The notes beneath the pieces were generated by a model. That model was not told the origin of the DNA. It worked only from the letters and a program-made list of their open reading frames with translations, and ran no database searches. A stretch of DNA of 64,000 bases from Gloeomargarita sp. SRBZ-1_bins_9. Its GTDB lineage: Bacteria > Cyanobacteriota > Cyanobacteriia > Gloeomargaritales > Gloeomargaritaceae. How positions within the stretch are numbered: position 1 is the stretch's first letter; every line of letters starts with the position of its first letter. Shown in pieces: positions 1 to 64,000 of this stretch. The stretch spans positions 45,001-109,000 of the forward strand of contig JAUQVX010000005.1 of the NCBI GenBank assembly GCA_039794565.1, written 5' to 3'. Made by a program: the position numbers and the translations under genes.

Positions 1-813
1 ACGACCGGCGGCCTCTAGGGTGGTACCGTATAGGGGGGCCGGGTCCCCTTCCACGCGGATTTCTAGGGGGATGCGCCGCACGGTGCCGGTGCGGGGGTCC
101 ATGTAGCCATCGGCCTCCCCGGGGGGGTCACCGGCTTGGACCACAAAGGATTCCTCGGCCCGGGTAAAGGGTAGGTGGTCGTAGAAGTGCTGCTGGACCA
201 GGTCCAGGAAATTGCCGGCGGTAATAGGGGCGTTATAGCCATCTAAGACGGCTATCAGGTCGCCTTTGTTGGTGCGGATGCGAACGGTAGCGCGGCCCAA
301 AAGTTGGGGTAAATGCCGGTATGCCTCGGGAATCGCAAAGGGGAATTCCCGCACCATCAGGGCTTCGACTGCGCCCACATGGTCAAGTAGGTCGGCCTGA
401 GTGTCTAGGACGACATTGCGGTTGCGGTCCCTCACAGCTTCATTCAATTCATCCAGATCGGCGGCGATGTGGTCGAGTAGGGCTTGGGCTGGGGCTTGGT
501 TTTCCGGCGCGACCTGGGTCAGGATGTCCTGGCGATGCTCTGCTAAAATCTGCTGGGCGGTTTTGACGTCATTGGCGATGGCTCGCCACCGTTTGGCTTT
601 CAGCTGGTCGCGGATGTCCTCGAGGCGACTTTCGATTTGCCGGATATGGGGTTCATCTACGGGGAGGGCGTGCCGGAGGATGGCTTTGGGGTCGGTGACG
701 GGATTGCGGGCCACCAGTAAGCCACCGGCGGCATATCCGGGCATGGTCGGCATCCACAGAATCAAGATCAGCACCAGACCAACGAGCCAACGCACGGAGC
801 GAAACAATTGCAT
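1..813 (-). CDS. Lumenal cyclophilin-type peptidyl-prolyl isomerase, CYP38/TLP40-like (3' end cut by window)
   Basis: Reading from the ATG at 813 the frame stays open to the window edge (271 codons). The product begins with a signal peptide (hydrophobic residues about 8-20, ending near GYAA), then a helical segment of the PsbQ-like type found in CYP38/TLP40 (residues about 30-150), then the start of a cyclophilin fold (TVRIRTNKGDLIAVLDGYNA, then an NFLDLV segment). Plant CYP38 and its cyanobacterial relatives act in the thylakoid lumen in photosystem II assembly; most of this group have weak or no isomerase activity. The start follows an AAGGGA-like ribosome site. The C-terminal half of the cyclophilin domain lies outside the window, so active-site residues cannot be judged. 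Confidence 0.82.
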   Translation of the reverse strand, partial: MQLFRSVRWLVGLVLILILWMPTMPGYAAGGLLVARNPVTDPKAILRHALPVDEPHIRQIESRLEDIRDQLKAKRWRAIANDVKTAQQILAEHRQDILTQVAPENQAPAQALLDHIAADLDELNEAVRDRNRNVVLDTQADLLDHVGAVEALMVREFPFAIPEAYRHLPQLLGRATVRIRTNKGDLIAVLDGYNAPITAGNFLDLVQQHFYDHLPFTRAEESFVVQAGDPPGEADGYMDPRTGTVRRIPLEIRVEGDPAPLYGTTLEAAGR

Positions 814-925
814 GTTCCCTTCCCAGACAGCAATGGATTTACCTGGCATTTTCCCACAGGAATCGCCACCGGCTCAACGGTAGTGGGCGGCTATGGTATG
901 GTGAAAGCGTGGGGCGAGGGACGGC

Positions 926-1528
926 ATGCTTCGACGCTGGCAAAGGATACTCTTGACAACGGCAGTGATGGCGGGGGTAAGTGCCCCGGTAAGGGTTGGG
1001 GCGGAGTTGGCCAACCTGCCGGTGGTGGAGTCGGCGGCCCTGGTGGTGGGGATGCAGGTGCCCTGGTCGCGGCCGGTGTGGGTGCGGGACCCCTTTGAGG
1101 GGGAGGCCCTGGGGGTGTTTGACCGGCACGAGTTCAGTCGGGGGGACATTCCACGGGTGACGGTGTTGAGCCTGTGGCAACCCCAACGGGTGCGGTTTCT
1201 GGTGGGGTATGGCACGTTCTGTAGCCGGCCTTATGTGGGGTATTTATTTGTGGCCTTCCCGGTGGGTGGGTTGACCTGTAGCCAAATTGATACCAGCCGC
1301 AAAATTGGTAGTGTGCAGCTTAAAGTTGGGGAGCATCATGTGACCTTGAACCAAGGTGAAGACAATACATTTGTAGTTTCCAGGGAAGTGGCCCAAGTGT
1401 TAGCCCAAGCCCCGGAAGCAAAAGTATTGATGCGGCTGGTGACGACGGCGGGGGAATTGATTGATAGCGAAATCGGGGTGAATACGGTGCGGACCTGGCC
1501 CCGGATTTATGGTGGGGTGGCACCATGA
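926..1528 (+). CDS. Secreted protein of unknown function upstream of moxR
   Basis: A 200-residue protein that I do not recognise. The N-terminus (MLRRWQRILLTTAVMAGVSA, cleavage likely after VGA) looks like a Sec signal peptide, so the product is probably periplasmic or lumenal. The mature part is beta-rich in appearance, with two cysteines about 20 residues apart (FCSRPY and LTCSQ) that could form a disulfide. Its stop codon overlaps the moxR start by four bases (ATGA), so the two genes are translationally coupled and the protein may be a client or partner of the MoxR ATPase. That link is inference from gene order only. Confidence 0.7.
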   Translation: MLRRWQRILLTTAVMAGVSAPVRVGAELANLPVVESAALVVGMQVPWSRPVWVRDPFEGEALGVFDRHEFSRGDIPRVTVLSLWQPQRVRFLVGYGTFCSRPYVGYLFVAFPVGGLTCSQIDTSRKIGSVQLKVGEHHVTLNQGEDNTFVVSREVAQVLAQAPEAKVLMRLVTTAGELIDSEIGVNTVRTWPRIYGGVAP

Positions 1529-2463
1529 GGGAACACCCCATTGCCCAATTGATGGCCAATATCACGTCGGTATTTTTGGGCAAACCCCAGGTGGTGGAGC
1601 GGGTGCTGACGGCGGTGGTCGCGGGGGGACATGTTCTCATCGAGGACGTGCCGGGGGTGGGGAAAACGACGCTGGCCCAGGCGATGGCCCGCAGCATTGG
1701 GGGGAAGTTTCAACGGATTCAATTTACCAGTGATTTGCTGCCGGCGGATATTTTGGGGGTGACGATTTTTGACCGGAATCAATCCCAATTTGTGTTTCGC
1801 CCTGGCCCCATTTTTGCCAATGTGATCCTGGCGGATGAAATTAACCGCACCTCTCCCCGCACCCAGAGCGCTCTGCTGGAGGCGATGGCGGAACGCCGGG
1901 TGTCGTTGGATGACCAGACCTATGAGCTGCCCCAACCCTTTATCGTCCTGGCTACCCAAAATCCCATTGAATACCACGGGACCTATCCGCTGCCGGAAAG
2001 CCAACTGGATCGGTTTTTGATGCGGCTGTCGATTGGCTACCCGGACCGGGAGATTGAAAAGAAATTACTCCTGAATCGGCAGCAGGCGGAGCCGGTGGAC
2101 CAGTTACAGGCGGTGCTGTCGCTGGAGGAATTGCTGGCGCTGCAGGCCCAGGTGGACCAGGTGCGGCTGGAGGAATCCCTGGTGGATTACATGCTGCAGG
2201 TGGTGGCGGCAACCCGGACATCGCCTTTGCTACGGGCGGGGGTATCCACTCGGGGGGCGCTGGCTTGGGCCCGGGCGGCCAAGGCGCGGGCGTTGGTGCA
2301 GGGGCGGACCTACTGCGTGCCAGACGATGTGACGGAACTGATGCTGCCGGTGCTGGCCCACCGCTTGTCCCTAGGAGGGGTGGGGCAAGACCTTCAGAGT
2401 CATCGCCAGGAGTCGGAGGCCATCCTGCGGGATTTGGCAGCAGAAATTCCGGTGCCAGTTTAG
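1525..2463 (+). CDS. MoxR-family AAA+ ATPase
   Basis: A 312-residue AAA+ ATPase. Walker A is DVPGVGKTT at residues 41-49, Walker B ILADEIN at 101-107, the sensor motif ATQNP is at 143-147, and an LDRF segment follows near 161. These are the hallmark motifs of the AAA_3/MoxR group, whose members act as chaperones that assemble or activate protein complexes, often with VWA-domain partners. No VWA gene is adjacent here; the only coupled gene is the secreted unknown upstream (four-base overlap). The 3' end overlaps the convergent alaS stop by four bases. Confidence 0.93.
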   Translation: MREHPIAQLMANITSVFLGKPQVVERVLTAVVAGGHVLIEDVPGVGKTTLAQAMARSIGGKFQRIQFTSDLLPADILGVTIFDRNQSQFVFRPGPIFANVILADEINRTSPRTQSALLEAMAERRVSLDDQTYELPQPFIVLATQNPIEYHGTYPLPESQLDRFLMRLSIGYPDREIEKKLLLNRQQAEPVDQLQAVLSLEELLALQAQVDQVRLEESLVDYMLQVVAATRTSPLLRAGVSTRGALAWARAAKARALVQGRTYCVPDDVTELMLPVLAHRLSLGGVGQDLQSHRQESEAILRDLAAEIPVPV

Positions 2464-5081
2464 GAGGTCAGTTTCTGGCGCAGGAGCTGACGGGCCTGTT
2501 CTAGGGCGCGGGGGAGTCCTTGGGGGTCTTTGCCACCGGCTTGGGCAAGGTTAGGGCGACCGCCACCCCCGCCACCACAGGTTTTCGCCAGCTCTCCTAC
2601 CACCTTGCCGGCCTGTAACCCCAACTGCACCACCTCGGGGCTGAAGGCAGCCACTAGGGTGACTTTGTCGGGGGCAGGCACTGCACCTAAGACAACGGCG
2701 CCGGGACCCAGTTTCTGCAACAGTTCTTGGGCAACCGTTTTTAGGGCTTCCCCCTCGACCTGGCCCAGTTGCCCCACCAGCAGGCGGTAGCCGTTGATGG
2801 TTTCGGCGCTCCCTAAAAGTGGCAGGGCTTGGGCGCGGGCCAGTTGGGTGTGCAATTGCTCGATCTGTTTGTCTTTGGCCTTGAGGTCCTGTTGCAGGTC
2901 CCGCACTCGGTCGACAATCTCCTCGGGCTTCACCTTGAAGAGGTCGGTGAGGTCTTTGACGACGCGCTCTTGGCGGTTGAGGTAGTCCAGCAAGGCCAGC
3001 CCCGCTACGGCTTCAATCCGGCGAATGCCACTGGCAATGCCCGTTTCTGCCACGATTTTAAATAGGCCGATTTCCTGGGTGTTGCGCACATGGGTGCCGC
3101 CACAGAGTTCCATGGAAACGCCGGGGATGTCAATGACTCGCACCGGGTCGCTGTATTTTTCCCCAAACATGGCGATGGCGCCCCGGGCTTTGGCCTCGGC
3201 TAGGGGTAGGATCAAAACCTGGGCGGGATGGGCCTCGGCAATCCACTGGTTGATTTGCCACTCAATGGTTTGCAGTTGCACCGGGGTCAGGGGACGGGGG
3301 TAGTTGAAGTCAAAGCGCAACCGCTCGGGGGTCACCAGGGAACCGGCCTGGGCAATGTGGGGGTCAAGGCACTTTTGCAGGGCCGCCTGCAACAGGTGGG
3401 TAGCGGTGTGGTGGGCTTGGGTGCGATGGCGTTGCCAACGGTCCACTTGGGCTTGGACGGCCATGCCGACGGCTAATTCCCCCTGCTCTACCTGGCCGTA
3501 GTGGACCCACAGGTCGGCTTTTTTCTGTACGTCGGTGACCCGAAAGCGCATGTGGCCATCGGGACTGGTCAGGTAACCGGTGTCCCCCACTTGACCGCCC
3601 CCTTCGGCGTAAAAGGGGGTTTCTTGGAGAACCACCAGCACTGTTCCTGCCTGGGCATCGCAGCGACTGACCCGCTCGCCCCCCTGGACAATGGCCTGCA
3701 CGGTGGTGAGGCCGCTGATGTTGAGATAGCCGGTAAAGACGGTGGCACCTAGTTCCTGGGCCAGGTCGGTCCACTGCTGGTCGGCCAGCACATCCGCCTG
3801 GGTCTGCCCTTCCCGGGAAAGCGCCCGATGCTGGGCCATTTCCTGCTCGTAACTGGCCAGGTCCACCCCTAGCCCCTGTTCTGCGGCTATTTCCGCCGTC
3901 AGCTCCACCGGAAAGCCGTAGGTTGTGGCCAGGTCGAAGGCCACTTTGCCGCTGATGACGGGGGGTTTTTGGGCAATGACCGCCAGCAACAACTGCTCGC
4001 CCACATCCAAGGTTTTGAGAAACTGGCGCTCTTCTCGATCCAGTTCGGTTTGGATGACGGTTTGGCGCTCCCGCAGGTGGGGATAGGCCGGGGCGGCTAG
4101 GTCAATGGCGGTCTGGGCTAGCTCGGCGGTAAAGGGTCGTCGCAAGCCCAGCAGACGGCCGTGGTGCACCAGGCGCCGGATTAGCCGCCGCAAAACATAG
4201 CCCCGCCGTACATTGCTGGGAATCACCCCGTCAGCAATCAGATGTACCACGGCCCGCATGTGGTCGGCAATGATGTGCAGGGAGCGCTGTTGGCCAGAGT
4301 CGGTGGGGGGATAGGTCAGAGGCAGCCAGTCGGCGGTGCGTTGGATTAAAGGAAACAGCAGGTCGGTCTCAAAGTTGCTGGGCACGTCCTGGAGAATGCG
4401 GGCCAGGCGCTCGAGACCCATGCCGGTGTCAATGTTTTTAGCCGCCAGGGGGGTCAGGTGCCCCGCCGCATCCCGGTTGAATTCCATAAACACCAGGTTG
4501 TAAATCTCGACGAAGCGGTCGTCGTCCCTTAGGTCCACCGGCCCTTTTTCCGGGGCAAAGTCATAGTAAATTTCGGAGCAGGGTCCACAGGGACCGGTCG
4601 GCCCGGCTGCCCAGAAGTTGTCTTGCGCCCCCATTTTCTGGATGCGCTCGGCCGGTAGCCCCACCACTTCCTGCCAGAGGGTCACGGTCTCCGGGTCGCC
4701 TTCGTAAACACTCACCGCCAGGTGCTCCGGGGGGAGACCATATACCCGGGTCACTAGCTCCCAAGCCCAGGCAATCGCTTCCTTTTTGAAGTAGTCGCCG
4801 AAGCTGAAATTGCCCAGCATTTCAAAGAAAGTGTGGTGGCGGGGAGTGCGGCCCACGTTGTCAATGTCGTTGGTGCGTAAACAGCGCTGGGCGGTGGTCA
4901 CCCGGGGAGCCGGTGCCGGTTGCTGCCCCAAAAACACCGGCTTGAAGGGCAACATCCCGGCAATGGTCAGCAACACGGTTGGGTCGCTGGGAATCAAGGA
5001 GGCGCTGGGCAACACCCGGTGCTGCCGCTGGGCGTAAAACTCTAAAAATGTCTGACGAATCCGGTCACCGGTCCAGCGCAT
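2460..5081 (-). CDS. alaS: Alanyl-tRNA synthetase
   Basis: A full-length 873-residue class II synthetase charging tRNA-Ala. The catalytic domain carries RTPRHHTFFEMLGNFSFGDY (from residue 78). The editing domain has zinc-binding HHTATHLL at 557-564 and CGGTH at 660-664, which remove mischarged Ser or Gly. The C-terminal C-Ala domain ends with a glycine run CGGGGGGRPN (835-844) typical of the family. A coiled-coil stretch lies about 720-750. The gene is monocistronic in appearance: it is convergent with moxR (four-base overlap) and divergent from ndhD. The ATG at 5081 matches the usual N-terminus. Confidence 0.98.
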   Translation of the reverse strand: MRWTGDRIRQTFLEFYAQRQHRVLPSASLIPSDPTVLLTIAGMLPFKPVFLGQQPAPAPRVTTAQRCLRTNDIDNVGRTPRHHTFFEMLGNFSFGDYFKKEAIAWAWELVTRVYGLPPEHLAVSVYEGDPETVTLWQEVVGLPAERIQKMGAQDNFWAAGPTGPCGPCSEIYYDFAPEKGPVDLRDDDRFVEIYNLVFMEFNRDAAGHLTPLAAKNIDTGMGLERLARILQDVPSNFETDLLFPLIQRTADWLPLTYPPTDSGQQRSLHIIADHMRAVVHLIADGVIPSNVRRGYVLRRLIRRLVHHGRLLGLRRPFTAELAQTAIDLAAPAYPHLRERQTVIQTELDREERQFLKTLDVGEQLLLAVIAQKPPVISGKVAFDLATTYGFPVELTAEIAAEQGLGVDLASYEQEMAQHRALSREGQTQADVLADQQWTDLAQELGATVFTGYLNISGLTTVQAIVQGGERVSRCDAQAGTVLVVLQETPFYAEGGGQVGDTGYLTSPDGHMRFRVTDVQKKADLWVHYGQVEQGELAVGMAVQAQVDRWQRHRTQAHHTATHLLQAALQKCLDPHIAQAGSLVTPERLRFDFNYPRPLTPVQLQTIEWQINQWIAEAHPAQVLILPLAEAKARGAIAMFGEKYSDPVRVIDIPGVSMELCGGTHVRNTQEIGLFKIVAETGIASGIRRIEAVAGLALLDYLNRQERVVKDLTDLFKVKPEEIVDRVRDLQQDLKAKDKQIEQLHTQLARAQALPLLGSAETINGYRLLVGQLGQVEGEALKTVAQELLQKLGPGAVVLGAVPAPDKVTLVAAFSPEVVQLGLQAGKVVGELAKTCGGGGGGRPNLAQAGGKDPQGLPRALEQARQLLRQKLTS

Positions 5082-5210
5082 GGCCCCTTCTACCCCAAAA
5101 TCAGTACTTCAATTCTAAGGGTTTCCCATGCCGGGCTTCGCCGCTGCCATCCATCCGTTGCCCCTATCGAGGTATTTAACTTTTCTTAACCATCTCGGCC
5201 CCGTCTCGGT

Positions 5211-5216
5211 TACAAT
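5211..5216 (+). promoter_or_regulatory. Candidate -10 box for ndhD
   Basis: TACAAT lies 34 bases upstream of the ndhD ATG in the 168-base alaS/ndhD divergent spacer. A convincing -35 hexamer at 16-18 bases spacing is not visible (TTAACC is 19 bases upstream), so this is a weak call based on one hexamer. Confidence 0.3.
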
Positions 5217-5249
5217 AGTTAACATCTAGCGACTAGGTATTTATTCCTA

Positions 5250-6785
5250 ATGAACACGCAGATTCCGTGGTTGACGCTGGCGGTGCTGGTTCCCTGGGGG
5301 GCGGCGCTGCTGTTTCCGTTTTTACCGGGCAAATCGGGACGGGCCGCGCGTTGGGTGGCTTTAAGTGTGGCGTTGGTGGACCTGGCTATCCTGGTGACGG
5401 GGTTGTGGTTGGGTTATGACCCGCAGGTGCCGGGTTATCAGTTGGTGGAGCAGTGGTCCTGGTGGCCGCAGTTGGGTTGGCAGTGGGCGCTAGGGGTAGA
5501 TGGGTTGTCCCTGCCGTTGCTGGTGCTGGGGGCGTTGGTGACGACGTTGGCCATGGCCGCAGCCTGGCGGGTGCAACACCGGCCCCGGTTGTTTTATGCC
5601 CTGATGCTGGTGCTGTACGGGGCGCAGTTGGGGGTGTTTGCCGCTAAGGATGTGCTGCTGTTTTTCCTGATGTGGGAGCTGGAGCTGGTACCGGTTTACC
5701 TGCTCATTGCTATTTGGGGGGGGAGTCAGCGGCAGTACGCGGCAACCAAATTCCTGCTTTACACGGCGCTGGGGTCGGTGTTGATCCTGGTGGGGGGATT
5801 GGTGCTGGCACATAGGGCCGGTTCTTGGGATATGGCGCTGCTGGCCCAGTACCCCTGGCCGTTGGAGATCGCTATTGCGGTGTATCTGATGTTTTTGGTG
5901 GCCTTTGGGGTGAAGTTGCCGGTGTTTCCCCTGCATACCTGGCTGCCTTTTGCCCACACGGAGGCGCCGGCCCCGGTTTCTATGGTGTTGGCAGGGGTGT
6001 TGCTGAAGTTGGGGGGCTATGGGTTGCTGCGGTTGAACGGGCAACTGCTGCCGTTGGCCCATCAGGTGCTGGCGCCGATGCTGGTGGTGCTGGGGGTGAT
6101 CAATATCCTGTACGGGGCGTTGACGGCCTACAGCCAAGAGCACCTGAAAAAACGGCTGGCCTATTCGTCCATCTCCCACATGGGCTTTGTGCTGGTGGGG
6201 TTGGGGGTGTGGAATGCCTGGGGCCTGCAGGGGGCGCTGCTGCAAATGGTCTCCCATGGGTTGATTGCGGCGGCGCTGTTTTTCCTGGCGGGGGTGACCT
6301 ACGAGCGCACCCACACCCTGGCGATGGGGGAACTGGGGGGCCTGGCGGCGGTGGCACCGCGGGTTTTTGCCCTGTTTACGGCGGCCAGTTTTGCGTCGTT
6401 GGCCCTGCCGGGGATGAGCGGCTTTATCAGTGAGCTGTCGGTGTTTCTGGGGTTGGCGGACAGTTGGTACCAGGGCGGATTTAAGGCGCTGGTGCTGGGG
6501 TTGACGGCGATCGGGGTGATTCTTACGCCCTTGTATTTGCTGGATAGCCTGCGGCGGGTGTTCTACGGGCCGAAGGGGGCAGCCGCTTGGGCCGGTGGTG
6601 ATGCTAACCCCCGGGAGTTGTTCATTGCCCTGAGTCTGTTGGTACCGGTGCTGCTGGTGGGGGTCTATCCCCGGGCCGTGAGCGAGTGGTGGAATCCCAT
6701 GATGACGCAATTGGCCCAATGGGGACGCCCGGCCCTAGTCTCGACGATGGACGCGCAGGGTGTTGGCCTGGTCCACCGGGAGTAG
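5250..6785 (+). CDS. ndhD: NAD(P)H-quinone oxidoreductase chain 4 (NDH-1 subunit D)
   Basis: A 511-residue polytopic membrane subunit of thylakoid NDH-1, homologous to NuoM of complex I and to antiporter subunits. About 14 membrane segments alternate with short loops. Family landmarks include LMWELELVPVYLLIAIWGG near residue 139 (the conserved glutamate of the proton channel), a conserved lysine in the central region (FGVKLPVFPLHTWLPFAHTE) and HLKKRLAYSSISHMGF. Cyanobacteria carry several ndhD paralogs, used for respiration, cyclic electron flow or CO2 uptake; no ndhF or cupA/B gene is adjacent, so the paralog class cannot be assigned. Its 3' end overlaps the convergent SDR gene by 51 bases. 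Confidence 0.95.
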   Translation: MNTQIPWLTLAVLVPWGAALLFPFLPGKSGRAARWVALSVALVDLAILVTGLWLGYDPQVPGYQLVEQWSWWPQLGWQWALGVDGLSLPLLVLGALVTTLAMAAAWRVQHRPRLFYALMLVLYGAQLGVFAAKDVLLFFLMWELELVPVYLLIAIWGGSQRQYAATKFLLYTALGSVLILVGGLVLAHRAGSWDMALLAQYPWPLEIAIAVYLMFLVAFGVKLPVFPLHTWLPFAHTEAPAPVSMVLAGVLLKLGGYGLLRLNGQLLPLAHQVLAPMLVVLGVINILYGALTAYSQEHLKKRLAYSSISHMGFVLVGLGVWNAWGLQGALLQMVSHGLIAAALFFLAGVTYERTHTLAMGELGGLAAVAPRVFALFTAASFASLALPGMSGFISELSVFLGLADSWYQGGFKALVLGLTAIGVILTPLYLLDSLRRVFYGPKGAAAWAGGDANPRELFIALSLLVPVLLVGVYPRAVSEWWNPMMTQLAQWGRPALVSTMDAQGVGLVHRE

Positions 6786-7538
6786 GGTCAGCTCCTGGAT
6801 GTTGACGTGGGGGGGACGGGTCAGGCAAAAGGCGACGGCTTCGGCCACATCCCGCCCGGTTAGGGGGGTCAATCCCCGGTACACTTGCTTGGCCCGCTCC
6901 CCATCCCCATGAAACCGCACGGAGGAAAATTCGGTTTCCACTAGCCCGGGATTGATGGTGGTCACCCGCACCGGTGTACCCAACAGGTCGTGTTTGAGGG
7001 CATCTCCCAACATACGCACGGCGGCTTTGGTGGCGCAATAGACGTTGCCCCCAGGGTAGGCGTCGATCCCGGCAATGGAAGCGATATTGACGATGTGGCC
7101 CCAGCCCCGGGCGACCATACCAGGCAAAACCTGACGGGTCATATACAGCAGGCCCTTGAGGTTGGTATCGATCATTTCTTCCCAGTCGTCCGGGTTGCCC
7201 TGGTGCAGGGGTTCCAGGCCCCGGCTGAGCCCGGCGTTGTTAATCAGCACGTCAATGGCCTGCCAGTCGGGGGGAAGCTGGGTAAACCATTGCTCTACGG
7301 CCTGTCGGTCCCGGACATCCAGGGGGCAGACGAGGCAGGGGGTTGGCAGTTCCTGGGCGAGGGTTGCAAGTCGCTCCCGGCGGCGGGCCACCAGCAACAA
7401 CCGCACACCTAAGGGGGCTAACACCCGCGCGCATTCTTGACCAATGCCGCTGCTGGCGCCGGTAATGAGCACGATCTGTCCGGTTAAGTCCATGGGGAAT
7501 GTCGTCAACGGTTCACCCTGCACAACCACGCTGGTCAT
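6735..7538 (-). CDS. Short-chain dehydrogenase/reductase (YdfG-like)
   Basis: A classical SDR with a Rossmann fold: cofactor loop TGASSGIGQE near the N-terminus, NNAG in strand 4, catalytic Ser in NIASIAG and the YxxxK pair in YCATK. The arginines after the glycine loop (VARRRERL) favour NADP(H). The layout resembles the YdfG/serine 3-dehydrogenase-like group, which oxidises hydroxy acids, but the substrate is not deducible. Two starts are possible: ATG at 7538 (267 aa) and ATG at 7493 (252 aa, MDLTGQIVLI). The second fits the family better; neither has a good ribosome site. It is divergent from acnB. Confidence 0.9.
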   Translation of the reverse strand: MTSVVVQGEPLTTFPMDLTGQIVLITGASSGIGQECARVLAPLGVRLLLVARRRERLATLAQELPTPCLVCPLDVRDRQAVEQWFTQLPPDWQAIDVLINNAGLSRGLEPLHQGNPDDWEEMIDTNLKGLLYMTRQVLPGMVARGWGHIVNIASIAGIDAYPGGNVYCATKAAVRMLGDALKHDLLGTPVRVTTINPGLVETEFSSVRFHGDGERAKQVYRGLTPLTGRDVAEAVAFCLTRPPHVNIQELTLLPVDQANTLRVHRRD

Positions 7539-7580
7539 TTTATACTTAACGTGGAGTTAACCCTGAGTGGTGCCCGGCCT

Positions 7581-10103
7581 ATGGTCTCTGATCCCCAGCA
7601 ACGTGCGGCGTTAGGCATTCCCCCTTTACCCTTGGATGCGGCCCAGACGGCGGCGCTGTGCGAAAAGTTGCAGTCACCCCAGGCGACGTTGGCGGACAAA
7701 CGGCAGTTGCAGGAACGGGTGCCGCCGGGGGTGGACCCAGCCGCTTATGTCAAGGCGGGATTTTTGGCGGACCTAGCCCAGGGACGGCGCACCAGCCCGG
7801 TGATTTCTCCCCTGGAGGCGGTGCAAATGCTGGGGCAGATGATCGGCGGCTATAACGTCTCGGTGCTGATGGAGTTGCTGCAAAGTGAGGAGGCTACCCT
7901 GGCCCGGGCCGCCCAGGAAGCGTTGTCCCAGATCACCCTGGTCTATGACGCCTTTCACGATGTGTGGGCGCTAGCGGAGCAGGGGAATCTCTTTGCGCAA
8001 GGGGTGATTGACGCCTGGGCGGAGGCCACCTGGTTTACCCGCAGGCCGCCGGTGCCGGAGTGCTTGACCCTGACGGTGTTCAAGGTGCCGGGGGAAATCA
8101 ATACGGATGACCTGTCGCCGGCGGTGCACGCTACCACCCGTGCTGATATTCCCCTGCACGCCCTGACCATGCTGGAAAGCCGCTATCCGGGGGCAATTGA
8201 TGAAATACAGCGGCTGAAGCAGCGGGGGTATCCGGTGGCTTTTGTGGGGGATGTGGTGGGCACGGGGTCGTCCCGCAAGTCAGCCATCAATTCCCTGCTG
8301 TGGCATATCGGGGAGGACATACCGGGGGTGCCCAACAAGCGCCGGGGTGGGGTGATTCTGGGGGGCATTATTGCGCCCATTTTCTTCAATACGGCCCAGG
8401 ATGCGGGGGCCTTGCCCATCGAATGCGATGTGACGCCGCTGCAAACGGGGATGGTGATCCGCTTGTATCCCTACCGGGGAGAAATCCAGGATGAACAGGG
8501 GCAGCTGCTTGCCCGTTTCACCCTGAAGCCGGAAACGCTCTTGGACGAGGTGCGGGCGGGGGGCCGGATTGCCCTGCTCATTGGCCGGGGGTTGACGGAT
8601 AAGACGCGCAGTCGCTTGGGGTTACCGCCCCATCCGGGATTTGTGCGTCCCACGCCGCCGCCGGATAGCGGGAAAGGGTTCACCCTGGCGCAAAAAATGG
8701 TGGGGCGGGCCTGTGGGGTGCCGGGGGTGCGGCCAGGAACTGCCTGTGAACCGGTGATGACCACGGTGGGGTCCCAGGACACAACCGGGCCGATGACGCG
8801 GGATGAGCTAAAGGAGCTGGCCTGCCTGGGCTTTAGCGCCGACTTGGTGCTGCAGAGCTTTTGTCACACGGCAGCCTACCCCAAACCGGCGGATATTCAG
8901 GTGCAGCGGGAGTTGCCGGACTTTTTTGCGTCCCGGGGCGGGGTGGTGCTTAGGCCGGGGGATGGCATTATCCATTCCTGGCTGAACCGGCTGCTGTTGC
9001 CGGATACGGTGGGGACAGGGGCGGACTCCCATACCCGGTTTCCTTTGGGGATTTCCTTTCCGGCGGGGTCGGGGCTGGTGGCTTTTGCGGCGGCAATCGG
9101 CGTGATGCCCATCAATATGCCGGAGTCGGTGCGGGTGCGCTTTCGGGGGTCTTTGCAACCGGGGATCACCCTGCGGGATGTGGTGCACGCCATTCCCTAT
9201 GTGGCCCTACAGCGGGGGTTGCTCACCCTGGGCAAGGAGAACAAGAAAAACATCTTTGCCGGGCGGATTATGGAAATGGAGGGACTGCCGGATTTACAGG
9301 TGGAGCAGGCCTTTGAATTGACAGATGCGACGGCCGAGCGCTCCTGTGCCGCTTGTACGATTCAGTTGAGTGTCAAGACGGTGAGTGAATTTCTGCGCTC
9401 GAATGTGGCGCTGATCAAGCACCTGGTGGCGCGGGGGTATCAAGACAGCCGCACCCTCTTGCGTCGGATGGAAAAGATGCAGGCCTGGCTGGATAACCCC
9501 CAGTTGCTGACGGCCGACCCGGATGCGGAGTATGTGGCAACGATTGACATTGACCTGGATGACATCACGGAACCCTTGGTGGCGGCTCCCAACGACCCGG
9601 ATAACATCAAACGTCTGAGCGAGTGCGCTGGAGACCGGATTGATGAGGTGTTTATCGGCTCCTGCATGACGAATATCGGCCATTACCGGGCGGCGGCCAA
9701 GGTATTAGAGGGGGCCGGGCAGGTGAAGGTGCGGCTGTGGGTGTGTCCCCCAACCCGAATGGATGAACAAGTCCTGCGAGAGGAGGGCTATTACGCCATC
9801 TTTGCGGCCGCCGGAGCACGGATGGAAATGCCGGGCTGTTCTTTGTGCATGGGTAACCAAGCGCGGGTTGCCGACGGGGCCACGGTTTTCTCCACTTCCA
9901 CCCGCAATTTCGACAACCGCATGGGGAAAAACGCCCGGGTCTATCTAGGTTCGGCGGAGCTGGCGGCAGTCTGTGCCCTGCTAGGACGCATTCCCACCCT
10001 TGAGGAATACCGGACCATTGTCACCCAAAAAATTGACCCCTGGGCAGCGGATTTATATCGCTACCTGAACTTCGACCAGATATCAGCGTTTGCTAATAGT
10101 TGA
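7581..10103 (+). CDS. acnB: Aconitate hydratase B (bifunctional aconitase / 2-methylisocitrate dehydratase)
   Basis: An about 840-residue AcnB-type aconitase interconverting citrate and isocitrate in the (branched) TCA pathway. The N-terminal helical HEAT-like domain is followed by the swivel domain and the Fe-S domain. Cysteines for the 4Fe-4S cluster are in SCMTNIGHY and MPGCSLCMGN, as in AcnB of enterobacteria. A GTG at 7551 gives ten extra residues, but it lies only 12 bases from the divergent SDR gene; a TATACT hexamer at 7541-7546 could be the -10 box, which would favour the ATG at 7581. AcnB rather than AcnA is the usual cyanobacterial aconitase. Confidence 0.96.
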   Translation: MVSDPQQRAALGIPPLPLDAAQTAALCEKLQSPQATLADKRQLQERVPPGVDPAAYVKAGFLADLAQGRRTSPVISPLEAVQMLGQMIGGYNVSVLMELLQSEEATLARAAQEALSQITLVYDAFHDVWALAEQGNLFAQGVIDAWAEATWFTRRPPVPECLTLTVFKVPGEINTDDLSPAVHATTRADIPLHALTMLESRYPGAIDEIQRLKQRGYPVAFVGDVVGTGSSRKSAINSLLWHIGEDIPGVPNKRRGGVILGGIIAPIFFNTAQDAGALPIECDVTPLQTGMVIRLYPYRGEIQDEQGQLLARFTLKPETLLDEVRAGGRIALLIGRGLTDKTRSRLGLPPHPGFVRPTPPPDSGKGFTLAQKMVGRACGVPGVRPGTACEPVMTTVGSQDTTGPMTRDELKELACLGFSADLVLQSFCHTAAYPKPADIQVQRELPDFFASRGGVVLRPGDGIIHSWLNRLLLPDTVGTGADSHTRFPLGISFPAGSGLVAFAAAIGVMPINMPESVRVRFRGSLQPGITLRDVVHAIPYVALQRGLLTLGKENKKNIFAGRIMEMEGLPDLQVEQAFELTDATAERSCAACTIQLSVKTVSEFLRSNVALIKHLVARGYQDSRTLLRRMEKMQAWLDNPQLLTADPDAEYVATIDIDLDDITEPLVAAPNDPDNIKRLSECAGDRIDEVFIGSCMTNIGHYRAAAKVLEGAGQVKVRLWVCPPTRMDEQVLREEGYYAIFAAAGARMEMPGCSLCMGNQARVADGATVFSTSTRNFDNRMGKNARVYLGSAELAAVCALLGRIPTLEEYRTIVTQKIDPWAADLYRYLNFDQISAFANS

Positions 10104-10353
10104 GTGTGCAAGCTGGCCGCGTTCTAGATAACACCCACAGGTTAGGATGTGTTCGGCCTCCTGGCCGGAAAACCGGATAATTCACGTTTCCCCTACCGAG
10201 AGTCCTGCAAAAGCCGTGGTAGGGCAAGCTTGGGCGGTGGTTCCGAAGCAGCGGTGGCTCATCTGGTTGGTCGGGAAGTTGGCTCCACACGAAAGTTTAT
10301 AGGGCTGGGTGCCTGAGGGAAGGGTACTACTATATGTCGTTGTGGCTGTCATC
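10104..10353. other. Non-coding spacer after acnB
   Basis: About 250 bases without a credible gene. One small perfect hairpin (CGGCC-TCCT-GGCCG at 10154-10167) follows acnB but has no T-run, so it is not called a terminator. Base composition begins to fall towards AT from about 10300, marking the boundary of the glycan island. Confidence 0.6.
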
Positions 10354-10381
10354 TTGACAGCAGGGAATTAGCCACTCTAAA
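10354..10381 (+). promoter_or_regulatory. Candidate sigma-70 promoter of the glycan/sulfation operon
   Basis: A perfect -35 hexamer TTGACA (10354-10359) is followed after 16 bases by TCTAAA (10376-10381, four of six matches to TATAAT). Transcription would start near 10388, which is downstream of the ATG at 10382 and so favours the ATG at 10412 as the glycosyltransferase start. Confidence 0.5.
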
Positions 10382-10411
10382 ATGAGGCCAGCCCTCGGCC
10401 AATTCACTTTT

Positions 10412-12610
10412 ATGAGAATCTTTATTGTTGCTTCAGAGTTTTATCCATACCCTGGTGGTGTTGCTACCTATCTTTACAATTTCTCCAGGGCCCTAGTAAA
10501 AGCTGGACATAGTGTGGTTATCTTTGTTAGCGAGCGGACAACTCGGGATAGGTTTCTTGGCAAGGTCTACGAGGATTATCGATTGGACGATATTGAAGTA
10601 ATTCGTTTGCCTGGTTGGGTTGATCCTATGTCCCGAATTGACCAAATAGCTAGGAAAGTAATCAGCTACATCAAGAAACACGGTAAACCTGATGTTATTG
10701 AATCCCAAGAGCTTCATGCCATGGCGTACTACCTACTTCAATATAAGCTACAAGGTGAACCTACCCTGCAAGGGGTGCCTATTGTTTTACACCTGCATAC
10801 TGCTATGTACCAAGTTAATCTGCTGAACGGTTACCCTGAGTATAAGTTACCCAATTGGTGGGAGGGCTGTCTGGAGAAGTGGTGCATCTTGGCTGCCGAC
10901 GGCATTGTTGCCCCTAGCCGATTTATCCTAGAAGAGACCCAGACGGAACTGAAAACCGCCCTAAACCAAGCAGCAGTTATACCTTACCCCTTAACCCTGG
11001 ACCTCCAACAATTGATACCGATACCTACTCCTGGGGACGTTGTCTACTTTGGGCGTTATGAAGTGCGCAAGGGGGTGGTAGAACTTCTGAAAGAATGTCA
11101 AAAGCTGTGGGACGCCGGTGTAGATTTTCGCCTAACGCTGATTGGCAACAGCACCCCCTACATCCTAAAAAATTGCGACATGAAAGATTACATTACTAGG
11201 GAATACCGACGGTACATTGATGATGGGCGTTTAGTCTTGGAGCCGGTGATGGGGAAGCCTGATTTGTATCAGCGGGTTGCCCAGGCCTGGTGTGTGGTGA
11301 TTCCATCGTTGTGGGAGAACTTTCCCAACGTCTGCATGGAAGCCATGTTGTTGCAGAAGGTGGTGCTGGCTAGCAGTAATGGTGGCATGAAAGAGATGAT
11401 CCATTACGCCGATAAACCCGCCGGTTTTGTGTTTGATTGGCAGCAAGCTGGTGACTTTGCCGCTAAGCTCCAACACATCTTGAACCTGAGTGAAACAGAG
11501 AACCTATCTATCGGTCAGCAGGCGCGGGAAACGATTTTGCAGATGTGTGGGCCGGAGCGCATTGTTTCGTTGCGGGTGGCCCATTTTGAGCGGGTAATAG
11601 AGTCCAGTCGCGGCCAAGTACGGCGGGTTTATCCCTCGTTGAACTACAAACCCACCGGCAAGATTGACTATCCGCCCCCTGTGGAGCCGCTGGGTGTTCC
11701 TGGCCGTCTGAGTGTGTGCATTCCCTACTACAACATGGGCCGGTATATCCGGGAGACCCTAGACTCGGTATATCAGGTCAACTATAGTGATCTGGAAGTA
11801 CTCATCTGGGACGATGGGAGTACGGAGCTAGAGAGTATCCATGTGCTCACACAAGTGGAGAAGGAGTACCCTGGGTTGACGGTCTATCGGTCGGCCAATC
11901 AGGGTCTAGCGGGGGCACGCAACAGTCTGGCGCAGGTGGCAACGGGTGAGTTCATTGCTTTCTTGGATGCTGATGACCGAGTTCATCCCGACTACTACTC
12001 CAAGGCTGTACAGATACTACAAAGGTATGACAATGTCGGTATTGTCAGCGCGTGGGTGCAACATTTTGGGGACTATCATGGTTGTTGGGTTACCTGGCAG
12101 ACAGAGTTGCCTTACCTTCTTTGTCATAATATGATTGGTTCTGCTGTTGTGGTGAGGAGGGCGGCTTACTTGCAGGTGGGGGGTCAGAAGATGGAGATGA
12201 GTCGCCTTGGTGGCTTTGAGGATTGGGAAAGTTGCATTAATTTCAACAGGAATGGTTGGTTAGGTGTTGTGATACCTGAGTTTTACTTCCTATACAGGAT
12301 TAGGGAAGGCTCGATGTATCGCTCTTTGAGTCTATCAAACCACGCCCTACTAGGACAATGGATCAGTGTATTCCACGACAGTCTCTACCAGCAATACGGC
12401 ACCGAGATTTTTAACCTATGCAATCAAAATGAGATTTCACCTATTCATTGGACTAATCCCACGAAAAGTTACTATCTACCAACAGTAGGATTGATGGCTC
12501 GAAAATTTCTTAGTAAGGTTGCGAATCGCTTAGGTCTATCGCCAAAGTTAAGGTATAATTTAAAGCGACTCATATATTTACTGTCTTACTATAGGGCTAA
12601 ATTACTATGA
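10412..12610 (+). CDS. Two-domain glycosyltransferase (GT4 + GT2)
   Basis: A 732-residue fusion. The N-terminal half (residues about 1-400) is a GT-B, GT4-type transferase: FYPYPGGVATYLYNF at the start and the EX7E signature ENFPNVCME near residue 305. The C-terminal half (about 425-650) is a GT-A, GT2-type transferase: LSVCIPYYNMGRYI, WDDGS and the DxD-type metal motif FLDADD. Such proteins add two sugars to lipid-linked or extracellular polysaccharide. It is the first gene of an operon, with a four-base overlap (ATGA) into the methyltransferase. ATG 10382 would add ten residues unlike the family; I prefer 10412. The gene becomes AT-richer toward its 3' end, unlike the flanking chromosome. 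Confidence 0.9.
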   Translation: MRIFIVASEFYPYPGGVATYLYNFSRALVKAGHSVVIFVSERTTRDRFLGKVYEDYRLDDIEVIRLPGWVDPMSRIDQIARKVISYIKKHGKPDVIESQELHAMAYYLLQYKLQGEPTLQGVPIVLHLHTAMYQVNLLNGYPEYKLPNWWEGCLEKWCILAADGIVAPSRFILEETQTELKTALNQAAVIPYPLTLDLQQLIPIPTPGDVVYFGRYEVRKGVVELLKECQKLWDAGVDFRLTLIGNSTPYILKNCDMKDYITREYRRYIDDGRLVLEPVMGKPDLYQRVAQAWCVVIPSLWENFPNVCMEAMLLQKVVLASSNGGMKEMIHYADKPAGFVFDWQQAGDFAAKLQHILNLSETENLSIGQQARETILQMCGPERIVSLRVAHFERVIESSRGQVRRVYPSLNYKPTGKIDYPPPVEPLGVPGRLSVCIPYYNMGRYIRETLDSVYQVNYSDLEVLIWDDGSTELESIHVLTQVEKEYPGLTVYRSANQGLAGARNSLAQVATGEFIAFLDADDRVHPDYYSKAVQILQRYDNVGIVSAWVQHFGDYHGCWVTWQTELPYLLCHNMIGSAVVVRRAAYLQVGGQKMEMSRLGGFEDWESCINFNRNGWLGVVIPEFYFLYRIREGSMYRSLSLSNHALLGQWISVFHDSLYQQYGTEIFNLCNQNEISPIHWTNPTKSYYLPTVGLMARKFLSKVANRLGLSPKLRYNLKRLIYLLSYYRAKLL

Positions 12611-13212
12611 ATACACACGATCCTCGGGATAGCTACATAGCTCAAGTTGTGCAAGGTCGCTCCTTTCTCGAAGTGGGTGGCTTGTGGGGAGGAGTTAACG
12701 AAAAAGTATCGGTTGCCTATAGGTTCGGCGCCAGGCGGCTGGCAATTGTAGATGTGGCTAAACCTGAAAATCAATGGTGGGAATTTTTTAGGCAGAGAAT
12801 GACCCAGATGGATATTAAAAACTATGATGCTTATTATGAAGTTACTGATGAACTGATTAAGCTTAAGAAGCCTTACTTTGTAGTATCCTACGATTTCGAA
12901 TTTGAAAGGTTTCCGGAGAAGGTGGACTTGGCAATTGCACACTCATTATTTACACACTTACCACCAAGACTAATTCACAAATGCCTTAAAAATTTTCTAG
13001 TTAAAGCCAAGGGCCAAACGATACTTTTTGCAACATTTTTTGAAACTAATAAAACTGTGAAGAATCCACCTAAGCCAGGCGACCACAAGAGCTTTCTCTA
13101 CACTAGAGAAGAAATGGTTTATTTTGGCGAAGCTAATGGTTACTCATCACAGTATATTGGTCAGTGGGGGCATCCCCGTGGCCAGGTCATGGTGGCCTAT
13201 AGCCCAAGATAA
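12607..13212 (+). CDS. Class I SAM-dependent methyltransferase-like protein
   Basis: A 201-residue protein. The segment FLEVGGLWGG (residues about 19-28) matches motif I of Rossmann-type methyltransferases in position but is not the canonical DxGxGxG; an acidic residue follows in LAIVDVAKPE, and VDLAIAHSLFTHLPP (about 102-116) matches the motif IV/post-motif segment common in polysaccharide-locus methyltransferases. It probably O-methylates a sugar or polymer end; the substrate is unknown. It overlaps the glycosyltransferase stop by four bases. Composition is strongly AT-rich compared with the flanks, as expected of a transferred gene. Confidence 0.72.
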   Translation: MNTHDPRDSYIAQVVQGRSFLEVGGLWGGVNEKVSVAYRFGARRLAIVDVAKPENQWWEFFRQRMTQMDIKNYDAYYEVTDELIKLKKPYFVVSYDFEFERFPEKVDLAIAHSLFTHLPPRLIHKCLKNFLVKAKGQTILFATFFETNKTVKNPPKPGDHKSFLYTREEMVYFGEANGYSSQYIGQWGHPRGQVMVAYSPR

Positions 13213-13231
13213 TTGTGGAGGTTTAACTTTT

Positions 13232-13765
13232 ATGAGCTTTACTATCTGGCTAACTGGCTTACCTGGCTCTGGTAAAACCACAATTGCAACCGCATTGGGA
13301 GACTTTCTTCACCAGAATGAACTAACCTATGAAATCTTAGACGGAGATATTCTTAGGAAGACCCTTTGTAGTGATTTAGGATATTCACCCGAAGATAGAC
13401 AAAAAAACGCTATTCGGGTAGCCTATGTGTGCCAGATCCTGAACAAGAACAAAATCATATCAGTAGTATCTCTGATAACCCCATATAACCAGTCTAGAAA
13501 AAAGGTCAAGTCTATTGTGCCAAATTTAGTCGAGGTTTATGTTTTCTGTCCAATTGAAGTATTAATAAAACGTGATCCGAAAGGGCTCTATAAAAAGGCA
13601 CTAGAAGGAGAAATTAAGGACTTCACAGGTATCTCTGCGCCCTATGAAATTCCAGAATCACCAGATGTTATAGTTCAGACTGACCGAATGTCAGTTCATG
13701 AGTGCGTGAAATACATAATAGATGCTGCTACTGACAAGGGATTTCTTGGTAAAATATTTCCTTGA
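13232..13765 (+). CDS. cysC: Adenylyl-sulfate (APS) kinase
   Basis: A 177-residue kinase making PAPS from APS and ATP. The P-loop GLPGSGKTT is at residues 9-17, then LDGDILRKTLCSDLGYSPED (APS-binding region; the family norm is DGDNxR, so the Asn is replaced by Ile here), and FTGISAPYEIPESP near the end (family norm FTGIDSPYE). It lacks the N-terminal extension of assimilatory enzymes. The ATG at 13232 follows a TGGAGG site; an upstream in-frame extension to 13124 overlaps the methyltransferase and is rejected. Lying directly before a sulfotransferase, it most likely supplies PAPS for glycan sulfation rather than for cysteine synthesis. Confidence 0.93.
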   Translation: MSFTIWLTGLPGSGKTTIATALGDFLHQNELTYEILDGDILRKTLCSDLGYSPEDRQKNAIRVAYVCQILNKNKIISVVSLITPYNQSRKKVKSIVPNLVEVYVFCPIEVLIKRDPKGLYKKALEGEIKDFTGISAPYEIPESPDVIVQTDRMSVHECVKYIIDAATDKGFLGKIFP

Positions 13766-13782
13766 GTTATATATGGACTGGT

Positions 13783-14817
13783 ATGTGTGAGGCCACCTGC
13801 TTCATCATTGCTGGAATGCACAGGTCAGGGACATCCTATCTGGCTGCCCTGCTTCAGAGTGCGGGGGTTCACATTGGAGCTAAACTTCTTAAACCTGATC
13901 GGGGTAATCCAAGGGGCTATTTTGAGAATACAGAATTTTTGGAATTTCATATGACTATTTTGGAAAGCTTGGGTCTGAACAATGGTGGGCATATTGAACC
14001 CAGCATTCGGTTTATTCGTGTCCCTGAACAATTCGTTACTGAAGCAAGGGAGTTGATTAAAAAGAATCAAGTGGCACCATATTGGGGCTGGAAAGACCCT
14101 AGAACCACTTTATTCTTAGATTTTTGGCATAGTTTGCTACCCGATGCATTTTTTATCTTTACCTATCGCAGGCCTTGGGAAGTTGTAGATTCATTATTTC
14201 GGCGTGGTGATCATCTATTCCTGAAGAATCCAAAACTTGCACTGCAATCTTGGATGAGTTCCAATATGAGAATATTGAGCTTTTATCTGAGAAATAGTGA
14301 AAAGTGTCTTCTTTTAAATGTGGAAACTTTCTACAGAAATCCTGATTTAGTAGTTGAATATTGTAAGCAAAAGTTTAATATTCGGCTTAATCCTGTTAAC
14401 AGTAATGTAAGGGATTTCCATCTTCTGAAGCGAATAGAATCAACCCACAGAATCGAACTTCTCAGAGAATTTTTTCCCGAATGCATTAGCCTGTATGAAG
14501 AGTTAAACAGACTATCTGGATTTAGTGATGATAATTTCAAAATTTACCAAGACTTCCCAAAAATCAAAACTTTAGATTGGATTCTACAAGACTGGCAGCT
14601 CACTCGTCACTTAGAAAGCCAGCTTACTCAAGCTACTCAACAATTGCAAGCAGCGAAACATGAGTTAGACATCACAAAAGCCGAGCTTGTATGGTTTAAA
14701 AAAGAGTTAGAGCGCATCCACAACAGCCGCTTCTGGAAGGTCTGGAAAGTGCTGCGGCGAGTTAAGAAGTTAGTGACTGGCCTCTTAAAGCTTAAAACTC
14801 ACGACGGGCAAAAATAA
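13783..14817 (+). CDS. PAPS-dependent sulfotransferase with C-terminal coiled coil
   Basis: About 344 residues. The phosphosulfate-binding loop IAGMHRSGTSYLAALL is near the N-terminus, and a segment YRRPWEVVDSLFRRG matches the 3'-phosphate-binding region of carbohydrate sulfotransferases. Residues about 275-330 form a predicted coiled coil (SQLTQATQQLQAAKHELD and on), followed by a basic tail (FWKVWKVLRRVKK) that could bind membrane or partner. ATG 13783 is preferred; a TTG at 13762 overlapping the cysC stop (TTGA) is possible. With cysC it forms a self-contained sulfation module acting on the product of the upstream glycosyltransferase. The 3' end overlaps the convergent permease by 26 bases. 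Confidence 0.88.
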   Translation: MCEATCFIIAGMHRSGTSYLAALLQSAGVHIGAKLLKPDRGNPRGYFENTEFLEFHMTILESLGLNNGGHIEPSIRFIRVPEQFVTEARELIKKNQVAPYWGWKDPRTTLFLDFWHSLLPDAFFIFTYRRPWEVVDSLFRRGDHLFLKNPKLALQSWMSSNMRILSFYLRNSEKCLLLNVETFYRNPDLVVEYCKQKFNIRLNPVNSNVRDFHLLKRIESTHRIELLREFFPECISLYEELNRLSGFSDDNFKIYQDFPKIKTLDWILQDWQLTRHLESQLTQATQQLQAAKHELDITKAELVWFKKELERIHNSRFWKVWKVLRRVKKLVTGLLKLKTHDGQK

Positions 14818-15565
14818 GTACTGTCGCTGAGAGGAGGAAAATAGTGTATAGGATGCCGTACAAAACGCTTGACCAGAGGATGCCGGTATCGGGAAGCAAA
14901 CCGTAAACGGCTGTGTTTTTCCAATCCAGACGGGAAAGGTCAGGAACAACAAGAAATAACCCCTTTAATACCTGCAAAAGTTGGGGGTTGCGAATTAAGC
15001 GCCCCAGGGTGATCACATCGGAACTGAGGTGGCCGATGAAAAAGGTGGAGACGGTCAAAAAGGTCGCAATTAAAGGACTGGTGAAAACGCTAAACAACAG
15101 GGCTGCTGCTGTCAGAAGGGCAAACTCTAGCATCATGAAACCAATGGCAATAAGGATGGCTGTAAGGGGGTAGCTGATGCGCAAGAGACTGAGATAGCCA
15201 AAATACACCACTGACATCAACAGCAATAACACAACTAGGGCACCGACTAATCCTAAATGCTTGCCCACTACCAGTTCTAGTCGGCTCATGGGCTTAGCGA
15301 TCAAGATAAAAATAGTGCGCTTTTCCACTTCGCGAGCAAGAAGATTAGGAGTGGTGAAGACCACAATCACCAACCCAAAAATGAGCATGAGTGCTAGGCC
15401 AAAATCGGGAATGATTTTATTTTCAGTTGCCGCTGCCACTTCGGTAATAAGCGCTCCCCCGGCCACCAAGAAAATGGCATAAAGACCCGCTAGATACAAT
15501 AAACGCTCCCGCAGTAACTCCAGAAAAGTGTGCTTGGCAATGGCCCAAATCCGTACAGCGTTCAT
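14792..15565 (-). CDS. ABC-2-type transporter permease
   Basis: A 257-residue integral membrane protein with six likely helices and the cytoplasmic segment LLAREVEKRTIFILIAKPMS between helices 2 and 3, typical of ABC-2 permeases in which the element couples to the ATPase. No ATPase gene is adjacent, so its partner must be encoded elsewhere. It probably exports a lipid, polysaccharide or drug. It is followed upstream (7 bases) by the thioredoxin-like secreted protein in the same direction, suggesting a two-gene operon. Composition is intermediate between the island and the core. Confidence 0.82.
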   Translation of the reverse strand: MNAVRIWAIAKHTFLELLRERLLYLAGLYAIFLVAGGALITEVAAATENKIIPDFGLALMLIFGLVIVVFTTPNLLAREVEKRTIFILIAKPMSRLELVVGKHLGLVGALVVLLLLMSVVYFGYLSLLRISYPLTAILIAIGFMMLEFALLTAAALLFSVFTSPLIATFLTVSTFFIGHLSSDVITLGRLIRNPQLLQVLKGLFLVVPDLSRLDWKNTAVYGLLPDTGILWSSVLYGILYTIFLLSATVLIFARREF

Positions 15566-15572
15566 GACCGGT

Positions 15573-16130
15573 TCACGAAGGGGCTAACTCCACATTCACT
15601 TCGTTGAACTGGCGAGGGGTTACAGGGACTGGCTGACGCGGCGGAATCCCAAACCAGTTAGCTAATACCGCATCAATTCGATTGAAAGAAACCTGACCCA
15701 CTTCATCCAATAGCACGTGATTTTCCCCATCCTTACCAGCCAGAATGACAACCTGGGGAACACGACCGCGATAGTACGTGATGGGGTTGGTAGAGTCGGC
15801 TTGTTCAGTCGGTAATAGACTGTCTACGGTGATGGGGATAATGTCAATGGCTCGCCCGTAAAATCGCTGCACCTGTGAGACAGTACTGGCAAACATTTTG
15901 CAATCACGGCTGTCGTCCAGGTAATAAACCAGCATGGCGGGACGCTCGGGGTGGGCTAGCGCTTCCTTTAACGTCACTCGCGGCGGTACCAACGATCCAT
16001 TCCCTGCATAGAGGGCAAAGATATTGCCGTCAAAACGGTCGTCCTGCAATCCCGCCCCCGCAGGCTGCACCCACCCGAACACAATCAATAGGCACACCAT
16101 CAACCCATTGAGGATGAAGCGTCTCACCAT
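15573..16130 (-). CDS. Thioredoxin-like lumenal protein, candidate thylakoid PSI accumulation factor
   Basis: A 185-residue exported protein with a signal peptide (MVRRFILNGLMVCLLIVFGW, cleavage near AGA). The mature part has a thioredoxin-like order: MLVYYLDDSRDCKMFA (residues about 66-81, Cys77 in place of the WCxxC site), then the cis-Pro strand RVPQVVILAG. The sequence around DDRFDGNIFALYAGNGSLVPPRV is a strongly conserved cyanobacterial signature that I associate with proteins annotated as thylakoid membrane photosystem I accumulation factors; that name is from memory and not proven here. Only one active-site cysteine remains, so classical disulfide exchange is unlikely. Confidence 0.65.
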   Translation of the reverse strand: MVRRFILNGLMVCLLIVFGWVQPAGAGLQDDRFDGNIFALYAGNGSLVPPRVTLKEALAHPERPAMLVYYLDDSRDCKMFASTVSQVQRFYGRAIDIIPITVDSLLPTEQADSTNPITYYRGRVPQVVILAGKDGENHVLLDEVGQVSFNRIDAVLANWFGIPPRQPVPVTPRQFNEVNVELAPS

Positions 16131-16174
16131 CGGCAGACAAACTCGCCTCTACTGTTATACAGCAAAAAACGGCT

Positions 16175-16207
16175 AAAAAAACGGGCTACCCCCACAGGAT
16201 AACCCGC
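16175..16207 (-). terminator. Rho-independent terminator downstream of dps
   Basis: On the minus strand an eight-pair stem (GCGGGTTA pairing with TAGCCCGT, two G-T wobbles) with an 11-base loop is followed directly by six T residues (plus-strand A-run 16175-16180). It begins 15 bases after the dps stop codon and ends before the next minus-strand gene. Confidence 0.7.
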
Positions 16208-16222
16208 TACCTAAACTTACCT

Positions 16223-16723
16223 TCAACCATGCAAATGGGCTTCCAGGAACCACAACCGCTTGTCCACCGTACGGGAAATTTCGGTGAACAAATCAGCCGT
16301 GTCGGCATCACCTAAATCCGCCGTCTGGTCAATCGCCTGCCGCACGAATTTGCCGTACTGGGCGTAGCGGTCGGCCAGCGCCACCAGGTGGTCTTTGCCA
16401 TTTACCGCATCGGCCGGATACTCGGGCAACTGGGACGCCTGGGCCACCATGCGCACGGTTCCTTGGGCCACCCCCGCCAAAGCCGTCACCCGCTCTGCCA
16501 AGTCATCCACGTACTCCAGGAGCTCGCCGGCCATTTCGTCAAATAGTTCGTGCAGGGCGTAAAAGTCCGAACCCTTGACGTTCCAGTGGGCCTGCTTGGT
16601 CTGGGTGTACAAATCTAGGGTGTTGGCCAGGGCTTGGTTCAATATGGCAATCACCTGACTGCGGACTTCGGCACTCAAATCCAAACGGGTTGGATATAAG
16701 GTTGATTTGACTTGCGTAGGCAT
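16223..16723 (-). CDS. dps: Dps-family ferritin-like DNA-protection protein
   Basis: A 166-residue four-helix Dps monomer. Dps dodecamers oxidise Fe(II) with peroxide, store iron and bind DNA. The intersubunit ferroxidase ligands are recognisable: His in KQAHWNVKG, and Asp/Glu in LHELFDEMAGELLEYVDDLAER. The C-terminal helix ends KRLWFLEAHLHG, usual for the family. A strong AGGAGG site (16731-16736) precedes the ATG at 16723. The gene is followed by its own terminator. Upstream in the same direction lies sulfiredoxin, so the two form a peroxide-defence pair. Confidence 0.95.
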   Translation of the reverse strand: MPTQVKSTLYPTRLDLSAEVRSQVIAILNQALANTLDLYTQTKQAHWNVKGSDFYALHELFDEMAGELLEYVDDLAERVTALAGVAQGTVRMVAQASQLPEYPADAVNGKDHLVALADRYAQYGKFVRQAIDQTADLGDADTADLFTEISRTVDKRLWFLEAHLHG

Positions 16724-16785
16724 TGTCTATCCTCCTAAAACAACTGGCTTGTCTTTTTTAGCGGGACCGGCCTGCTTTGATCGTA

Positions 16786-17046
16786 TCAAGCCAGATGCAG
16801 CCGCAGGACCTCTGGCGTCGCCCGCCGCACCCGACACCGGATGGTCCGACAACCAAGCCGCTGCATGGCCTCGTACCGATGACAACCGGAAAACCCATAG
16901 TACCGCCCGTTGACCTCGAGTACCTCAATCGGCTCCTGCTGCCCGATCTCGGCAATCGACGCCATCAGCTGCTTGACTTTCTCTGGGTCCGTCTGCCGCG
17001 GTAAGGGCCGCCGAATCTGCTCCAAGGGCAACTCTAGAATCCGCAT
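16786..17046 (-). CDS. srx: Sulfiredoxin
   Basis: An 86-residue protein with the ParB/Srx fold. The signature FSGCHRYEA (residues 52-60, catalytic Cys54) identifies sulfiredoxin, which uses ATP to reduce the sulfinic form of the peroxidatic cysteine of 2-Cys peroxiredoxins. The N-terminus (MRILELPLEQIRRPLPRQ) matches cyanobacterial Srx. It lies 62 bases upstream of dps on the same strand. Confusion with a ParB-like nuclease is unlikely because of the GCHR motif and the small size. Confidence 0.92.
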   Translation of the reverse strand: MRILELPLEQIRRPLPRQTDPEKVKQLMASIAEIGQQEPIEVLEVNGRYYGFSGCHRYEAMQRLGCRTIRCRVRRATPEVLRLHLA

Positions 17047-17117
17047 CCCCCACCTCCCTATCCAACTCTATCTAAATCATACTCATAACGATTATGAGTT
17101 GGCAAGGGGGAAGTGGT

Positions 17118-17570
17118 TTACTTACCGGTGGTGGTCAGGAGGAGCATGTGCCGGAGGGTTTGCTGGTGGGACAGGCCGCGGGTGCGCAGGGCGTAGTACA
17201 AAGTCAGGTTACGCAGGAAGTCTTGCTTGCCTTCGCCGCTGGCCACCAGGTTCATGCCGTCGAGAATCTGCATCAGGTTGGCCTCCAGTTTCTGTTCCTG
17301 GAGTTTCTTCCAGATGGCTATGGCAGCGTAGCCCATCTCCTCTCGGGTCTGGCGGTAGTTGAGGGAGAGTTCATCGAGGATGGTACGAAAGCGGGAAATT
17401 GCATTGGCGGAGGCAACGGGGTTGGCGGTGGTTTGGTTGCTCCCTAGAAGTGCCAATTGATATTCAATGGAATGTTCAACTTGGGCATGACCAACAGCCG
17501 CCAGTAGGATAGCGCCGAGCAAACCCCCTAATACCCAACCGCCTCGCCGTAGCGCATTCATGATTGACAA
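17118..17570 (-). CDS. Small secreted protein of unknown function
   Basis: A 150-residue protein with a clear signal peptide (hydrophobic residues about 10-27, cleavage after GHA). The mature part is predicted helical and without cysteines (about residues 33-150), with no motif I recognise. It stands alone between sulfiredoxin and a long spacer. The ATG at 17570 is the only sensible start. Confidence 0.65.
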   Translation of the reverse strand: MSIMNALRRGGWVLGGLLGAILLAAVGHAQVEHSIEYQLALLGSNQTTANPVASANAISRFRTILDELSLNYRQTREEMGYAAIAIWKKLQEQKLEANLMQILDGMNLVASGEGKQDFLRNLTLYYALRTRGLSHQQTLRHMLLLTTTGK

Positions 17571-17937
17571 CCCCCCACAACCGATTTTAGTCCCAGCATA
17601 GCAAGAGACCTGGGGGGTGTACAGTCAGCTAGGTTGATAGCCCTTTGGATCGATGGCCTCGCATCGGTTTATAACCACTTATAACCACAGACCATCGTGG
17701 AGACGACCTGCCGTAATAAATCGAATCGGGGCTGTATTACGACTCGTCCTGGGTGTTAATAAATCCCCACAGAGGTCCGGCTTTGGAGGGTCGGGGATGG
17801 CCGTCGGTGCCACCTCCCCTAGGTACAAAAACTGGGGGGCCATCACTTCGGTGGGTTTGGGGGTGCTACCTGCCGACATCCCACCAGCCCTGGGACTAAC
17901 ACGGCGGCCAGCAGGGAGCGATGGGGTTGCCCAAGCA
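17571..17937. other. 367-base spacer without a recognised gene
   Basis: An open frame runs on the plus strand (17653-18015), but it enters cutA antisense and has no recognisable product, so it is rejected. A tandem 10-base repeat TTATAACCAC occurs at 17669-17678 and 17679-17688. I see no tRNA, tmRNA, RNase P or SRP signature. A regulatory or small-RNA role is possible but unsupported. Confidence 0.5.
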
Positions 17938-18264
17938 TTAGGGAGTCATGGGTTGAGTTTGCTGGAGGACCCAACGGAGATAGGACTCCGACCCGGCCAC
18001 CACCGGCAACGCTAAAATCTCCGGCACATCATAGCTGTGCAATTGCCGCACCTTGGCTTCCACTTGGGGATAACGACTTTTGACCGTTTTAATCACCAAT
18101 TGAAATTCCACCTGGTTTTCCCATTGGCCCTCCCACTGATACACCGACTCAATGGGTAGGATGCCTACACAGGCCGCCAGTTTCTCTTCCACCAGAACAC
18201 GGGCTACGTGGTCCGCCTCGCTGCGCTCCCCCACGGTCACCAGGACGATCAACCCTTCCGTCAT
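17938..18264 (-). CDS. cutA: Divalent-cation tolerance protein CutA
   Basis: A 108-residue trimeric ferredoxin-like protein of the CutA1 family. Conserved segments VTVGERSEADHVARVLVEEK, KLAACVGILPIESVYQWEGQ and LHSYDVPEILALPV are all present. CutA is linked to copper tolerance in E. coli, but its role in cyanobacteria is not established. It lies four bases downstream of a 46-codon reading frame on the same strand. Confidence 0.95.
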   Translation of the reverse strand: MTEGLIVLVTVGERSEADHVARVLVEEKLAACVGILPIESVYQWEGQWENQVEFQLVIKTVKSRYPQVEAKVRQLHSYDVPEILALPVVAGSESYLRWVLQQTQPMTP

Positions 18265-18268
18265 GGGG

Positions 18269-18409
18269 TTAGCCTAAGCTCCGGCGGATGTGTTCAAAAA
18301 TCCGTTGTTTACGGGCGTCCCGGTCGCTCACCGTGCGCTGGAAATTAATGTCGGTCGTTCGCCGGACATGGTCCATAATCCGCCGTTGCCGGGAATCAAA
18401 ATCGGCCAT
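18269..18409 (-). CDS. 46-residue basic protein upstream of cutA
   Basis: ATG at 18409, stop four bases before the cutA start; a GGGATGGGGG stretch can serve as ribosome site. The product is very basic and made of two similar units, RQRRIMDHVRRT and RKQRIFEHIRRS, about 27 residues apart. The internal repeat and tight coupling to cutA argue that it is real. Function unknown; a nucleic-acid or phospholipid binder is a guess from charge. Confidence 0.45.
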   Translation of the reverse strand: MADFDSRQRRIMDHVRRTTDINFQRTVSDRDARKQRIFEHIRRSLG

Positions 18410-18450
18410 ACCCCCATCCCTGAAAGCCACCAGGTCCTATCATAGCCGAT

Positions 18451-20121
18451 TCAGGCCGGAAAGATACGCAGCCGCCGGTTGGGTTCCTCACCAAAGCTCA
18501 CGGACCGCAGCCGGTAGTGCTCCACTAGCTCGTGCTGCATCTTGCGGATTTCCGGAGGACGCGGCAAGAGTTCCACCGGTTGCCCCGTGGGAATGACAAT
18601 CTGCTCCACCGCCAGGCGGGCTTCCTCCAGGGCCTCCACCTCGTCCTCATCGCGCCCTTGGGTCAACAACGGCCAGTCTTCGCCCGGTTCACCTTCATCC
18701 AGACGCAACAACCGCCGCAACGCCCGAGTGATGTGGGGAATGGTATTGCCCTTGACGGTGTAGACCGGCAGTTGACGGGATTTGGCCATCTGACGCACCT
18801 TGGGGTTCTGGCGGGCCTGGGCGCGGGGAACCAGCATCACATCCGCTTGGTTGATGTCCCGCACTACTACCACCGGCAAATCCAGGGCAGTAATCACCTG
18901 GTGTAACAACTCTAAACTCACTCCATAGGGATACACATGCACCGGTTCCTCCCCCTCTGCGGTCCCGTCCATCCCCAGGGACAGAGTTTCTTCGGCCTGC
19001 TCCAGCCAGTTCGCCGGTTCCTCAGCAGCTTCGGTCGTTTCCGGCAAGGCCAAAATCCGTCCCGCCCGTCGCCAGCGCCGTAGGGGTGTGGCCGGTTCCG
19101 GGCTGGGCAGTTCGTGGGTGGTCACCACCTGGCCCCCTTCCCCTAACGTGCGAATCTGCACCGGCACCTTCCGCCCCCGCAGCAGGTTGTCCACGGTTTC
19201 GGCTACCCGCTCGTGGATCACCCAGCGGTAGCGGTCCTGCATTTCCACCGCAATCGTAAACGTGGGCGGCGCTTTGCGCTCTAAAACCGTTTTTTGCGTC
19301 CCCCGTCGCCGGGCTTCCTCGTCCCCCAAGGTCACCGCCTGGATGCCGCCAATCAAATCCGCTAGGGTGGGGTTTTTCATCAAGTTTTCCAGTTGATTGC
19401 CGTGGGCCGTGCCAATCAGTTGCACCCCCCGCTCGGCAATGGTACGGGCCGCCAGCGCCTCCAACTCTGTACCGATTTCGTCAATAATGATGGCCTCGGG
19501 CATGTGGTTTTCCACGGCTTCAATCATCACCTGGTGTTGCAGCTCTGGCCGGGCCACTTGCATCCGTCGCGCCCGCCCAATGGCCGGATGAGGAATGTCC
19601 CCGTCACCGGCAATTTCATTGGAGGTATCAATGATCACCACCCGTTTGCCTAGGTCATCCGCTAACACCCGGGCAATCTCCCGCAGAGCCGTGGTTTTGC
19701 CAACGCCAGGCCGCCCCAGCAGCAGGATAGACTGGCCGGTTTCCACCAGGTCCCGAATCATACTCACCGTGCCGAAGACCGCCCGGCCCACCCGACAGGT
19801 CAGGCCAATGATTTTTCCCTGGCGGTTGCGGATGCCGCTAATCCGGTGCAAGGTTCGTTCAATACCGGCCCGGTTGTCCCCGCTGAATTCCCCCACCCGC
19901 TCAATGGTATAGTCCAAATCTGCCCGGGTGACCGGTTCTTCGCCCAAATACTCGCTATGGTTGGGAAAGCGGGCTTCGGGACGTCGCCCCAAATCCAAAA
20001 TAATTTCGATAACTTCTGAACGCTGGGGGTGTTGGTCAAGGGACTGACGGATAGGGGGCGGCAAAATGGCCAGGAGGGCGTCGAGGTCGTCGGTCACGGA
20101 AAGATTCTGAGGGTAAGCCAT
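18451..20121 (-). CDS. R3H-domain AAA ATPase (Ycf45/SpoIIIAA-like)
   Basis: A 556-residue protein. Residues about 100-300 form an AAA/SpoIIIAA-like ATPase: Walker A LLGRPGVGKTTALREIA, Walker B AIIIDEIGTELEA and the sensor-like GTAHGN. This region is homologous to algal plastid Ycf45. The extreme C-terminus is an R3H single-stranded nucleic-acid-binding domain: IRKMQHELVEHYRL (R-x3-H) then SFGEEPNRRLRI. An acidic linker joins the two. The function is unproven; RNA handling or envelope-linked roles are possible. The start is set at 20121 (MAYPQNLSV); extension to 20214 adds unlike residues. Confidence 0.9.
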   Translation of the reverse strand: MAYPQNLSVTDDLDALLAILPPPIRQSLDQHPQRSEVIEIILDLGRRPEARFPNHSEYLGEEPVTRADLDYTIERVGEFSGDNRAGIERTLHRISGIRNRQGKIIGLTCRVGRAVFGTVSMIRDLVETGQSILLLGRPGVGKTTALREIARVLADDLGKRVVIIDTSNEIAGDGDIPHPAIGRARRMQVARPELQHQVMIEAVENHMPEAIIIDEIGTELEALAARTIAERGVQLIGTAHGNQLENLMKNPTLADLIGGIQAVTLGDEEARRRGTQKTVLERKAPPTFTIAVEMQDRYRWVIHERVAETVDNLLRGRKVPVQIRTLGEGGQVVTTHELPSPEPATPLRRWRRAGRILALPETTEAAEEPANWLEQAEETLSLGMDGTAEGEEPVHVYPYGVSLELLHQVITALDLPVVVVRDINQADVMLVPRAQARQNPKVRQMAKSRQLPVYTVKGNTIPHITRALRRLLRLDEGEPGEDWPLLTQGRDEDEVEALEEARLAVEQIVIPTGQPVELLPRPPEIRKMQHELVEHYRLRSVSFGEEPNRRLRIFPA

Positions 20122-20249
20122 GTCCAGGCACCCAGGGACAAGCCACTCGGTCACACTTACAGATCTAGCACGGAGACACCCTGTTCGACTAGTGTTGATC
20201 GGCGCGCCTGACATTACACTAGAGGGTGGTAAAGGTGAGGATCAGGGGT

Positions 20250-20939
20250 ATGGCGGGTAAGTCTGTGGTAGTGGCACCGTCTATTTTGTCGGCAGATTTC
20301 AGTCGTTTGGGTGAAGAGGTGCGGGCGGTGGATGCGGCCGGAGCGGACTGGATTCACGTGGATGTCATGGATGGCCGGTTTGTGCCCAATATCACCATCG
20401 GCCCGCTGGTGGTGGAGGCCCTGCGCCCGGTGACGACTAAACCCTTAGATGTGCATCTGATGATCGTGGAACCGGAACGGTATGTGGCCGATTTCGCCAA
20501 GGCGGGCGCCGATATTATTTCGGTCCATGCGGAAAGCAGCTCGACCATTCACCTGCACCGTACCCTGAATCAAATCAAAGAGTTAGGTAAACAAGCCGGC
20601 GTGGTCCTCAATCCCGCCAGCCCCCTGGAGTTGATTACCTACGTGCTGGACATGGTGGACTTGGTGCTGATTATGAGCGTCAATCCGGGCTTTGGGGGTC
20701 AGAGTTTCATTCCCCAGGTGGTGCCGAAAATCCGCCAACTGCGCCAGATGTGCGATGAACGCGGGCTGGACCCCTGGATTGAAGTGGATGGGGGTCTCAA
20801 GGCGAGTAATACCTGGCAGGTGCTGGAGGCGGGCGCTAATGCCATCGTGGCCGGTTCGGCAGTCTTCAAAGCACCCGACTACCGCGCGGCCATTGAGGGG
20901 ATTCGCCATTCCCGCCGGCCAGAGTTAGTCACCGCTTGA
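20250..20939 (+). CDS. rpe: Ribulose-phosphate 3-epimerase
   Basis: A 229-residue TIM-barrel metalloenzyme interconverting ribulose 5-phosphate and xylulose 5-phosphate in the Calvin and pentose phosphate cycles. Diagnostic elements: [28 protein letters not shown] (catalytic Asp and metal His), [21 protein letters not shown], and EVDGG (second catalytic Asp). ATG 20250 is chosen; the GTG at 20226 would add eight basic residues outside the family consensus. Confidence 0.97.
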
Positions 20940-21008
20940 ATGGGTTTCCCTTGAATAACCGCAGCGCCTGGGGTATGGTGTTCCTAGGGAACCCAACCCG
21001 GTCTGTGT

Positions 21009-21560
21009 ATGGGGTGGTGGCGAGGAGTGATCAGCCTGCTGGTCGCGGCAGGGGTGTGGGGCTGGTGCCGGGCGGGACAACCCCAGCGGGTGGTCGTCGG
21101 GGGGTGGCATCAGGCGGCTTTTCCGGTTGAGCAGTTTGTGGGCTATACATCGCCCTTTGGCCCCCGGGGGGAGGAGTTCCACTACGGACTGGATATAGCG
21201 GCGCCGGAGGGGAGTTATGTCCGTAGTTGGTGGGCAGGGCAGGTGGTGCAAGTGAGCCAGGATGGCCTGTGCGGCACGACGGTTATCATTGCGTCCGGGC
21301 GCTGGCGGCACATTTACTGTCATTTGCGGGGCCAACCCCGTACCTACCGTGGCCGGAATTATCTGGATGACCCGGGCAGTGGTCTGGTGATTCGGGAAGG
21401 CCAATGGGTGGCCACTGGCTCCCGGATTGGGCGGGTGGGCATGACTGGCCGCACTACTGGACCCCATTTGCACTGGGGATTGCAGTACGACGGTCGGTGG
21501 ATTGACCCGGCGCTCGTCCTGCGGGCCATGCTGTCTGACCAACGACGGGCACAACGCTGA
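21009..21560 (+). CDS. M23 (LytM-type) metallopeptidase, secreted
   Basis: A 183-residue protein. A hydrophobic N-terminus (about 5-20) serves as signal or anchor. The LytM catalytic motifs are intact: HYGLDIAAP (HxxxD zinc motif) and GPHLHWGL (HxH), with RHIYCHL between. It should cut peptidoglycan cross-links or, in the FtsEX-activator sense, help remodel the wall. It lies 69 bases after rpe on the same strand, with the pentapeptide lipoprotein following. Confidence 0.9.
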   Translation: MGWWRGVISLLVAAGVWGWCRAGQPQRVVVGGWHQAAFPVEQFVGYTSPFGPRGEEFHYGLDIAAPEGSYVRSWWAGQVVQVSQDGLCGTTVIIASGRWRHIYCHLRGQPRTYRGRNYLDDPGSGLVIREGQWVATGSRIGRVGMTGRTTGPHLHWGLQYDGRWIDPALVLRAMLSDQRRAQR

Positions 21561-21661
21561 TTCGGCCCCACCATCTGGCCCCCCAGGTCCCTAAAAGGGG
21601 TAAGATGACGGTGGCCGAGCAAATTCATCGCTCCTGTACCGGTTGCCTGGGGAGTGTAGGT

Positions 21662-22183
21662 ATGGGACGGCTAAGGGGCTGGTGGATCGCTTTGGTATTG
21701 CTGGTGGCCTGCGGACGGTCGGTGGATTTACAGACCTTACAGACGACGGGGCGCTGTCTCAACTGTCAACTGCGGGGCGCTCCCCTGGCAGGACAGATGC
21801 TCAAGGGGGTGATTCTCACAGGGAGCAATCTGGCGGGCGCGGACCTGCAACAGGCGGTGCTGACGGAGGCCGACCTGCGGCGGGTGAACCTCCGGGGGGC
21901 GGACTTGCGGGGGGCAAATTTGGAGGGCGCTAACCTGGGAGAGGCGGATTTGATGGGGGCGAATCTGCAGGGGGCGAATCTACGGCAGGCCAATTTGTTC
22001 CGGGCGCACCTGCGGCAGGCCAATCTCCAGGGGGCGGACCTGCGCCAGGCGGTGTTGTTCGGGGCCGATTTGCGGGAAACCCAATTGACCCAGGCGGACC
22101 TGGTGGGGGCCAATTATAGCGACGCGACCCAGTTTCCCCCCGGCTTTGACCCAGTCGGTCAACTGATGGAGCGGGTGAAGTAG
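21662..22183 (+). CDS. Pentapeptide-repeat lipoprotein
   Basis: From the ATG at 21662 the product (173 aa) begins with a lipoprotein signal: a hydrophobic run ending in the lipobox LVAC near residue 17. Residues about 35-150 are tandem A(D/N)LxX pentapeptides (GADLRGANLEGANLGEADL and on), which fold into a right-handed quadrilateral beta-helix. A CLNCQL pair precedes the repeats. A longer start at 21605 would bury the signal peptide and is less likely. Pentapeptide proteins are abundant in cyanobacteria and mostly uncharacterised. Confidence 0.88.
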   Translation: MGRLRGWWIALVLLVACGRSVDLQTLQTTGRCLNCQLRGAPLAGQMLKGVILTGSNLAGADLQQAVLTEADLRRVNLRGADLRGANLEGANLGEADLMGANLQGANLRQANLFRAHLRQANLQGADLRQAVLFGADLRETQLTQADLVGANYSDATQFPPGFDPVGQLMERVK

Positions 22184-22263
22184 CTTGCCGAGCTGCCGGC
22201 CCATTGGGCATCATGGTAGGTAATTGACAAAAGTGCCAAGATAAGCAGGGATAACAAACGCCG

Positions 22264-23319
22264 ATGACCCAAGGGGTGGAACTCACGGAACGGCAACGGC
22301 AGGTGTTGCAGGCAACGGTGGAACACTATGTGGCCACGGGCGAACCGGTGGGTTCCCGCACCTTGATGACGCACTATGGGATTCCGGCCAGCCCGGCAAC
22401 CATCCGCCAAGCCATGGGACGGCTGGAACAGGCGGGTTTGCTTTACCAACCCCACACCTCGGCCGGTCGGATTCCGTCGGATTTGGGCTACCGGCAGTAT
22501 GTGAACTGGTTGCTCCACAGGGATACCCTACCAGTGGCGTCCCTGGGGTCTTATCTGCCCTCGCCGGAGGCAGTTGACCACTGGGAAGGGGTATTGCGCC
22601 AGGCGGCCCAGTTGTTGGCCCAGTTGAGCGGTTCGATTATCCTGGTGACCCGGCCCCAACCCCGCAGCGCCCGCTTGAAGTATCTCCGGTTAGTGGCGCT
22701 AGGGGAACGGGTGGCCCTGATGGTGGTCCTGGAGGGGGAACGGGTGGAGTCAACCCTGCTGGATTGGACGCCCCCGACGTGGGTGGAGGTAGATTCGGCC
22801 TTGGATATGGTGGGGCAGTTTCTGAACCATCACCTGCAGGGGCTGACCCTGGCGGAAATTGTGACGCTAGACTGGGGCAAGCTGGAGCGGGAATTTGCGG
22901 CCTATGGGGATTGGCTCCGGACGCTGGTGCCCCCCTTGACCCAGCAATTGCGCGCCTGGGGACGGCCCACCTCCACGGCACCTTTATTGATCAGCGGGGT
23001 GGCGGAGGCCCTGCGGCGTCAACCAGAATTTCAACAGGCCAGCCAAGTGCAACCGGTGGTGGAAACCCTGGAAAGGGACCAGGAACGGCTGGGGGCTTTG
23101 CTCTGGGACGAACAATCGCCGGTGCAGGTCATTATCGGCCAAGAAAACCCCCTGGAATCCATGCGCCTGTGTAGCCTGGTGTCCACCATGTATCGGCAAG
23201 AGGGGGTGCCGGTGGGGTCGGTGGCGATCCTGGGGCCAAAACGGATGCCCTATGGCCGGATGATTGGCCTGGTTCAGGCGGCAGCTGCCTATGTTTCCCA
23301 GGTTCTGGAGAGCAATTGA
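22264..23319 (+). CDS. hrcA: Heat-inducible transcription repressor HrcA
   Basis: A 351-residue repressor. The N-terminal winged helix is ELTERQRQVLQATVEHYVAT through ASPATIRQAMGRLEQAG, followed by SAGRIPSDLGYRQYV; then the GAF-like dimerisation region. HrcA binds CIRCE elements (TTAGCACTC-N9-GAGTGCTAA) upstream of groE and related genes. I see no CIRCE element in this window, so its targets lie elsewhere. Two small genes follow on the same strand with short spacing. Confidence 0.95.
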   Translation: MTQGVELTERQRQVLQATVEHYVATGEPVGSRTLMTHYGIPASPATIRQAMGRLEQAGLLYQPHTSAGRIPSDLGYRQYVNWLLHRDTLPVASLGSYLPSPEAVDHWEGVLRQAAQLLAQLSGSIILVTRPQPRSARLKYLRLVALGERVALMVVLEGERVESTLLDWTPPTWVEVDSALDMVGQFLNHHLQGLTLAEIVTLDWGKLEREFAAYGDWLRTLVPPLTQQLRAWGRPTSTAPLLISGVAEALRRQPEFQQASQVQPVVETLERDQERLGALLWDEQSPVQVIIGQENPLESMRLCSLVSTMYRQEGVPVGSVAILGPKRMPYGRMIGLVQAAAAYVSQVLESN

Positions 23320-23321
23320 CC

Positions 23322-23486
23322 ATGCAACGGGGCCGCCTGACCGCTCTCGTTACGGGGGTGATCGCCATTTTGCTGGGGGTGCTGTACCTGGCGGTGGCCT
23401 GGCTGTTGGATAGCCGCGGTCCCCTACAACCGCTGCCTACGGACGAATTGGGGAGCCTGTTGCATCTCTACTTCTGATACAGTGAA
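23322..23486 (+). CDS. 54-residue single-span membrane protein
   Basis: ATG two bases after the hrcA stop (TGAC-CATG). The product MQRGRLTALVTGVIAILLGV... has one membrane helix (residues about 8-29) and a short C-terminal tail ending LFASLLLIQ. No family recognised. The near-zero spacing to hrcA suggests co-translation. Confidence 0.5.
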
Positions 23487-23512
23487 GGAGGGAACGGCCA
23501 GGGTGGATTGCC

Positions 23513-23869
23513 ATGACCCCAGCAGAAATCCAAACCTTTCTCGAAGAGGTGCTGCAGGACCCGGCGCGGCAAGAACGCTTGCGGGGGTTGACTGACCCGG
23601 AGGCCCTGGCGCAGGTGATCGCGGAATTAGCTAGGGAGGCAGGCTTCCAGGTGACACTAGCGGAGGTACAAGCGGCTTTGGGGACCGAGACCCCGCCCCC
23701 CGACCGCTCCCAAATGACCATCGCCGAGCTGATGCAGGAATGCCGCACCGAGCAGACCATGACCCTGTGGACGGAAGAGATAGACGGACGGGTGACCGGC
23801 CTGGTTTTCGCCGCCGCCAATCCCCATCCCCTACTGGTGCGCCTCTTCCGCCTGCTGGTGCCTAATTAA
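23513..23869 (+). CDS. Nif11-domain-like protein
   Basis: A 118-residue protein. Residues about 5-55 (FLEEVLQDPARQERLRGL, then DPEALAQVIAELAREAGFQV and TLAEVQAAL) match the Nif11 leader-type domain, which occurs in nitrogen-fixation loci and as the leader of ribosomal peptide precursors in cyanobacteria. The rest is not a typical core: there is no GG cleavage site and only one cysteine, so a natural-product precursor is unlikely. No maturation enzymes or nif genes are nearby. Its stop overlaps the convergent membrane protein by eight bases. Confidence 0.6.
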   Translation: MTPAEIQTFLEEVLQDPARQERLRGLTDPEALAQVIAELAREAGFQVTLAEVQAALGTETPPPDRSQMTIAELMQECRTEQTMTLWTEEIDGRVTGLVFAAANPHPLLVRLFRLLVPN

Positions 23870-24137
23870 CCCCGAATTGTTGGAGGATCTGCCACACCAG
23901 GTAGGAGTTTTTGAACAACTGCGTCCAGAAGGCCCCAAACAACACGGCGGCCAGTAGGACACCGTTGAGGAACCGGCCTACCTCCGGGTTGTAGCCCAAA
24001 ACATTGTCCTCGCGGCTGGCGGTGAAAAACAAGGACCAGGCTTGGGTGGCCGTGATCCGCTCGAAGTTGTTGAACCCAGGCCGAAACACCACTGGCCCCA
24101 ACAACGCCGGATTCCGAAACTCTAAATCGGTACGCAT
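23862..24137 (-). CDS. 91-residue membrane protein of unknown function, strongly promoted
   Basis: A 91-residue protein with one or two membrane spans; the clearest is FLNGVLLAAVLFGAFWTQLF (residues about 55-74). A soluble N-terminus carries the striking PVVFRPGFNNFERITATQ. The segment PEVGRFLNG faintly recalls the ExxNGR chlorophyll-binding motif of high-light-inducible proteins but does not match it. Expression signals are excellent: AGGAGG seven bases before the ATG, and a promoter with TTGACA and 17-base spacing. Such signals are usual for abundant photosynthetic proteins. Family not identified. Confidence 0.75.
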   Translation of the reverse strand: MRTDLEFRNPALLGPVVFRPGFNNFERITATQAWSLFFTASREDNVLGYNPEVGRFLNGVLLAAVLFGAFWTQLFKNSYLVWQILQQFGVN

Positions 24138-24175
24138 AACACCGCCTCCTCGGACGAACCGTCACTTTGTAAATA

Positions 24176-24204
24176 AATGTAACAAGTTCTTTACAAATTG
24201 TCAA
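24176..24204 (-). promoter_or_regulatory. Sigma-70 promoter of the 91-residue membrane protein
   Basis: Minus strand: perfect -35 TTGACA (plus-strand 24199-24204), exactly 17 bases, then TACATT (24176-24181, four of six matches). The leader of about 30 bases carries AGGAGG (24145-24150 region). It is the best-formed promoter in the window. Confidence 0.62.
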
Positions 24205-24212
24205 GGTAGGGG

Positions 24213-25745
24213 TCAAGTCAGGGTGAGGATGGGTTGGTCTTGGCAGAGGAGGTGGCCGGTGTGCAGGTCGCGGGCGGTAAGGCAGAGTTGGCGGTTGTCG
24301 TTAACCCGAAAAGCCAGGTGCAGGCGGTCTTCCCCGGGTTGACCAGGGGGGTCCAGGGGTAGGTGCAGGGCCTCATGGAGGATTTGCACGGTGGGGTCCT
24401 GGGCGGCACCACGAAGGACGAGACGGCCATTTTCCCAGTACACGGCACCTTGGCCAGTGGGATGGCTCAGTTCCCCTAAAACCAGTTCCACGGCGGGTTG
24501 GTCGGGTTGGGAAGCGCCCAGCACCAATTCCACGGGTTCAGGGCTGGGGTACGGATGACCGGCGGGAATCAGTTCGTGCCAGTGGTGGCCCTTGCGGCGT
24601 TTGTCCCAGTAGCGTAACCCGTAGCTGTGGTAGAGGAAATCCCGGATGGGGGCGCTTAGGTTCAATCCCAAGGCCCCGTAGGCCACTACCGCCAGGGAGC
24701 GTTGATGGTGGATCTTGGCAGGCGGGAAATAGGTTTGTAACCACTGGCGCACCGCCGGCATTTGGCTCATGCCCCCCACCAGCAGTACGGCGTCCACATC
24801 CCGTGGTCGGTAGCCCTGCACCCGCGCCTGTGCCCACAGGTATTCCATGACTGCTGTCAACTGCTCAAAAAACTGGTGTTGCCGCAGGATGTGGTCGAGT
24901 TCGGTGCGCTCCAGCAACCAGGACTGGGTGGCGCCGGTGCGGTGGTCAAAGTAAATCTGGTGGCTGCTGGGCTGGTCGGACAGTTGAATCTTTAGGCGCT
25001 CGGCAATCGCCAGGGTCAAGGGGATGTCATCGCCGGCTGTCAACCCCTGCCTGCGCACCAGGTAGTCAAAAATCCAGCGGTCAATATCGGCGCCCCCCAG
25101 GTTCACACCGGCCTTGGCTATCACCTGGGCTTGGCTGCTCCGCTGGCGGTGGTCAAACTCCCGGTCGCCCCAACGGATAATCCAACCCAAGTGGGTGCGC
25201 GTTCCCGGTCGTTGCAGTTGCACCAAGGCCAAGTCCAAGGTGCCGCCCCCCCCATCCACCACCAGCACCAGGTCGCTGTCGGCTACTCCGTACCCTAGGG
25301 CCGCCGCCGTGGGTTCATCCAGCAAGCGCATCTGGGGGACTTGCCAGGTCCGGGCGAGGGCCGTCAACCATTGGCGGTAGGGTTCAAAGGCATCCACTGG
25401 CGCGGTCAGCACCAGGGCATTGAGGGAGTAGTTCTGCTGCTGTAGGCCCTGCAGGAGGCGTTGGAGAAACCCGGCCCCGACTCCTTTGGCGTCCTCATCC
25501 CCCTGTAAAATGGCCCGTTTGAAGTGGTGGTACACCGGCGCCTGGGGGAATCGTTGCAGGTACTGGCGCACCTGGTGGCCGTACAACACTGTGGGGGGGT
25601 CCCCCGGCACCTCACACACCAGGGTCGGGATCAGGCCGTCGGGTTGGGAGAGGCCCGGTAACGTCAGCATTTCCGGTTGACCCGTCACCGGCGACCGGCG
25701 GGCTATGACCGTATTGCTGCTGCCAAAATCGAGGGCGTAGTCCAT
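24213..25745 (-). CDS. Hsp70-like ATPase (divergent, short)
   Basis: A 510-residue member of the actin/Hsp70 superfamily. Phosphate 1 loop is YALDFGSSNTVIA, phosphate 2 is LVLVVDGGGGTLDLALV, the connecting motif is LDEPTAAALGYG and the adenosine motif is DAVLLVGGMSQMPAV. The nucleotide-binding domain is complete (about 1-380) but the C-terminal part is short and lacks a recognisable DnaK lid, so it is not the housekeeping DnaK. Similar Hsp70-family orphans are widespread in cyanobacteria. ATG 25745 is chosen; the TTG at 25757 is less likely. No dnaJ or grpE is adjacent. Confidence 0.87.
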   Translation of the reverse strand: MDYALDFGSSNTVIARRSPVTGQPEMLTLPGLSQPDGLIPTLVCEVPGDPPTVLYGHQVRQYLQRFPQAPVYHHFKRAILQGDEDAKGVGAGFLQRLLQGLQQQNYSLNALVLTAPVDAFEPYRQWLTALARTWQVPQMRLLDEPTAAALGYGVADSDLVLVVDGGGGTLDLALVQLQRPGTRTHLGWIIRWGDREFDHRQRSSQAQVIAKAGVNLGGADIDRWIFDYLVRRQGLTAGDDIPLTLAIAERLKIQLSDQPSSHQIYFDHRTGATQSWLLERTELDHILRQHQFFEQLTAVMEYLWAQARVQGYRPRDVDAVLLVGGMSQMPAVRQWLQTYFPPAKIHHQRSLAVVAYGALGLNLSAPIRDFLYHSYGLRYWDKRRKGHHWHELIPAGHPYPSPEPVELVLGASQPDQPAVELVLGELSHPTGQGAVYWENGRLVLRGAAQDPTVQILHEALHLPLDPPGQPGEDRLHLAFRVNDNRQLCLTARDLHTGHLLCQDQPILTLT

Positions 25746-25769
25746 CCCTGTCGTCAACCCACCGGTTTT

Positions 25770-26555
25770 CTATGATAGGGGCTGGTCCAGGGGCAGAGCC
25801 GTCAGGGCACACCAGCACAGGGCCTCAACCCATTCCACCACGGCGCCGTAGGTATCCCCGGTGTGGCCCCCCAGTTGGCGATACAGGACAAAGCCGACCC
25901 CCAGTGCCAAACCGCACCCCCATCCGGTCAAGGCCAAGGGCCAGAGCCAGCCATGACCCACACAGCCCCACAGCCCGGCCCAGAGCAGCAAAGCCGCCAA
26001 TCCCGGCAACCAGGGGCGGGCCCCACCCGTTGGTTGGGGGATGGCTCCTTTCCCCTCCCGCCGCAGGTAGGGATAAAAGCTCATGGCCGCCACCTGCCCC
26101 CAGCGACTCCAGCCCATCACCCCCGTTAACAACCAGAAGCGGGCCACCGGCAAATGCCCCAGGGCCAGGATTTTCAACATCAGCACCAGGCAACCGGCCA
26201 TCACCCCATAGGCCCCCGTGTGACTCTCCCGCATCACCTCTAAACGCCGTTGTGGGTCGGTCACCCCTAGCCCGTCCGCCGTGTCGATGACCCCATCCAG
26301 ATGCAGGCCGCCGGTCAAGCCCACCTGGGCCGCCACCAACAACCCACTGCGAGGTAGGAGGGGCATGGCGGAGAGCAACCCATCAATACCGGCCAGGACA
26401 GCCCCTAGCCCCAACCCCACCACGGGTGCCCACACCGCTACCCCCTGCACTTCCGCTCCCCTGGGGGTTGGCAAGATGGTGTAGAAGGCCACTGCCCCCC
26501 AAAATCGCCGCCACAGACGACCCACTGCGGTACAATAGCCAGATGACTTTCCCAC
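25770..26555 (-). CDS. cobS: Adenosylcobinamide-GDP ribazoletransferase (cobalamin synthase)
   Basis: An approximately 261-residue integral membrane enzyme joining adenosylcobinamide-GDP and alpha-ribazole in the last steps of (pseudo)cobalamin synthesis. The family signatures GGLHLDGVIDTADGL (metal-binding Asp residues) and GGHTGDTYGA are intact, with several membrane helices. No ATG start exists; the GTG at 26555 is plausible, and a GTG ten codons further in is an alternative. It is divergent from petG, whose likely -10 box falls in the same 5' region. No other cob genes are adjacent. Confidence 0.93.
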   Translation of the reverse strand: MGKSSGYCTAVGRLWRRFWGAVAFYTILPTPRGAEVQGVAVWAPVVGLGLGAVLAGIDGLLSAMPLLPRSGLLVAAQVGLTGGLHLDGVIDTADGLGVTDPQRRLEVMRESHTGAYGVMAGCLVLMLKILALGHLPVARFWLLTGVMGWSRWGQVAAMSFYPYLRREGKGAIPQPTGGARPWLPGLAALLLWAGLWGCVGHGWLWPLALTGWGCGLALGVGFVLYRQLGGHTGDTYGAVVEWVEALCWCALTALPLDQPLS

Positions 26556-26572
26556 CCTAACAGGTCGAAGCG

Positions 26573-26671
26573 ATGATTGAACCGTTGGTGTTGAGTATTG
26601 TTCTAGGGCTGGTGCCGGTGACCATTGCCGGTCTGCTGGTGGCGGCCTACATCCAGTACAAGCGGGATTAA
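26573..26671 (+). CDS. petG: Cytochrome b6-f complex subunit 5 (PetG)
   Basis: A 32-residue single-helix subunit, [20 protein letters not shown] and on, ending QYKRD. It matches PetG along its whole length (typical start MVEPLL, core GLIPVTLAGLFVAAY). PetG stabilises the cytochrome b6-f complex in the thylakoid membrane. A TACAAT hexamer at 26531-26536 may be its -10 box, though no -35 is visible. The stop abuts the convergent rsmD stop with no intervening base. Confidence 0.93.
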
Positions 26672-27157
26672 CTAACTCGCCAGGCGGTAGAAACTCAACA
26701 CCGTATCGCCGTAGGTCCGCTGCTGGACGCGCACCAGGTGTTGCACATGGTCGGGCAGGGGCACATGCCGGTGGTGTTCAACCGCCAACTCCCCATCGGA
26801 CGCCAGTAATCGGTGGGTCAGGATGGCCTCGAGCACCGGTCCATATAACCCACTGGCGTAGGGGGGGTCAAAGTAGATCAGGTCAAAGGCGGTCTGGAGA
26901 TGGCGCAGGCAACCCGGTAAATGGCCCTGCATGACGATAAAGTCTTCCTGGTTGGCCTGGGGGGCAAGCGCGCGAATCGCTCTGGCGGAACTATCAACGG
27001 CGACCACCAAACGGGCACCGGCCTGGCGGGCTGCAAGGGCAATGGCCCCCGTCCCAGTACACAAATCCAGAAAAGTGGCCCCCGGGAGTTGGGCGCGCCA
27101 GATGTTCACCAGTGCTGCCCGTACCTTAGCGGTCGTGGGGCGAATGGGCATCCCCAT
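26672..27157 (-). CDS. rsmD: 16S rRNA (guanine966-N2)-methyltransferase RsmD
   Basis: A 161-residue class I methyltransferase. RPTTAKVRAALVNIW (residues 6-20) is the conserved N-terminal RsmD element, motif I is FLDLCTGTGAIAL, and the catalytic motif is DLIYFDPPYA. Compared with the usual length of about 180, the first 12-15 residues (the basic RNA-contacting strand) are missing; the ATG follows the mreD stop with no gap, so no extension is available in frame with a normal start. Confidence 0.92.
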   Translation of the reverse strand: MGMPIRPTTAKVRAALVNIWRAQLPGATFLDLCTGTGAIALAARQAGARLVVAVDSSARAIRALAPQANQEDFIVMQGHLPGCLRHLQTAFDLIYFDPPYASGLYGPVLEAILTHRLLASDGELAVEHHRHVPLPDHVQHLVRVQQRTYGDTVLSFYRLAS

Positions 27158-27694
27158 CTAATCCCGTTGCCACAGGCGGCTCAAGGGCACATAGACCAGG
27201 GGCGCCCAGAGGCTACTCAAAATCGCCGAAGCCAAGGCCAACCGCTGATGGTCTAGCCAAATCTGCCCCAAGGGACGCTGGCCCACCACCATCCACTGCA
27301 CCGCCATCACCGTTTCCGCAATCGGGGCCATGGTAAACACGATCAACGCCACCGAAATAAAGTCCTCCTGGATCAAGCGGTCTTTCTGCAACAGGGCCGT
27401 CAAAAAACCCACCACCCCCAAACTCAACCCGTGGGAGGGCCACCACCCTACGCCGGGATTCACCAGCCCATCCTGCATCACCCCCAACGTAACGCCGGCC
27501 ACCAACCCCTGCCACGGGGTGCGCTTGACACTCCAGGCCACCACCCAAATCAAGGGCCAATCGGGGGCAATCCCCGCCAATTCCATCCCCGGCCAGCGCA
27601 ACGGCAACAACGCCAAGGCCACCACCGCCGACACCACCGTAGTCGCCACCACCCGGCCGTTAGGGATCCATGAGTTCAGCCGACTTCTGACCAT
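27158..27694 (-). CDS. mreD: Rod shape-determining protein MreD
   Basis: About 178 residues with five or six membrane helices and little else conserved, as usual for MreD. Identity follows from context: it directly follows mreC and mreB on the same strand. The ATG at 27694 (MVRSRLNSWIPN) lies inside the end of mreC (35-base overlap); a longer reading to 27736 is less likely. MreD links the MreB cytoskeleton and MreC to the elongation peptidoglycan machinery. Confidence 0.85.
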   Translation of the reverse strand: MVRSRLNSWIPNGRVVATTVVSAVVALALLPLRWPGMELAGIAPDWPLIWVVAWSVKRTPWQGLVAGVTLGVMQDGLVNPGVGWWPSHGLSLGVVGFLTALLQKDRLIQEDFISVALIVFTMAPIAETVMAVQWMVVGQRPLGQIWLDHQRLALASAILSSLWAPLVYVPLSRLWQRD

Positions 27695-28421
27695 AGGAAT
27701 GCAACAGGACCCACTCCAGCCGTTCGATGGGGGCATTCAATTGCACCGTTGCCCGGGGCGCCGGCATGGCTCGCCAGTCAATGCTCTCCACCTTGCCCAC
27801 CGGAATCCCCGGCGGAAAGATGGTGCTAAAGGGGGACGTGACCAGGGCATCCCCCGGCTTGACATCCGGATTCTTATCGAAAAACTCCACCACCAACTGC
27901 TCCGTACCCTGTCCCACCAATACCCCCATTGCCCGGGACCGGCTGACCATTACCCCCACCTTGCTACTGGGGTCCGTCACCAATAACACCCGGCTGGTGG
28001 AAGGGGTCACATCCAAAACCCGACCGACTAGACCCCCTGGCGCCAACACCACCGTCCCCACCGTGATCCCCCTGTTGCTCCCCTCGCCCACCCACAGTTG
28101 CTGCCACCAGTGCCCAGGGCTGCGCCCCACCACCGCCGCCGCCACCGTCGCCAGGGGCATTTGCTGCCGATAAACCAGCAACTGCTGCAACTGCCGGTTT
28201 TGGGTTTGCAACTCCTGCACCCGCATCTCCAGCTCCAGCACCCGCGCATCCGTCAAATGGGTATCTGGGACCTGTCGCCCCCACAGCCCGCGATACAGCT
28301 CCCGGATCAACCACGCCTGGGTTGTCTGTAGGTAAATTCCTGTAGCGACCACCCCCACCCCCGCCATCAACTGTAGGGCATAACGCTGCCACCAACGCTG
28401 GAGGAACGCGAACCGGTTCAT
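27660..28421 (-). CDS. mreC: Rod shape-determining protein MreC
   Basis: 253 residues: short cytoplasmic N-terminus, one membrane anchor (about 18-34), a coiled coil (DARVLELEMRVQELQTQNRQ) and the double beta-barrel periplasmic domain, with VAAAVVGRSPGHWWQQLWV and LAPGGLVGRVLDV conserved as in MreC. ATG 28421 (MNRFAFLQRW) is chosen; a TTG five codons upstream is not needed. It lies 43 bases downstream of mreB. Confidence 0.95.
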   Translation of the reverse strand: MNRFAFLQRWWQRYALQLMAGVGVVATGIYLQTTQAWLIRELYRGLWGRQVPDTHLTDARVLELEMRVQELQTQNRQLQQLLVYRQQMPLATVAAAVVGRSPGHWWQQLWVGEGSNRGITVGTVVLAPGGLVGRVLDVTPSTSRVLLVTDPSSKVGVMVSRSRAMGVLVGQGTEQLVVEFFDKNPDVKPGDALVTSPFSTIFPPGIPVGKVESIDWRAMPAPRATVQLNAPIERLEWVLLHSYGQKSAELMDP

Positions 28422-28464
28422 GGTTGTCCGCCGCAAACTGCCCCTATCCTACACCGACCTCGGC

Positions 28465-29493
28465 CTAACCGGAACGACTGCTAAACACCCGCTCTAGGCC
28501 CCGGGAACTTTCTAGGACCTTACCCGTTCCCAGCACCACACAATTGAGCGGCTCCGGCGCCACGTGCACCACGATGCCCGTCTCATGGCTAATCAGGGTA
28601 TCCAAACCCCGCAGCAGCGCCCCACCCCCGGCCAGCATAATCCCCCGGTCCACAATGTCAGCAGCCAACTCCGGCGGCGTCCGTTCCAGGGTGCGCTTGA
28701 CCGCATCCACGATTACCGCCAGGGGTTCCGCCATACTCTCGCGCACCTCCGCCGCCTTAATCGTCACCGTCCGGGGCAATCCCGACAACAGGTGCAACCC
28801 CCGTACCTCCACCACCTGGTCATCGTTGCCCACAGGATAAGCGGAACCCGCATCAATCTTGATGTCCTCGGCAGTGCGCTCCCCGATCACCAGGTTATGC
28901 ACCTTCTTCATGTAGTTCATAATGGCTTCGCTGAGTTCATCGCCGGCCACCCGCACCGATTCGCTCAGCACCACCCCCTGCAAACTCAGCACCGCCACCT
29001 CCGTCGTGCCGCCGCCGATGTCCACGATCATGTTGCCAATCGGTTGATCCACCGGCAGGCCAGCCCCAATCGCTGCCGCCACCGGCTCATCAATCAAATC
29101 CACCTTGCGCGCCCCCGCCCGCATCGCCGCATCGATCACCGCCCGACGTTCTACCCCCGTCACACCGCTGGGAATGCCAATCACAATGCGCGGCTGGGCC
29201 AGGGAACGTCCCCCATGCACTCGGCGGATGAAATGCTTGAGCATCAATTCCGCGGTATCGAAGTCGGCGATCACCCCATCCCGCAAAGGCCGGACCGCCA
29301 CCACATTACCTGGCGTGCGCCCCAGCATCCGTTTGGCATCCTCCCCTACCGCCAGGGGAATTTTCTGCTCCTGGTCAATGGCGACTACCGACGGCTCCTG
29401 CAAAACCACGCCCCGCCCAGCGACGTAAACCAACGTGTTGGCCGTCCCCAGGTCAATGCCCATGTCCCGCGAAAAGCGACTGAACAAACCCAC
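28465..29493 (-). CDS. mreB: Rod shape-determining protein MreB
   Basis: A 342-residue bacterial actin. Phosphate 1 [15 protein letters not shown], phosphate 2 [16 protein letters not shown], connect 1 [14 protein letters not shown] and the adenosine motif [16 protein letters not shown] are all present. MreB filaments guide the elongasome. The start is a GTG at 29493 giving [12 protein letters not shown], the usual N-terminus. It is the first gene of mreB-mreC-mreD-rsmD. Confidence 0.98.
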
Positions 29494-29612
29494 GACTGGC
29501 GTCCCCCGGTTCTGCCTACGTCACAGCGCATTTTAACAGAATTTGGGGCTGGGCTTGTGGGGGTCACCTTTGCTGCCAAAATGGAAGTGAACTTCCCTGG
29601 TCTGACCCGGCC

Positions 29613-30308
29613 ATGTCCGCCCCACCGATTCCAGAGCTGCTCAACGCCACCCTGTTGTTCCACAACCTGCCTCCCAAACTGGTACAACGGGCCAGTCAAC
29701 GGCTGGTGGTCCGGCACCACAACCCCGGTGTGACCCTGTTGCTCGAGCAGGACTGGGGCGATGCGGTGTATTTGCTCATCCAGGGCTGGGTGAAAATTCA
29801 GACCCGCAGCCGGGAAGGGCGGACCATCATTCTCAACATCCTGGGGCCAGGGAACCTCTTTGGGGAAATGGCCAGCCTAGAGTCCTCGCCCCGTTCCAGC
29901 GATGTGGTGACCCTCACTCCCGTGACGGTGGGCATTATCCCGGCGGAGGACTTTGGGGAATTACTCAACCGGGAACCCCAAGTGGGCTTTCGCCTGGCCC
30001 AGTTGCTGGTCAAGCGCATCCAACAACTCAACCGCCGGTTACAGGTGAGAGAATCCAATAGCAGCGTTCGGTTAGCGGATGTGTTGTTATTTTTGGCGGA
30101 AGGACAAGGGCAGGTGCAGACAGGGGGTGTAGTGATTCCCCAGTTGCCCCATCGGGAACTCGGCAGTCTCTGCGGCCTCAGTCGGGAAACCGTCACCCGC
30201 GTGCTGAAAAAACTGGAGCAGGAGGGATTGATTCTGCGGGCTGATCCTGACCATTTTCGGATCCCTGACCGGCGGCAACTGGAGGCGTTGGTGGACGGCT
30301 GTCGCTAA
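29613..30308 (+). CDS. Crp/Fnr-family transcriptional regulator
   Basis: A 231-residue regulator. Residues about 15-130 are a cyclic-nucleotide-binding fold with the cassette FGEMASLESSPRSSDVV, retaining the Glu and Arg-Ser that bind cAMP ribose and phosphate in CRP; no Fnr-type cysteine cluster is present. The C-terminal HTH (HRELGSLCGLSRETVTRVLK) is typical. It could be a cAMP receptor like SyCRP1 or a ligand-independent relative. It lies 29 bases upstream of dnaE-C on the same strand. Confidence 0.9.
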   Translation: MSAPPIPELLNATLLFHNLPPKLVQRASQRLVVRHHNPGVTLLLEQDWGDAVYLLIQGWVKIQTRSREGRTIILNILGPGNLFGEMASLESSPRSSDVVTLTPVTVGIIPAEDFGELLNREPQVGFRLAQLLVKRIQQLNRRLQVRESNSSVRLADVLLFLAEGQGQVQTGGVVIPQLPHRELGSLCGLSRETVTRVLKKLEQEGLILRADPDHFRIPDRRQLEALVDGCR

Positions 30309-30337
30309 AATGCCAGTACAGACCACGCGCATCAACC

Positions 30338-30445
30338 ATGCCCAAGATTGTCAGCCGCCGGTGCCTCGGCAAAAGACCTGTCTATGATATCGGCGTGGCC
30401 CGGGACCATCATTTCCTGCTGGCCAGTGGGTTGATCGCCTCCAAC
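30338..30445 (+). other. DnaE split intein, C-terminal fragment (Int-C)
   Basis: 36 residues: MPKIVSRRCLGKRPVYDIGV then ARDHHFLLASGLIASN. Block F (VYDIGV...DHHFLL) and block G (LIASN) match Npu/Ssp DnaE Int-C, and the terminal Asn is followed by the +1 Cys nucleophile. As in other DnaE inteins, the penultimate residue is Ser rather than the His of classical inteins. All residues needed for trans-splicing are present. Confidence 0.95.
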
Positions 30446-31666
30446 TGCTTCAACAAATCCCACTCCACCGCCTACGCCTACATCACCTACCAGACCGCCT
30501 ACTTGAAGGCCAACTACCCGGTGGAGTACATGGCGGCCCTACTGTCTTCCCAAATCGGCAACCAGGACAAAATCCAGCGCTACATTGCCACCTGTCAAAG
30601 CATGGGGATCCAGGTCGACCCCCCCGACATCAACCGTTCTGACATGCACTTTACCCCCCTCAAGGACAGCCGCAAAATCCTGTTTGGTCTCTCGGCGGTG
30701 CGCCATGTGGGGCAGGGAGTCGTAGAACACATTCTCCAGGTGCGCCGGGCTGGACCCTTTCAATCCCTGGCGGACCTGTGCGACCGGGTGGATACCAGCC
30801 TAGTGAACCGACGGGCTTTGGAAGCCTTGATCCAGGCGGGCGCCCTGGACAGTTTGCATCCCAACCGGCGGCAAATGCTGGCGGATCTGGAACTGTTATG
30901 GGATTGGGCCAACAGCCGCGCCAAGGACCGGGAAGTGGGACAAGCGGATTTGTTTAGTCTCCTGGGCGATGGACTAGCCCCCACCCCCCTGACAACCGCC
31001 CCCCAAGCCCCCCCTATTCCCGATTTCTCCCCCCAGGAAAAGCTCCAGTTGGAGAAAGAATTGCTGGGGTTTTACATCTCCGACCATCCCCTCAAATCCC
31101 TGAGTCAACGGGCGCAAGTGCTAGCCCCGATCCGTTTAGGTCAGTTGGAACAGGTGCCGACCAATCGCCTGGTGACAGCCCTGGCCCTGGTGACCCACCT
31201 CAAACCCATTACCACCAAAAGGGGGGAACGGATGGCGGTGGTCACCCTGGAAGACCTCAGCGGTAGTTGTGAAGCCGTGGTCTTTCCCAACGTTTTTGTC
31301 CAGATTGGCGCCCACCTGACCCCGGATCAACCCTTGGTCGTCTGGGGGCGATTAGACGAACGGGATGAGCAGATGCAGTTGATTATCGAGGACGCCCAAC
31401 CGGCCCACACCGTCCAAATCCTGGAAGTAACCCTGACCCTCGACCAGGCTAGGGATGTGCAGGTTCAAGCGCAACTGCGGGACATCCTCAAGCCCTGGTG
31501 CAGGGAAACGGCCCGGATCCCCGTAATTGCCACCCTTGGTCATCCCCTGCAGCCGGTACACGTGCGGTTTGGCCCCCAATTTCGCGTCCAGGATGGACCG
31601 GCCACCGCCGATGCCCTTACCCAAGCCGGCTTTCCCGCCCGTTGTCAATCCCTGGTGAGTGGTTAG
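30338..31666 (+). CDS. dnaE: DNA polymerase III alpha subunit, C-terminal half with split-intein C-part
   Basis: A 442-residue product whose first 36 residues are the C-terminal part of the cyanobacterial DnaE split intein, then the C-extein begins at Cys37 (CFNKSHSTAYAYITYQTAYL), the universal DnaE split point. The extein continues through the finger region (KANYPVEYMAALLSSQIGNQ), the helix-hairpin-helix (NRRALEALIQAGALDSL), the OB fold (ALVTHLKPITTKRGERMAVV) and a C-terminal beta-binding region. The N-terminal half, ending in the intein N-part, must be encoded elsewhere; trans-splicing rebuilds the replicative polymerase. The 3' end overlaps the convergent pstC by 50 bases. Confidence 0.96.
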   Translation: MPKIVSRRCLGKRPVYDIGVARDHHFLLASGLIASNCFNKSHSTAYAYITYQTAYLKANYPVEYMAALLSSQIGNQDKIQRYIATCQSMGIQVDPPDINRSDMHFTPLKDSRKILFGLSAVRHVGQGVVEHILQVRRAGPFQSLADLCDRVDTSLVNRRALEALIQAGALDSLHPNRRQMLADLELLWDWANSRAKDREVGQADLFSLLGDGLAPTPLTTAPQAPPIPDFSPQEKLQLEKELLGFYISDHPLKSLSQRAQVLAPIRLGQLEQVPTNRLVTALALVTHLKPITTKRGERMAVVTLEDLSGSCEAVVFPNVFVQIGAHLTPDQPLVVWGRLDERDEQMQLIIEDAQPAHTVQILEVTLTLDQARDVQVQAQLRDILKPWCRETARIPVIATLGHPLQPVHVRFGPQFRVQDGPATADALTQAGFPARCQSLVSG

Positions 31667-32537
31667 GCCAAAGCCAGCGGGCCGCCAGATGAATCCCTAT
31701 CGTCACCCCCAAGAGGACCAGCGCTGCATACATCAAAGCCGCCACCTGCATTCCCTGGGCTTCGGCAAATTGATTGGCCAGCAGGCTGGGCAGGGTACTC
31801 CCCGGTTGCCACAGGGAACGGGGCCAGCGATGGGCATTGCCGATCAGCATGGCAACGGCCATGGTTTCCCCTAACGCCCGCGCCAAGGCCAGTAAAATCC
31901 CCCCACCAATGCCCAGTCGGGCCGCCGGCAACACAATCCCCAACAGGATGTCCCAGCGGGTTGCCCCCAGGGCCGCCGCCGCCCAGCGATAGGTCTGGGG
32001 AACCTGCTGTAAACTACTGCGGGCGACCGCCGCCACCGTCGGCACCACCATAATGGCGAGCACCAAACTGGCGACCCCCACCGACGGGCCAATGGTTTCA
32101 CCGCCAAACCACTGGGGTTGCCACTTTTGCCAAGCCCGCAACGCCGGCATCAGCACAAAAATTCCCCACAGCCCATACACCACACTGGGAATGGCCGCCA
32201 GGACCTCCACCAGCGCCGCTCCCCACCTTTGCCAGCCCGGCCGTAACCAGGGCCACGGTTCCGCCAGGCCAATCGCCACCCCTAACCCCAGGGGAACAGC
32301 CAACCCCAGCGCCAGCCCCGTGGTCACCAGGGTCCCCCACAGGGGCGGTCCAATGCCGTATTCCCCCTGCACCGGGTCCCAAACTGCCCCCACCAGAAAG
32401 GCCCCCCCGAAGGCCTGGATCGCCGGTAACGCCTGGACCAGTATCGCGGCAGCCATAACCAACCACACCCCCCCGGCCCCTAGGGCGCAAACCGCCGCCA
32501 GCAGCACCAAACCCCAGTCACCCAGCCGTTCAGGCAT
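31617..32537 (-). CDS. pstC: Phosphate ABC transporter permease PstC
   Basis: A 306-residue polytopic permease. The BPD_transp_1 signature with the EAA-like loop (ALGATRWDILLGIVLPAARLG) and the PstC-type ending ALGETMAVAMLIGN and LLANQFAEA identify the subunit. PstA, PstB and PstS are not adjacent, which is unusual because these genes normally form one operon. Upstream it overlaps the DUF3082 gene by eight bases, and its 3' end overlaps dnaE-C by 50 bases. Confidence 0.88.
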   Translation of the reverse strand: MPERLGDWGLVLLAAVCALGAGGVWLVMAAAILVQALPAIQAFGGAFLVGAVWDPVQGEYGIGPPLWGTLVTTGLALGLAVPLGLGVAIGLAEPWPWLRPGWQRWGAALVEVLAAIPSVVYGLWGIFVLMPALRAWQKWQPQWFGGETIGPSVGVASLVLAIMVVPTVAAVARSSLQQVPQTYRWAAAALGATRWDILLGIVLPAARLGIGGGILLALARALGETMAVAMLIGNAHRWPRSLWQPGSTLPSLLANQFAEAQGMQVAALMYAALVLLGVTIGIHLAARWLWPNHSPGIDNGRESRLG

Positions 32538-32811
32538 CGGGAGGGGAAACCGCCACCTGCACCGCCAGGATCAACAACCCCACCGTAAAAACACCGAACA
32601 CCACCACCGCCAATGTTCCCCCACCCACCAGCACCGTCCGCACCACACTGGCCAGGCGCAGCACTAGGGGATTCTGGCTGGGCACGGGATGGGCCGTCAA
32701 AGCAAGGACGATAGCCCGGGTCAGCCCCCAGATGGCCAGTCCCAGCCCACCACTGATGGCCGCCCCTGCTAGGCAACGCCCTGGCGTCAAGGGAGGTTGG
32801 GTTTCCGTCAT
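32530..32811 (-). CDS. DUF3082 two-span membrane protein
   Basis: A 93-residue protein with two membrane helices (about 12-33 and 57-88). The pattern PPLTPGRCLAGAAISGGLGL followed by VVRTVLVGGGTLAVVVFGVF matches DUF3082, conserved in cyanobacteria and of unknown function. It is coupled on both sides: ATGA overlap with the sigma-like gene upstream and an eight-base overlap with pstC downstream. The start at 32811 is set by the overlap. Confidence 0.78.
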   Translation of the reverse strand: MTETQPPLTPGRCLAGAAISGGLGLAIWGLTRAIVLALTAHPVPSQNPLVLRLASVVRTVLVGGGTLAVVVFGVFTVGLLILAVQVAVSPPDA

Positions 32812-33398
32812 AGGGCCAGTTCCTCCTGGAAATAAATCGCGCAAATATCTGCCGGCAGATGGGTCATGAGGGCATCCTGGCCGCGGGAGACCAAAGCCGC
32901 CACCTGATCCGGCGCCAAGTCTAACTCCCGACCAATCTGTTCATCCGACCAGCACCCCACCGTTTTGAGGACCATCACCGTGCGCAGGGGCGTGGCCAAC
33001 TGGTCCAGGGCCTCCTGCAAATAGCACCATAAAGGCGGCGGGGCGGTCAGCAACTGGTAGCGAATCTGCTCGGGCGGCGGTATGTCCACCTGGCTTAACC
33101 AATCCCCCGTTCGGTCCACCAGCCAACTCTGTAAGCTAGTTAAATCCGCTGGTGGCGAAAACTCCCGCAATTGTTGGTACAGGTAGCGCCAGGTGGTGGC
33201 AAATAGATAATCCGCCTGGACCTGCGTTGGAGCAGCATGGCGCACCAGGCTGTAGATCAACAGGGCATACCGGCAAAATAAGGCCACAAACGCTCGTCCT
33301 TGGGTCGGTTCCCCCTGCAACTGCTGCAACAACTCCCGGTCGCTGTGTCCCTGCAACGCCTGGATCAACGGGTGCTGGCATTCACCGAAATCCGGCAT
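32808..33398 (-). CDS. Sigma-70-like protein (region 4 HTH)
   Basis: About 196 residues. The C-terminal part (LDQLATPLRTVMVLKTVGCW then SDEQIGRELDLAPDQVAALV) matches sigma region 4 of ECF-like factors; the N-terminal half is a helical domain in which region 2 is hard to recognise. Proteins of this sort are annotated in cyanobacteria as sigma-70 family members, but promoter recognition is unproven. ATG 33398 has AGGA six bases upstream; an ATG at 33404 and a GTG at 33413 are alternatives. First gene of the sigma-like/DUF3082/pstC operon. Confidence 0.7.
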   Translation of the reverse strand: MPDFGECQHPLIQALQGHSDRELLQQLQGEPTQGRAFVALFCRYALLIYSLVRHAAPTQVQADYLFATTWRYLYQQLREFSPPADLTSLQSWLVDRTGDWLSQVDIPPPEQIRYQLLTAPPPLWCYLQEALDQLATPLRTVMVLKTVGCWSDEQIGRELDLAPDQVAALVSRGQDALMTHLPADICAIYFQEELAL

Positions 33399-33466
33399 TT
33401 GCATCCTGTCCACTCCATACGCCCTGGCGCTATGTTATATTACAGGTCTATCGCCAATCCACTCCA

Positions 33467-33558
33467 GGAGAGGTGGCTGAGTGGTCGAAAGCGGCAGATT
33501 GCTAATCTGTTGTACGGCAGGTAACTCCGTACCGCGGGTTCGAATCCCGCCCTCTCCG
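33467..33558 (+). tRNA. trnS-GCU: tRNA-Ser (GCU)
   Basis: 92 bases without encoded CCA. Acceptor GGAGAGG pairs with CCTCTCC, discriminator G. The anticodon loop reads TTGCTAA (anticodon GCT), a long variable arm (TACGGCAGGTAACTCCGTA) marks class II, and the T-loop is GGTTCGAATCC. TATATT at 33436-33441 is a possible -10 box. Confidence 0.96.
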
Positions 33559-33578
33559 TTGCCTGGGAGGTATTGATT

Positions 33579-34061
33579 ATGGTATGGCGCCATTCGACCA
33601 CGGCCCTGGACCGGCTCTGGGCAGCCCTGGTGTATCTGATTCCTCTATACGACGGTTTACTCTACGGCCAGTTTCTCTTTCGCCAGTTTCCCCCTTTGGC
33701 TTACCTGGGGTACCCCCTGCTACCCCTAGCCTTGGTCTATAGCGCCTTACCCCTGGGGCTGGGCAGTTTACTAGTCTTTATCCTGTTGTTTGTCGCCGTG
33801 GTACGCAACGAGAAAGTGCCCCATTTCATTCGCTTCAACACGATGCAGGCCATTCTGCTGAGCATTGTGCTGACCCTGGTGACCCTGGTGTACAACTTTG
33901 TCCTAGCTCCCCTGGTGCAGGGCTTCTTGCAGGAGGTGCTGTTCAACACCGTTTTTCTGGCGGTCTTGGCGGCGGTAGGCTATGGCATGGTGCAGTCGGC
34001 GCGGGGACGCTATCCAGAAATCCCGGTGATTGCTGAGGCCAGCTATCTCCAGATCCGGTAA
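33579..34061 (+). CDS. Tic20-family membrane protein
   Basis: A 160-residue four-helix protein. The segment RNEKVPHFIRFNTMQAILLS is the hallmark of the Tic20 family, whose plastid members form the inner-envelope import channel; the cyanobacterial role is unknown. ATG 33579 has GGGAGG eight bases upstream. The stop overlaps the next start by one base (TAATG). Confidence 0.92.
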   Translation: MVWRHSTTALDRLWAALVYLIPLYDGLLYGQFLFRQFPPLAYLGYPLLPLALVYSALPLGLGSLLVFILLFVAVVRNEKVPHFIRFNTMQAILLSIVLTLVTLVYNFVLAPLVQGFLQEVLFNTVFLAVLAAVGYGMVQSARGRYPEIPVIAEASYLQIR

Positions 34062-35371
34062 TGGCGGTGGACTACAACGTCGTCATCCTGGGCGGGTCGT
34101 TGGAGGCCCGATGGGCGGCGTTGTGGGCAAGCCAACAGGGGGCGCGGGTGGCCCTGGTAACGGACGGGGACAGGGACTGGGCCATGGTAGCGGCGGGTTA
34201 CTGGAGCCGGGTTGGTGTCATCGCCCAGCAGGGACAACAGGCCAGTTGGCTGTGGCCGGGGGGCACCCGAGGACACCCCTCGTGGGAACGGGCGTATCAC
34301 TGGGTCAAGCACCAGGTTTGGTGTGGCCAGAGCTGTTACGGAGATGGGGCGTTGCTCCAGGCTGGGGTAGATGTGGTGGCCGGTCCGGGGCAATTCATCC
34401 TAGAACCCCCGCTAGCCCTGCAAACCCCCCAGCGAACCCTGCGGGCCTGTGGCTACATTGTGGCCCTAATGGGAACGCCCCTGCTGCCGGAAATTCCCGA
34501 ATGGCGCCGCGTACCGTTTCAGACCGTTGACGACTGGGTTGCTTGGGGCAAACCGCCAGGGCGGGTGGCCATCTGGGGAAATACCCCGGTCGCTGTGGTA
34601 CTGGCGCAGGCCTGGGCGCGGCTGGGGGTGCCGGTGACCTTTTTCCTGGGGGAATCGCGGCTGCTGCCTTTGGAGGAGGAACTGATCGCCCAACGTTTAA
34701 CGCGTATCCTGCAGGCGGAGGGGGTGCAGGTGTTGCCCGAAACACCCCTCAAACGGGTGACCCCCCAACCATCAGGAATTCTCCTCGACACTCCCCAAGG
34801 TCCCTGGGAAGTAGATACCCTGCTACTGACGACGCCCCCCCATGTCCCCCCCGAACGGCTCGGTGCCGTCGAATTCCGTCGCCGAGGTCCCCATCTCCAG
34901 GTCAACCCCTATTTGCAAACCAGCCACCCCCGCATCTACGCCGTCGGCGATGCCATCGGTCATTACCCGGTGCCCGCCGTGCTGGGTTACGGACTGGCCC
35001 TGGCCCTGAACAACATCCTTTACCGGCGGCGCCGCCCCGTTTACCGGCAGTTGTCCTGGGTGATTCCCACGGACCCCCTATGGTTGCGCCAGGGCTGGAC
35101 CGAATCCCAAGCCCGCCAAGCCTATCCCCGTCGCCTCCAGGTGCACACCCAACCCCACCGTAAACGCCTGACCCAGGGCCGAGGTAAAGTATTGGGCTGG
35201 CACGCCCTGGATAACACGGACCCGTACAGCCACTTCAGCCGGATGGCCGATCAACATCTCACCTGGGACAGTTGGCGCTGGCTGAGCGGCGTAACCCGCA
35301 TGCCCTCTGCTCCCCCCGCCACCTGGTGGCGTCGCGCCTGGTTTACGTGGCAGCGGGATAGGACGCCTTAG
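34061..35371 (+). CDS. Divergent FAD/NAD(P)-dependent disulfide oxidoreductase-like protein
   Basis: A 436-residue protein with the two-Rossmann order of pyridine nucleotide-disulfide oxidoreductases: N-terminal FAD-binding region (YNVVILGGSLEARWAA), an internal NAD(P) Rossmann (RVAIWGNTPVAVVLAQAWAR) and the second FAD motif RIYAVGDAIGH. The first glycine motif is changed (GGSLEA instead of GxGxxG) and the redox CxxxxC is absent, so it is not a functional disulfide reductase. It is coupled to tic20 (TAATG) and overlaps the convergent crtD by 29 bases. Substrate unknown. Confidence 0.75.
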   Translation: MAVDYNVVILGGSLEARWAALWASQQGARVALVTDGDRDWAMVAAGYWSRVGVIAQQGQQASWLWPGGTRGHPSWERAYHWVKHQVWCGQSCYGDGALLQAGVDVVAGPGQFILEPPLALQTPQRTLRACGYIVALMGTPLLPEIPEWRRVPFQTVDDWVAWGKPPGRVAIWGNTPVAVVLAQAWARLGVPVTFFLGESRLLPLEEELIAQRLTRILQAEGVQVLPETPLKRVTPQPSGILLDTPQGPWEVDTLLLTTPPHVPPERLGAVEFRRRGPHLQVNPYLQTSHPRIYAVGDAIGHYPVPAVLGYGLALALNNILYRRRRPVYRQLSWVIPTDPLWLRQGWTESQARQAYPRRLQVHTQPHRKRLTQGRGKVLGWHALDNTDPYSHFSRMADQHLTWDSWRWLSGVTRMPSAPPATWWRRAWFTWQRDRTP

Positions 35372-36854
35372 CTGAACGGGCCATGGCACAGATTTGCTCC
35401 ACCGCCTGCACCGCGGCATAGCTTACCCCCGCCGTCCCTTCCCCCGGATGCACCGAATCCCCCACCAACCACAGGCCGGCAACGGGTGTACGGGTCGCCA
35501 GGGCCAAGGGGCCAAAGGTCCTCACCCGCTGGCCAACGCCCCCCACCATCCCCAGGTGCCGGGCCGTATAGCGGGCAAACGTACGGGGGGTGGCCGCCTC
35601 CACATGCACCAGGTGTTCCGGCGACAGGTCAAAAAAAGTGCCCAAGCGGGCCAGCGCCTGTTCCGTGTAGTGCCGTTTCAAAGCAGCATAGTCCCCCTGT
35701 TGCCATATCCCCACCGCCGTAAACGACGACGCCACCAGGGTAGCCATCCCCGCCGGCGCCCGCCCATCCCCCGGTTGACTCACGGAAACAAACAGGGAGT
35801 TGGTTTCACCGATGGGACCGTTGGCGTCATAGAGAAATTGCAGGTGCATGGGACAACCCGTGGGAATGGCGGCCTGTTGCACCCCCAGGTACACCACAAA
35901 AGCGCCGGACGCCGGGGGCAAATGGGTAATACGCCAGCGGTACAACGGCGGCGCCCCCTTCCCCAACAACCGCAATACATCCGGCGCCGTTACATTGGCC
36001 ACCAGGTGGTCCACCCCTTCATAGCGCCGTTGCCCGTGGGCGTTTTCCACCCAGACCCCTTGCACCCGTCCCCGTTGCACCACAATCTCTGTGACCCGGT
36101 GCCGACGTTGGACCCGTCCCCCCCAGCGATGCAGTCCCTGGAGCAACCGCTGGCTGAGCACCTGCATACTGCCCTGGAGATGGAACAACCCCTGGGGTGC
36201 ATGGGGAATCCCCAACACCGTAGCTCCGTACAACAGCGCCGTCTCATCGGCCTCACACTGGGAGTACAGCTTCAGTTGCATATCCAGAAAAGTCTTGAGC
36301 CGCCGCTGGTTCCCCAAGCCCATCAACCGCAACACCTGCCCCACGGTCAACCAAGCAAGCGGCGTGATCAGCAATGTTTCACCATCTAACGCCCCCAGCA
36401 GGCGTAACCAATCCCAGAGGGCACGCGGGGGAATCACCGGCTGCCGTTGCTGGAAGCGCCACCCCACGGCAAACAACCAGTCCATCAGTTGCCAAAACCG
36501 CTCACTGCCGGGAAATTGCCGTTGTCGTTCCGCCTGCCACTGCTGGGGGTCCCGCCAGACCCGGATGGGGGTTGTTTCACCGGGCAAATACACCGCACAG
36601 GCCGGGTCACACCAGCACCCCGTCGGTAAAGCCACCCCCAACTCCGTCAACACCCGGTGATGAATGCCCCCCGGCTCCAGGCCCGCCACCTGGGTCGCTC
36701 CCACCTCGAATACAAAGGGTCCCCGCCGGAACGTGGAGGCGCATCCCCCCACCTGGACCGCCTGTTCCCACACCACCACCTCAAAGCCCCGTTTCGCCAA
36801 CAGCGCCGCCGCCGTTAACCCGCCTATCCCTGCGCCAATGACCCCCACCCGCAT
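35343..36854 (-). CDS. crtD: Carotenoid C-3',4' desaturase CrtD-type
   Basis: A 503-residue CrtI-superfamily flavoprotein. It opens with the FAD motif VGVIGAGIGGLTAAALLAKR, then QVGGCASTFRRGPFVFEVGA, the conserved cyanobacterial segment AGLEPGGIHHRVL, and the C-terminal LWLVGDSVHPGEGTAGVSYA. The PGETTPIRVWRDPQQW block matches cyanobacterial CrtD, which introduces the 3',4' double bond of myxol-type glycosides; CrtH (prolycopene isomerase) is the nearest alternative. ATG 36854 is used. Confidence 0.82.
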   Translation of the reverse strand: MRVGVIGAGIGGLTAAALLAKRGFEVVVWEQAVQVGGCASTFRRGPFVFEVGATQVAGLEPGGIHHRVLTELGVALPTGCWCDPACAVYLPGETTPIRVWRDPQQWQAERQRQFPGSERFWQLMDWLFAVGWRFQQRQPVIPPRALWDWLRLLGALDGETLLITPLAWLTVGQVLRLMGLGNQRRLKTFLDMQLKLYSQCEADETALLYGATVLGIPHAPQGLFHLQGSMQVLSQRLLQGLHRWGGRVQRRHRVTEIVVQRGRVQGVWVENAHGQRRYEGVDHLVANVTAPDVLRLLGKGAPPLYRWRITHLPPASGAFVVYLGVQQAAIPTGCPMHLQFLYDANGPIGETNSLFVSVSQPGDGRAPAGMATLVASSFTAVGIWQQGDYAALKRHYTEQALARLGTFFDLSPEHLVHVEAATPRTFARYTARHLGMVGGVGQRVRTFGPLALATRTPVAGLWLVGDSVHPGEGTAGVSYAAVQAVEQICAMARSAKASYPAAT

Positions 36855-36893
36855 CGCCAGTCCGTTACAAAACTTCACTTTTCCTATGGTAGG

Positions 36894-37430
36894 GTGGGGC
36901 TAGGGGTGTTTGGCGATGGGAGGATTCTGTTGCTGTCCCCGGAGATAGGCGTGGCCACCAACCTGGATAACTGGGTGGTCGGGACTACCTATGGACTCCA
37001 GCGGCGCCGCATTGGGGTTTGGGCCAATGGTCTGATTGCCCTCTGCAGCTGTGACCGGTGGAGAACACTTGCGCCAGTGGTTGAGCGTCCCGGTGGGTGA
37101 ACGGTTGGCAGGTGGCGTGTTTTTAGCATTAGCGGCCCTAACCACGGCAGAACTTTTGCGGAGTCAAACCCTGGACAGTTCACCTGGACCCCCGGCGCCG
37201 ATTTCCCCGGCAGAGGCCTTGCCGTTGGGGGTTTGGGGGCGGGTTTAGCGGGTTTTGCTCCCTGGACTCTAGCCGGTGTTATGGTGGTGTTTAGCTGGCT
37301 ACCGATTGGGGTGGGGCAATGGTTGGGTCGTCATCTCGGCGCCCATATCCGGCCCGACTGGACCCATGGGACGGCGGCCATGGTTTTCTTGGGGGCTGGT
37401 CTATGGGAAGTGCTCCACAGCCTGAAGGGG
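36894..37430 (+). pseudogene. Decayed MntP/YtaF-like manganese efflux pump
   Basis: Three consecutive reading-frame pieces rebuild one membrane protein. Piece 1 (from GTG 36894): NLDNWVVGTTYGLQRRRIGV then ANGLIAL, matching helix 1 of MntP-type exporters. Piece 2 (frame +1, about 37033-37245): TGGEHLRQWLSVPVGERLAG then ALAALTTAELLRS and SPAEALPLGV. Piece 3 (from 37233): GAGLAGFAPWTLAG then SWLPIGVGQWLGRHLG and FLGAGLWEVL. About ten residues of the second Asp/Asn helix are missing between pieces 2 and 3. Frame shifts plus deletion indicate a dead gene; its 3' end now underlies the aldolase start. Confidence 0.62.
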
Positions 37431-38023
37431 TCATCAAATATCGGGTGCGCCACCAGGCAGGACCGCCCATCCCCTGGGACCTGGTGACCGAGTTAGAGCA
37501 GTGGCGACAAAGGCTGCGGGCGCAGGGGTGGTTAGGTCAGTATCCCGACGGCCTGAGCTACGGCAATGTCAGTCAGCGCCATCCCCAGGGGGGCTTGGTG
37601 ATTACGGCGACCCAGGTAGCCCATCGCCCCCAGCTCACGGCGCAAGATTACGTCCATGTCACGGCCTATGACCCGGCCACCCACACCCTCACCGTCGTTG
37701 GTCCCCTAGCCGCCAGCAGCGAAGCGCCGACCCACTGGGCGATATACGACCTGCATCCTGACATCCAGGTGGTGTTTCACATTCATTCGCCCGACCTATG
37801 GCGACGGTTGTTACAGGAGCCGGGAGTTCCCTGTACTGCCCCTGATATTCCCTACGGCACCCAGGCGATGGCCCAGGCAATCCGCCGCCTCTATCCCCCG
37901 GACATTGACCCCTTTGCCCATCCCTGCTTCGTCATGGCCGGCCACGCAGATGGGGTGTTTAGTTTTGGTCGCACAGCCCGCCAAGCCGGTCAGGCCCTGA
38001 TGCAATGGTTGACCGCGTGTTAG
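37403..38023 (+). CDS. Class II aldolase/adducin-family protein
   Basis: A 206-residue protein. The zinc-site histidines of class II aldolases appear as VVFHIHSPDLW (HxH) and MAGHADGVFSFG (third His), with SYGNVSQRHPQGGLVITATQ as the conserved substrate segment. Relatives include fuculose-phosphate aldolase and ribulose 5-phosphate 4-epimerase; the natural substrate is unknown. The start ATG 37403 lies within the tail of the MntP relic. tRNA-Leu follows 15 bases after the stop. Confidence 0.85.
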   Translation: MGSAPQPEGVIKYRVRHQAGPPIPWDLVTELEQWRQRLRAQGWLGQYPDGLSYGNVSQRHPQGGLVITATQVAHRPQLTAQDYVHVTAYDPATHTLTVVGPLAASSEAPTHWAIYDLHPDIQVVFHIHSPDLWRRLLQEPGVPCTAPDIPYGTQAMAQAIRRLYPPDIDPFAHPCFVMAGHADGVFSFGRTARQAGQALMQWLTAC

Positions 38024-38038
38024 ACTAGAAGTCTGAAT

Positions 38039-38119
38039 GCGGATGTGGCGGAACTGGTATACGCGCACGTTTGAGGGGCGTGTGGCTTTGCCATGCGAGT
38101 TCGAGTCTCGCCATCCGCA
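38039..38119 (+). tRNA. trnL-GAG: tRNA-Leu (GAG)
   Basis: 81 bases without encoded CCA. Acceptor GCGGATG pairs with CATCCGC, discriminator A. The anticodon stem CACGT/GCGTG encloses a loop with anticodon GAG; a class II variable arm and the T-loop GAGTTCGAGTCTC follow. Confidence 0.95.
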
Positions 38120-38199
38120 CTTAACGAATAGGGTTTTCCCTGGCTGCAACACCAGCTGTGCGTTATCATGACTAGCAGTCAGTGATGGAATTAGGGGCA

Positions 38200-38511
38200 A
38201 TGGTTTTACAACTGCAATACTTTTTGCTGCTGGCGGCTGCCTTGTTTTGCATTGGCATTTACGGCCTAGTGACCAGCCGGAATGCGGTGCGGGTTTTAAT
38301 GTCGGTGGAATTGATGTTGAATGCGGTGAACTTGAATTTTATTGCCTTTGCCAATTACCTCGACCCGGCGGATATTAAAGGTCAGGTTTTTTCGATTTTT
38401 GTGATTACAGTTGCCGCCGCGGAAGCCGCTGTGGGTTTGGCGATTGTGTTAGCCATTTACCGCAACCGGGAGACGGTGGATATGGAACGATTTAACCTAC
38501 TCAAGTGGTAA
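38200..38511 (+). CDS. ndhE: NAD(P)H-quinone oxidoreductase chain 4L
   Basis: A 103-residue, three-helix NDH-1 subunit homologous to Nuo[21 protein letters not shown] starts it, and the buried glutamate of the proton path lies in [19 protein letters not shown]; the end [19 protein letters not shown] is typical. ATG 38200 gives the usual length; upstream in-frame ATG 38185 and GTG 38182 add six or seven residues. ndhE normally sits in ndhAIGE; here it is alone behind a tRNA, so the ndh cluster is dispersed. Confidence 0.95.
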
Positions 38512-38697
38512 TGGCCGTCATTAGTTATTGTCTGAGGGATGTTGTGAGTTAGTGTTGTGTCAGTTGTGATAGTGGTACTAACAGCGGTGACTGCTTAGCG
38601 CAAGATGAAGGTAGTGCTACGTGCGGACTGAGGCACATTTTGTGACCAACAGCGCTATACCCCTATCAGCCAGCACCCACAGGCGTTTTACTTGCAG

Positions 38698-40887
38698 TCA
38701 GGTCAGCAATTGCCGCACGCGCTGGACAATGGCCTCGGCGCTCAAGTCATTGTAGGCCAGCAGTTGGTCTGGGGAAGCGGCCGTTTCGCCCCGACGCCAC
38801 CCCACGGCATCTCGCCGGGACACCCGGGCGCGCAGGAGTACCGGTTCCAAGGTGCACACCGGCCCCCCGCTAATCCCCAACAGCGCATCGCCCCCAAATA
38901 GCCCCTGAAACGTGGACTCGTCCATGAAATCGCCATCGGGTTCGGCGCAGGTGGACCAGGCAATATCCGTGGGACGATACAACCGCCGCAGGTTCACCAG
39001 ACTGACCACCCGCGTGCCGAGGCCCTGGGCATTGAGCTGCGCTGCCGCCACCAATACCGGTATCAACACCATATCCCCCACCACCGCCAGCACCACCAGG
39101 GGGTTCCCCGGCGTCTCCTGCAGGACTATCGCCCCCTGGGTCACGGCCTGTTGCGCCTGGGTCCATGTGGTGCGAATGGGCAAGGGGGTTTTACTGGCAA
39201 AGATGGCGATGCCTTTGTTGGAAGTGGTGACGGCCCACAGGTAAGCCGCCTGGGCGCAATGGGCATCCGGGGGAAACAGGGGGTACACATTGCCGTTGCG
39301 CATCAAAGCCATGTAGTAGGCCTCGATTTCTGGGCGCTGGTGAGTCCAACCGTTGCGTCCCTGCTCCAAAGCTCCCGCCGTAAACAGGGCAACCGTCGAG
39401 GGGGTAGGCCGCCGCAGTTCTGCCATCGCCTGGGTCACCGTCTGCCAGATGGGTAGGCCATTGATGGCAAAGGATTCATAGGAACACCACAGGGACCGTC
39501 CCCCCAGCAAACAGACCGCCGCCGCCAGACCCGCGCAGGCATCCTCGCTCAGGGGTTCGTACACCTGCCCCTGGGGGGACTGGTTATACAGGGGGTCCAC
39601 CGTCGGGTGAATGACCTTCAGGCCCTGATTGATATTGGCTATCCCGGAAGCTTCGTTGCCATCGGCGTTGGTGACCAAAAACTTAGGGTCGCTTTGCCCA
39701 AGTTGCACCACCAGCTTGCCCACCGCCGTTGTGGCCACCTGCTTTTCCCCCATGGGCCATTCCTGATGGACCAACCCCGGCAACGGGGGCAAGGGTCGCA
39801 CCGATTCCGTGACCGCTACCTGGGCTGCCGGACCACCCCCTGCCCGCCGGAAATTCTCCCGCACCAGGTCCCAAGCCTCCACCGGTAACGCCCGCTGTTG
39901 CAGGGCCTGGACAATATCCGGGTTCTCTAGGGTGTGCTGGGCGTAGAGATTATGGGCTTTGGCCCCCCGGGCGTGAACCCCAGCCCCCTTCAACTGCTTA
40001 AGGATAAATACTGTCAATTGCCCCCCCAGGGCACTTTGCGCTGCCTGATCCAGACCACTGAGGACCGCCTCGGTAAAGCGTAACCGCTGGCCAAAGCTAA
40101 ATCGGGTGCTGTCCACGTAATCCCCCGGTTGCCCCTGGTCGTCAAAGTCTTTCGCATCCACTAGAAAGACAGCCTCAAACCCGTGGGCCTGCCAATAACG
40201 GGTCATCCAGGTGTTATCTACGGTGGCATTCATGCTGTGGTGCTCCTGGCTGTAGCCGTTCCAGACCAGGATGGGCAAAAAATTCGTCACCCGGGGAAAC
40301 GCCGTGTGGAAGTGCAAAAAGCTACTCATGACGTAGGGTTCCCCTAGCCCCCCATCCCCAATCGTCACCGGGAACAGTACATCTGGGTAGAGATAGGCTC
40401 CCGCCATAGCAAAATGCTGCCCTTGACCCAGGGGACCCGCCGGCCCAATCACCCCAGGAATCGCCCCTGACAGGTGCCCTAACAACCCATGCATTTCCCG
40501 GAACCGCGCCCGCAAATCCGCCACCGTGCGAATCCCCATCTGTTCCAGGGACCCATCCAAAAACAAAGCCGCATAAAACCCCGGCGCGTGATGGCCCACT
40601 TCGGTGGGGATATTTTTGTACCCCAACATGAACAGGGCGGCGATGGCTTCGGCGCAACTGGCAAAGCCCCCCGGGTGTCCTGAGGCCTTACTGGCGGTCA
40701 TTTGCAGCACCAGGTAGCGCAACGCGTCAGCGGCCAGCAGGGTTTGGTAAACCGCCTGGGGGTCCTGGGGGTCGGCAATGCGGCCGGTAGTGGCGTTGAC
40801 TGCCGGTTGTTGGCCATAATGGGACCAATCCGGCCATGCAGCCCCCAAATAATCAATGCCTTGCCAGCAGTCCGTTGCGACAGTCAT
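38698..40887 (-). CDS. Transketolase/phosphoketolase-family TPP enzyme
   Basis: A 729-residue thiamine-diphosphate enzyme. SGHPGG near residue 70 is transketolase-like, but the TPP motif spacing (GDG, 30 residues, N in GDGGLGEPYV...VWNGYS) and the following NGY are phosphoketolase-like. The C-terminal part (LSEDACAGLAAAVCLLGGRS, then YESFAINGLPIW and NGWTHQRPEIEAYYM) also follows phosphoketolases. It probably splits xylulose 5-phosphate or a related sugar phosphate, or is a cousin with another substrate, like the less-studied second phosphoketolase-like proteins of cyanobacteria. ATG 40887 is chosen over the longer 41016, which would overlap psbZ. Confidence 0.8.
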   Translation of the reverse strand: MTVATDCWQGIDYLGAAWPDWSHYGQQPAVNATTGRIADPQDPQAVYQTLLAADALRYLVLQMTASKASGHPGGFASCAEAIAALFMLGYKNIPTEVGHHAPGFYAALFLDGSLEQMGIRTVADLRARFREMHGLLGHLSGAIPGVIGPAGPLGQGQHFAMAGAYLYPDVLFPVTIGDGGLGEPYVMSSFLHFHTAFPRVTNFLPILVWNGYSQEHHSMNATVDNTWMTRYWQAHGFEAVFLVDAKDFDDQGQPGDYVDSTRFSFGQRLRFTEAVLSGLDQAAQSALGGQLTVFILKQLKGAGVHARGAKAHNLYAQHTLENPDIVQALQQRALPVEAWDLVRENFRRAGGGPAAQVAVTESVRPLPPLPGLVHQEWPMGEKQVATTAVGKLVVQLGQSDPKFLVTNADGNEASGIANINQGLKVIHPTVDPLYNQSPQGQVYEPLSEDACAGLAAAVCLLGGRSLWCSYESFAINGLPIWQTVTQAMAELRRPTPSTVALFTAGALEQGRNGWTHQRPEIEAYYMALMRNGNVYPLFPPDAHCAQAAYLWAVTTSNKGIAIFASKTPLPIRTTWTQAQQAVTQGAIVLQETPGNPLVVLAVVGDMVLIPVLVAAAQLNAQGLGTRVVSLVNLRRLYRPTDIAWSTCAEPDGDFMDESTFQGLFGGDALLGISGGPVCTLEPVLLRARVSRRDAVGWRRGETAASPDQLLAYNDLSAEAIVQRVRQLLT

Positions 40888-41015
40888 CGTCCCTACCTTA
40901 GCCGCTTCAATTATTGAGCATTGTAGTATTGCCGAGGCAATCCGGCGAGGAGGAAGTTGCGGACGACCCAGTTTTTGATAGCCTGATAGATGGGCTGTGT
41001 TGGGAGTTAACAGCA

Positions 41016-41204
41016 ATGACGATTTTGTTTCAGGGACTGGTGTTGTTGCTGGTGCTGTTGACCTTTGTGATGGTGGTGGCGGTGCCGGTGGTCCTAGCGA
41101 CCCCCGGGGAATGGCAGCGCTACCAACGACTGGTCTATCTGGGCGCCGGCGTCTGGGTTTTGCTGATCTTTGCCATTGGTCTGATGGATGTCTTTATCGT
41201 CTGA
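41016..41204 (+). CDS. psbZ: Photosystem II reaction centre protein Z
   Basis: A 62-residue two-helix protein, [20 protein letters not shown] then [14 protein letters not shown]. It matches PsbZ (Ycf9), which sits at the PSII core periphery and stabilises antenna and supercomplex contacts. A GGGAG site precedes the ATG at 41016; the longer frame to 40914 is not part of PsbZ. It overlaps ribH by one base (TGATG), a pairing common in cyanobacteria. Confidence 0.95.
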
Positions 41205-41731
41205 TGGCCGTCTTTGAAGGGACCTTTACCGAAGTTGACCGTCTCCGGCTGGCCATTGTCATTGGGCGGTTCAACGACCTAATTGCCGGCAAGCTGCTGG
41301 AGGGTTGTCGGGATGCCCTGCAACGGCACGGGGTGAACCTGGAGACGCAGGTGGATTATTTCTGGGTGCCGGGCAGCTTTGAAATTCCGGTGGTGGCCCA
41401 CCAGTTGGCCCAAAGCCAGCGCTACGATGCGGTCATCTGCTTGGGGGCGGTCATTCGTGGCGATACCCCCCACTTTGAGTACGTCGCCGCCGAAGTCGCT
41501 AAGGGCATCGCCGCCGCCAGTTTCCAGACCGGGGTACCGGTCATTTTTGGGGTGCTGACCACCGATAACCTACAACAGGCCATCGAACGCGCCGGCGTCA
41601 AGAGCAACAAAGGCTGGGAATACGCCATGAACGCCCTGGAGATGGCCAGTTTGATGCGCCAGGTGCGGCAGTTGCGCCCGGCCTATACCCCATCGCTGCC
41701 CCGGGTAGCAGACCTCCCCGATGCCCGTTGA
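41204..41731 (+). CDS. ribH: 6,7-dimethyl-8-ribityllumazine synthase
   Basis: A 175-residue lumazine synthase of riboflavin synthesis. Diagnostic segments: [55 protein letters not shown] (catalytic His) and [17 protein letters not shown]. The ATG at 41204 shares one base with the psbZ stop, so the two are co-translated. A short Pro-rich tail extends beyond the usual end. Confidence 0.97.
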
Positions 41732-41768
41732 CAGGGACACCCAACTCGCTAGAATAGATGAAGCGACT

Positions 41769-41840
41769 GCGGGCATAGCTCAGTGGTAGAGCGTCACCTT
41801 GCCAAGGTGAATGTCGCGCGTTCGAATCGCGTTGCCCGCT
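41769..41840 (+). tRNA. trnG-GCC: tRNA-Gly (GCC)
   Basis: 72 bases without encoded CCA. Acceptor GCGGGCA pairs with TGCCCGC, discriminator T. The anticodon arm CACCTTGCCAAGGTG gives anticodon GCC, and the T-loop is GCGTTCGAATCGC. Confidence 0.96.
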
Positions 41841-41972
41841 CTGGGGGTAGGGATAGGTAGTTACAGTTGGGCGCAAGTCCTCGGGCCGAAGCTCCGGTGG
41901 CTTGACTGACTTAACCCCGTTTTGGGTAGGCAGGTTCCACAAATATTGCTGCACTCATGGCAATTTCCATAG

Positions 41973-42330
41973 GCTGTTTCGCAGCTGTGGATAAGTGGTC
42001 TAGCGCCCGCCGTCACCCGGACACCCTGTTTCCTCTGGCCAGAGGGGGTTCCTGGGTTCTCTCGCCATTGTCTGACAGCCCCATTGACCGGCCCGCCCGC
42101 TTTGGACGCAGACCCCAGAACTACGGTTGTCACCCGTGCACCCCGCCGAGTGGCGGATTCCCCCGCAGCTGTAGTAGCGCACCCATTCCCAAACGCTGCG
42201 TGACCTATTCCCCTATGAACCGGAGGTGTCAGTACGCCAGTCATTTTTCCCGGACACAGGGACGATCAACCTGCGGGGCGTGGGAAGCCGGCGCATCCTG
42301 GGCTTCATAGACGGCATACGTTTGCCCTAG
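41973..42330 (+). pseudogene. Relic N-terminus of a TonB-dependent receptor, paralog of the gene at 43486
   Basis: Two frames rebuild the signal-to-plug region of a TonB-dependent receptor. Frame 1 (41973 to TGA 42203) contains TPCFLWPEGVPGFSRHCL then TTVVTRAPRRVADSPAAV; the intact receptor has RPCPLWHEGTAAFSRHCL and then ITVTGTRTPREAQQSP. Frame 2 (42178 to TAG 42330) contains SQTLRDLFPYEPEVSV then INLRGVGSRRILGFIDGIRL; the intact gene has TPQDLLRYQPNVSA then FNIRGLEGNRVLLQVDGIRL. Near-identical DNA (CGCCATTGTCTG) survives at the RHCL site. No barrel remains. It is a duplicated and decayed receptor. Confidence 0.82.
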
Positions 42331-42609
42331 ACGCCAAGCCATGGATAATCCGGGCAATCACTTGGCACATAACTTGCTATAGCTAACTGGCCAACCCGCC
42401 CTTGAGGGCTTAATAGCTGAGCCATTGCATCGGGCAGACCCAGGAAGAATCAGGCCTGGAGTTAGAGATGCCACGCGCCGATCCAACCGGGCAAGGTCTC
42501 CGCTCACCAGGATCATGCAAAAGCAAACAAATTAGACGCTATGTTTGTTGCTTTTGACTTTTGTTTGCAATAAACTGGGGGTAAGTTTTAGCGATTGAGG
42601 TTCAGGAAG
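42331..42609. other. Upstream region of the import operon
   Basis: About 280 bases without coding signal between the receptor relic and the binding-protein gene. The last 90 bases are AT-rich and carry the inverted repeats listed separately. TTGACT at 42554-42559 could be a -35 box, but no good -10 box stands at the right distance. No Fur-box match was recognised. Confidence 0.5.
42519..42568. repeat. Inverted repeats upstream of the import operon
   Basis: Arm A AAAAGCAAACAAA (42519-42531) is complementary to arm B TTTGTTGCTTTT (42544-42555, one base missing) and also to arm C TTTTGTTTGC (42559-42568). A can pair with B or C but not both, giving either alternative hairpins in the leader or repeated half-sites for a regulator. 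It ends 42 bases before the binding-protein ATG. Confidence 0.55.
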
Positions 42610-43452
42610 ATGGGAAGATGGGTGCGCCGGGGTGTACTGGCGTTAGGGCTGGTATTGGCTGGTGCGACGGCTGTGGTCGGACAACCCTATCGGCGGATTG
42701 TGGCGCTGACGTCCTTAACCGCCGACATGGTGCACCGGTTGGATCGGCAACGGCTGGTGGGGGTGCCGGGGAGTTCGCTTTTGGCCCAGCAGCCGGAGTT
42801 GGCCCGTTTGCCGCGGGTGAGTGAGGGACGGTTGCAGCCGAGTCTGGAGCGGATTGTGGCCCTGCAACCGGATGCAGTGGTGGGCGCCAGTGCGTTTCAC
42901 GAAACTACCGCGCAACGCTTGCAATCTCTAGGGATTGCCACCCACTTGGTGGATGTTCGGCGCTGGGAGGACCTGGAAACGGTAACCCGCCAGTTGGCCG
43001 CCTTAACGGGAACCAGCCCCGATCCCTTGCTCCGGCTGTTTCGCGCCTTACCAGCCCCGAAACCGGCTCGACATCGCCGGGTCCTGGTGCTGGTGAGTGA
43101 CCGGCCCATTTTGACACCTAATCGCGATAGTTGGGCAGGTTCCCTGCTGGAGCGTTTTCATTTGCGTAATCTAGCGGCGGACTTGCAGGGACGGTCGCCG
43201 TTCCAGGGATACATCACCCTATCGCCGGAGCAGGTGCTGCGCCTGGACCCGGAGGTGCTCATCCTGGTGGGAGGGCCGGGGGAAAATCCTTGGCCGCGCT
43301 GGCAGTCCCAATCGTTTTGGCGGCGGTTGCAGGCGGTGCGCCAGGGGCAGGTGTACGTGATGGACTACTACGGGCTGGTAAACCCCGGCAGTGTGGCGGC
43401 CATCCAGCAGGCGGCTCGGCAGTTGCAGGCGATTGCCCAGGGACGGCGCTAG
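42610..43452 (+). CDS. ABC transporter substrate-binding protein (BtuF/HmuT-type)
   Basis: A 280-residue periplasmic binding protein with signal peptide (hydrophobic about 9-24). YRRIVALTSLTADMVHRLD opens the first lobe, LERIVALQPDAVVGASAFHE and VLILVGGPGENP are typical of the cluster A-II binders for heme, cobalamin and ferric siderophores. A VDVRRWEDLETVTRQLAALT helix joins the lobes. It is the first gene of an operon with receptor, permease and ATPase. ATG 42610 is preferred to TTG 42595. Confidence 0.9.
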   Translation: MGRWVRRGVLALGLVLAGATAVVGQPYRRIVALTSLTADMVHRLDRQRLVGVPGSSLLAQQPELARLPRVSEGRLQPSLERIVALQPDAVVGASAFHETTAQRLQSLGIATHLVDVRRWEDLETVTRQLAALTGTSPDPLLRLFRALPAPKPARHRRVLVLVSDRPILTPNRDSWAGSLLERFHLRNLAADLQGRSPFQGYITLSPEQVLRLDPEVLILVGGPGENPWPRWQSQSFWRRLQAVRQGQVYVMDYYGLVNPGSVAAIQQAARQLQAIAQGRR

Positions 43453-43485
43453 GTCTTTGTTACCAACGAACAGTGGAGGTGTGGG

Positions 43486-45732
43486 ATGAACGGTCAACGT
43501 TATGTCTGGATGGGTGGTTTACTGGTGTGGGGAGGGATGGGGGGTGTGGCACTAGCGGCCCGGCCCTGTCCTTTGTGGCATGAGGGAACGGCAGCCTTTT
43601 CCCGCCATTGTCTGGTGGCCCAGGCGGAGGACATCGAAATCACGGTGACGGGAACGCGCACGCCCCGGGAGGCGCAGCAATCCCCTAGCTCGGTGACGGT
43701 TATTGACCGGCAGGAGATTGAGCGTGATAATGTCCAGACGCCCCAGGATTTATTGCGTTACCAGCCGAATGTATCAGCGCCCTTTTCGTCCCGCTATGGC
43801 ACGCTGAACTTCAATATCCGGGGTCTAGAGGGTAACCGGGTGCTGTTGCAGGTGGATGGGATTCGCTTGCCAGGGGAGTTTGAACTGGGACCCATTCGCA
43901 TCGGGCGTGATTTTGTGGACCTGAGTACCCTCAAGCAGGTGGAAATTCTCAAGGGGCCGGGTTCGGCGCTGTATGGTTCGGATGCCTTGGGGGGTGTGGT
44001 GACCTTTACCACCGTTGACCCGGAGGATTTGCTGGCGATTACCGGGCGGGATACGTATTTTCAGATTTCTCCCAATTATACGAGCGCCAATTCCGCCAGT
44101 AACCAGCGGGGGGGGGTGGCGTTTCGCTCTGGACCGGTGTCGGGGGTGGCCCTCTATACCCGGCGGGATTTTCGCGAACCGAATCGTCTAGGGGATGCTC
44201 GCTTCCATGACCGGCAATCTGGGGAAAGCAATAACTACTTCGGTAAGCTGGTGCTGCGCGTAGGCGATGGCCACACTGTGAAATTCACCACTGATTTCCT
44301 GGACCGGTCACTGACCACGCGATTCTCACCAGCCAACATCCTCGAGGAAACCCGGTCACGGCTGGTGCGGCGATTGACGTCCCAGGTGCGCACCCAACGC
44401 CAGCGGGTGAGTTTGGAATATGATTTCCAAAACCCGGAGACCGGCTGGCTGCAGGGGGCTAAGGTGTTGCTTTACTACCAAAACACTGAGGTTCCCGAAG
44501 CGACATTTGAAGACCGGGGGCGCTTCATCCGGCGTTCGACGGGGAATTTCCTGGAACGCATCGCGGGCGCCAGTGTGCAGTTTTCTAGCCCATTGCGCAC
44601 GGGGGCGGTAGAGCACCTGTTGACCTACGGGGTGGATTTTTCCCTGCAGCGCAATGAACGTCCCCGCGACAAAATCCAGGTGGACCGGCTAACGGGGGCG
44701 GTGACGCGGCAGCGGATCCCGGAAAATTTCCCGCTGAAGGATTTCCCGGACTCGGACACGTTGCGGCTGGGGATTTTTGTCCAGGATGAGATGCAAATAG
44801 GGGAAAGCTGGAGTCTGATTCCGGGATTGCGGTTTGACTTTTATCGCTTGACGGCCAGCCCGGACCGGGATTTTCTGCGGAATCTTCCGGCGGGGATCCG
44901 TACAGCCAATTTTGAGGCCATCAGTTTTTCCCCCCGTTTGGGCTTGGTGTGGCAGTTTGCACCGGGGTTTAACTTGTTTGCCCAATACGCGCGGGGGTTC
45001 CGGGCGCCCACCTACGACGAGGTCAACAGTGGCTTTGCCAATACGGTAACTTTTCCGGCCTACTACGTGGAGCCGAACCCGGACCTGAAGGCGGAAACCA
45101 GCGATGGGTTTGAATTGGGGTTCCGCGGCCGGTCGGACCGGGGACGGTTTACCTTGGCGGCCTTTTACAACACCTACCGCAATTTCATCGAAAAATTTGC
45201 CTTCGCGGGTTTTACCACCCTGCCGGGGATTCGGGGGCCGGTGTTGCGGTTTCGTTCCCGGAATGCGGCCCGGGCGCGGATTTATGGGGTGGAATTTAGC
45301 GGCGAGTATCGGTTCCTGGAAGACCCCTTTGCCCTGAGTGTGTTTGGGTCCCTGGGCTATGCGGTGGGGGATGACCTGACCAATGACCGACCCCTGGCAA
45401 CGGTGGATCCCTTGAAGGCGGTGGCGGGTTTGCGGTTCCGGGGCCAAGAGGACCGCTGGGGGGTAGAACTGGTGAGCACGTTGGTGGGACGTCCCCGGGT
45501 GCCGGAGCCGGCTGTCTTTCTGGTGCCCCGGGGCTATACCCGTTTGGACCTGTTGGGCTACTGGCGCATTACGCCCCTGGTGTCGCTCAATGTGGGGATT
45601 TTCAATCTCACCAACACCAAATACTTTGAGTACGCTGACTTGCGCAATTTCCCCCGGGCGGATGCGTTTCGGGTGGACCGCCTGGCGCAACCGGGCACGA
45701 ATATTTCGGTGGGGGTTAATTGGCAGTTTTAG
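43486..45732 (+). CDS. TonB-dependent outer-membrane receptor (heme-receptor-like)
   Basis: A 748-residue receptor. Signal peptide about 1-25; TonB box region EDIEITVTGTRTPR (about 48-61); plug domain to about 165 (LNFNIRGLEGNRVLLQVDGI, KQVEILKGPGSALYGSDALGG); then a 22-strand-type barrel ending in the terminal aromatic VNWQF. FRAP (GFRAPTYDEV) and an NPDL box (VEPNPDLKAETS) are heme-receptor features, but the histidine normally between them is absent. The substrate is therefore uncertain (heme, cobalamin or siderophore). It lies 33 bases after the binding protein. Confidence 0.93.
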   Translation: MNGQRYVWMGGLLVWGGMGGVALAARPCPLWHEGTAAFSRHCLVAQAEDIEITVTGTRTPREAQQSPSSVTVIDRQEIERDNVQTPQDLLRYQPNVSAPFSSRYGTLNFNIRGLEGNRVLLQVDGIRLPGEFELGPIRIGRDFVDLSTLKQVEILKGPGSALYGSDALGGVVTFTTVDPEDLLAITGRDTYFQISPNYTSANSASNQRGGVAFRSGPVSGVALYTRRDFREPNRLGDARFHDRQSGESNNYFGKLVLRVGDGHTVKFTTDFLDRSLTTRFSPANILEETRSRLVRRLTSQVRTQRQRVSLEYDFQNPETGWLQGAKVLLYYQNTEVPEATFEDRGRFIRRSTGNFLERIAGASVQFSSPLRTGAVEHLLTYGVDFSLQRNERPRDKIQVDRLTGAVTRQRIPENFPLKDFPDSDTLRLGIFVQDEMQIGESWSLIPGLRFDFYRLTASPDRDFLRNLPAGIRTANFEAISFSPRLGLVWQFAPGFNLFAQYARGFRAPTYDEVNSGFANTVTFPAYYVEPNPDLKAETSDGFELGFRGRSDRGRFTLAAFYNTYRNFIEKFAFAGFTTLPGIRGPVLRFRSRNAARARIYGVEFSGEYRFLEDPFALSVFGSLGYAVGDDLTNDRPLATVDPLKAVAGLRFRGQEDRWGVELVSTLVGRPRVPEPAVFLVPRGYTRLDLLGYWRITPLVSLNVGIFNLTNTKYFEYADLRNFPRADAFRVDRLAQPGTNISVGVNWQF

Positions 45733-45734
45733 GG

Positions 45735-46718
45735 ATGAAATGTAAGGCGCGACCGCTGGGGGGACTGCTAGGGTTAACGCTGCTGCTGGCGGGGGTGGCC
45801 GTTTTTGCCCTAGGGCTGGGGTCGGTGCCCATGACGGCGGCTCAGGTGGTCCGGGCGTTGTGGGGCCGGGGGGAAGAACTCCATCAAACGATTATCTGGG
45901 AGTTGCGTTTGCCCCGGGTGCTGTTGGGGATGGGGGTGGGGGCGGCCCTGGGGACGGCGGGGGCGCTGATGCAGGGGATGTTGCGCAACCCCTTGGCGGA
46001 CCCCTATTTGCTGGGTATAGCGGCGGGGGCGGGCCTGGCGGCGGTGCTTCCTTTGGTGCGGGGGGTGGCGTTGGCGTGGATTCCCCTGGTGGCCTGGCTG
46101 GGCAGTGTCCTGGCGGCGCTAGTGGTCTATGGATTGGCCTGGCAGCGGGGGCAATTGGCCATCACGCGCTTGATTTTGGCGGGGGTGGCGGTGAGCGCCT
46201 TTTTGGGGTCTCTGACGACGCTGTTGCTGCTGGGGGCTGATGACCGGGTGCAAATCGCCCTGAATTGGCTGGTGGGGAGTTTGAACGGGCGTGGTTGGGA
46301 GGAGGTGCAGGTGATGGCGGGGCCGGTGCTGGGGGGATTGCTGGCGGCGCTGCCCTGGGGTCGGACGCTGGATGGGTTGGGTTTGGGGGAAGAGCGGGCG
46401 CAGAGTTTGGGGATTTCCCTGGTCAGGGCGCGGGTGGGGATTGGACTGACGGCGACCTGGTTGACGGCAGCGGTGGTAAGCGTGAGTGGGTTGATTGGGT
46501 TTGTGGGCCTGATGGTGCCCCACCTGGTGCGTCTGCTGGGGATAAACAGTTATCGCTGGCTGGTTCCCTGGGCGGCGGTGATGGGGGCGCTGGTGCTGAC
46601 AACGGCGGATACGTTGGGGCGCTTGGGGGCTGTAGAACTTCCCGTCGGAGCCATTACAGCCCTGATGGGGGCGCCCTTTTTTATCGGCCTGCTGTACCAG
46701 CGAGAAGGGGGAGCCTAA
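45735..46718 (+). CDS. FecCD-family ABC permease
   Basis: A 327-residue permease with about ten helices. Family landmarks: LRLPRVLLGMGVGAALGTAG (45.9 kb), MQGMLRNPLADPYLLGIAAG, LNWLVGSLNGRGWEEV and GLIGFVGLMVPHLVRLLG. These are BtuC/FecCD/HmuU signatures. ATG 45735 is two bases after the receptor stop; the TTG at 45720 lies inside the receptor. It transports the ligand delivered by the 42.6-kb binding protein. Confidence 0.95.
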   Translation: MKCKARPLGGLLGLTLLLAGVAVFALGLGSVPMTAAQVVRALWGRGEELHQTIIWELRLPRVLLGMGVGAALGTAGALMQGMLRNPLADPYLLGIAAGAGLAAVLPLVRGVALAWIPLVAWLGSVLAALVVYGLAWQRGQLAITRLILAGVAVSAFLGSLTTLLLLGADDRVQIALNWLVGSLNGRGWEEVQVMAGPVLGGLLAALPWGRTLDGLGLGEERAQSLGISLVRARVGIGLTATWLTAAVVSVSGLIGFVGLMVPHLVRLLGINSYRWLVPWAAVMGALVLTTADTLGRLGAVELPVGAITALMGAPFFIGLLYQREGGA

Positions 46719-46721
46719 GCC

Positions 46722-47510
46722 ATGACCACACCCATCCTGGCGGCGGTTGGGGTTACGGGGGGGTATCAGCCTAGGCAACCGGTGGTACGGGGGATTGACC
46801 TGGCCGTCCAGCCGGGGGAATGGTTGACGTTGGTGGGTCCCAACGGTTCGGGCAAGTCCACCCTGTTACGGTTGCTGGGCCGGTTGCTGGTTCCTTGTCA
46901 GGGGGCGCTGTTGCTTGGGGGACGCCCGCTTTTGAACTACACCCCTCGGGAATTGGCCCGTCATATTGCCCTGTTGCCCCAAACGCCCTTGGTGCCGCCG
47001 GGGTTGACGGTGCGGGAAACGGTGAGTCTGGGGCGCTTGCCCTACCAGCGCTGGTGGCAGTGGGATTTAGATACAGCGGGACAAGCGCAGGTGCAATGGG
47101 CGCTGGAGCAAATGGAACTTCTCCCTTGGCAGGACCGGCGGGTGAGCGAGTTGTCGGGGGGGCAACGGCAACGGGTGTTTCTGGCCCTGGCTTTGGCCCA
47201 GGCACCCCAGATTCTCCTGCTGGATGAACCCACCACCTTTTTAGACCTGCACTACCAACTGGCCCTGCTGAACCAATTACGGTGGCTGCAAAAGGAACAG
47301 GGTTTAACGGTGGTGGTGGCTTTGCACGACTTGAACCTGGCTTTACGCTACAGCGACCGGGTGGGACTGATGCACCAGGGGCGGTTGTATGCGGTAGGAG
47401 ACCCCCAGGCGGTTTTGTGCCCTGACCATTTGGCCGCCGTGTTTGGTCTGGTCGCCCAGGTGCTGCACACCCCCGTGGGTCCCCAAATTCTGGCGCTGGC
47501 CCCCCTATAG
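46722..47510 (+). CDS. Iron-complex/heme-type ABC transporter ATPase
   Basis: A 262-residue ATPase. Walker A GPNGSGKST (residues about 38-46), Q-loop LLPQTPLVPPGLTV, signature LSGGQRQRVFLALALAQAP, Walker B ILLLDEPTTFLD and switch His VVALHDLNLAL are all present. It is closest in style to FepC/HmuV. It follows the permease by three bases. Its 3' end overlaps the convergent DUF3386 gene by six bases. Confidence 0.95.
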   Translation: MTTPILAAVGVTGGYQPRQPVVRGIDLAVQPGEWLTLVGPNGSGKSTLLRLLGRLLVPCQGALLLGGRPLLNYTPRELARHIALLPQTPLVPPGLTVRETVSLGRLPYQRWWQWDLDTAGQAQVQWALEQMELLPWQDRRVSELSGGQRQRVFLALALAQAPQILLLDEPTTFLDLHYQLALLNQLRWLQKEQGLTVVVALHDLNLALRYSDRVGLMHQGRLYAVGDPQAVLCPDHLAAVFGLVAQVLHTPVGPQILALAPL

Positions 47511-48122
47511 CAGTTGCAGGTTGTCGAAGGTCAGCTCGTGTTCTTTCCGGGTGCCGTTTTGCTCTTCCACGGCCCGGCGACGGGTGACCGTCCAGTAGGG
47601 ACCCACCTGTTGGTGTTCATCCCAGAAGCGAAAGGTCATCCCCGGCACCGTTGCCCAATAGGTCTTGGCCATGGCCCCCTCCGGCGTATCCGTGAATTCA
47701 TCCACATGAATTTCGATGGCATGGGGACCCAGGTGGCGATAGACCATGGTGATGTGATTGTCCTTCAGGTGGTAACGGTTGGTGACGTTGGGGTCCACCT
47801 GTACCAGGATTTCCTGGGAACCGTCCGGCTGGGTCGCCCCATAGCTGAACTGGTGGCCTTCGTGTTCCTTTTCAAAGGGCCGCCGCCCCAGATGCGTAAT
47901 GATTTCCCACATCTGGTGCTCCACCCACTGGCGAATTCCTGCGTCTGTGATGCCGGTTATGGTGCACTTCAAGTTGCGGTCAACCGTCACTTCGCCAGTC
48001 GCGCTGCCTAGGCTGCCCTGGTACTGCACCTGCGCCCGGTAACCGGGAAAATCCGGCCCCCAGGTGTAGCGATGCTCGTAGGCGGCCCGGAAAAAGTCCA
48101 CTGCTGGTGTCATCGTTTGCAT
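47505..48122 (-). CDS. DUF3386-family protein
   Basis: A 205-residue soluble protein. FFRAAYEHRYTWGPDFPGYR at the N-terminus and the tail RTRKEHELTFDNLQLL match my memory of DUF3386, conserved in cyanobacteria and without known function. It is predicted mostly beta. It is convergent with the import ATPase and upstream of nothing in the same direction except exbD after 85 bases, so functional linkage to uptake is possible but unproven. Confidence 0.7.
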   Translation of the reverse strand: MQTMTPAVDFFRAAYEHRYTWGPDFPGYRAQVQYQGSLGSATGEVTVDRNLKCTITGITDAGIRQWVEHQMWEIITHLGRRPFEKEHEGHQFSYGATQPDGSQEILVQVDPNVTNRYHLKDNHITMVYRHLGPHAIEIHVDEFTDTPEGAMAKTYWATVPGMTFRFWDEHQQVGPYWTVTRRRAVEEQNGTRKEHELTFDNLQLL

Positions 48123-48207
48123 GGAAGTGCCCTCCTGGTTAACGGCTTATTGACAATTGACAGTCAACTGGGTTCTCCTCTCCGCTTACCCTATCACTTC
48201 CCCGGCC

Positions 48208-48624
48208 TTAACGACCAGCGGCTCCTGGGCGCGTGGCAATGGCTACCTGGATTGTCGGCATTTGCCGCAGTTGGTCTAACACCGCCACCACCTGCCCATG
48301 GGGAACCCGTGCATCCGCCCGCAACAGAACCACCAGCCGCTCATCCGGCCTTTGCAGCGTCCGGAGCCGGGATGACAACGCCTGCAACGTCAACGGTTGC
48401 CCCTGGAGAAACAACGCCCCCTCATGGGTCAAGGTTAAGGTGACCGTCTGGAGCTTTTGCGCCCGCGTGGTGGCCGCCTGGGGCAGTTGCACCTCCAGTC
48501 CTTCCGCCCGCGTAAGAAAAATAGACGCAAGGATAAAAAAGGCCAACACGGAAAACACCACGTCAATCATGGGTACCAGGTTGACCTCCGGGGGGGTGTC
48601 GTGGTCGCTATCGAGGGGAAACAT
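48208..48624 (-). CDS. exbD: Biopolymer transporter ExbD/TolR
   Basis: A 138-residue single-span protein. EVNLVPMIDVVFSVLAFFIL (about 14-33) carries the essential membrane Asp of ExbD. The periplasmic part (VTLTLTHEGALFLQGQPLTL, then LLRADARVPHGQVVAVLDQL) is standard. With ExbB it converts proton motive force for TonB. The start at 48624 overlaps the end of exbB; an ATG at 48633 is an alternative. Confidence 0.94.
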   Translation of the reverse strand: MFPLDSDHDTPPEVNLVPMIDVVFSVLAFFILASIFLTRAEGLEVQLPQAATTRAQKLQTVTLTLTHEGALFLQGQPLTLQALSSRLRTLQRPDERLVVLLRADARVPHGQVVAVLDQLRQMPTIQVAIATRPGAAGR

Positions 48625-49282
48625 GCTGCCCATTCTCCCATGGCTGCGTTTCGTACCATTCGGCGTAGATCAGCTCCAAATGCCCCATCACCTCCTGCAG
48701 TAACGCCAACTGCCGCCGGTAAAAACTGCGAAAGAGACTGGCCACCGCCAGCGTGCCGATGGCAATCACCAGCCCCATGGCCGTGGAAATCAACGCTTCG
48801 CTGACTCCACCTGTGACTTCCAGCGCCCGCGTGCCCCCAATGTTTCCCAAAGACAAGGAAGAAAATGCCCGGATCAATCCCGTGACCGTCCCTAACAGTC
48901 CTAGCAACGGCGCCACCGTCACCGTGGTATCCAGCACCGTTTGAAACCGCCGCAACCGGGGCAACTCCCGCTGGGCCGCACTCAACAGGGCAACACGAAA
49001 CCGCTCCGGGGGCAACAACTTACTGCCGCTGACTGCTGCGGTCAACGCCCGTTCCCAGACTCGCACCCAAGGCACCTGCACAAACCGCGTTGCCTGCTGA
49101 CGTATCCAGTCCGGTCCCTTGTCATAGGCCGACAAGAGTTCTGCCAAGGCCCGCCCCTGCAACCGGTGTAACCGCCCCCAAAACCAACATCGCTCCCCGG
49201 CACAGGCCAAGACCAGTACCGAAAGGGCCAGCAGGGGATAAACCACAACTCCCCCCGCCGCCAAAAATTGACTGGGCTGCAT
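48608..49282 (-). CDS. exbB: Proton channel ExbB/TolQ/MotA family
   Basis: A 224-residue protein with three membrane helices (about 8-26, 120-140, 160-180). TVAPLLGLLGTVTGLIRAFS and SEALISTAMGLVIAIGTLAV are the conserved ExbB/TolQ pore segments. The reading frame extends far upstream antisense to tonB, but family alignment fixes the start at ATG 49282. It overlaps exbD by 17 bases and is divergent from tonB. Confidence 0.94.
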   Translation of the reverse strand: MQPSQFLAAGGVVVYPLLALSVLVLACAGERCWFWGRLHRLQGRALAELLSAYDKGPDWIRQQATRFVQVPWVRVWERALTAAVSGSKLLPPERFRVALLSAAQRELPRLRRFQTVLDTTVTVAPLLGLLGTVTGLIRAFSSLSLGNIGGTRALEVTGGVSEALISTAMGLVIAIGTLAVASLFRSFYRRQLALLQEVMGHLELIYAEWYETQPWENGQHVSPR

Positions 49283-49415
49283 ATCCGCATCACCACCCTT
49301 AGCCGTTAAAATACTCTTATCGCTAGTTAATGTCAACTGCAATAGGGTTAAACAGAAACGGCTAGGGGCTACCATACTCGCCGTTAACTGGGATCGGCTA
49401 GTTGGGGGATGGACC

Positions 49416-50237
49416 ATGACGCTGTTGATTCGCACCAATGAGTTGCCCAGGGAATCCCGATTGGGTGTTTGGTTGCTGGGGTCGGTGCTGGTGCATGGTC
49501 TGGTCCTGCTCAGCCTGGTACGGGGCTGGTGGGACCCTTGGCGCCCTCCAGAAGAAGAACCCCTAGCGCCGGTGCAATTGGTGGTCGAACCCGAGCCACC
49601 ACTACCTGTCACTCCGCCTCCGCGGCAACCGATGCCACCCACGCCGCAGGTGCGCGCCACTTTTGGTTCCCCACGCCCCCCGGTGTTCAGCCCTCCATCC
49701 CAGCCGGTGACGACGGCACCTACTGCTGCTGTTGCACCACCGACTGGGGAACCACGTCCTTCGCCGGTGCTCCCTCCACGAACCCACCGTCCAGGGATGC
49801 CCATGCCCGGTGAAGGGCCAGAGGCCTTGGGTCCTGCACCCCCTAATGCCGAAAGTCCGACTGTCGGCGGTAGCGCACCTACACCGAGTTTTGAGTCGGC
49901 TGCAGAGGCTCTCGCACCGGTGGCGCCCCCTGCCCCCAAGGAATCCAGCACTCCAACCGCTCCAGGAACGCCGGTGGCTGTAGCCCCCGTGACCTGTGTG
50001 CGTTGTCCCCAGCCCCCCTATCCGGCTCACCTGCGGCAACAGGGGATGGAAGGGCGGGTGGCGTTGACGATTGATGTGGGACCGGACGGGCGGGTCACAG
50101 CCGTCAACCTGCGCCAATCGAGCGGGTCACCCCAGTTGGACGAGGTGGCCATCCAGGCGGTGTGGCGCTGGCAATTTACCACTAGTTCCCAAGGACGCCA
50201 GGGTTTGAACGTCTCGGTGCGGTTTCAGTTGCGCTAA
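49416..50237 (+). CDS. tonB: Energy transducer TonB
   Basis: A 273-residue TonB: membrane anchor about 17-37 (VWLLGSVLVHGLVLLSLV, containing the SVLVHG signature His), a long Pro-rich spacer (about 40-180) and the C-terminal domain (CPQPPYPAHLRQQGMEGRVA then DEVAIQAVWRWQFTT). A CVRC pair just before the domain is unusual. The spacer should span the periplasm to the receptor TonB box. It is divergent from exbB-exbD across a 133-base spacer. Confidence 0.94.
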   Translation: MTLLIRTNELPRESRLGVWLLGSVLVHGLVLLSLVRGWWDPWRPPEEEPLAPVQLVVEPEPPLPVTPPPRQPMPPTPQVRATFGSPRPPVFSPPSQPVTTAPTAAVAPPTGEPRPSPVLPPRTHRPGMPMPGEGPEALGPAPPNAESPTVGGSAPTPSFESAAEALAPVAPPAPKESSTPTAPGTPVAVAPVTCVRCPQPPYPAHLRQQGMEGRVALTIDVGPDGRVTAVNLRQSSGSPQLDEVAIQAVWRWQFTTSSQGRQGLNVSVRFQLR

Positions 50238-50242
50238 ATAAC

Positions 50243-50256
50243 GTAACTTTTGATAC
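50243..50256 (+). promoter_or_regulatory. Candidate NtcA-binding site upstream of argZ/agrE
   Basis: GTA-N8-TAC, the NtcA consensus, lies 80 bases before the start of the nitrogen-metabolism gene. A TACCAT (TAN3T-type) -10 candidate stands at 50272-50277, 15 bases downstream of the box, closer than the usual 22-23. The match may be chance (six fixed bases), but the context is apt. Confidence 0.4.
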
Positions 50257-50335
50257 AAGACCTAGGCACCTTACCATGGCAGTGTTACTCTCGTTGTCCA
50301 TGATGACCCGGTAGCATCCTGAGGTACGCTCTCCG

Positions 50336-52420
50336 ATGAGCCGTCTGCGTTATTTGATGTGTCCGCCTGACCATTACCAGGTGAATTACGTGATCAACCC
50401 CTGGATGGAGGGCAATGTCCACCGCTCGTCCCAGCCCCAGGCGTTAGAGCAATGGCAGCGGTTGTACCAGCTGGTGCAGCAATACGCAGATGTGGCCTTG
50501 ATCACACCGGCGCCCGGTTGGCCGGATATGGTGTTCACGGCCAATGCCGGGTTGGTGGTCAACCGGCAGGTGGTGTTGAGTCGTTTCTACTATCCCGAGC
50601 GCCAAGGGGAGCAGCCCTACTTTCGGGATTGGTTTGCCGCCCAGGGGTATCAGGTGCGGGAGTTGCCGGAGGGAATTGCCTTTGAGGGGGCCGGAGATGC
50701 TCTGTTGGACCGGGGCGCCGGTTGGCTGTGGTGTGGCTATGGCTTTCGCACCATGTTGGAGGCCCATCCCTATTTGGCCAAGTGGTTGTCTTTGGAGGTC
50801 CTATCGCTGCGTTTGATTGACAAGCGTTTTTATCATCTGGACACCTGCTTTTGCCCCCTGAGCGATGGCTATTTGTTGTACTATCCCCCGGCGTTTGACA
50901 CCTACTCTAATCATTTGATCGAGCGGCGGGTCCCCCCGGAGAAACGGATTCCTGTGGGTGAGGCGGATGCGATTCGCTTTGCCTGCAATGCGGTGGAAAT
51001 CAACCGCGTGGTGATCGCAAACACCATGAGTGCTGCCTTGCAGGAGCGGCTGCACCGGTTGGGCTTTAGGGTTATCACCACCGATTTGAGCGAATTTATC
51101 AAGGCGGGGGGGGCGGCCAAGTGTCTGACCCTGCGTTTGGATGAAGCGGTCGCCCCTGTCCCGGCGGTGGCGGAGGTCGCCCGGCGCTTGGTTTCCCTGC
51201 AAGGGCACCTGGTGGACAGCAATTTGTTGACAGAGGCCCTGGACCGGATTACCGATGGGGGTGGCAGTTTTCAAATCGAGCGGCTGCACTTGGGGGCCCA
51301 TCGGCCTGATCCTTCGGAGATTCACCTGTGGGTGTCGGCGCCGACAGAGGCGGTCTTGGACGATATTTTGAATAACTTAATTGACCTGGGGGCGCGGCTG
51401 GCCGATAGCACGGAAACACCGGTGCGCCTGGAACCCGTGACCCAACCCGGGGTGGCGCCGGAGGAGTTTTACGTCACTACGATCTATCCCACCGAGATTT
51501 ATCACCAAAACCGCTGGATCCGGGTGCAAAAGCAACGGATGGATGCGGTGATCGTGGTGGAGGGGGATACGGCCACCTGTCGTTTGCTGCGGGATTTGCA
51601 GGTGGGGGACCTGGTGGTGTGTGGCGTGGACGGGATTCGCACCCTGCATAGACCCACCCAGGAGCGCAGCCAGGAGTTTGGGTTTATGGAATCGGGGGTA
51701 TCCAGCGAGCGGCGGGTGGAACTGGTGGTGGAGGAAATTGCCTGGGAGCTGCGGCGTATTCGGGAACGGGGCGGCAAAACGGTGGTGGTGGCAGGGCCGG
51801 TGACGATCCACACCGGGGGCGGTCCCCACCTGGCTACCCTGATTCGCGAGGGCTATGTGCAGGTGCTGCTGGGGGGTAACGCCATTGCCGTCCATGACCT
51901 GGAGCAAAGTCTATACGGCACATCCCTGGGGGTGGACCTGGCCCGGGGGCGCGTCGTCAAGGGCGGGCACCGGCATCACCTGAAAACCATCAATCTCATC
52001 CGGCGCTATGGCAGTATCCGGGCGGCGGTGGAGGCGGGGGTGATCCGGTCGGGCATTTTTTACGAGTGCATTCGCCGGGGGGTGCCCTTTTCCCTGGCCG
52101 GTTCCATCCGTGACGACGGGCCGCTGCCGGAAACGCGCATGGATTTGCTGCAAGCTCAAGCGGAATATGCCCAGTTGCTCGAGGGGGCGGACTTGATCCT
52201 GATGCTGGCGACTATGCTCCATTCGATTGGGGTGGGCAACATGACGCCGGCGGGGGTGAAGTTGATCTGTGTGGACATCAACCCGGCGGTGGTGACCAAA
52301 TTGGCTGACCGGGGGTCCCTGGAATCGGTGGGGGTGGTGACCGATGTGGGGCTGTTTTTGAGCTTGTTGGTGCGGCAGTTGCAGCAGTTGGGACAGCCTT
52401 ATCAGCTAGCCACCCGTTGA
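50336..52420 (+). CDS. argZ: Arginine dihydrolase / ornithine cyclodeaminase-like bifunctional protein (ArgZ/AgrE)
   Basis: A 694-residue protein. Residues about 1-270 are the guanidino-group-modifying module that converts arginine to ornithine, CO2 and ammonium: Asn21 and Asn70 (NPWMEGN, FTANAG), His167 (FYHLDT) and catalytic Cys263 ([11 protein letters not shown]). A LOR/SDH-type linker (about 280-400) and a C-terminal Rossmann-like half follow ([35 protein letters not shown]), which in AgrE makes proline from ornithine. This enzyme drives the cyanobacterial ornithine-ammonia cycle and cyanophycin use. The 3' end overlaps purL by 19 bases. Confidence 0.93.
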
Positions 52421-54690
52421 GGGGGAGACAGGGGCGTGGCCAAACGTCGGGGTAATGCTGCTTCCCAGGTCTGGCGCAGAACGGCCACCGGCAGGTCAAT
52501 GAGGGTGTGCTCAGGGGTGCGAATCACCAGGGATGGTCCGCCGATAACCCCCCAATAGCCCCATGCGCCGGGTAAATGTTGAGTCAAATAGGCTTCCCAA
52601 GCAGCCTGAAATTCCGGCGCCACCGTCACCCAAATCCGGCTGCCCCCTTCGCCAAAGAGCCATTCATCCCAGCGGCAACCCACCGGCGGTTCCCCCTGGA
52701 GCACCACGCCCTGATCACCGGCAATGGCCATTTCCGCCAGGGCCACGACTACGCCCCCATCGCTGACATCGTGGGCTGCCGTAACCCACCCCTGGGCAAT
52801 GCCGTAGCGACAGGCTGCCTGTACCCGTTTTTCCCGTGCCAAATCCACTGCCGGCGGGCGCCCGGTCACCAAGCCATGAATGGCCGCCAGGTACTCCGAA
52901 CCCCCTAGCCCACCGGCTGGTTGGCCCCAGGGCACCCCCAGCAGATATAACCGGTGGCTGGCAATCCACTGCATCGTACAGCGCCGGCGAATATCGGCCA
53001 CCCGTCCCACCATGCCTACCACCGGCGTTGGGTAAATAGCTTGCCCCTGGGTCTCGTTGTACAGGGACACATTGCCCCCCGTCACCGGCGTGCCCAATTC
53101 CCGACAGGCCTGGGCCAATCCCCGGCAGGCCATGGCCAACTGCCAATAAATCTCCGGTTTCTCCGGCGACCCGAAATTCAAGTTATCCGTCACGGCCAAG
53201 GGTTCGGCCCCCACGCAGGACAGATTGCGCGCCGCCTCCGCCACGATGGCCATGGCCCCCCGTTCCGGGTCAAGCCACACCCACCGCCCGTTGCCGTCCA
53301 TCGTTGCCGCTACTCCCAACACCCCCTGCACCCGCAGCACCGCCGCATCCGCCATCCCCGGCAGCACCACCGTATTGTTTTGCACCTGGTGGTCGTACTG
53401 GCGATAAATCCAGCGCTTGCTGGCTAGGTTGGGTTGGTCGAGTAGCGTCAGCAGGAGTTCATTCCAGGAGCGCCCTCCTACCCCCTGAGGCGTCGCTGGC
53501 GGTAGGGTTTCCCCTCTCCAGGCCCAATGACGCTGGAGGTCAGGCGGTGGCTCCGGCAAGATCTCCCGCTGATAAACAGGGGTGTCCGTCGCCAAAGCGG
53601 CTGCCGGAATCTGGGCCACCGGCTTTCCTTGATACACCACCTGCACCTCCGGTTCAGGAATCACCTCCCCCACCACCACGGCCGCCAGACCCCAGCGCCG
53701 GAAGATAGGGAGCACCTCCGCCTCACGGCCCCGGGCCACCACCAGCAGCATGCGCTCTTGGGACTCCGACAGCATCAGCTCCAGAGGCTGCATCCCCGTT
53801 TCCCGCACCGGCACGGCGTCCAGGTTCAAGCGAATCCCGACTCCCCCCTTGGCGGCCATTTCCGCCGTGGCACAGGTCAACCCTGCCGCCCCCATATCCT
53901 GGCAAGCCACCACCGCCCCCGTTGCCAACGCCTCCAGACAGGCTTCAATCAAGCACTTTTCCAAAAAGGGGTCCCCCACCTGCACCGCCGGGCGTTGGGC
54001 CTGGGTATCTTCCCCCAGCTCAGCACTGGCAAAGCTAGCCCCGCCGATGCCATCCCGCCCCGTTGTGGCTCCCACATACACCACCGGATTGCCCACGCCC
54101 TGCGCCGCCGACGGCATGACCCGGGGTTGAGTCAAAAGGCCCAGGGCCATCACATTCACCAGGGGATTGTCCCGATAGACCGGGTCGAAATAGACCTCGC
54201 CCCCCACCGTCGGCACCCCCACGCAATTGCCATAGTGGGCGATGCCCGCTACCACCCCTGTCAGCAACAGGCGACTGCGGCTATCTTCTAGGGGACCAAA
54301 CCGCAGGGAATTGAGCAGGGCCACCGGTCGCGCCCCCAGGGTAAAGATATCCCGCAGGATGCCCCCCACCCCCGTTGCCGCCCCCTGGAACGGCTCAACC
54401 GCCGACGGATGGTTGTGGGATTCCACCTTAAAGGCCAGGTACACCCCCCCCAGGTCCACCACGCCGGCATTCTCCCCTGGCCCCACCACCACCTGCGGCC
54501 CCTGGGTGGGCAACTGGCGCAACAACGGTTTGGAGTTCTTATAGCAGCAGTGCTCCGACCACATCACCCCAAACATGCCCAGTTCCAGGCGATTGGGGGG
54601 ACGGCCCAATTTTTCACACACCAGGCGATACTCCTGGGGCGTCAGGCCCGTGCGCTCCAGGTCAGGGGGCAAGGTTTCCATGTCTTGCAT
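52402..54690 (-). CDS. purL: Phosphoribosylformylglycinamidine synthase subunit PurL
   Basis: A 762-residue small-type PurL that works with PurQ and PurS in purine synthesis. Landmarks: [40 protein letters not shown] type segment with [20 protein letters not shown], and [14 protein letters not shown] in the centre. PurQ and PurS are elsewhere. It lies one base after the trmH stop, so the two are co-transcribed. Confidence 0.97.
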
Positions 54691-54691
54691 T

Positions 54692-55348
54692 CTACGACGC
54701 CGTGACCATCCACGCCCGCAAGGTCTCTAGGTCAGGCGCAGGTCGGTTCTGCTGGCAATACCGGGCTGCGGTTTCCGGGTCCAGCCAAGCCAGGATTTGT
54801 TGGGCCATTTGTTCCGGCGTCAAACGGGGACGGTCGTACAACCCCGCCTGGAGACGTTGGCGCTGGGCCTCAAATAGGATCACCGCCGTTGCCACGGACA
54901 CATTCAACGACTGCACCATCCCCAGCATGGGAATCACGATGTGTCGGTCGGCCAGGGCGGCGGTTGTCTCGCTCACGCCGGATTTTTCGTTGCCCACCAC
55001 GATGGCTGTGGGTTGGGTGTAGTCCACCTGCCGGTAATCCACCGCCGTTGGGGATAAATGGGCCGCTAGTACCTGCATCCCCTGGCTCCGCAAATAGGCG
55101 ATGGCTTGCTCTAGGGTCGGATGCACCACCAGGTTTACCCATTTTTCGGCGCTGGCGCTGGTTTCGTTGTAGGTGGGAACGCCGCCGGTGGGATTGACCG
55201 CATGCACCTGACCGATACCCACCGCATCGCAACTGCGCAGGATGGCGCTCAAGTTGTGGGGTTTGTGGACCGCCTCCGCCAGCACCGTCAAATCCGGTTG
55301 TCGTCGCTGGAGCACCTGTAGGAGCCGTTGCCACCGTCGTTCCGTCAT
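54692..55348 (-). CDS. trmH: tRNA (guanosine-2'-O-)-methyltransferase TrmH
   Basis: A 218-residue SPOUT methyltransferase modifying G18 of tRNA. Motif 1 [20 protein letters not shown] (conserved Asn and Arg), motif 2 [14 protein letters not shown] and motif 3 [20 protein letters not shown] are intact. A C-terminal extension after residue 160 is of the TrmH type. It is divergent from purC and upstream of purL. Confidence 0.93.
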
Positions 55349-55425
55349 CCTGGGGTTGCTTGCCTCACCGGAGTTCTATTGTAGGCAGGCCGCGTAAACT
55401 GGAAAAAAAAGCGGGAGACCCGACG

Positions 55426-56151
55426 GTGACCCACTACGAAGGCAAAGCCAAAATTGTCATTCCCACCGAACACCCCGGCGTGCTGCAGCTGCACTTCAAG
55501 GACGACGTTACGGCCTTCGATGCCCAAAAAAAAGGCCAGATTCGCAGCAAGGGAGCGATCAACTGCACCATCAGCAGCCATCTGTTTCAGTACCTAGAGC
55601 GGCGAGGAATTCCCACCCACTTTCTGGCCCAGGTGGCGCCAGCGGTGATGGAAGTCAAAGCCCTGCAGATGTTTCCCCTGGAGGTGGTGGTGCGCAACCG
55701 GGCCGCCGGTCGTCTGTGCCGGGAAACGGGTTTACCCCTGGGAATGGAATTACACCCCCCCCTGGTGGAGTTTTATTACAAAAATGATGCCTTGAGCGAC
55801 CCCCTGCTGACCCCGGACCGCTTGCGGTTGCTCCAGTTGGCCACCCCGGAGCAGGTGCAGGCCCTGACCCGGTTGGCGGAACAGATCAATGCCCACCTGC
55901 GTCCCCTTTTTGCGGAATGTGGCCTCTTGCTGATAGACTGCAAACTGGAGTTTGGTCAGGACGGGGACGGGAACATCCTGTTGGCGGATGAGATCAGCCC
56001 CGATACCTGTCGGTTCTGGTTGGCCGGGGAAACCGACCCACAGCGGCGAGTGGTGGACAAAGACCGCTTTCGCTATGACCTGGGGGAGGTGGAGGCAGCC
56101 TACCAACTGGTCCTGGAACGGGTCTTGCAGCAAGCGCCCAAGTGCTCCTAA
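55426..56151 (+). CDS. purC: Phosphoribosylaminoimidazole-succinocarboxamide synthase
   Basis: A 241-residue SAICAR synthetase. VTHYEGKAKIVIPTEHPG at the start, DDVTAFDAQKKGQI, EVVVRNRAAGRLCRETGLP, and LLIDCKLEFGQDGDGNILLA then DEISPDTCRFW are family signatures. No ATG is available; the GTG at 55426 has GGGAG nine bases upstream and gives the usual length, whereas the frame to 55360 adds unlike residues. Its stop overlaps a possible omp85 start (TAATG). Confidence 0.95.
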   Translation: MTHYEGKAKIVIPTEHPGVLQLHFKDDVTAFDAQKKGQIRSKGAINCTISSHLFQYLERRGIPTHFLAQVAPAVMEVKALQMFPLEVVVRNRAAGRLCRETGLPLGMELHPPLVEFYYKNDALSDPLLTPDRLRLLQLATPEQVQALTRLAEQINAHLRPLFAECGLLLIDCKLEFGQDGDGNILLADEISPDTCRFWLAGETDPQRRVVDKDRFRYDLGEVEAAYQLVLERVLQQAPKCS

Positions 56152-56165
56152 TGGTGTGGTGTGAT

Positions 56166-58037
56166 ATGCGCTCCTACGTACTCACAGCGGGTTTTGCAAG
56201 CGTCTTCGCCGCTTGGATGGCCTGGCCGGCCCATGCCCAGACGGTTACCCCTCCAGCCTCCCCCATGGCCCAGGTGGAACAGTCCCCAGAGCCGGAACCC
56301 CGGGTGTTGGTGGCGGAAGTGCTGGTAGAGGGGGCAGAGGGAGCACTGCTAGATGCAGTTTTTGGCGCCATTCGCACCCGTCCGGGGTTCACCACGACCC
56401 GCACCCAGTTGCAACGGGATATTGACGCCATCTTTGCCACCGGTTGGTTCCAGAATGTGGAGGCAATTCCGGAGGACACGCCCCTGGGGGTACGGATTCG
56501 CTTTGTGGTGCAGCCCAACCCGGTATTGAAGCAGGTCAATTTGGTAGGCACCAAGGTCTTGCCCCAGCAGGTGGCGGATGAAATTTTTACGCCCCTGTAC
56601 GGCGAAGTGTTAAATTTCCGCAGTTTGCAGCAGGGCATCCAGCGCCTCAACGAATGGTACAAGAAAAATGGCTACCCGCTGGGGCAGGTTATCGGCACGC
56701 CCAAGGTGGATGAACAGGGGGTGGTGACCCTAGAGGTGGCCGAGGGGGTGATTGCCGACATTCGCATCCGCTACCTCAACGCCAAGGACGAGGAGGTGCG
56801 GGGGAAAACGCGACCCTATGTCATCCTGCGGGAGTTGCAGCAGAAACCGGGGGATGTATTCAACGAAAAGGCGGCCCAGCGGGATTTGCAAACTCTGTTT
56901 GGGTTGGGGGTTTTTGAGGATGTGCGCCTGAACCTGGAACCGGCGGAAGACCCCCGCAAGGCCGTGGTGGTGTTGACGGTGGTGGAGGCGCGCACGGGTT
57001 CGATTAATTTTGGGGCAGGGTATAGCACGGCGACGGGCTTTTTCGGGTCCCTGGGGTATTCCGAGCGTAATTTGGGAGGGCGACTGCAAACCCTGAATGT
57101 GAATATCCAGGGGGGCGAGCGGGATATTTTGTTTGATGTCAACTTCCGGGACCCCTGGCTGGCCTTTGACCCCGGCCGACTTTCCCTATCCGCTAGTGTG
57201 TTTAACCGGCGGTCGTTTTCCTATATCTTCAGCGGTGGGGAAACGCCGGTGGATTTGCCCAACGGGGATACGCCCCGGGTCAACCGATTGGGGACGATTA
57301 TTGATTTCAGCCGTCCGTTTCCGGGGAACTGGCGGGGCACGGTGGGGATCAGCTACCAGCGGGTTTCTATTCTGGACGGGGATAACCGGGTGTCGCCGGT
57401 GGATGAACTGGGCAACCGCCTGTCGGTCAGCCGTTCGGGGATTGACGACCTGCTGCAGGTGAACCTGGGGGCGACCAAGGACGAGCGGGACAATCCCCTG
57501 GACCCGACGCGGGGGTGGGTGTTGCGCTTGGGCTATAGTCAGGCACTGCCGGTGGGGGCGGCGGCCATTTCCCAAAGTCGTCTGCGGGCCAGCTACAGCC
57601 ACTACATCCCCGTGAAGCTGTTGCAGTTCCAGCGGGACAAACCGGAGGTACTGGCGTTTAATGTGCAGGGGGGGACCATCCTGGGACGCATGGCTCCCTA
57701 TGAGGCCTTTAGCCTGGGGGGAACGGACTCGGTGCGGGGCTGGGGGGAAGGGGAGCTGGGTACCGGTCGTAGTTTCTTCCAGGCCACGGCGGAGTATCGT
57801 TTCCCCATCTTCAACATCGTGCGGGGGGCGCTGTTTGTGGACTACGGCAGCACCTTAGGTAGCCAAGATGATGTGCCGGGCAATCCGGGTGGCATTCGGG
57901 GGAAACCGGGCCAGGGATGGGGCTACGGGATTGGGGTGCGCTTGGCGGCGCCGTTTTTGGGCAATTTGCGCATTGACTTTGGCTGGAACGACCGGGGCGG
58001 CAATCAGATCACCTTTGGGGTGGGAGAGCGCTTCTGA
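56166..58037 (+). CDS. Omp85-family outer-membrane assembly protein
   Basis: About 623 residues. Signal peptide MRSYVLTAGFASVFAAWMAW to AHA, a Pro-rich linker, then three POTRA domains (about 50-290; VLVAEVLVEGAEGALLDAVF opens the first) and a 16-stranded barrel with the conserved VRGWGEGELG loop motif (VRGF/Y in most) and terminal Phe (GVGERF). Cyanobacterial Omp85 inserts outer-membrane proteins and is the ancestor of plastid Toc75. The ATG at 56151 overlapping purC is an alternative start. lpxC follows with one-base overlap. Confidence 0.95.
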   Translation: MRSYVLTAGFASVFAAWMAWPAHAQTVTPPASPMAQVEQSPEPEPRVLVAEVLVEGAEGALLDAVFGAIRTRPGFTTTRTQLQRDIDAIFATGWFQNVEAIPEDTPLGVRIRFVVQPNPVLKQVNLVGTKVLPQQVADEIFTPLYGEVLNFRSLQQGIQRLNEWYKKNGYPLGQVIGTPKVDEQGVVTLEVAEGVIADIRIRYLNAKDEEVRGKTRPYVILRELQQKPGDVFNEKAAQRDLQTLFGLGVFEDVRLNLEPAEDPRKAVVVLTVVEARTGSINFGAGYSTATGFFGSLGYSERNLGGRLQTLNVNIQGGERDILFDVNFRDPWLAFDPGRLSLSASVFNRRSFSYIFSGGETPVDLPNGDTPRVNRLGTIIDFSRPFPGNWRGTVGISYQRVSILDGDNRVSPVDELGNRLSVSRSGIDDLLQVNLGATKDERDNPLDPTRGWVLRLGYSQALPVGAAAISQSRLRASYSHYIPVKLLQFQRDKPEVLAFNVQGGTILGRMAPYEAFSLGGTDSVRGWGEGELGTGRSFFQATAEYRFPIFNIVRGALFVDYGSTLGSQDDVPGNPGGIRGKPGQGWGYGIGVRLAAPFLGNLRIDFGWNDRGGNQITFGVGERF

Positions 58038-58867
58038 TGGGGGTAACCCTGGCGGGCGTGGGGTTGCACACGGGCCAACACAGCGTGGTGACGTTGGAAT
58101 TGGCGGCGCCGGGGACCGGACGGGTGTTTTACCGGGAAGGACGCCCGATTCCGGCCCACATCCAGGCGGTGCAACCCAGTGCCTTGTGTACTACCCTGGC
58201 GTGGGGGGCAGACCGGGTGCACACGGTGGAGCATTTGTTGGCGGCGCTGCTGGGGCTGGGGATTGACGATGTGGCCATTCACGTGACGGGGGAGGAGATT
58301 CCCCTGCTGGATGGTTCGGCGCAGCCCTGGGTGGAGCAGGTGCAGGGGTGGGGGCGGGGCGCACCGACGGTCCGGGGAACAATCCAGGAACCGGTGGTCA
58401 TCAGCGAGGGTGACCGGCTGGTGGCGGCTTTGCCGTCGGACCAATTGTTGGTGAGCTATGGGATCGATTTCCCGGATTACCCCGCCATTGGCCGGCAGTG
58501 GGTGACGTGGGTGCCCAGTCAAGAACCCTTTGCTACGGCGATTGCCCCGGCGCGGACCTTTGGCCTGGCGGACCAGGTCGCCCATTGGCAAGACCAGGGT
58601 TTAATCCGGGGTGGGAGTTTGGCCAATGCCCTGGTGTGCGACCGGGAGCGGGGCTGGTTGAATCCCCCCCTGCGATTTCCCGATGAACCGGCGCGGCACA
58701 AGCTGCTGGATTTTTTGGGGGACTTGGCCCTGCTGGGGACGCTCCCGTGCGGCCATTACCTGGCCTATAAAGCCGGGCATCGGTTGCACACCCAATTGGT
58801 GGCGAAACTGTGGACGCGGGATGGCACTTGCAGTACGATGGGCTTTAGCAGTGTCCACAACCGATAG
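58037..58867 (+). CDS. lpxC: UDP-3-O-acyl-N-acetylglucosamine deacetylase
   Basis: A 276-residue zinc deacetylase, the committed step of lipid A synthesis. GVGLHTGQHS (residues 8-17), VHTVEHLLAALLGLGIDD (zinc His), PLLDGSAQPWV and RHKLLDFLGDLALLG with GH downstream (other zinc ligands) are present. The start (ATG sharing one base with the omp85 stop) trims a few residues from the usual N-terminus. The next genes are not lpxA or fabZ, unlike many cyanobacteria. Confidence 0.95.
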   Translation: MGVTLAGVGLHTGQHSVVTLELAAPGTGRVFYREGRPIPAHIQAVQPSALCTTLAWGADRVHTVEHLLAALLGLGIDDVAIHVTGEEIPLLDGSAQPWVEQVQGWGRGAPTVRGTIQEPVVISEGDRLVAALPSDQLLVSYGIDFPDYPAIGRQWVTWVPSQEPFATAIAPARTFGLADQVAHWQDQGLIRGGSLANALVCDRERGWLNPPLRFPDEPARHKLLDFLGDLALLGTLPCGHYLAYKAGHRLHTQLVAKLWTRDGTCSTMGFSSVHNR

Positions 58868-58875
58868 GAATTCCC

Positions 58876-59196
58876 ATGAATGATCCCACGAATGAGGCCC
58901 CTCAGCCAGCCTCAGATTTTCCGCTGGAAGCTAGCGTGCGTATCTGCCGCCACATGAACCAAGACCATGCCGATGCAGTGCTGCTGTATGCCCGGGGGCT
59001 AGCCGGCATCCTAGAAGCGACGGCGGCGACGATGGAGGCCATTGACTGTACGGGGATGGATTTGCGGGTGTGGCAGGGGGAGACGTCTACGGCGATTCGC
59101 ATTGAATTTCCCACCCCCTTGAGTGGTCCGAAGGCAGCTCATCACTGTCTGGTGGAATTGGTGGAGCAGGCACGGCAACGGTTGGCATCGCGATGA
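58876..59196 (+). CDS. DUF2470 (HugZ C-terminal-like) protein
   Basis: A 106-residue protein matching DUF2470: RICRHMNQDHADAVLLYARG (about 22-41) and ATMEAIDCTGMDLRV. DUF2470 occurs at the C-terminus of HugZ-type heme oxygenases and alone in photosynthetic organisms, where related proteins bind heme. His residues of the HMNQDH stretch could be ligands. It overlaps lepB by four bases (ATGA) and follows lpxC by eight; the operon link to the envelope genes is unexplained. Confidence 0.88.
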   Translation: MNDPTNEAPQPASDFPLEASVRICRHMNQDHADAVLLYARGLAGILEATAATMEAIDCTGMDLRVWQGETSTAIRIEFPTPLSGPKAAHHCLVELVEQARQRLASR

Positions 59197-59840
59197 AGGG
59201 GACGCGTTGGCGAGGGTGGCTGGCGCAAATGTTGCCCACCTTGCTGGTGGCGGTGGCCTTGGCGCTGCTGTTGCGCTGGGGGGTGGCCGAACCCCGCTAT
59301 ATCCCCTCTGGCTCCATGCTGCCGACGTTGCAGTTGGGGGACCGGCTGGTGGTGGAAAAAATCTCCCATCACTGGCGCCACTGGCAGCGGGGAGATATTG
59401 TGGTGTTTTCGCCGCCACCGGCTCTGTTACTCCAGGGGTATCGCCCGGAGGATGTACTCATCAAGCGGGTGGTGGCCCTGCCGGGGGAAACGGTGGAAAT
59501 TCGCCAAGGGCGGGTCTGGGTCAACGGCGAACCCCTGGAAGAACCCTATGTGGCCCAACCCCCGAACTATACCTGGGGACCAGCAGTGGTGCCGGAGGGG
59601 TATCTGTTTGTCTTGGGGGACAATCGCAACGCCAGCAACGATTCCCATGTGTGGGGGTTTTTGGACCAGCGGCTGGTGCGGGGGCGGGCCTGGGTGCGCT
59701 TTTGGCCCTGGCCAGTCCAGGTGTATGCCACATCGCCCCAGGGGGCCAGATTCTCTGAACGAGTGGCTGACCTAACCCTGTTAAGCCGGAGGAAGCACCA
59801 ACCCTTGTCTGAGGATGCCGTTGGCGGTGGTTACGCCTGA
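59193..59840 (+). CDS. lepB: Signal peptidase I
   Basis: A 215-residue type I leader peptidase. One N-terminal anchor (about 10-29), catalytic Ser41 in PSGSMLPTL, catalytic Lys91 in LIKRVVALPGE, and box E GDNRNASNDSHVWG. It cleaves Sec and Tat precursors, including thylakoid lumen proteins. The gene overlaps the DUF2470 gene by four bases. Confidence 0.97.
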   Translation: MKGTRWRGWLAQMLPTLLVAVALALLLRWGVAEPRYIPSGSMLPTLQLGDRLVVEKISHHWRHWQRGDIVVFSPPPALLLQGYRPEDVLIKRVVALPGETVEIRQGRVWVNGEPLEEPYVAQPPNYTWGPAVVPEGYLFVLGDNRNASNDSHVWGFLDQRLVRGRAWVRFWPWPVQVYATSPQGARFSERVADLTLLSRRKHQPLSEDAVGGGYA

Positions 59841-60023
59841 AGAAAAGTCCCAGGGGCAACGTTGGTTGTCTGGAATTGGCCGGGATGGGGACGGCTAACT
59901 TTTCATCCAGGGAAGCCATCGCTTACACTGGAACCGGGGAACTTCCCGTCCGGTGGCAGCGGTCTTTGAGCTGACGGCAATGCCCACTACTGATTGAATA
60001 ACTTGAATAACTAGGAGTGAATC

Positions 60024-60437
60024 ATGGCTTTACCTGCACCTTCGGCCCCCCCCGACGTCCCCATTCGCCCTCACTCCGCAAGCATTGTTCCCCGCTCACG
60101 CACCGGCCAAGCCCCTTTGTCCCTGCGACGGGTTTATCGCCTGACTCAGGGGATGGTCATAGGCTTGAGTGGCGCAACTTTGGTGCTCTACGCCGCAACG
60201 GTTGGGGCAGAAATGTGCTGGCAGCGGCAATATGACTACCTACTGGCATTGCGTCAACAGCGTCAGGAACTTATGGCTGCGACAGCCGCGTTACAACGGC
60301 ATTTGAGTCAAGCTCCAGTGCCGGGAATGGTGGCCCAAACCCCTGGCCAAACGGTGTTCATTCAGCCGGCCCCGCCCCGTCCGCCCCGTCCTGTACCGGT
60401 GCAGCCGACCCCCTTCTGGCCCCTCGAAGGATATTGA
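60024..60437 (+). CDS. FtsL-like bitopic protein upstream of ftsI
   Basis: A 137-residue protein: about 35 cytoplasmic residues, one membrane span (about 44-63, MVIGLSGATLVLYAATVGAE), a coiled coil (YDYLLALRQQRQELMAATAA) and a Pro-rich tail. That topology and the position two bases before ftsI are those of FtsL/FtsB divisome proteins. Sequence similarity to FtsL is not evident, so the name is by analogy. AGGAG precedes the ATG. Confidence 0.6.
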   Translation: MALPAPSAPPDVPIRPHSASIVPRSRTGQAPLSLRRVYRLTQGMVIGLSGATLVLYAATVGAEMCWQRQYDYLLALRQQRQELMAATAALQRHLSQAPVPGMVAQTPGQTVFIQPAPPRPPRPVPVQPTPFWPLEGY

Positions 60438-60439
60438 CC

Positions 60440-62170
60440 ATGGCGGTCACCCCTTTGCGCCCCAGTCAAGTACGGGTGCATTTGGCGCGGCAACGCTGGC
60501 GCTTGCGCTTGGTCTGGCTGGGGTTCACCCTAGGTGTGTTGGGGTTGGCGGCGCGCTTGGTCTATTTGCAGGTGGTGCAGGCGGAGTGGTTACGGGAACG
60601 GGCAGCGCAGCAACAAAAGGTCCTGGTGCGTCAGCCTTTGCCCCGCCGGACGGTGGTGGATGCCCAGGGGACGGTGCTGGCCCTGGACCAACCGGTGTAT
60701 GAACTCTACGCCCATCCCCGCCTGTTCAAGCGACCGGCAGACCAGATTGCCCAGGCGTTAGCCCCCCTCCTGAACCGACCGGTGAGCGCGCTCATGCCGG
60801 AGTTGCAACGGGCACCCACTGGGATTCCCCTGGCGCGGGAACTACCGCCTGCCGTGGCCAACCAGATTGAACAGTTACGCCTGGATGGGTTGGAATTGGT
60901 GGCAGGGTTCCAGCGGTTGTATCCCCAGGGCCGGGTGGCGGCGGAAGTGGTGGGTTATGTCAACCGGGAACGCCGGGGCCAAGCGGGGGTGGAATTAAGC
61001 CAGGAGGAGTTGTTGCGCCAGACCAGTTTTCCGGCCTGGTTGACCCACGACGGGCGCGGCCATTACCAGAGCACCACCTTGCCCACCGGTTGGCTCCTGG
61101 ACGACCCACGTCAGTTGCGGTTGACGATTGATGTGCGGTTGCAGCGCAGCGCCCAACAAGCCCTCCAGCAGGCCCTGACCCGTTTCCAGGCCAAACGGGG
61201 TGCAGTGATCGTCATGCGGGTCCAAGACGGAGCCATCCGGGCGCTGGTGGTGGAACCCAGTTATGACCCCAACCAGTTTTTTCGTTTTCCCTTGGAACGG
61301 TTCAAAAACTGGGCGGTAACCGACCTGTACGAGCCGGGGTCCACCTTCAAGCCCATTAATGTGGCCATTGCCCTAGAGAGCGGACGGGTGCGACCGGACC
61401 AGGTGGTTTACGACGAAGGACGAATCATTGTCGGGGGCTGGCCCATCCAGAACTTTGACGCCCAAGGGGGTGGTCTCTTGACCATTAGCCAAATCCTGGA
61501 GCGATCCAGCAATGTGGCTATGGTGAGGCTGATGGAACAGTTGCCCCGCGCCGATTACTACCAGGCCCTGCGCCGGTTGGGCTTGGGGGACGAACTGACT
61601 ACCGATTTGCCCTTCATCAGCCCCACTAGCCTGAAATCCCGGGAGGAATTTGTCAACTATCCAGTGGAGGCGGCGACGGCTTCCTTTGGTCAGGGTTTGG
61701 CCCTCACCCCCCTGAAGTTGGCCCAACTCTACGCGGCTATCGGCAACGGCGGCTGGCTGGTGACCCCCCACGTGGTGGCCGGTCTATGGCATCCCCAGAA
61801 CCGGGAATTGACCCCCCTGGCGCGCTCCCAACCGGTGCGGGTGTTTTCCCAGACCACCTGTGCGGCGGTGGTGCAGATGCTGGAACGGGTGGTGGAACGG
61901 GGCACGGGTCAACCGGCGCGCATCCCCCGTTATCGCCTGGGGGGCAAGACCGGCACCGCCCAGAAAGCGGGGGTGGGAGGCTACCGCAGCGGCAAAATCA
62001 CCAGTTTTGTAGCTCTGTTTCCCGTGCCCCGGCCGCAATACGTGGTCCTGGCTGTGGCCGACGAACCCCAAGCCGCCAACGCCTTTGGCGCTACGGTCAC
62101 TGCACCGGTGGTCAAGGCTGTCCTTGAACGCCTGATTGTCCTGGAGGGCATTCCCCCCAACGGCAAGTAA
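60440..62170 (+). CDS. ftsI: Septal peptidoglycan transpeptidase (PBP3/FtsI)
   Basis: A 576-residue class B penicillin-binding protein. Membrane anchor about 22-45; pedestal domain with VVDAQGTVLALD; transpeptidase domain with the S-x-x-K motif STFK (Ser301), SSN (about 357), and KTGTAQ near residue 508. It cross-links septal peptidoglycan. ATG 60440 with GAAGGA upstream is used; a TTG at 60434 overlaps the preceding stop. It is coupled to the FtsL-like gene and ends one base from the convergent ABC ATPase. Confidence 0.95.
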   Translation: MAVTPLRPSQVRVHLARQRWRLRLVWLGFTLGVLGLAARLVYLQVVQAEWLRERAAQQQKVLVRQPLPRRTVVDAQGTVLALDQPVYELYAHPRLFKRPADQIAQALAPLLNRPVSALMPELQRAPTGIPLARELPPAVANQIEQLRLDGLELVAGFQRLYPQGRVAAEVVGYVNRERRGQAGVELSQEELLRQTSFPAWLTHDGRGHYQSTTLPTGWLLDDPRQLRLTIDVRLQRSAQQALQQALTRFQAKRGAVIVMRVQDGAIRALVVEPSYDPNQFFRFPLERFKNWAVTDLYEPGSTFKPINVAIALESGRVRPDQVVYDEGRIIVGGWPIQNFDAQGGGLLTISQILERSSNVAMVRLMEQLPRADYYQALRRLGLGDELTTDLPFISPTSLKSREEFVNYPVEAATASFGQGLALTPLKLAQLYAAIGNGGWLVTPHVVAGLWHPQNRELTPLARSQPVRVFSQTTCAAVVQMLERVVERGTGQPARIPRYRLGGKTGTAQKAGVGGYRSGKITSFVALFPVPRPQYVVLAVADEPQAANAFGATVTAPVVKAVLERLIVLEGIPPNGK

Positions 62171-62171
62171 T

Positions 62172-63755
62172 CTACAGGCCGCTGGCGTGCAGCAGGGTCT
62201 GGGTGTAGGGGTGTTGGGGTTGGGTGAGCACGTCTGCCGCCGGCCCGTACTCCACCATCTGTCCCTGGTGCAGCACCGCCACCGTATGACAAAAATGGCG
62301 CGCCACCCGCAGGTCATGGGTAATCCACACCAGTGTTAACCCTAATTCCTGGCGCAGGCGGGCCAGCAGTTCCAGGATTTGCACCTGCACCTGGGCATCC
62401 AGCATGCTCACCGCCTCATCGCAGACCAGCACCTGGGGTTGCACCAACAAGGCCCGGGCAATGGCCACCCGCTGTTGTTGTCCACCCGACAGTTGCCGGG
62501 GATAGCGAGATAACAAGGCCGGGGATAGACCCACCTGTTCCAGTACCCTAGCGATCCATGCCTGGGCTTGGCGTCCCTGGGCCAGGCGGTGAATGCGCAA
62601 CGGCTCCTGCAAAATCTGTTCGACAGTCAGCAGGGGATTCAAACAGGCGCGGGGGTCCTGGAAGATGAGTTGGAGATGACGGCGATAGGGACGTAGTTGC
62701 CGGGGCCGGAGCGCGGTCACTTCCTGGTCTTGCCAGTACACCTGTCCCTGAGTGGGCCGGATAAGCCGCAACAGGATGCGGGCGCACGTACTCTTACCCG
62801 ACCCCGATGCCCCCACCAGCCCCAAAGTTTCCCCTGGCCGCACCTGGAGGTCAATACCGTCAAGCACCCGTAACCGGGGCGGTGGTGACCAGCCCAAGAC
62901 CTGACCTAGATGGCGAGGGGGCAACGGGTAATCGTGCACAATCCGGCGCAATGTTATACAGGGGGGCTGCTCCGGCAAAGGGGGCAAGGGCCAGGTCCGG
63001 GTTAAGGCCGCCTCCCGCAGTGCCTGGGTATAGGGGTGCTGGGGACAAGCAAGCACCTGGGCCACCAACCCCTGCTCCACAACATGTCCCTGGTGCAGCA
63101 CCACCACCCGCTGGCAGTAGCGACTCACCCAGTGCAGGTCGTGAGAAATGAGCAGCAAACCCGGGGCCAAACGCACCAGCAGGTCTAGAATTTCCCGGGC
63201 GACCGTCCCATCGAGGGCGGTGGTCGGTTCATCGGCAATTACCAAACGGGGCTTGAGGAGCAACGCCAAAGCCATGCCCACCCGCTGCCGCATGCCCCCC
63301 GACAATTGGTGCGGGTACTGACCCCAACAGCGCCGGGGCAACTGCACCGCCTCCAACATCGCCAGCCCAATGGCCTTGGCCTCCTGGGCACTCAGCGACC
63401 GGTGCGCCTGCAACGTCTCCTGCAGATGCTCCCCCACCGTCATCAGGGGATTCAGGCGCGTCAGCGGGTCCTGGAACACAAACCCCACCATTTCCCCCCG
63501 CAGGCGCCGCAACTGCTGAGCCGATAGGGTGGTCACCTCCACACCCCCGATCCGGATATGCCCCTGCACCCGACTCCCAGGTGGCAACAGACCCACCAGC
63601 GCTCGTCCCAAGGTGGATTTACCCGACCCCGACTCCCCCACCACCCCCCACCGGTCCCCCCGCCCCCAGTCCAAAAGCAAATCCCTGAGGGACCCATCCC
63701 CCTCGGGATAGGCCACCCACAACCCCCGTACCGCCAGCAATTGGTCGCCCGTCAC
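62172..63755 (-). CDS. Fused dipeptide/oligopeptide-type ABC transporter ATPase (DppD-DppF)
   Basis: A 527-residue protein with two complete ATPase domains in tandem: Walker A GESGSGKST near 40 and GASGSGKST near 317; signatures LSGGMRQRVGMALALLLKP and LSGGQQQRVAIARALLVQP; two DE pairs (VIADEPTTALD and VLVCDEAVSMLD). Each has the C-terminal HPYT extension of the Opp/Dpp family (CPQHPYTQAL, QPQHPYTQTL). Such fusions serve nickel, peptide or glutathione importers. No permease is adjacent in the window. It follows the membrane-protein gene at the edge by six bases. Confidence 0.93.
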   Translation of the reverse strand: MTGDQLLAVRGLWVAYPEGDGSLRDLLLDWGRGDRWGVVGESGSGKSTLGRALVGLLPPGSRVQGHIRIGGVEVTTLSAQQLRRLRGEMVGFVFQDPLTRLNPLMTVGEHLQETLQAHRSLSAQEAKAIGLAMLEAVQLPRRCWGQYPHQLSGGMRQRVGMALALLLKPRLVIADEPTTALDGTVAREILDLLVRLAPGLLLISHDLHWVSRYCQRVVVLHQGHVVEQGLVAQVLACPQHPYTQALREAALTRTWPLPPLPEQPPCITLRRIVHDYPLPPRHLGQVLGWSPPPRLRVLDGIDLQVRPGETLGLVGASGSGKSTCARILLRLIRPTQGQVYWQDQEVTALRPRQLRPYRRHLQLIFQDPRACLNPLLTVEQILQEPLRIHRLAQGRQAQAWIARVLEQVGLSPALLSRYPRQLSGGQQQRVAIARALLVQPQVLVCDEAVSMLDAQVQVQILELLARLRQELGLTLVWITHDLRVARHFCHTVAVLHQGQMVEYGPAADVLTQPQHPYTQTLLHASGL

Positions 63756-63761
63756 GCCCGC

Positions 63762-64000
63762 TCACTCCAGCTCGAACTCCTCCGCCAGGATTTGCTGCAA
63801 CGTCACCTGGGTCCGTTCCGCAAAGGCCTTCACATCCACCAGCCGCAACAGCGTCGCCGCCACGACCAACAGCAGCACCTGAGTCCCGAACACCGGCACA
63901 TAGGCCCAAAAGCTGGCGGCCCCAAACCAGCGCGTTCCCAACTCCAGCAGGCCCCCGCCGCACAGGGTAGATAAGGCCCGCGCCAGCGCCTGCGCCAGCC
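63762..64000 (-). CDS. C-terminus of a membrane protein (cut by window)
   Basis: The last 78 codons of a minus-strand gene that continues beyond the window. The visible part has at least one membrane helix (FGTQVLLLVVAATLLRLV) and an acidic C-terminus (LAEEFELE). The pattern recalls the end of PucC/BCD-type transporters of the major facilitator superfamily, but this is a guess. Six bases separate it from the ABC ATPase, so the two probably form one transcript. Confidence 0.5.
   Translation of the reverse strand, partial: LAQALARALSTLCGGGLLELGTRWFGAASFWAYVPVFGTQVLLLVVAATLLRLVDVKAFAERTQVTLQQILAEEFELE

Follow-up and report, generated by a model that had tools for sequence, protein, structure and literature searches.

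Layout and composition of the locus

The stretch of DNA analyzed here (the window; 64,000 nt of the source genome, G000) carries four open reading frames on the same strand, at 10382 (or 10412)-12610, 12607-13212, 13232-13765 and 13762 (or 13783)-14817, encoding a glycosyltransferase, a methyltransferase, an APS kinase (CysC) and a sulfotransferase (Table 1). The initial annotation described these genes as tightly packed with ATGA-type overlaps, which holds for the glycosyltransferase and methyltransferase pair only; the methyltransferase and CysC genes are separated by a 19-bp gap, and the CysC/sulfotransferase junction depends on the start of the sulfotransferase, TTG 13762 giving a TTGA overlap and 13783 a gap of 17 bp. 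The block had also been noted as richer in A+T than its neighbors, and indeed its GC content is 44.2% (10382-14817) against 61.1% in the rest of the window, the lowest of all 4.4-kb windows across the 64 kb. Codon use and GC3 are most strongly shifted in the 3' part of the methyltransferase gene, the CysC gene and the sulfotransferase gene (GC3 of 0.34-0.39, compared to a mean of 0.715, sd 0.058, for 47 ORFs).

Table 1. Features of the four-gene block and its borders (positions in the window)
Feature	Position	Strand	Evidence or remark
acnB, left neighbor as assembled	7551..10103	+	not adjoining the ABC permease gene in genus-mates
GT4-GT2 two-domain glycosyltransferase	10412..12610	+	PF13439/PF00534 at residues 24-382; PF00535 at residues 444-575
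Stretch common to the glycosyltransferase gene and a paralogue (~297-bp repeat)	10949..11245	+	alignments to C7 and C17 ends
Methyltransferase gene, 5' part, native type, SAM motif I FLEVGG	12607..12831	+	74% identity to the G001 methyltransferase near prfC
Methyltransferase gene, 3' part, different methyltransferase family, 39.6% GC	12832..13212	+	L221/L222 homology
APS kinase CysC, 177 aa	13232..13765	+	PF01583; TIGR00455; solved homologues 2yvu/8a8h/7yq0
PAPS-dependent-type sulfotransferase with C-terminal helical tail	13783..14817 (start also possible at TTG 13762)	+	PF13469, motifs, fold
Right border: conserved ABC-2 permease gene	14792..15565	-	synteny with TlpA-like and Dps genes in four genus-mates

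Across the genus this glycan locus is highly variable. The corresponding neighborhood reads prfC-orf-glycosyltransferase-ABC permease in one relative (G004) and prfC-glycosyltransferase-methyltransferase in a sister species (G001). No tRNA lies near the block, no direct or inverted repeats of at least 16 bp were found in 9900-16300, and no mobility gene was recognized among the ORFs of that interval; borders set by repeats or a tRNA were rejected, as neither is present. An anti-phage defence role was likewise rejected, none of the four proteins having a match in PADLOC.

Two recombinant genes

The first gene had been read as a GT4-GT2 fusion, and Pfam matches to both families agree with this. 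Its reading frame is open from ATG 10382, and ATG 10412 (MRIFIVASEFYPYPGG) agrees with the starts of its paralogues, which lie at the end of contig C7 and the start of contig C17 in the same genome; an orthologue is present in G001 (L120:3173-5434). Judged by its sequence, the enzyme is a member of a native GT4-GT2 family of this genus, and the family itself is low in GC (48% in G001). As assembled, the gene is composed of portions of two paralogues, joined at a ~297-bp repeat where the other two contigs break. Within this repeat the window is matched exactly by the last 125 bp of C7 and by the first 121 bp of C17, and the 51 bp between the two matching parts are absent from both contigs. Identity to the G001 glycosyltransferase is 75% for C7 and 58% for the window in the N-terminal part, and 73% for the window and 60% for C17 in the C-terminal part. 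The repeat is possibly a misassembly or a recombination point and, because the gene passes from one paralogue to the other there, its connection to acnB may be an assembly error, with the prfC locus a likelier home for the glycosyltransferase unit than the acnB side. The block is most probably a variable surface-glycan locus between prfC and the ABC-2 permease gene.

The second gene is a chimera, in which a native 5' part is joined to a foreign 3' part of another methyltransferase family. Residues 5-76 of its product, approximately the first 75, correspond to the sister species' methyltransferase near prfC; homology to the full-length methyltransferases L221 and L222 starts at residues 75-77, and the join near 12,830 is marked by a step in GC. 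There are no repeats in the junction region able to cause a misjoin, and the reading frame remains open across it. The product matches no model in Pfam or NCBIfam. L221, a full-length relative of the 3' part, scores above the cut-off for Methyltransf_11/12/25, and the Pfam match of the G001 relative of the 5' part is weak. The AlphaFold2 model of the chimera was too poor for judging whether it has the intact Rossmann fold of a class I SAM methyltransferase (pLDDT 52, from an alignment of 5 rows). The protein may act on the same glycan as the neighboring enzymes or may be a non-functional hybrid.

These recombinant structures bear on how the locus arose. The four genes are contiguous, closely spaced, low in GC and on one strand, as would be expected of an island acquired whole and able on its own to make a new sulfated glycan. 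However, the glycosyltransferase and the N-terminal part of the methyltransferase are native to the genus, the methyltransferase is chimeric, and export and polymerase genes are lacking among the four, which makes acquisition of such an island unlikely. The horizontal transfer proposed in the initial annotation is upheld by the foreign composition, but not for the four genes as one unit. The newly acquired part appears instead to comprise the 3' end of the methyltransferase gene and the CysC and sulfotransferase genes, at 39-40% GC.

APS kinase, sulfotransferase and the supply of PAPS

CysC matches PF01583 (APS_kinase; E 5e-53, 179.5 bits, cut-off 21.1) and the TIGR00455 apsK equivalog-domain model (202.4 bits, cut-off 138.7), and alignments to 2yvu, 8a8h and 7yq0 identify a Walker A motif (GLPGSGKTT), DGD, RDPKGLYKKA and FTGI. 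It was first taken for a short variant with an unusual DGDI motif. Neither description survives comparison, as solved stand-alone APS kinases have 175-192 aa and the residue after DGD varies freely; a special DGDI variant was rejected, DGDI being found in the housekeeping CysC of several cyanobacteria. The enzyme probably makes PAPS from APS. CysC-like kinases of glycan loci can have other substrates, as in Campylobacter capsule phosphoramidate synthesis, where such a kinase has another nucleotide substrate. A similar departure from APS is highly improbable here, given a score above the apsK cut-off, best solved relatives that are APS kinases (at 1e-44), the pairing with a PAPS-type sulfotransferase and the lack of phosphoramidate genes among the four. 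In its motifs CysC resembles other APS kinases, and it has ~41-52% identity with homologues from cyanobacteria and archaea, but unlike typical members it is a sole copy in a glycan locus and not in a sulfate-assimilation setting, and its branch is long and falls apart from the common cyanobacterial CysC group. In one tree its partner is the CysC of a Rivularia genome (G327; support 98/92), near archaeal enzymes, whereas in a wider tree it forms a long branch without resolved placement; a donor drawn from this phylogeny was rejected, as the wider tree does not uphold the Rivularia pairing.

The sulfotransferase matches PF13469 (Sulfotransfer_3; E 7e-8, 33.4 bits, cut-off 27) and contains both the 5' phosphosulfate loop (HRSGTS) and the 3' phosphate motif (YRxPW..xDS); MHRSG, GWKxPR and YRxPW are invariant or nearly so in 18 homologous sequences. 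Its model (pLDDT 84) adopts a sulfotransferase fold, and the best PDB matches in a fold search are PAPS sulfotransferases (probability 1.00), including tyrosylprotein, CurM and heparan-sulfate enzymes, with low TM-scores (0.33-0.45 by query length) that do not distinguish the substrate. The C-terminal tail already noted for this protein is predicted to be helical over residues 264-341. A plasmid or phage origin was rejected, the best matches covering less than half of the protein at ~31-36% identity. The genomic setting suggests that the acceptor is a glycan, likely a surface glycan, though a small molecule, lipid or protein could also serve.

Profile searches of genomes define how isolated these two enzymes are. 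CysC is the sole PF01583 match of the source genome, which has a single PF13469 match (the sulfotransferase described here) and none to PF00685; six other genomes of the genus have no match to PF01583, PF13469 or PF00685. In contrast to this pair, a glycosyltransferase related to that of the block is present in G001. The same four genes in host-like composition, which the initial annotation had named as grounds for refutation, were looked for in relatives and not found. A genome of the sister genus (G007) has one PF01583 match and nine PF13469 matches. The local PAPS supply proposed initially is thus supported, and the rest of the genus is apparently unable to make PAPS. A literature search on APS kinase in hot-spring Synechococcus returned no paper covering all of these terms. 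ATP sulfurylase is present in the source genome and in 5/5 genus-mates searched. CysH of the genus lacks the CC and CxxC cysteines and retains ECGIH only, the form usually called PAPS reductase, and CysC might accordingly serve chiefly to feed PAPS to CysH in sulfate assimilation, with the sulfotransferase a bystander. We consider this improbable: ATP sulfurylase and CysH are both retained in five genus-mates that have no APS kinase, some FeS-free reductases act on APS (APR-B; PMC2275785), and CysC adjoins a sulfotransferase gene here, as do its homologues in G327 and G094.

It is a little less probable still that the locus is a decaying remnant of recombination, in which the chimeric methyltransferase is dead, nothing useful is made and the CysC and sulfotransferase genes are passengers. 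The unmatched, poorly modeled methyltransferase and the variability of the locus would fit such decay, but CysC and the sulfotransferase are intact, full-length and retain their signature motifs, and the methyltransferase frame is open through its junction.

Relation to known systems and a model for regained sulfation

Homologue loci (at least 80) were collected by a peptide-pattern scan of genome contigs and form a biased sample. A strong sulfotransferase homologue (E about 1e-40 or better) occurs in 36 other cyanobacterial genomes, each of which also has a CysC match (36/36). The link is not absolute, since G017, a fragmented assembly of 93% completeness, has six sulfotransferase matches and no CysC match. 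Close homologues of both CysC and the sulfotransferase occur in ABC-type polysaccharide-export clusters of other cyanobacteria, arranged Wzm-Wzt-CysC-sulfotransferase in G327 (86 bp between the CysC and sulfotransferase matches) and CysC-Wzm-Wzt-sulfotransferase in G094, whose only CysC match is the one in this cluster. Like the cyanobacterial Sulfotransfer_3 proteins surveyed in polysaccharide clusters (PMC8205485), the protein carries the same PAPS motifs, at 42-46% identity to its closest homologues; it differs in belonging to a genus otherwise without these families and in having no adjoining export genes.

The large synechan cluster of Synechocystis 6803 (xssA-xssS; PMC8205485), which makes a sulfated exopolysaccharide, has glycosyltransferase and sulfotransferase in common with our locus and includes Wzx/Wzy and regulators; APS kinase is unmentioned in the main text of that paper. 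The present locus, by comparison, has four genes with one glycosyltransferase, plus an APS kinase, and Pfam identified no Wzx/Wzy, Wzm/Wzt, priming or polymerase enzyme among them. They lack the complete polymer synthesis and export set of a synechan-like system, and the self-contained pathway originally proposed is not supported, as further genes outside the block are needed. The sxt clusters provide a precedent for an APS kinase and sulfotransferases together in a cyanobacterial biosynthetic locus, where sxtO is encoded with sxtN (PMC2679770), though the sxt product is a small alkaloid, whereas the neighbors here are glycosyltransferases.

We propose, with a probability of roughly 0.6, that CysC and the sulfotransferase form a two-gene PAPS module in a variable glycan locus, which restores sulfation to a PAPS-lacking lineage and acts on a surface glycan. 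In this model, a native GT4-GT2/methyltransferase unit would have lost its 3' end to recombination, which put in its place foreign DNA where the 3' end of a second methyltransferase gene is followed by the APS kinase and sulfotransferase genes. The genome's own ATP sulfurylase would provide APS, the acquired kinase would convert it to PAPS, and the sulfotransferase would transfer the sulfuryl group to a hydroxyl on the glycan or glycolipid that the co-encoded glycosyltransferase, together with others, assembles at the inner membrane, giving a sulfated product. The coiled-coil tail may dock the sulfotransferase at the membrane or on partner enzymes, and the methyltransferase, if functional, would methylate the same glycan. 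Transfer of the two genes as one unit is suggested, not proven, because CysC placement differs between the trees. More tentative, at somewhat less than even odds, is the wider history, in which a genus without APS kinase and the two main sulfotransferase families, and hence presumably without PAPS, had one lineage regain sulfation via a portable, interdependent CysC-sulfotransferase pair in a variable glycan locus.

The corrected gene map is relevant to any cloning of this locus, as two of its four genes are recombinant and the assembled left border is possibly wrong. The enzymes belong to known families, and the point of interest is the history of gain after loss, in which a modification chemistry lost by the genus was apparently regained through two genes. 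Since the rest of the genus apparently lacks PAPS, this organism would allow the function of sulfated surface glycans in cyanobacteria to be studied as a natural before-and-after comparison and, if our reading is true, the PAPS-free recipient background would provide a clean natural test of the role of glycan sulfation in the cell.

Layout and composition of the four-gene block

The cyanobacterial genome G000 (Gloeomargarita sp. SRBZ-1_bins_9) comprises 2.22 Mb in 21 contigs, and the window spans positions 45,001 to 109,000 of its contig C5. Between acnB and an ABC-2 permease gene, the window carries, in order on the plus strand, genes for a GT4-GT2 glycosyltransferase (GT), a methyltransferase (MT), an APS kinase (CysC) and a sulfotransferase (ST). 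The initial annotation described this block as AT-rich, which is confirmed: at 44.2% GC, versus 61.1% for the remaining window, it is the 4.4 kb of highest A+T. The compositional shift across the block is graded, with GC3 per gene or gene part of 0.45-0.56 in GT, 0.44 in MT codons 1-75, and 0.34-0.39 in the remainder of MT, CysC and ST (reference, 47 other ORFs: mean 0.715, sd 0.058). The ATGA-type overlaps ascribed to the whole block hold for the GT/MT pair only; CysC starts at ATG 13232, a 19-bp gap separating it from MT, and ST starts either at TTG 13762, creating a TTGA overlap with CysC, or at ATG 13783. The description of CysC as a short DGDI variant is not upheld. Its 177 residues are a normal length (solved stand-alone relatives have 175-192), and DGDI is an ordinary form, as the residue following DGD is N, E, I, V, W, G, T, A or L among ~90 CysC sequences compared; DGDI is also present in the housekeeping CysC of genomes G009, G012, G014, G015 and G019.

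Coordinates of the four-gene block and its neighbours in the window
Feature	Position	Strand	Relation to block
acnB	7551-10103		left neighbour
GT, MT, CysC and ST genes	10382-14817	plus	
ABC-2 permease gene	14792-15565	minus	right neighbour

Joins within the glycosyltransferase and methyltransferase genes

GT has paralogues in G000 on contigs C7 and C17, and an orthologue near prfC in the genus-mate G001. The end of C7 and the start of C17 both fall inside the GT gene: the final 125 bp of C7 align identically with window 10949-11073, and the initial 121 bp of C17 with 11125-11245. A perfect repeat in the paralogous genes (window 10949-11245; C7 end, L007; C17 start, L006) breaks these two contigs. 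Upstream of the repeat, the C7 piece is 75% identical to the G001 GT versus 58% for the window, and downstream the window is 73% identical versus 60% for C17. The better match of C7 upstream and of the window downstream indicates, at the level of sequence, that the window GT combines an N-terminal part from one paralogue with a C-terminal part from a second; recombination within the repeat or a wrong exit taken by the assembler would have produced the join. Synteny favors a position beside prfC for the right-hand half, because G001 has the order prfC-GT-MT and G004, a further genus-mate, has prfC-orf-glycosyltransferase-ABC permease in one row, where prfC, orf and permease have the orientations expected from a prfC-side join. 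The G000 prfC is located close to the end of C7. Misassembly or recent recombination may account for the join of acnB to the island.

A second join lies within MT. Residues 5-76 share 74% identity with the MT adjoining GT in G001, and the window protein beyond them has no match to that MT. The rest of the protein matches another family of MTs, with alignments to loci L221 and L222 starting at window residues 75-77; full-length relatives of this family exceed the cut-off of the Methyltransf models, none of which matched the window MT in a profile search, and the predicted structure of the window MT is a poor model. At the join, GC drops from 46% to 40% and the reading frame is uninterrupted. 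Misassembly is unlikely here because no repeat at that point was found in the G000 genome, and the join, at ~12,830, is best read from the sequence as the left edge of foreign DNA.

We interpret the interval beside the ABC-2 permease in the genus as a variable glycan locus. The permease is conserved, and the content of the adjacent interval differs in each genus-mate (L073, L074, L075, L076 and L120), with glycosyltransferases in some; in G004, prfC is also beside it. Downstream of prfC in G004 is a CRISPR-like array (L075:16170-19200) of ~36 copies of a ~37-base repeat, GTTTCAATCCTCATTCACTCCTAAGAATGAATGCAAT.

Distribution of the proposed sulfation pair

Absences stated here refer to profile searches; completeness of the genomes searched ranges from 83 to 99%. 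The APS kinase family PF01583 has one match in G000, the window CysC, none in the six other genomes of the genus, and one in the sister genus G007. Of the two main sulfotransferase families, PF13469 has one match in G000, the window ST, and nine in G007, while PF00685 has none in G000; the six genus-mates have no match to either. Based on these matches and absences, the two halves of a route for making PAPS and using it in sulfation appear to be present, and adjacent, in G000, and its relatives in the genus appear to lack both.

A sample of 386 genomes from the phylum (tables crossed by hand) includes 36 others with a strong ST homologue (E about 1e-40 or better); each of these 36 also has a CysC match in some part of its genome. 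CysC is close to the ST homologue in two of the 36, both with genes for the Wzm and Wzt polysaccharide exporter: G327, with the order Wzm-Wzt-CysC-ST, and G094, with CysC-Wzm-Wzt-ST, where this CysC is the sole match of the genome. G017 has six sulfotransferase matches and no APS kinase match; either the kinase gene was lost in assembly or the source of PAPS is unusual. In G211, a different cyanobacterium, CysC adjoins a more distant sulfotransferase-like gene (L258:2103-3568).

Sulfate assimilation and the proposed sulfation route

ATP sulfurylase was found in G000 and in all five genus-mates searched, and neither the CC nor the CxxC cysteines, which serve to bind an FeS cluster, are present in the CysH of the genus. 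Life without PAPS is plausible in the genus because APR-B, an FeS-free enzyme, reduces APS (PMC2275785). G001-G005 (L066 and relatives) combine ATP sulfurylase with FeS-free CysH, and the searches matched no APS kinase in the genus other than that of the window, which suggests APS-dependent assimilation of the APR-B kind. In another study, MAGs of Thermostichales and Gloeomargaritales are treated as one group whose listed assimilatory genes include cysC, genomes not itemised (PMC11304991).

ST is modelled with confidence (pLDDT 84), and the solved structures that match the model best are PAPS sulfotransferases, with modest TM-scores. The C-terminal helices of ST (residues 264-341) are similar to the tails of several homologues, and our guess is that they dock to the membrane or a partner. 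A surface glycan would be the likeliest acceptor, since cyanobacterial sulfotransferases are reported to be encoded mostly in extracellular polysaccharide clusters of the Wzx/Wzy or ABC type (PMC8205485). Family assignments and the sole-copy status of CysC and ST are computed; for activities, acceptor and export, we infer a route in which ATP sulfurylase encoded elsewhere in the genome would supply APS, the window CysC would convert it to PAPS, and ST would use PAPS on a glycan or glycolipid made by GT and other enzymes.
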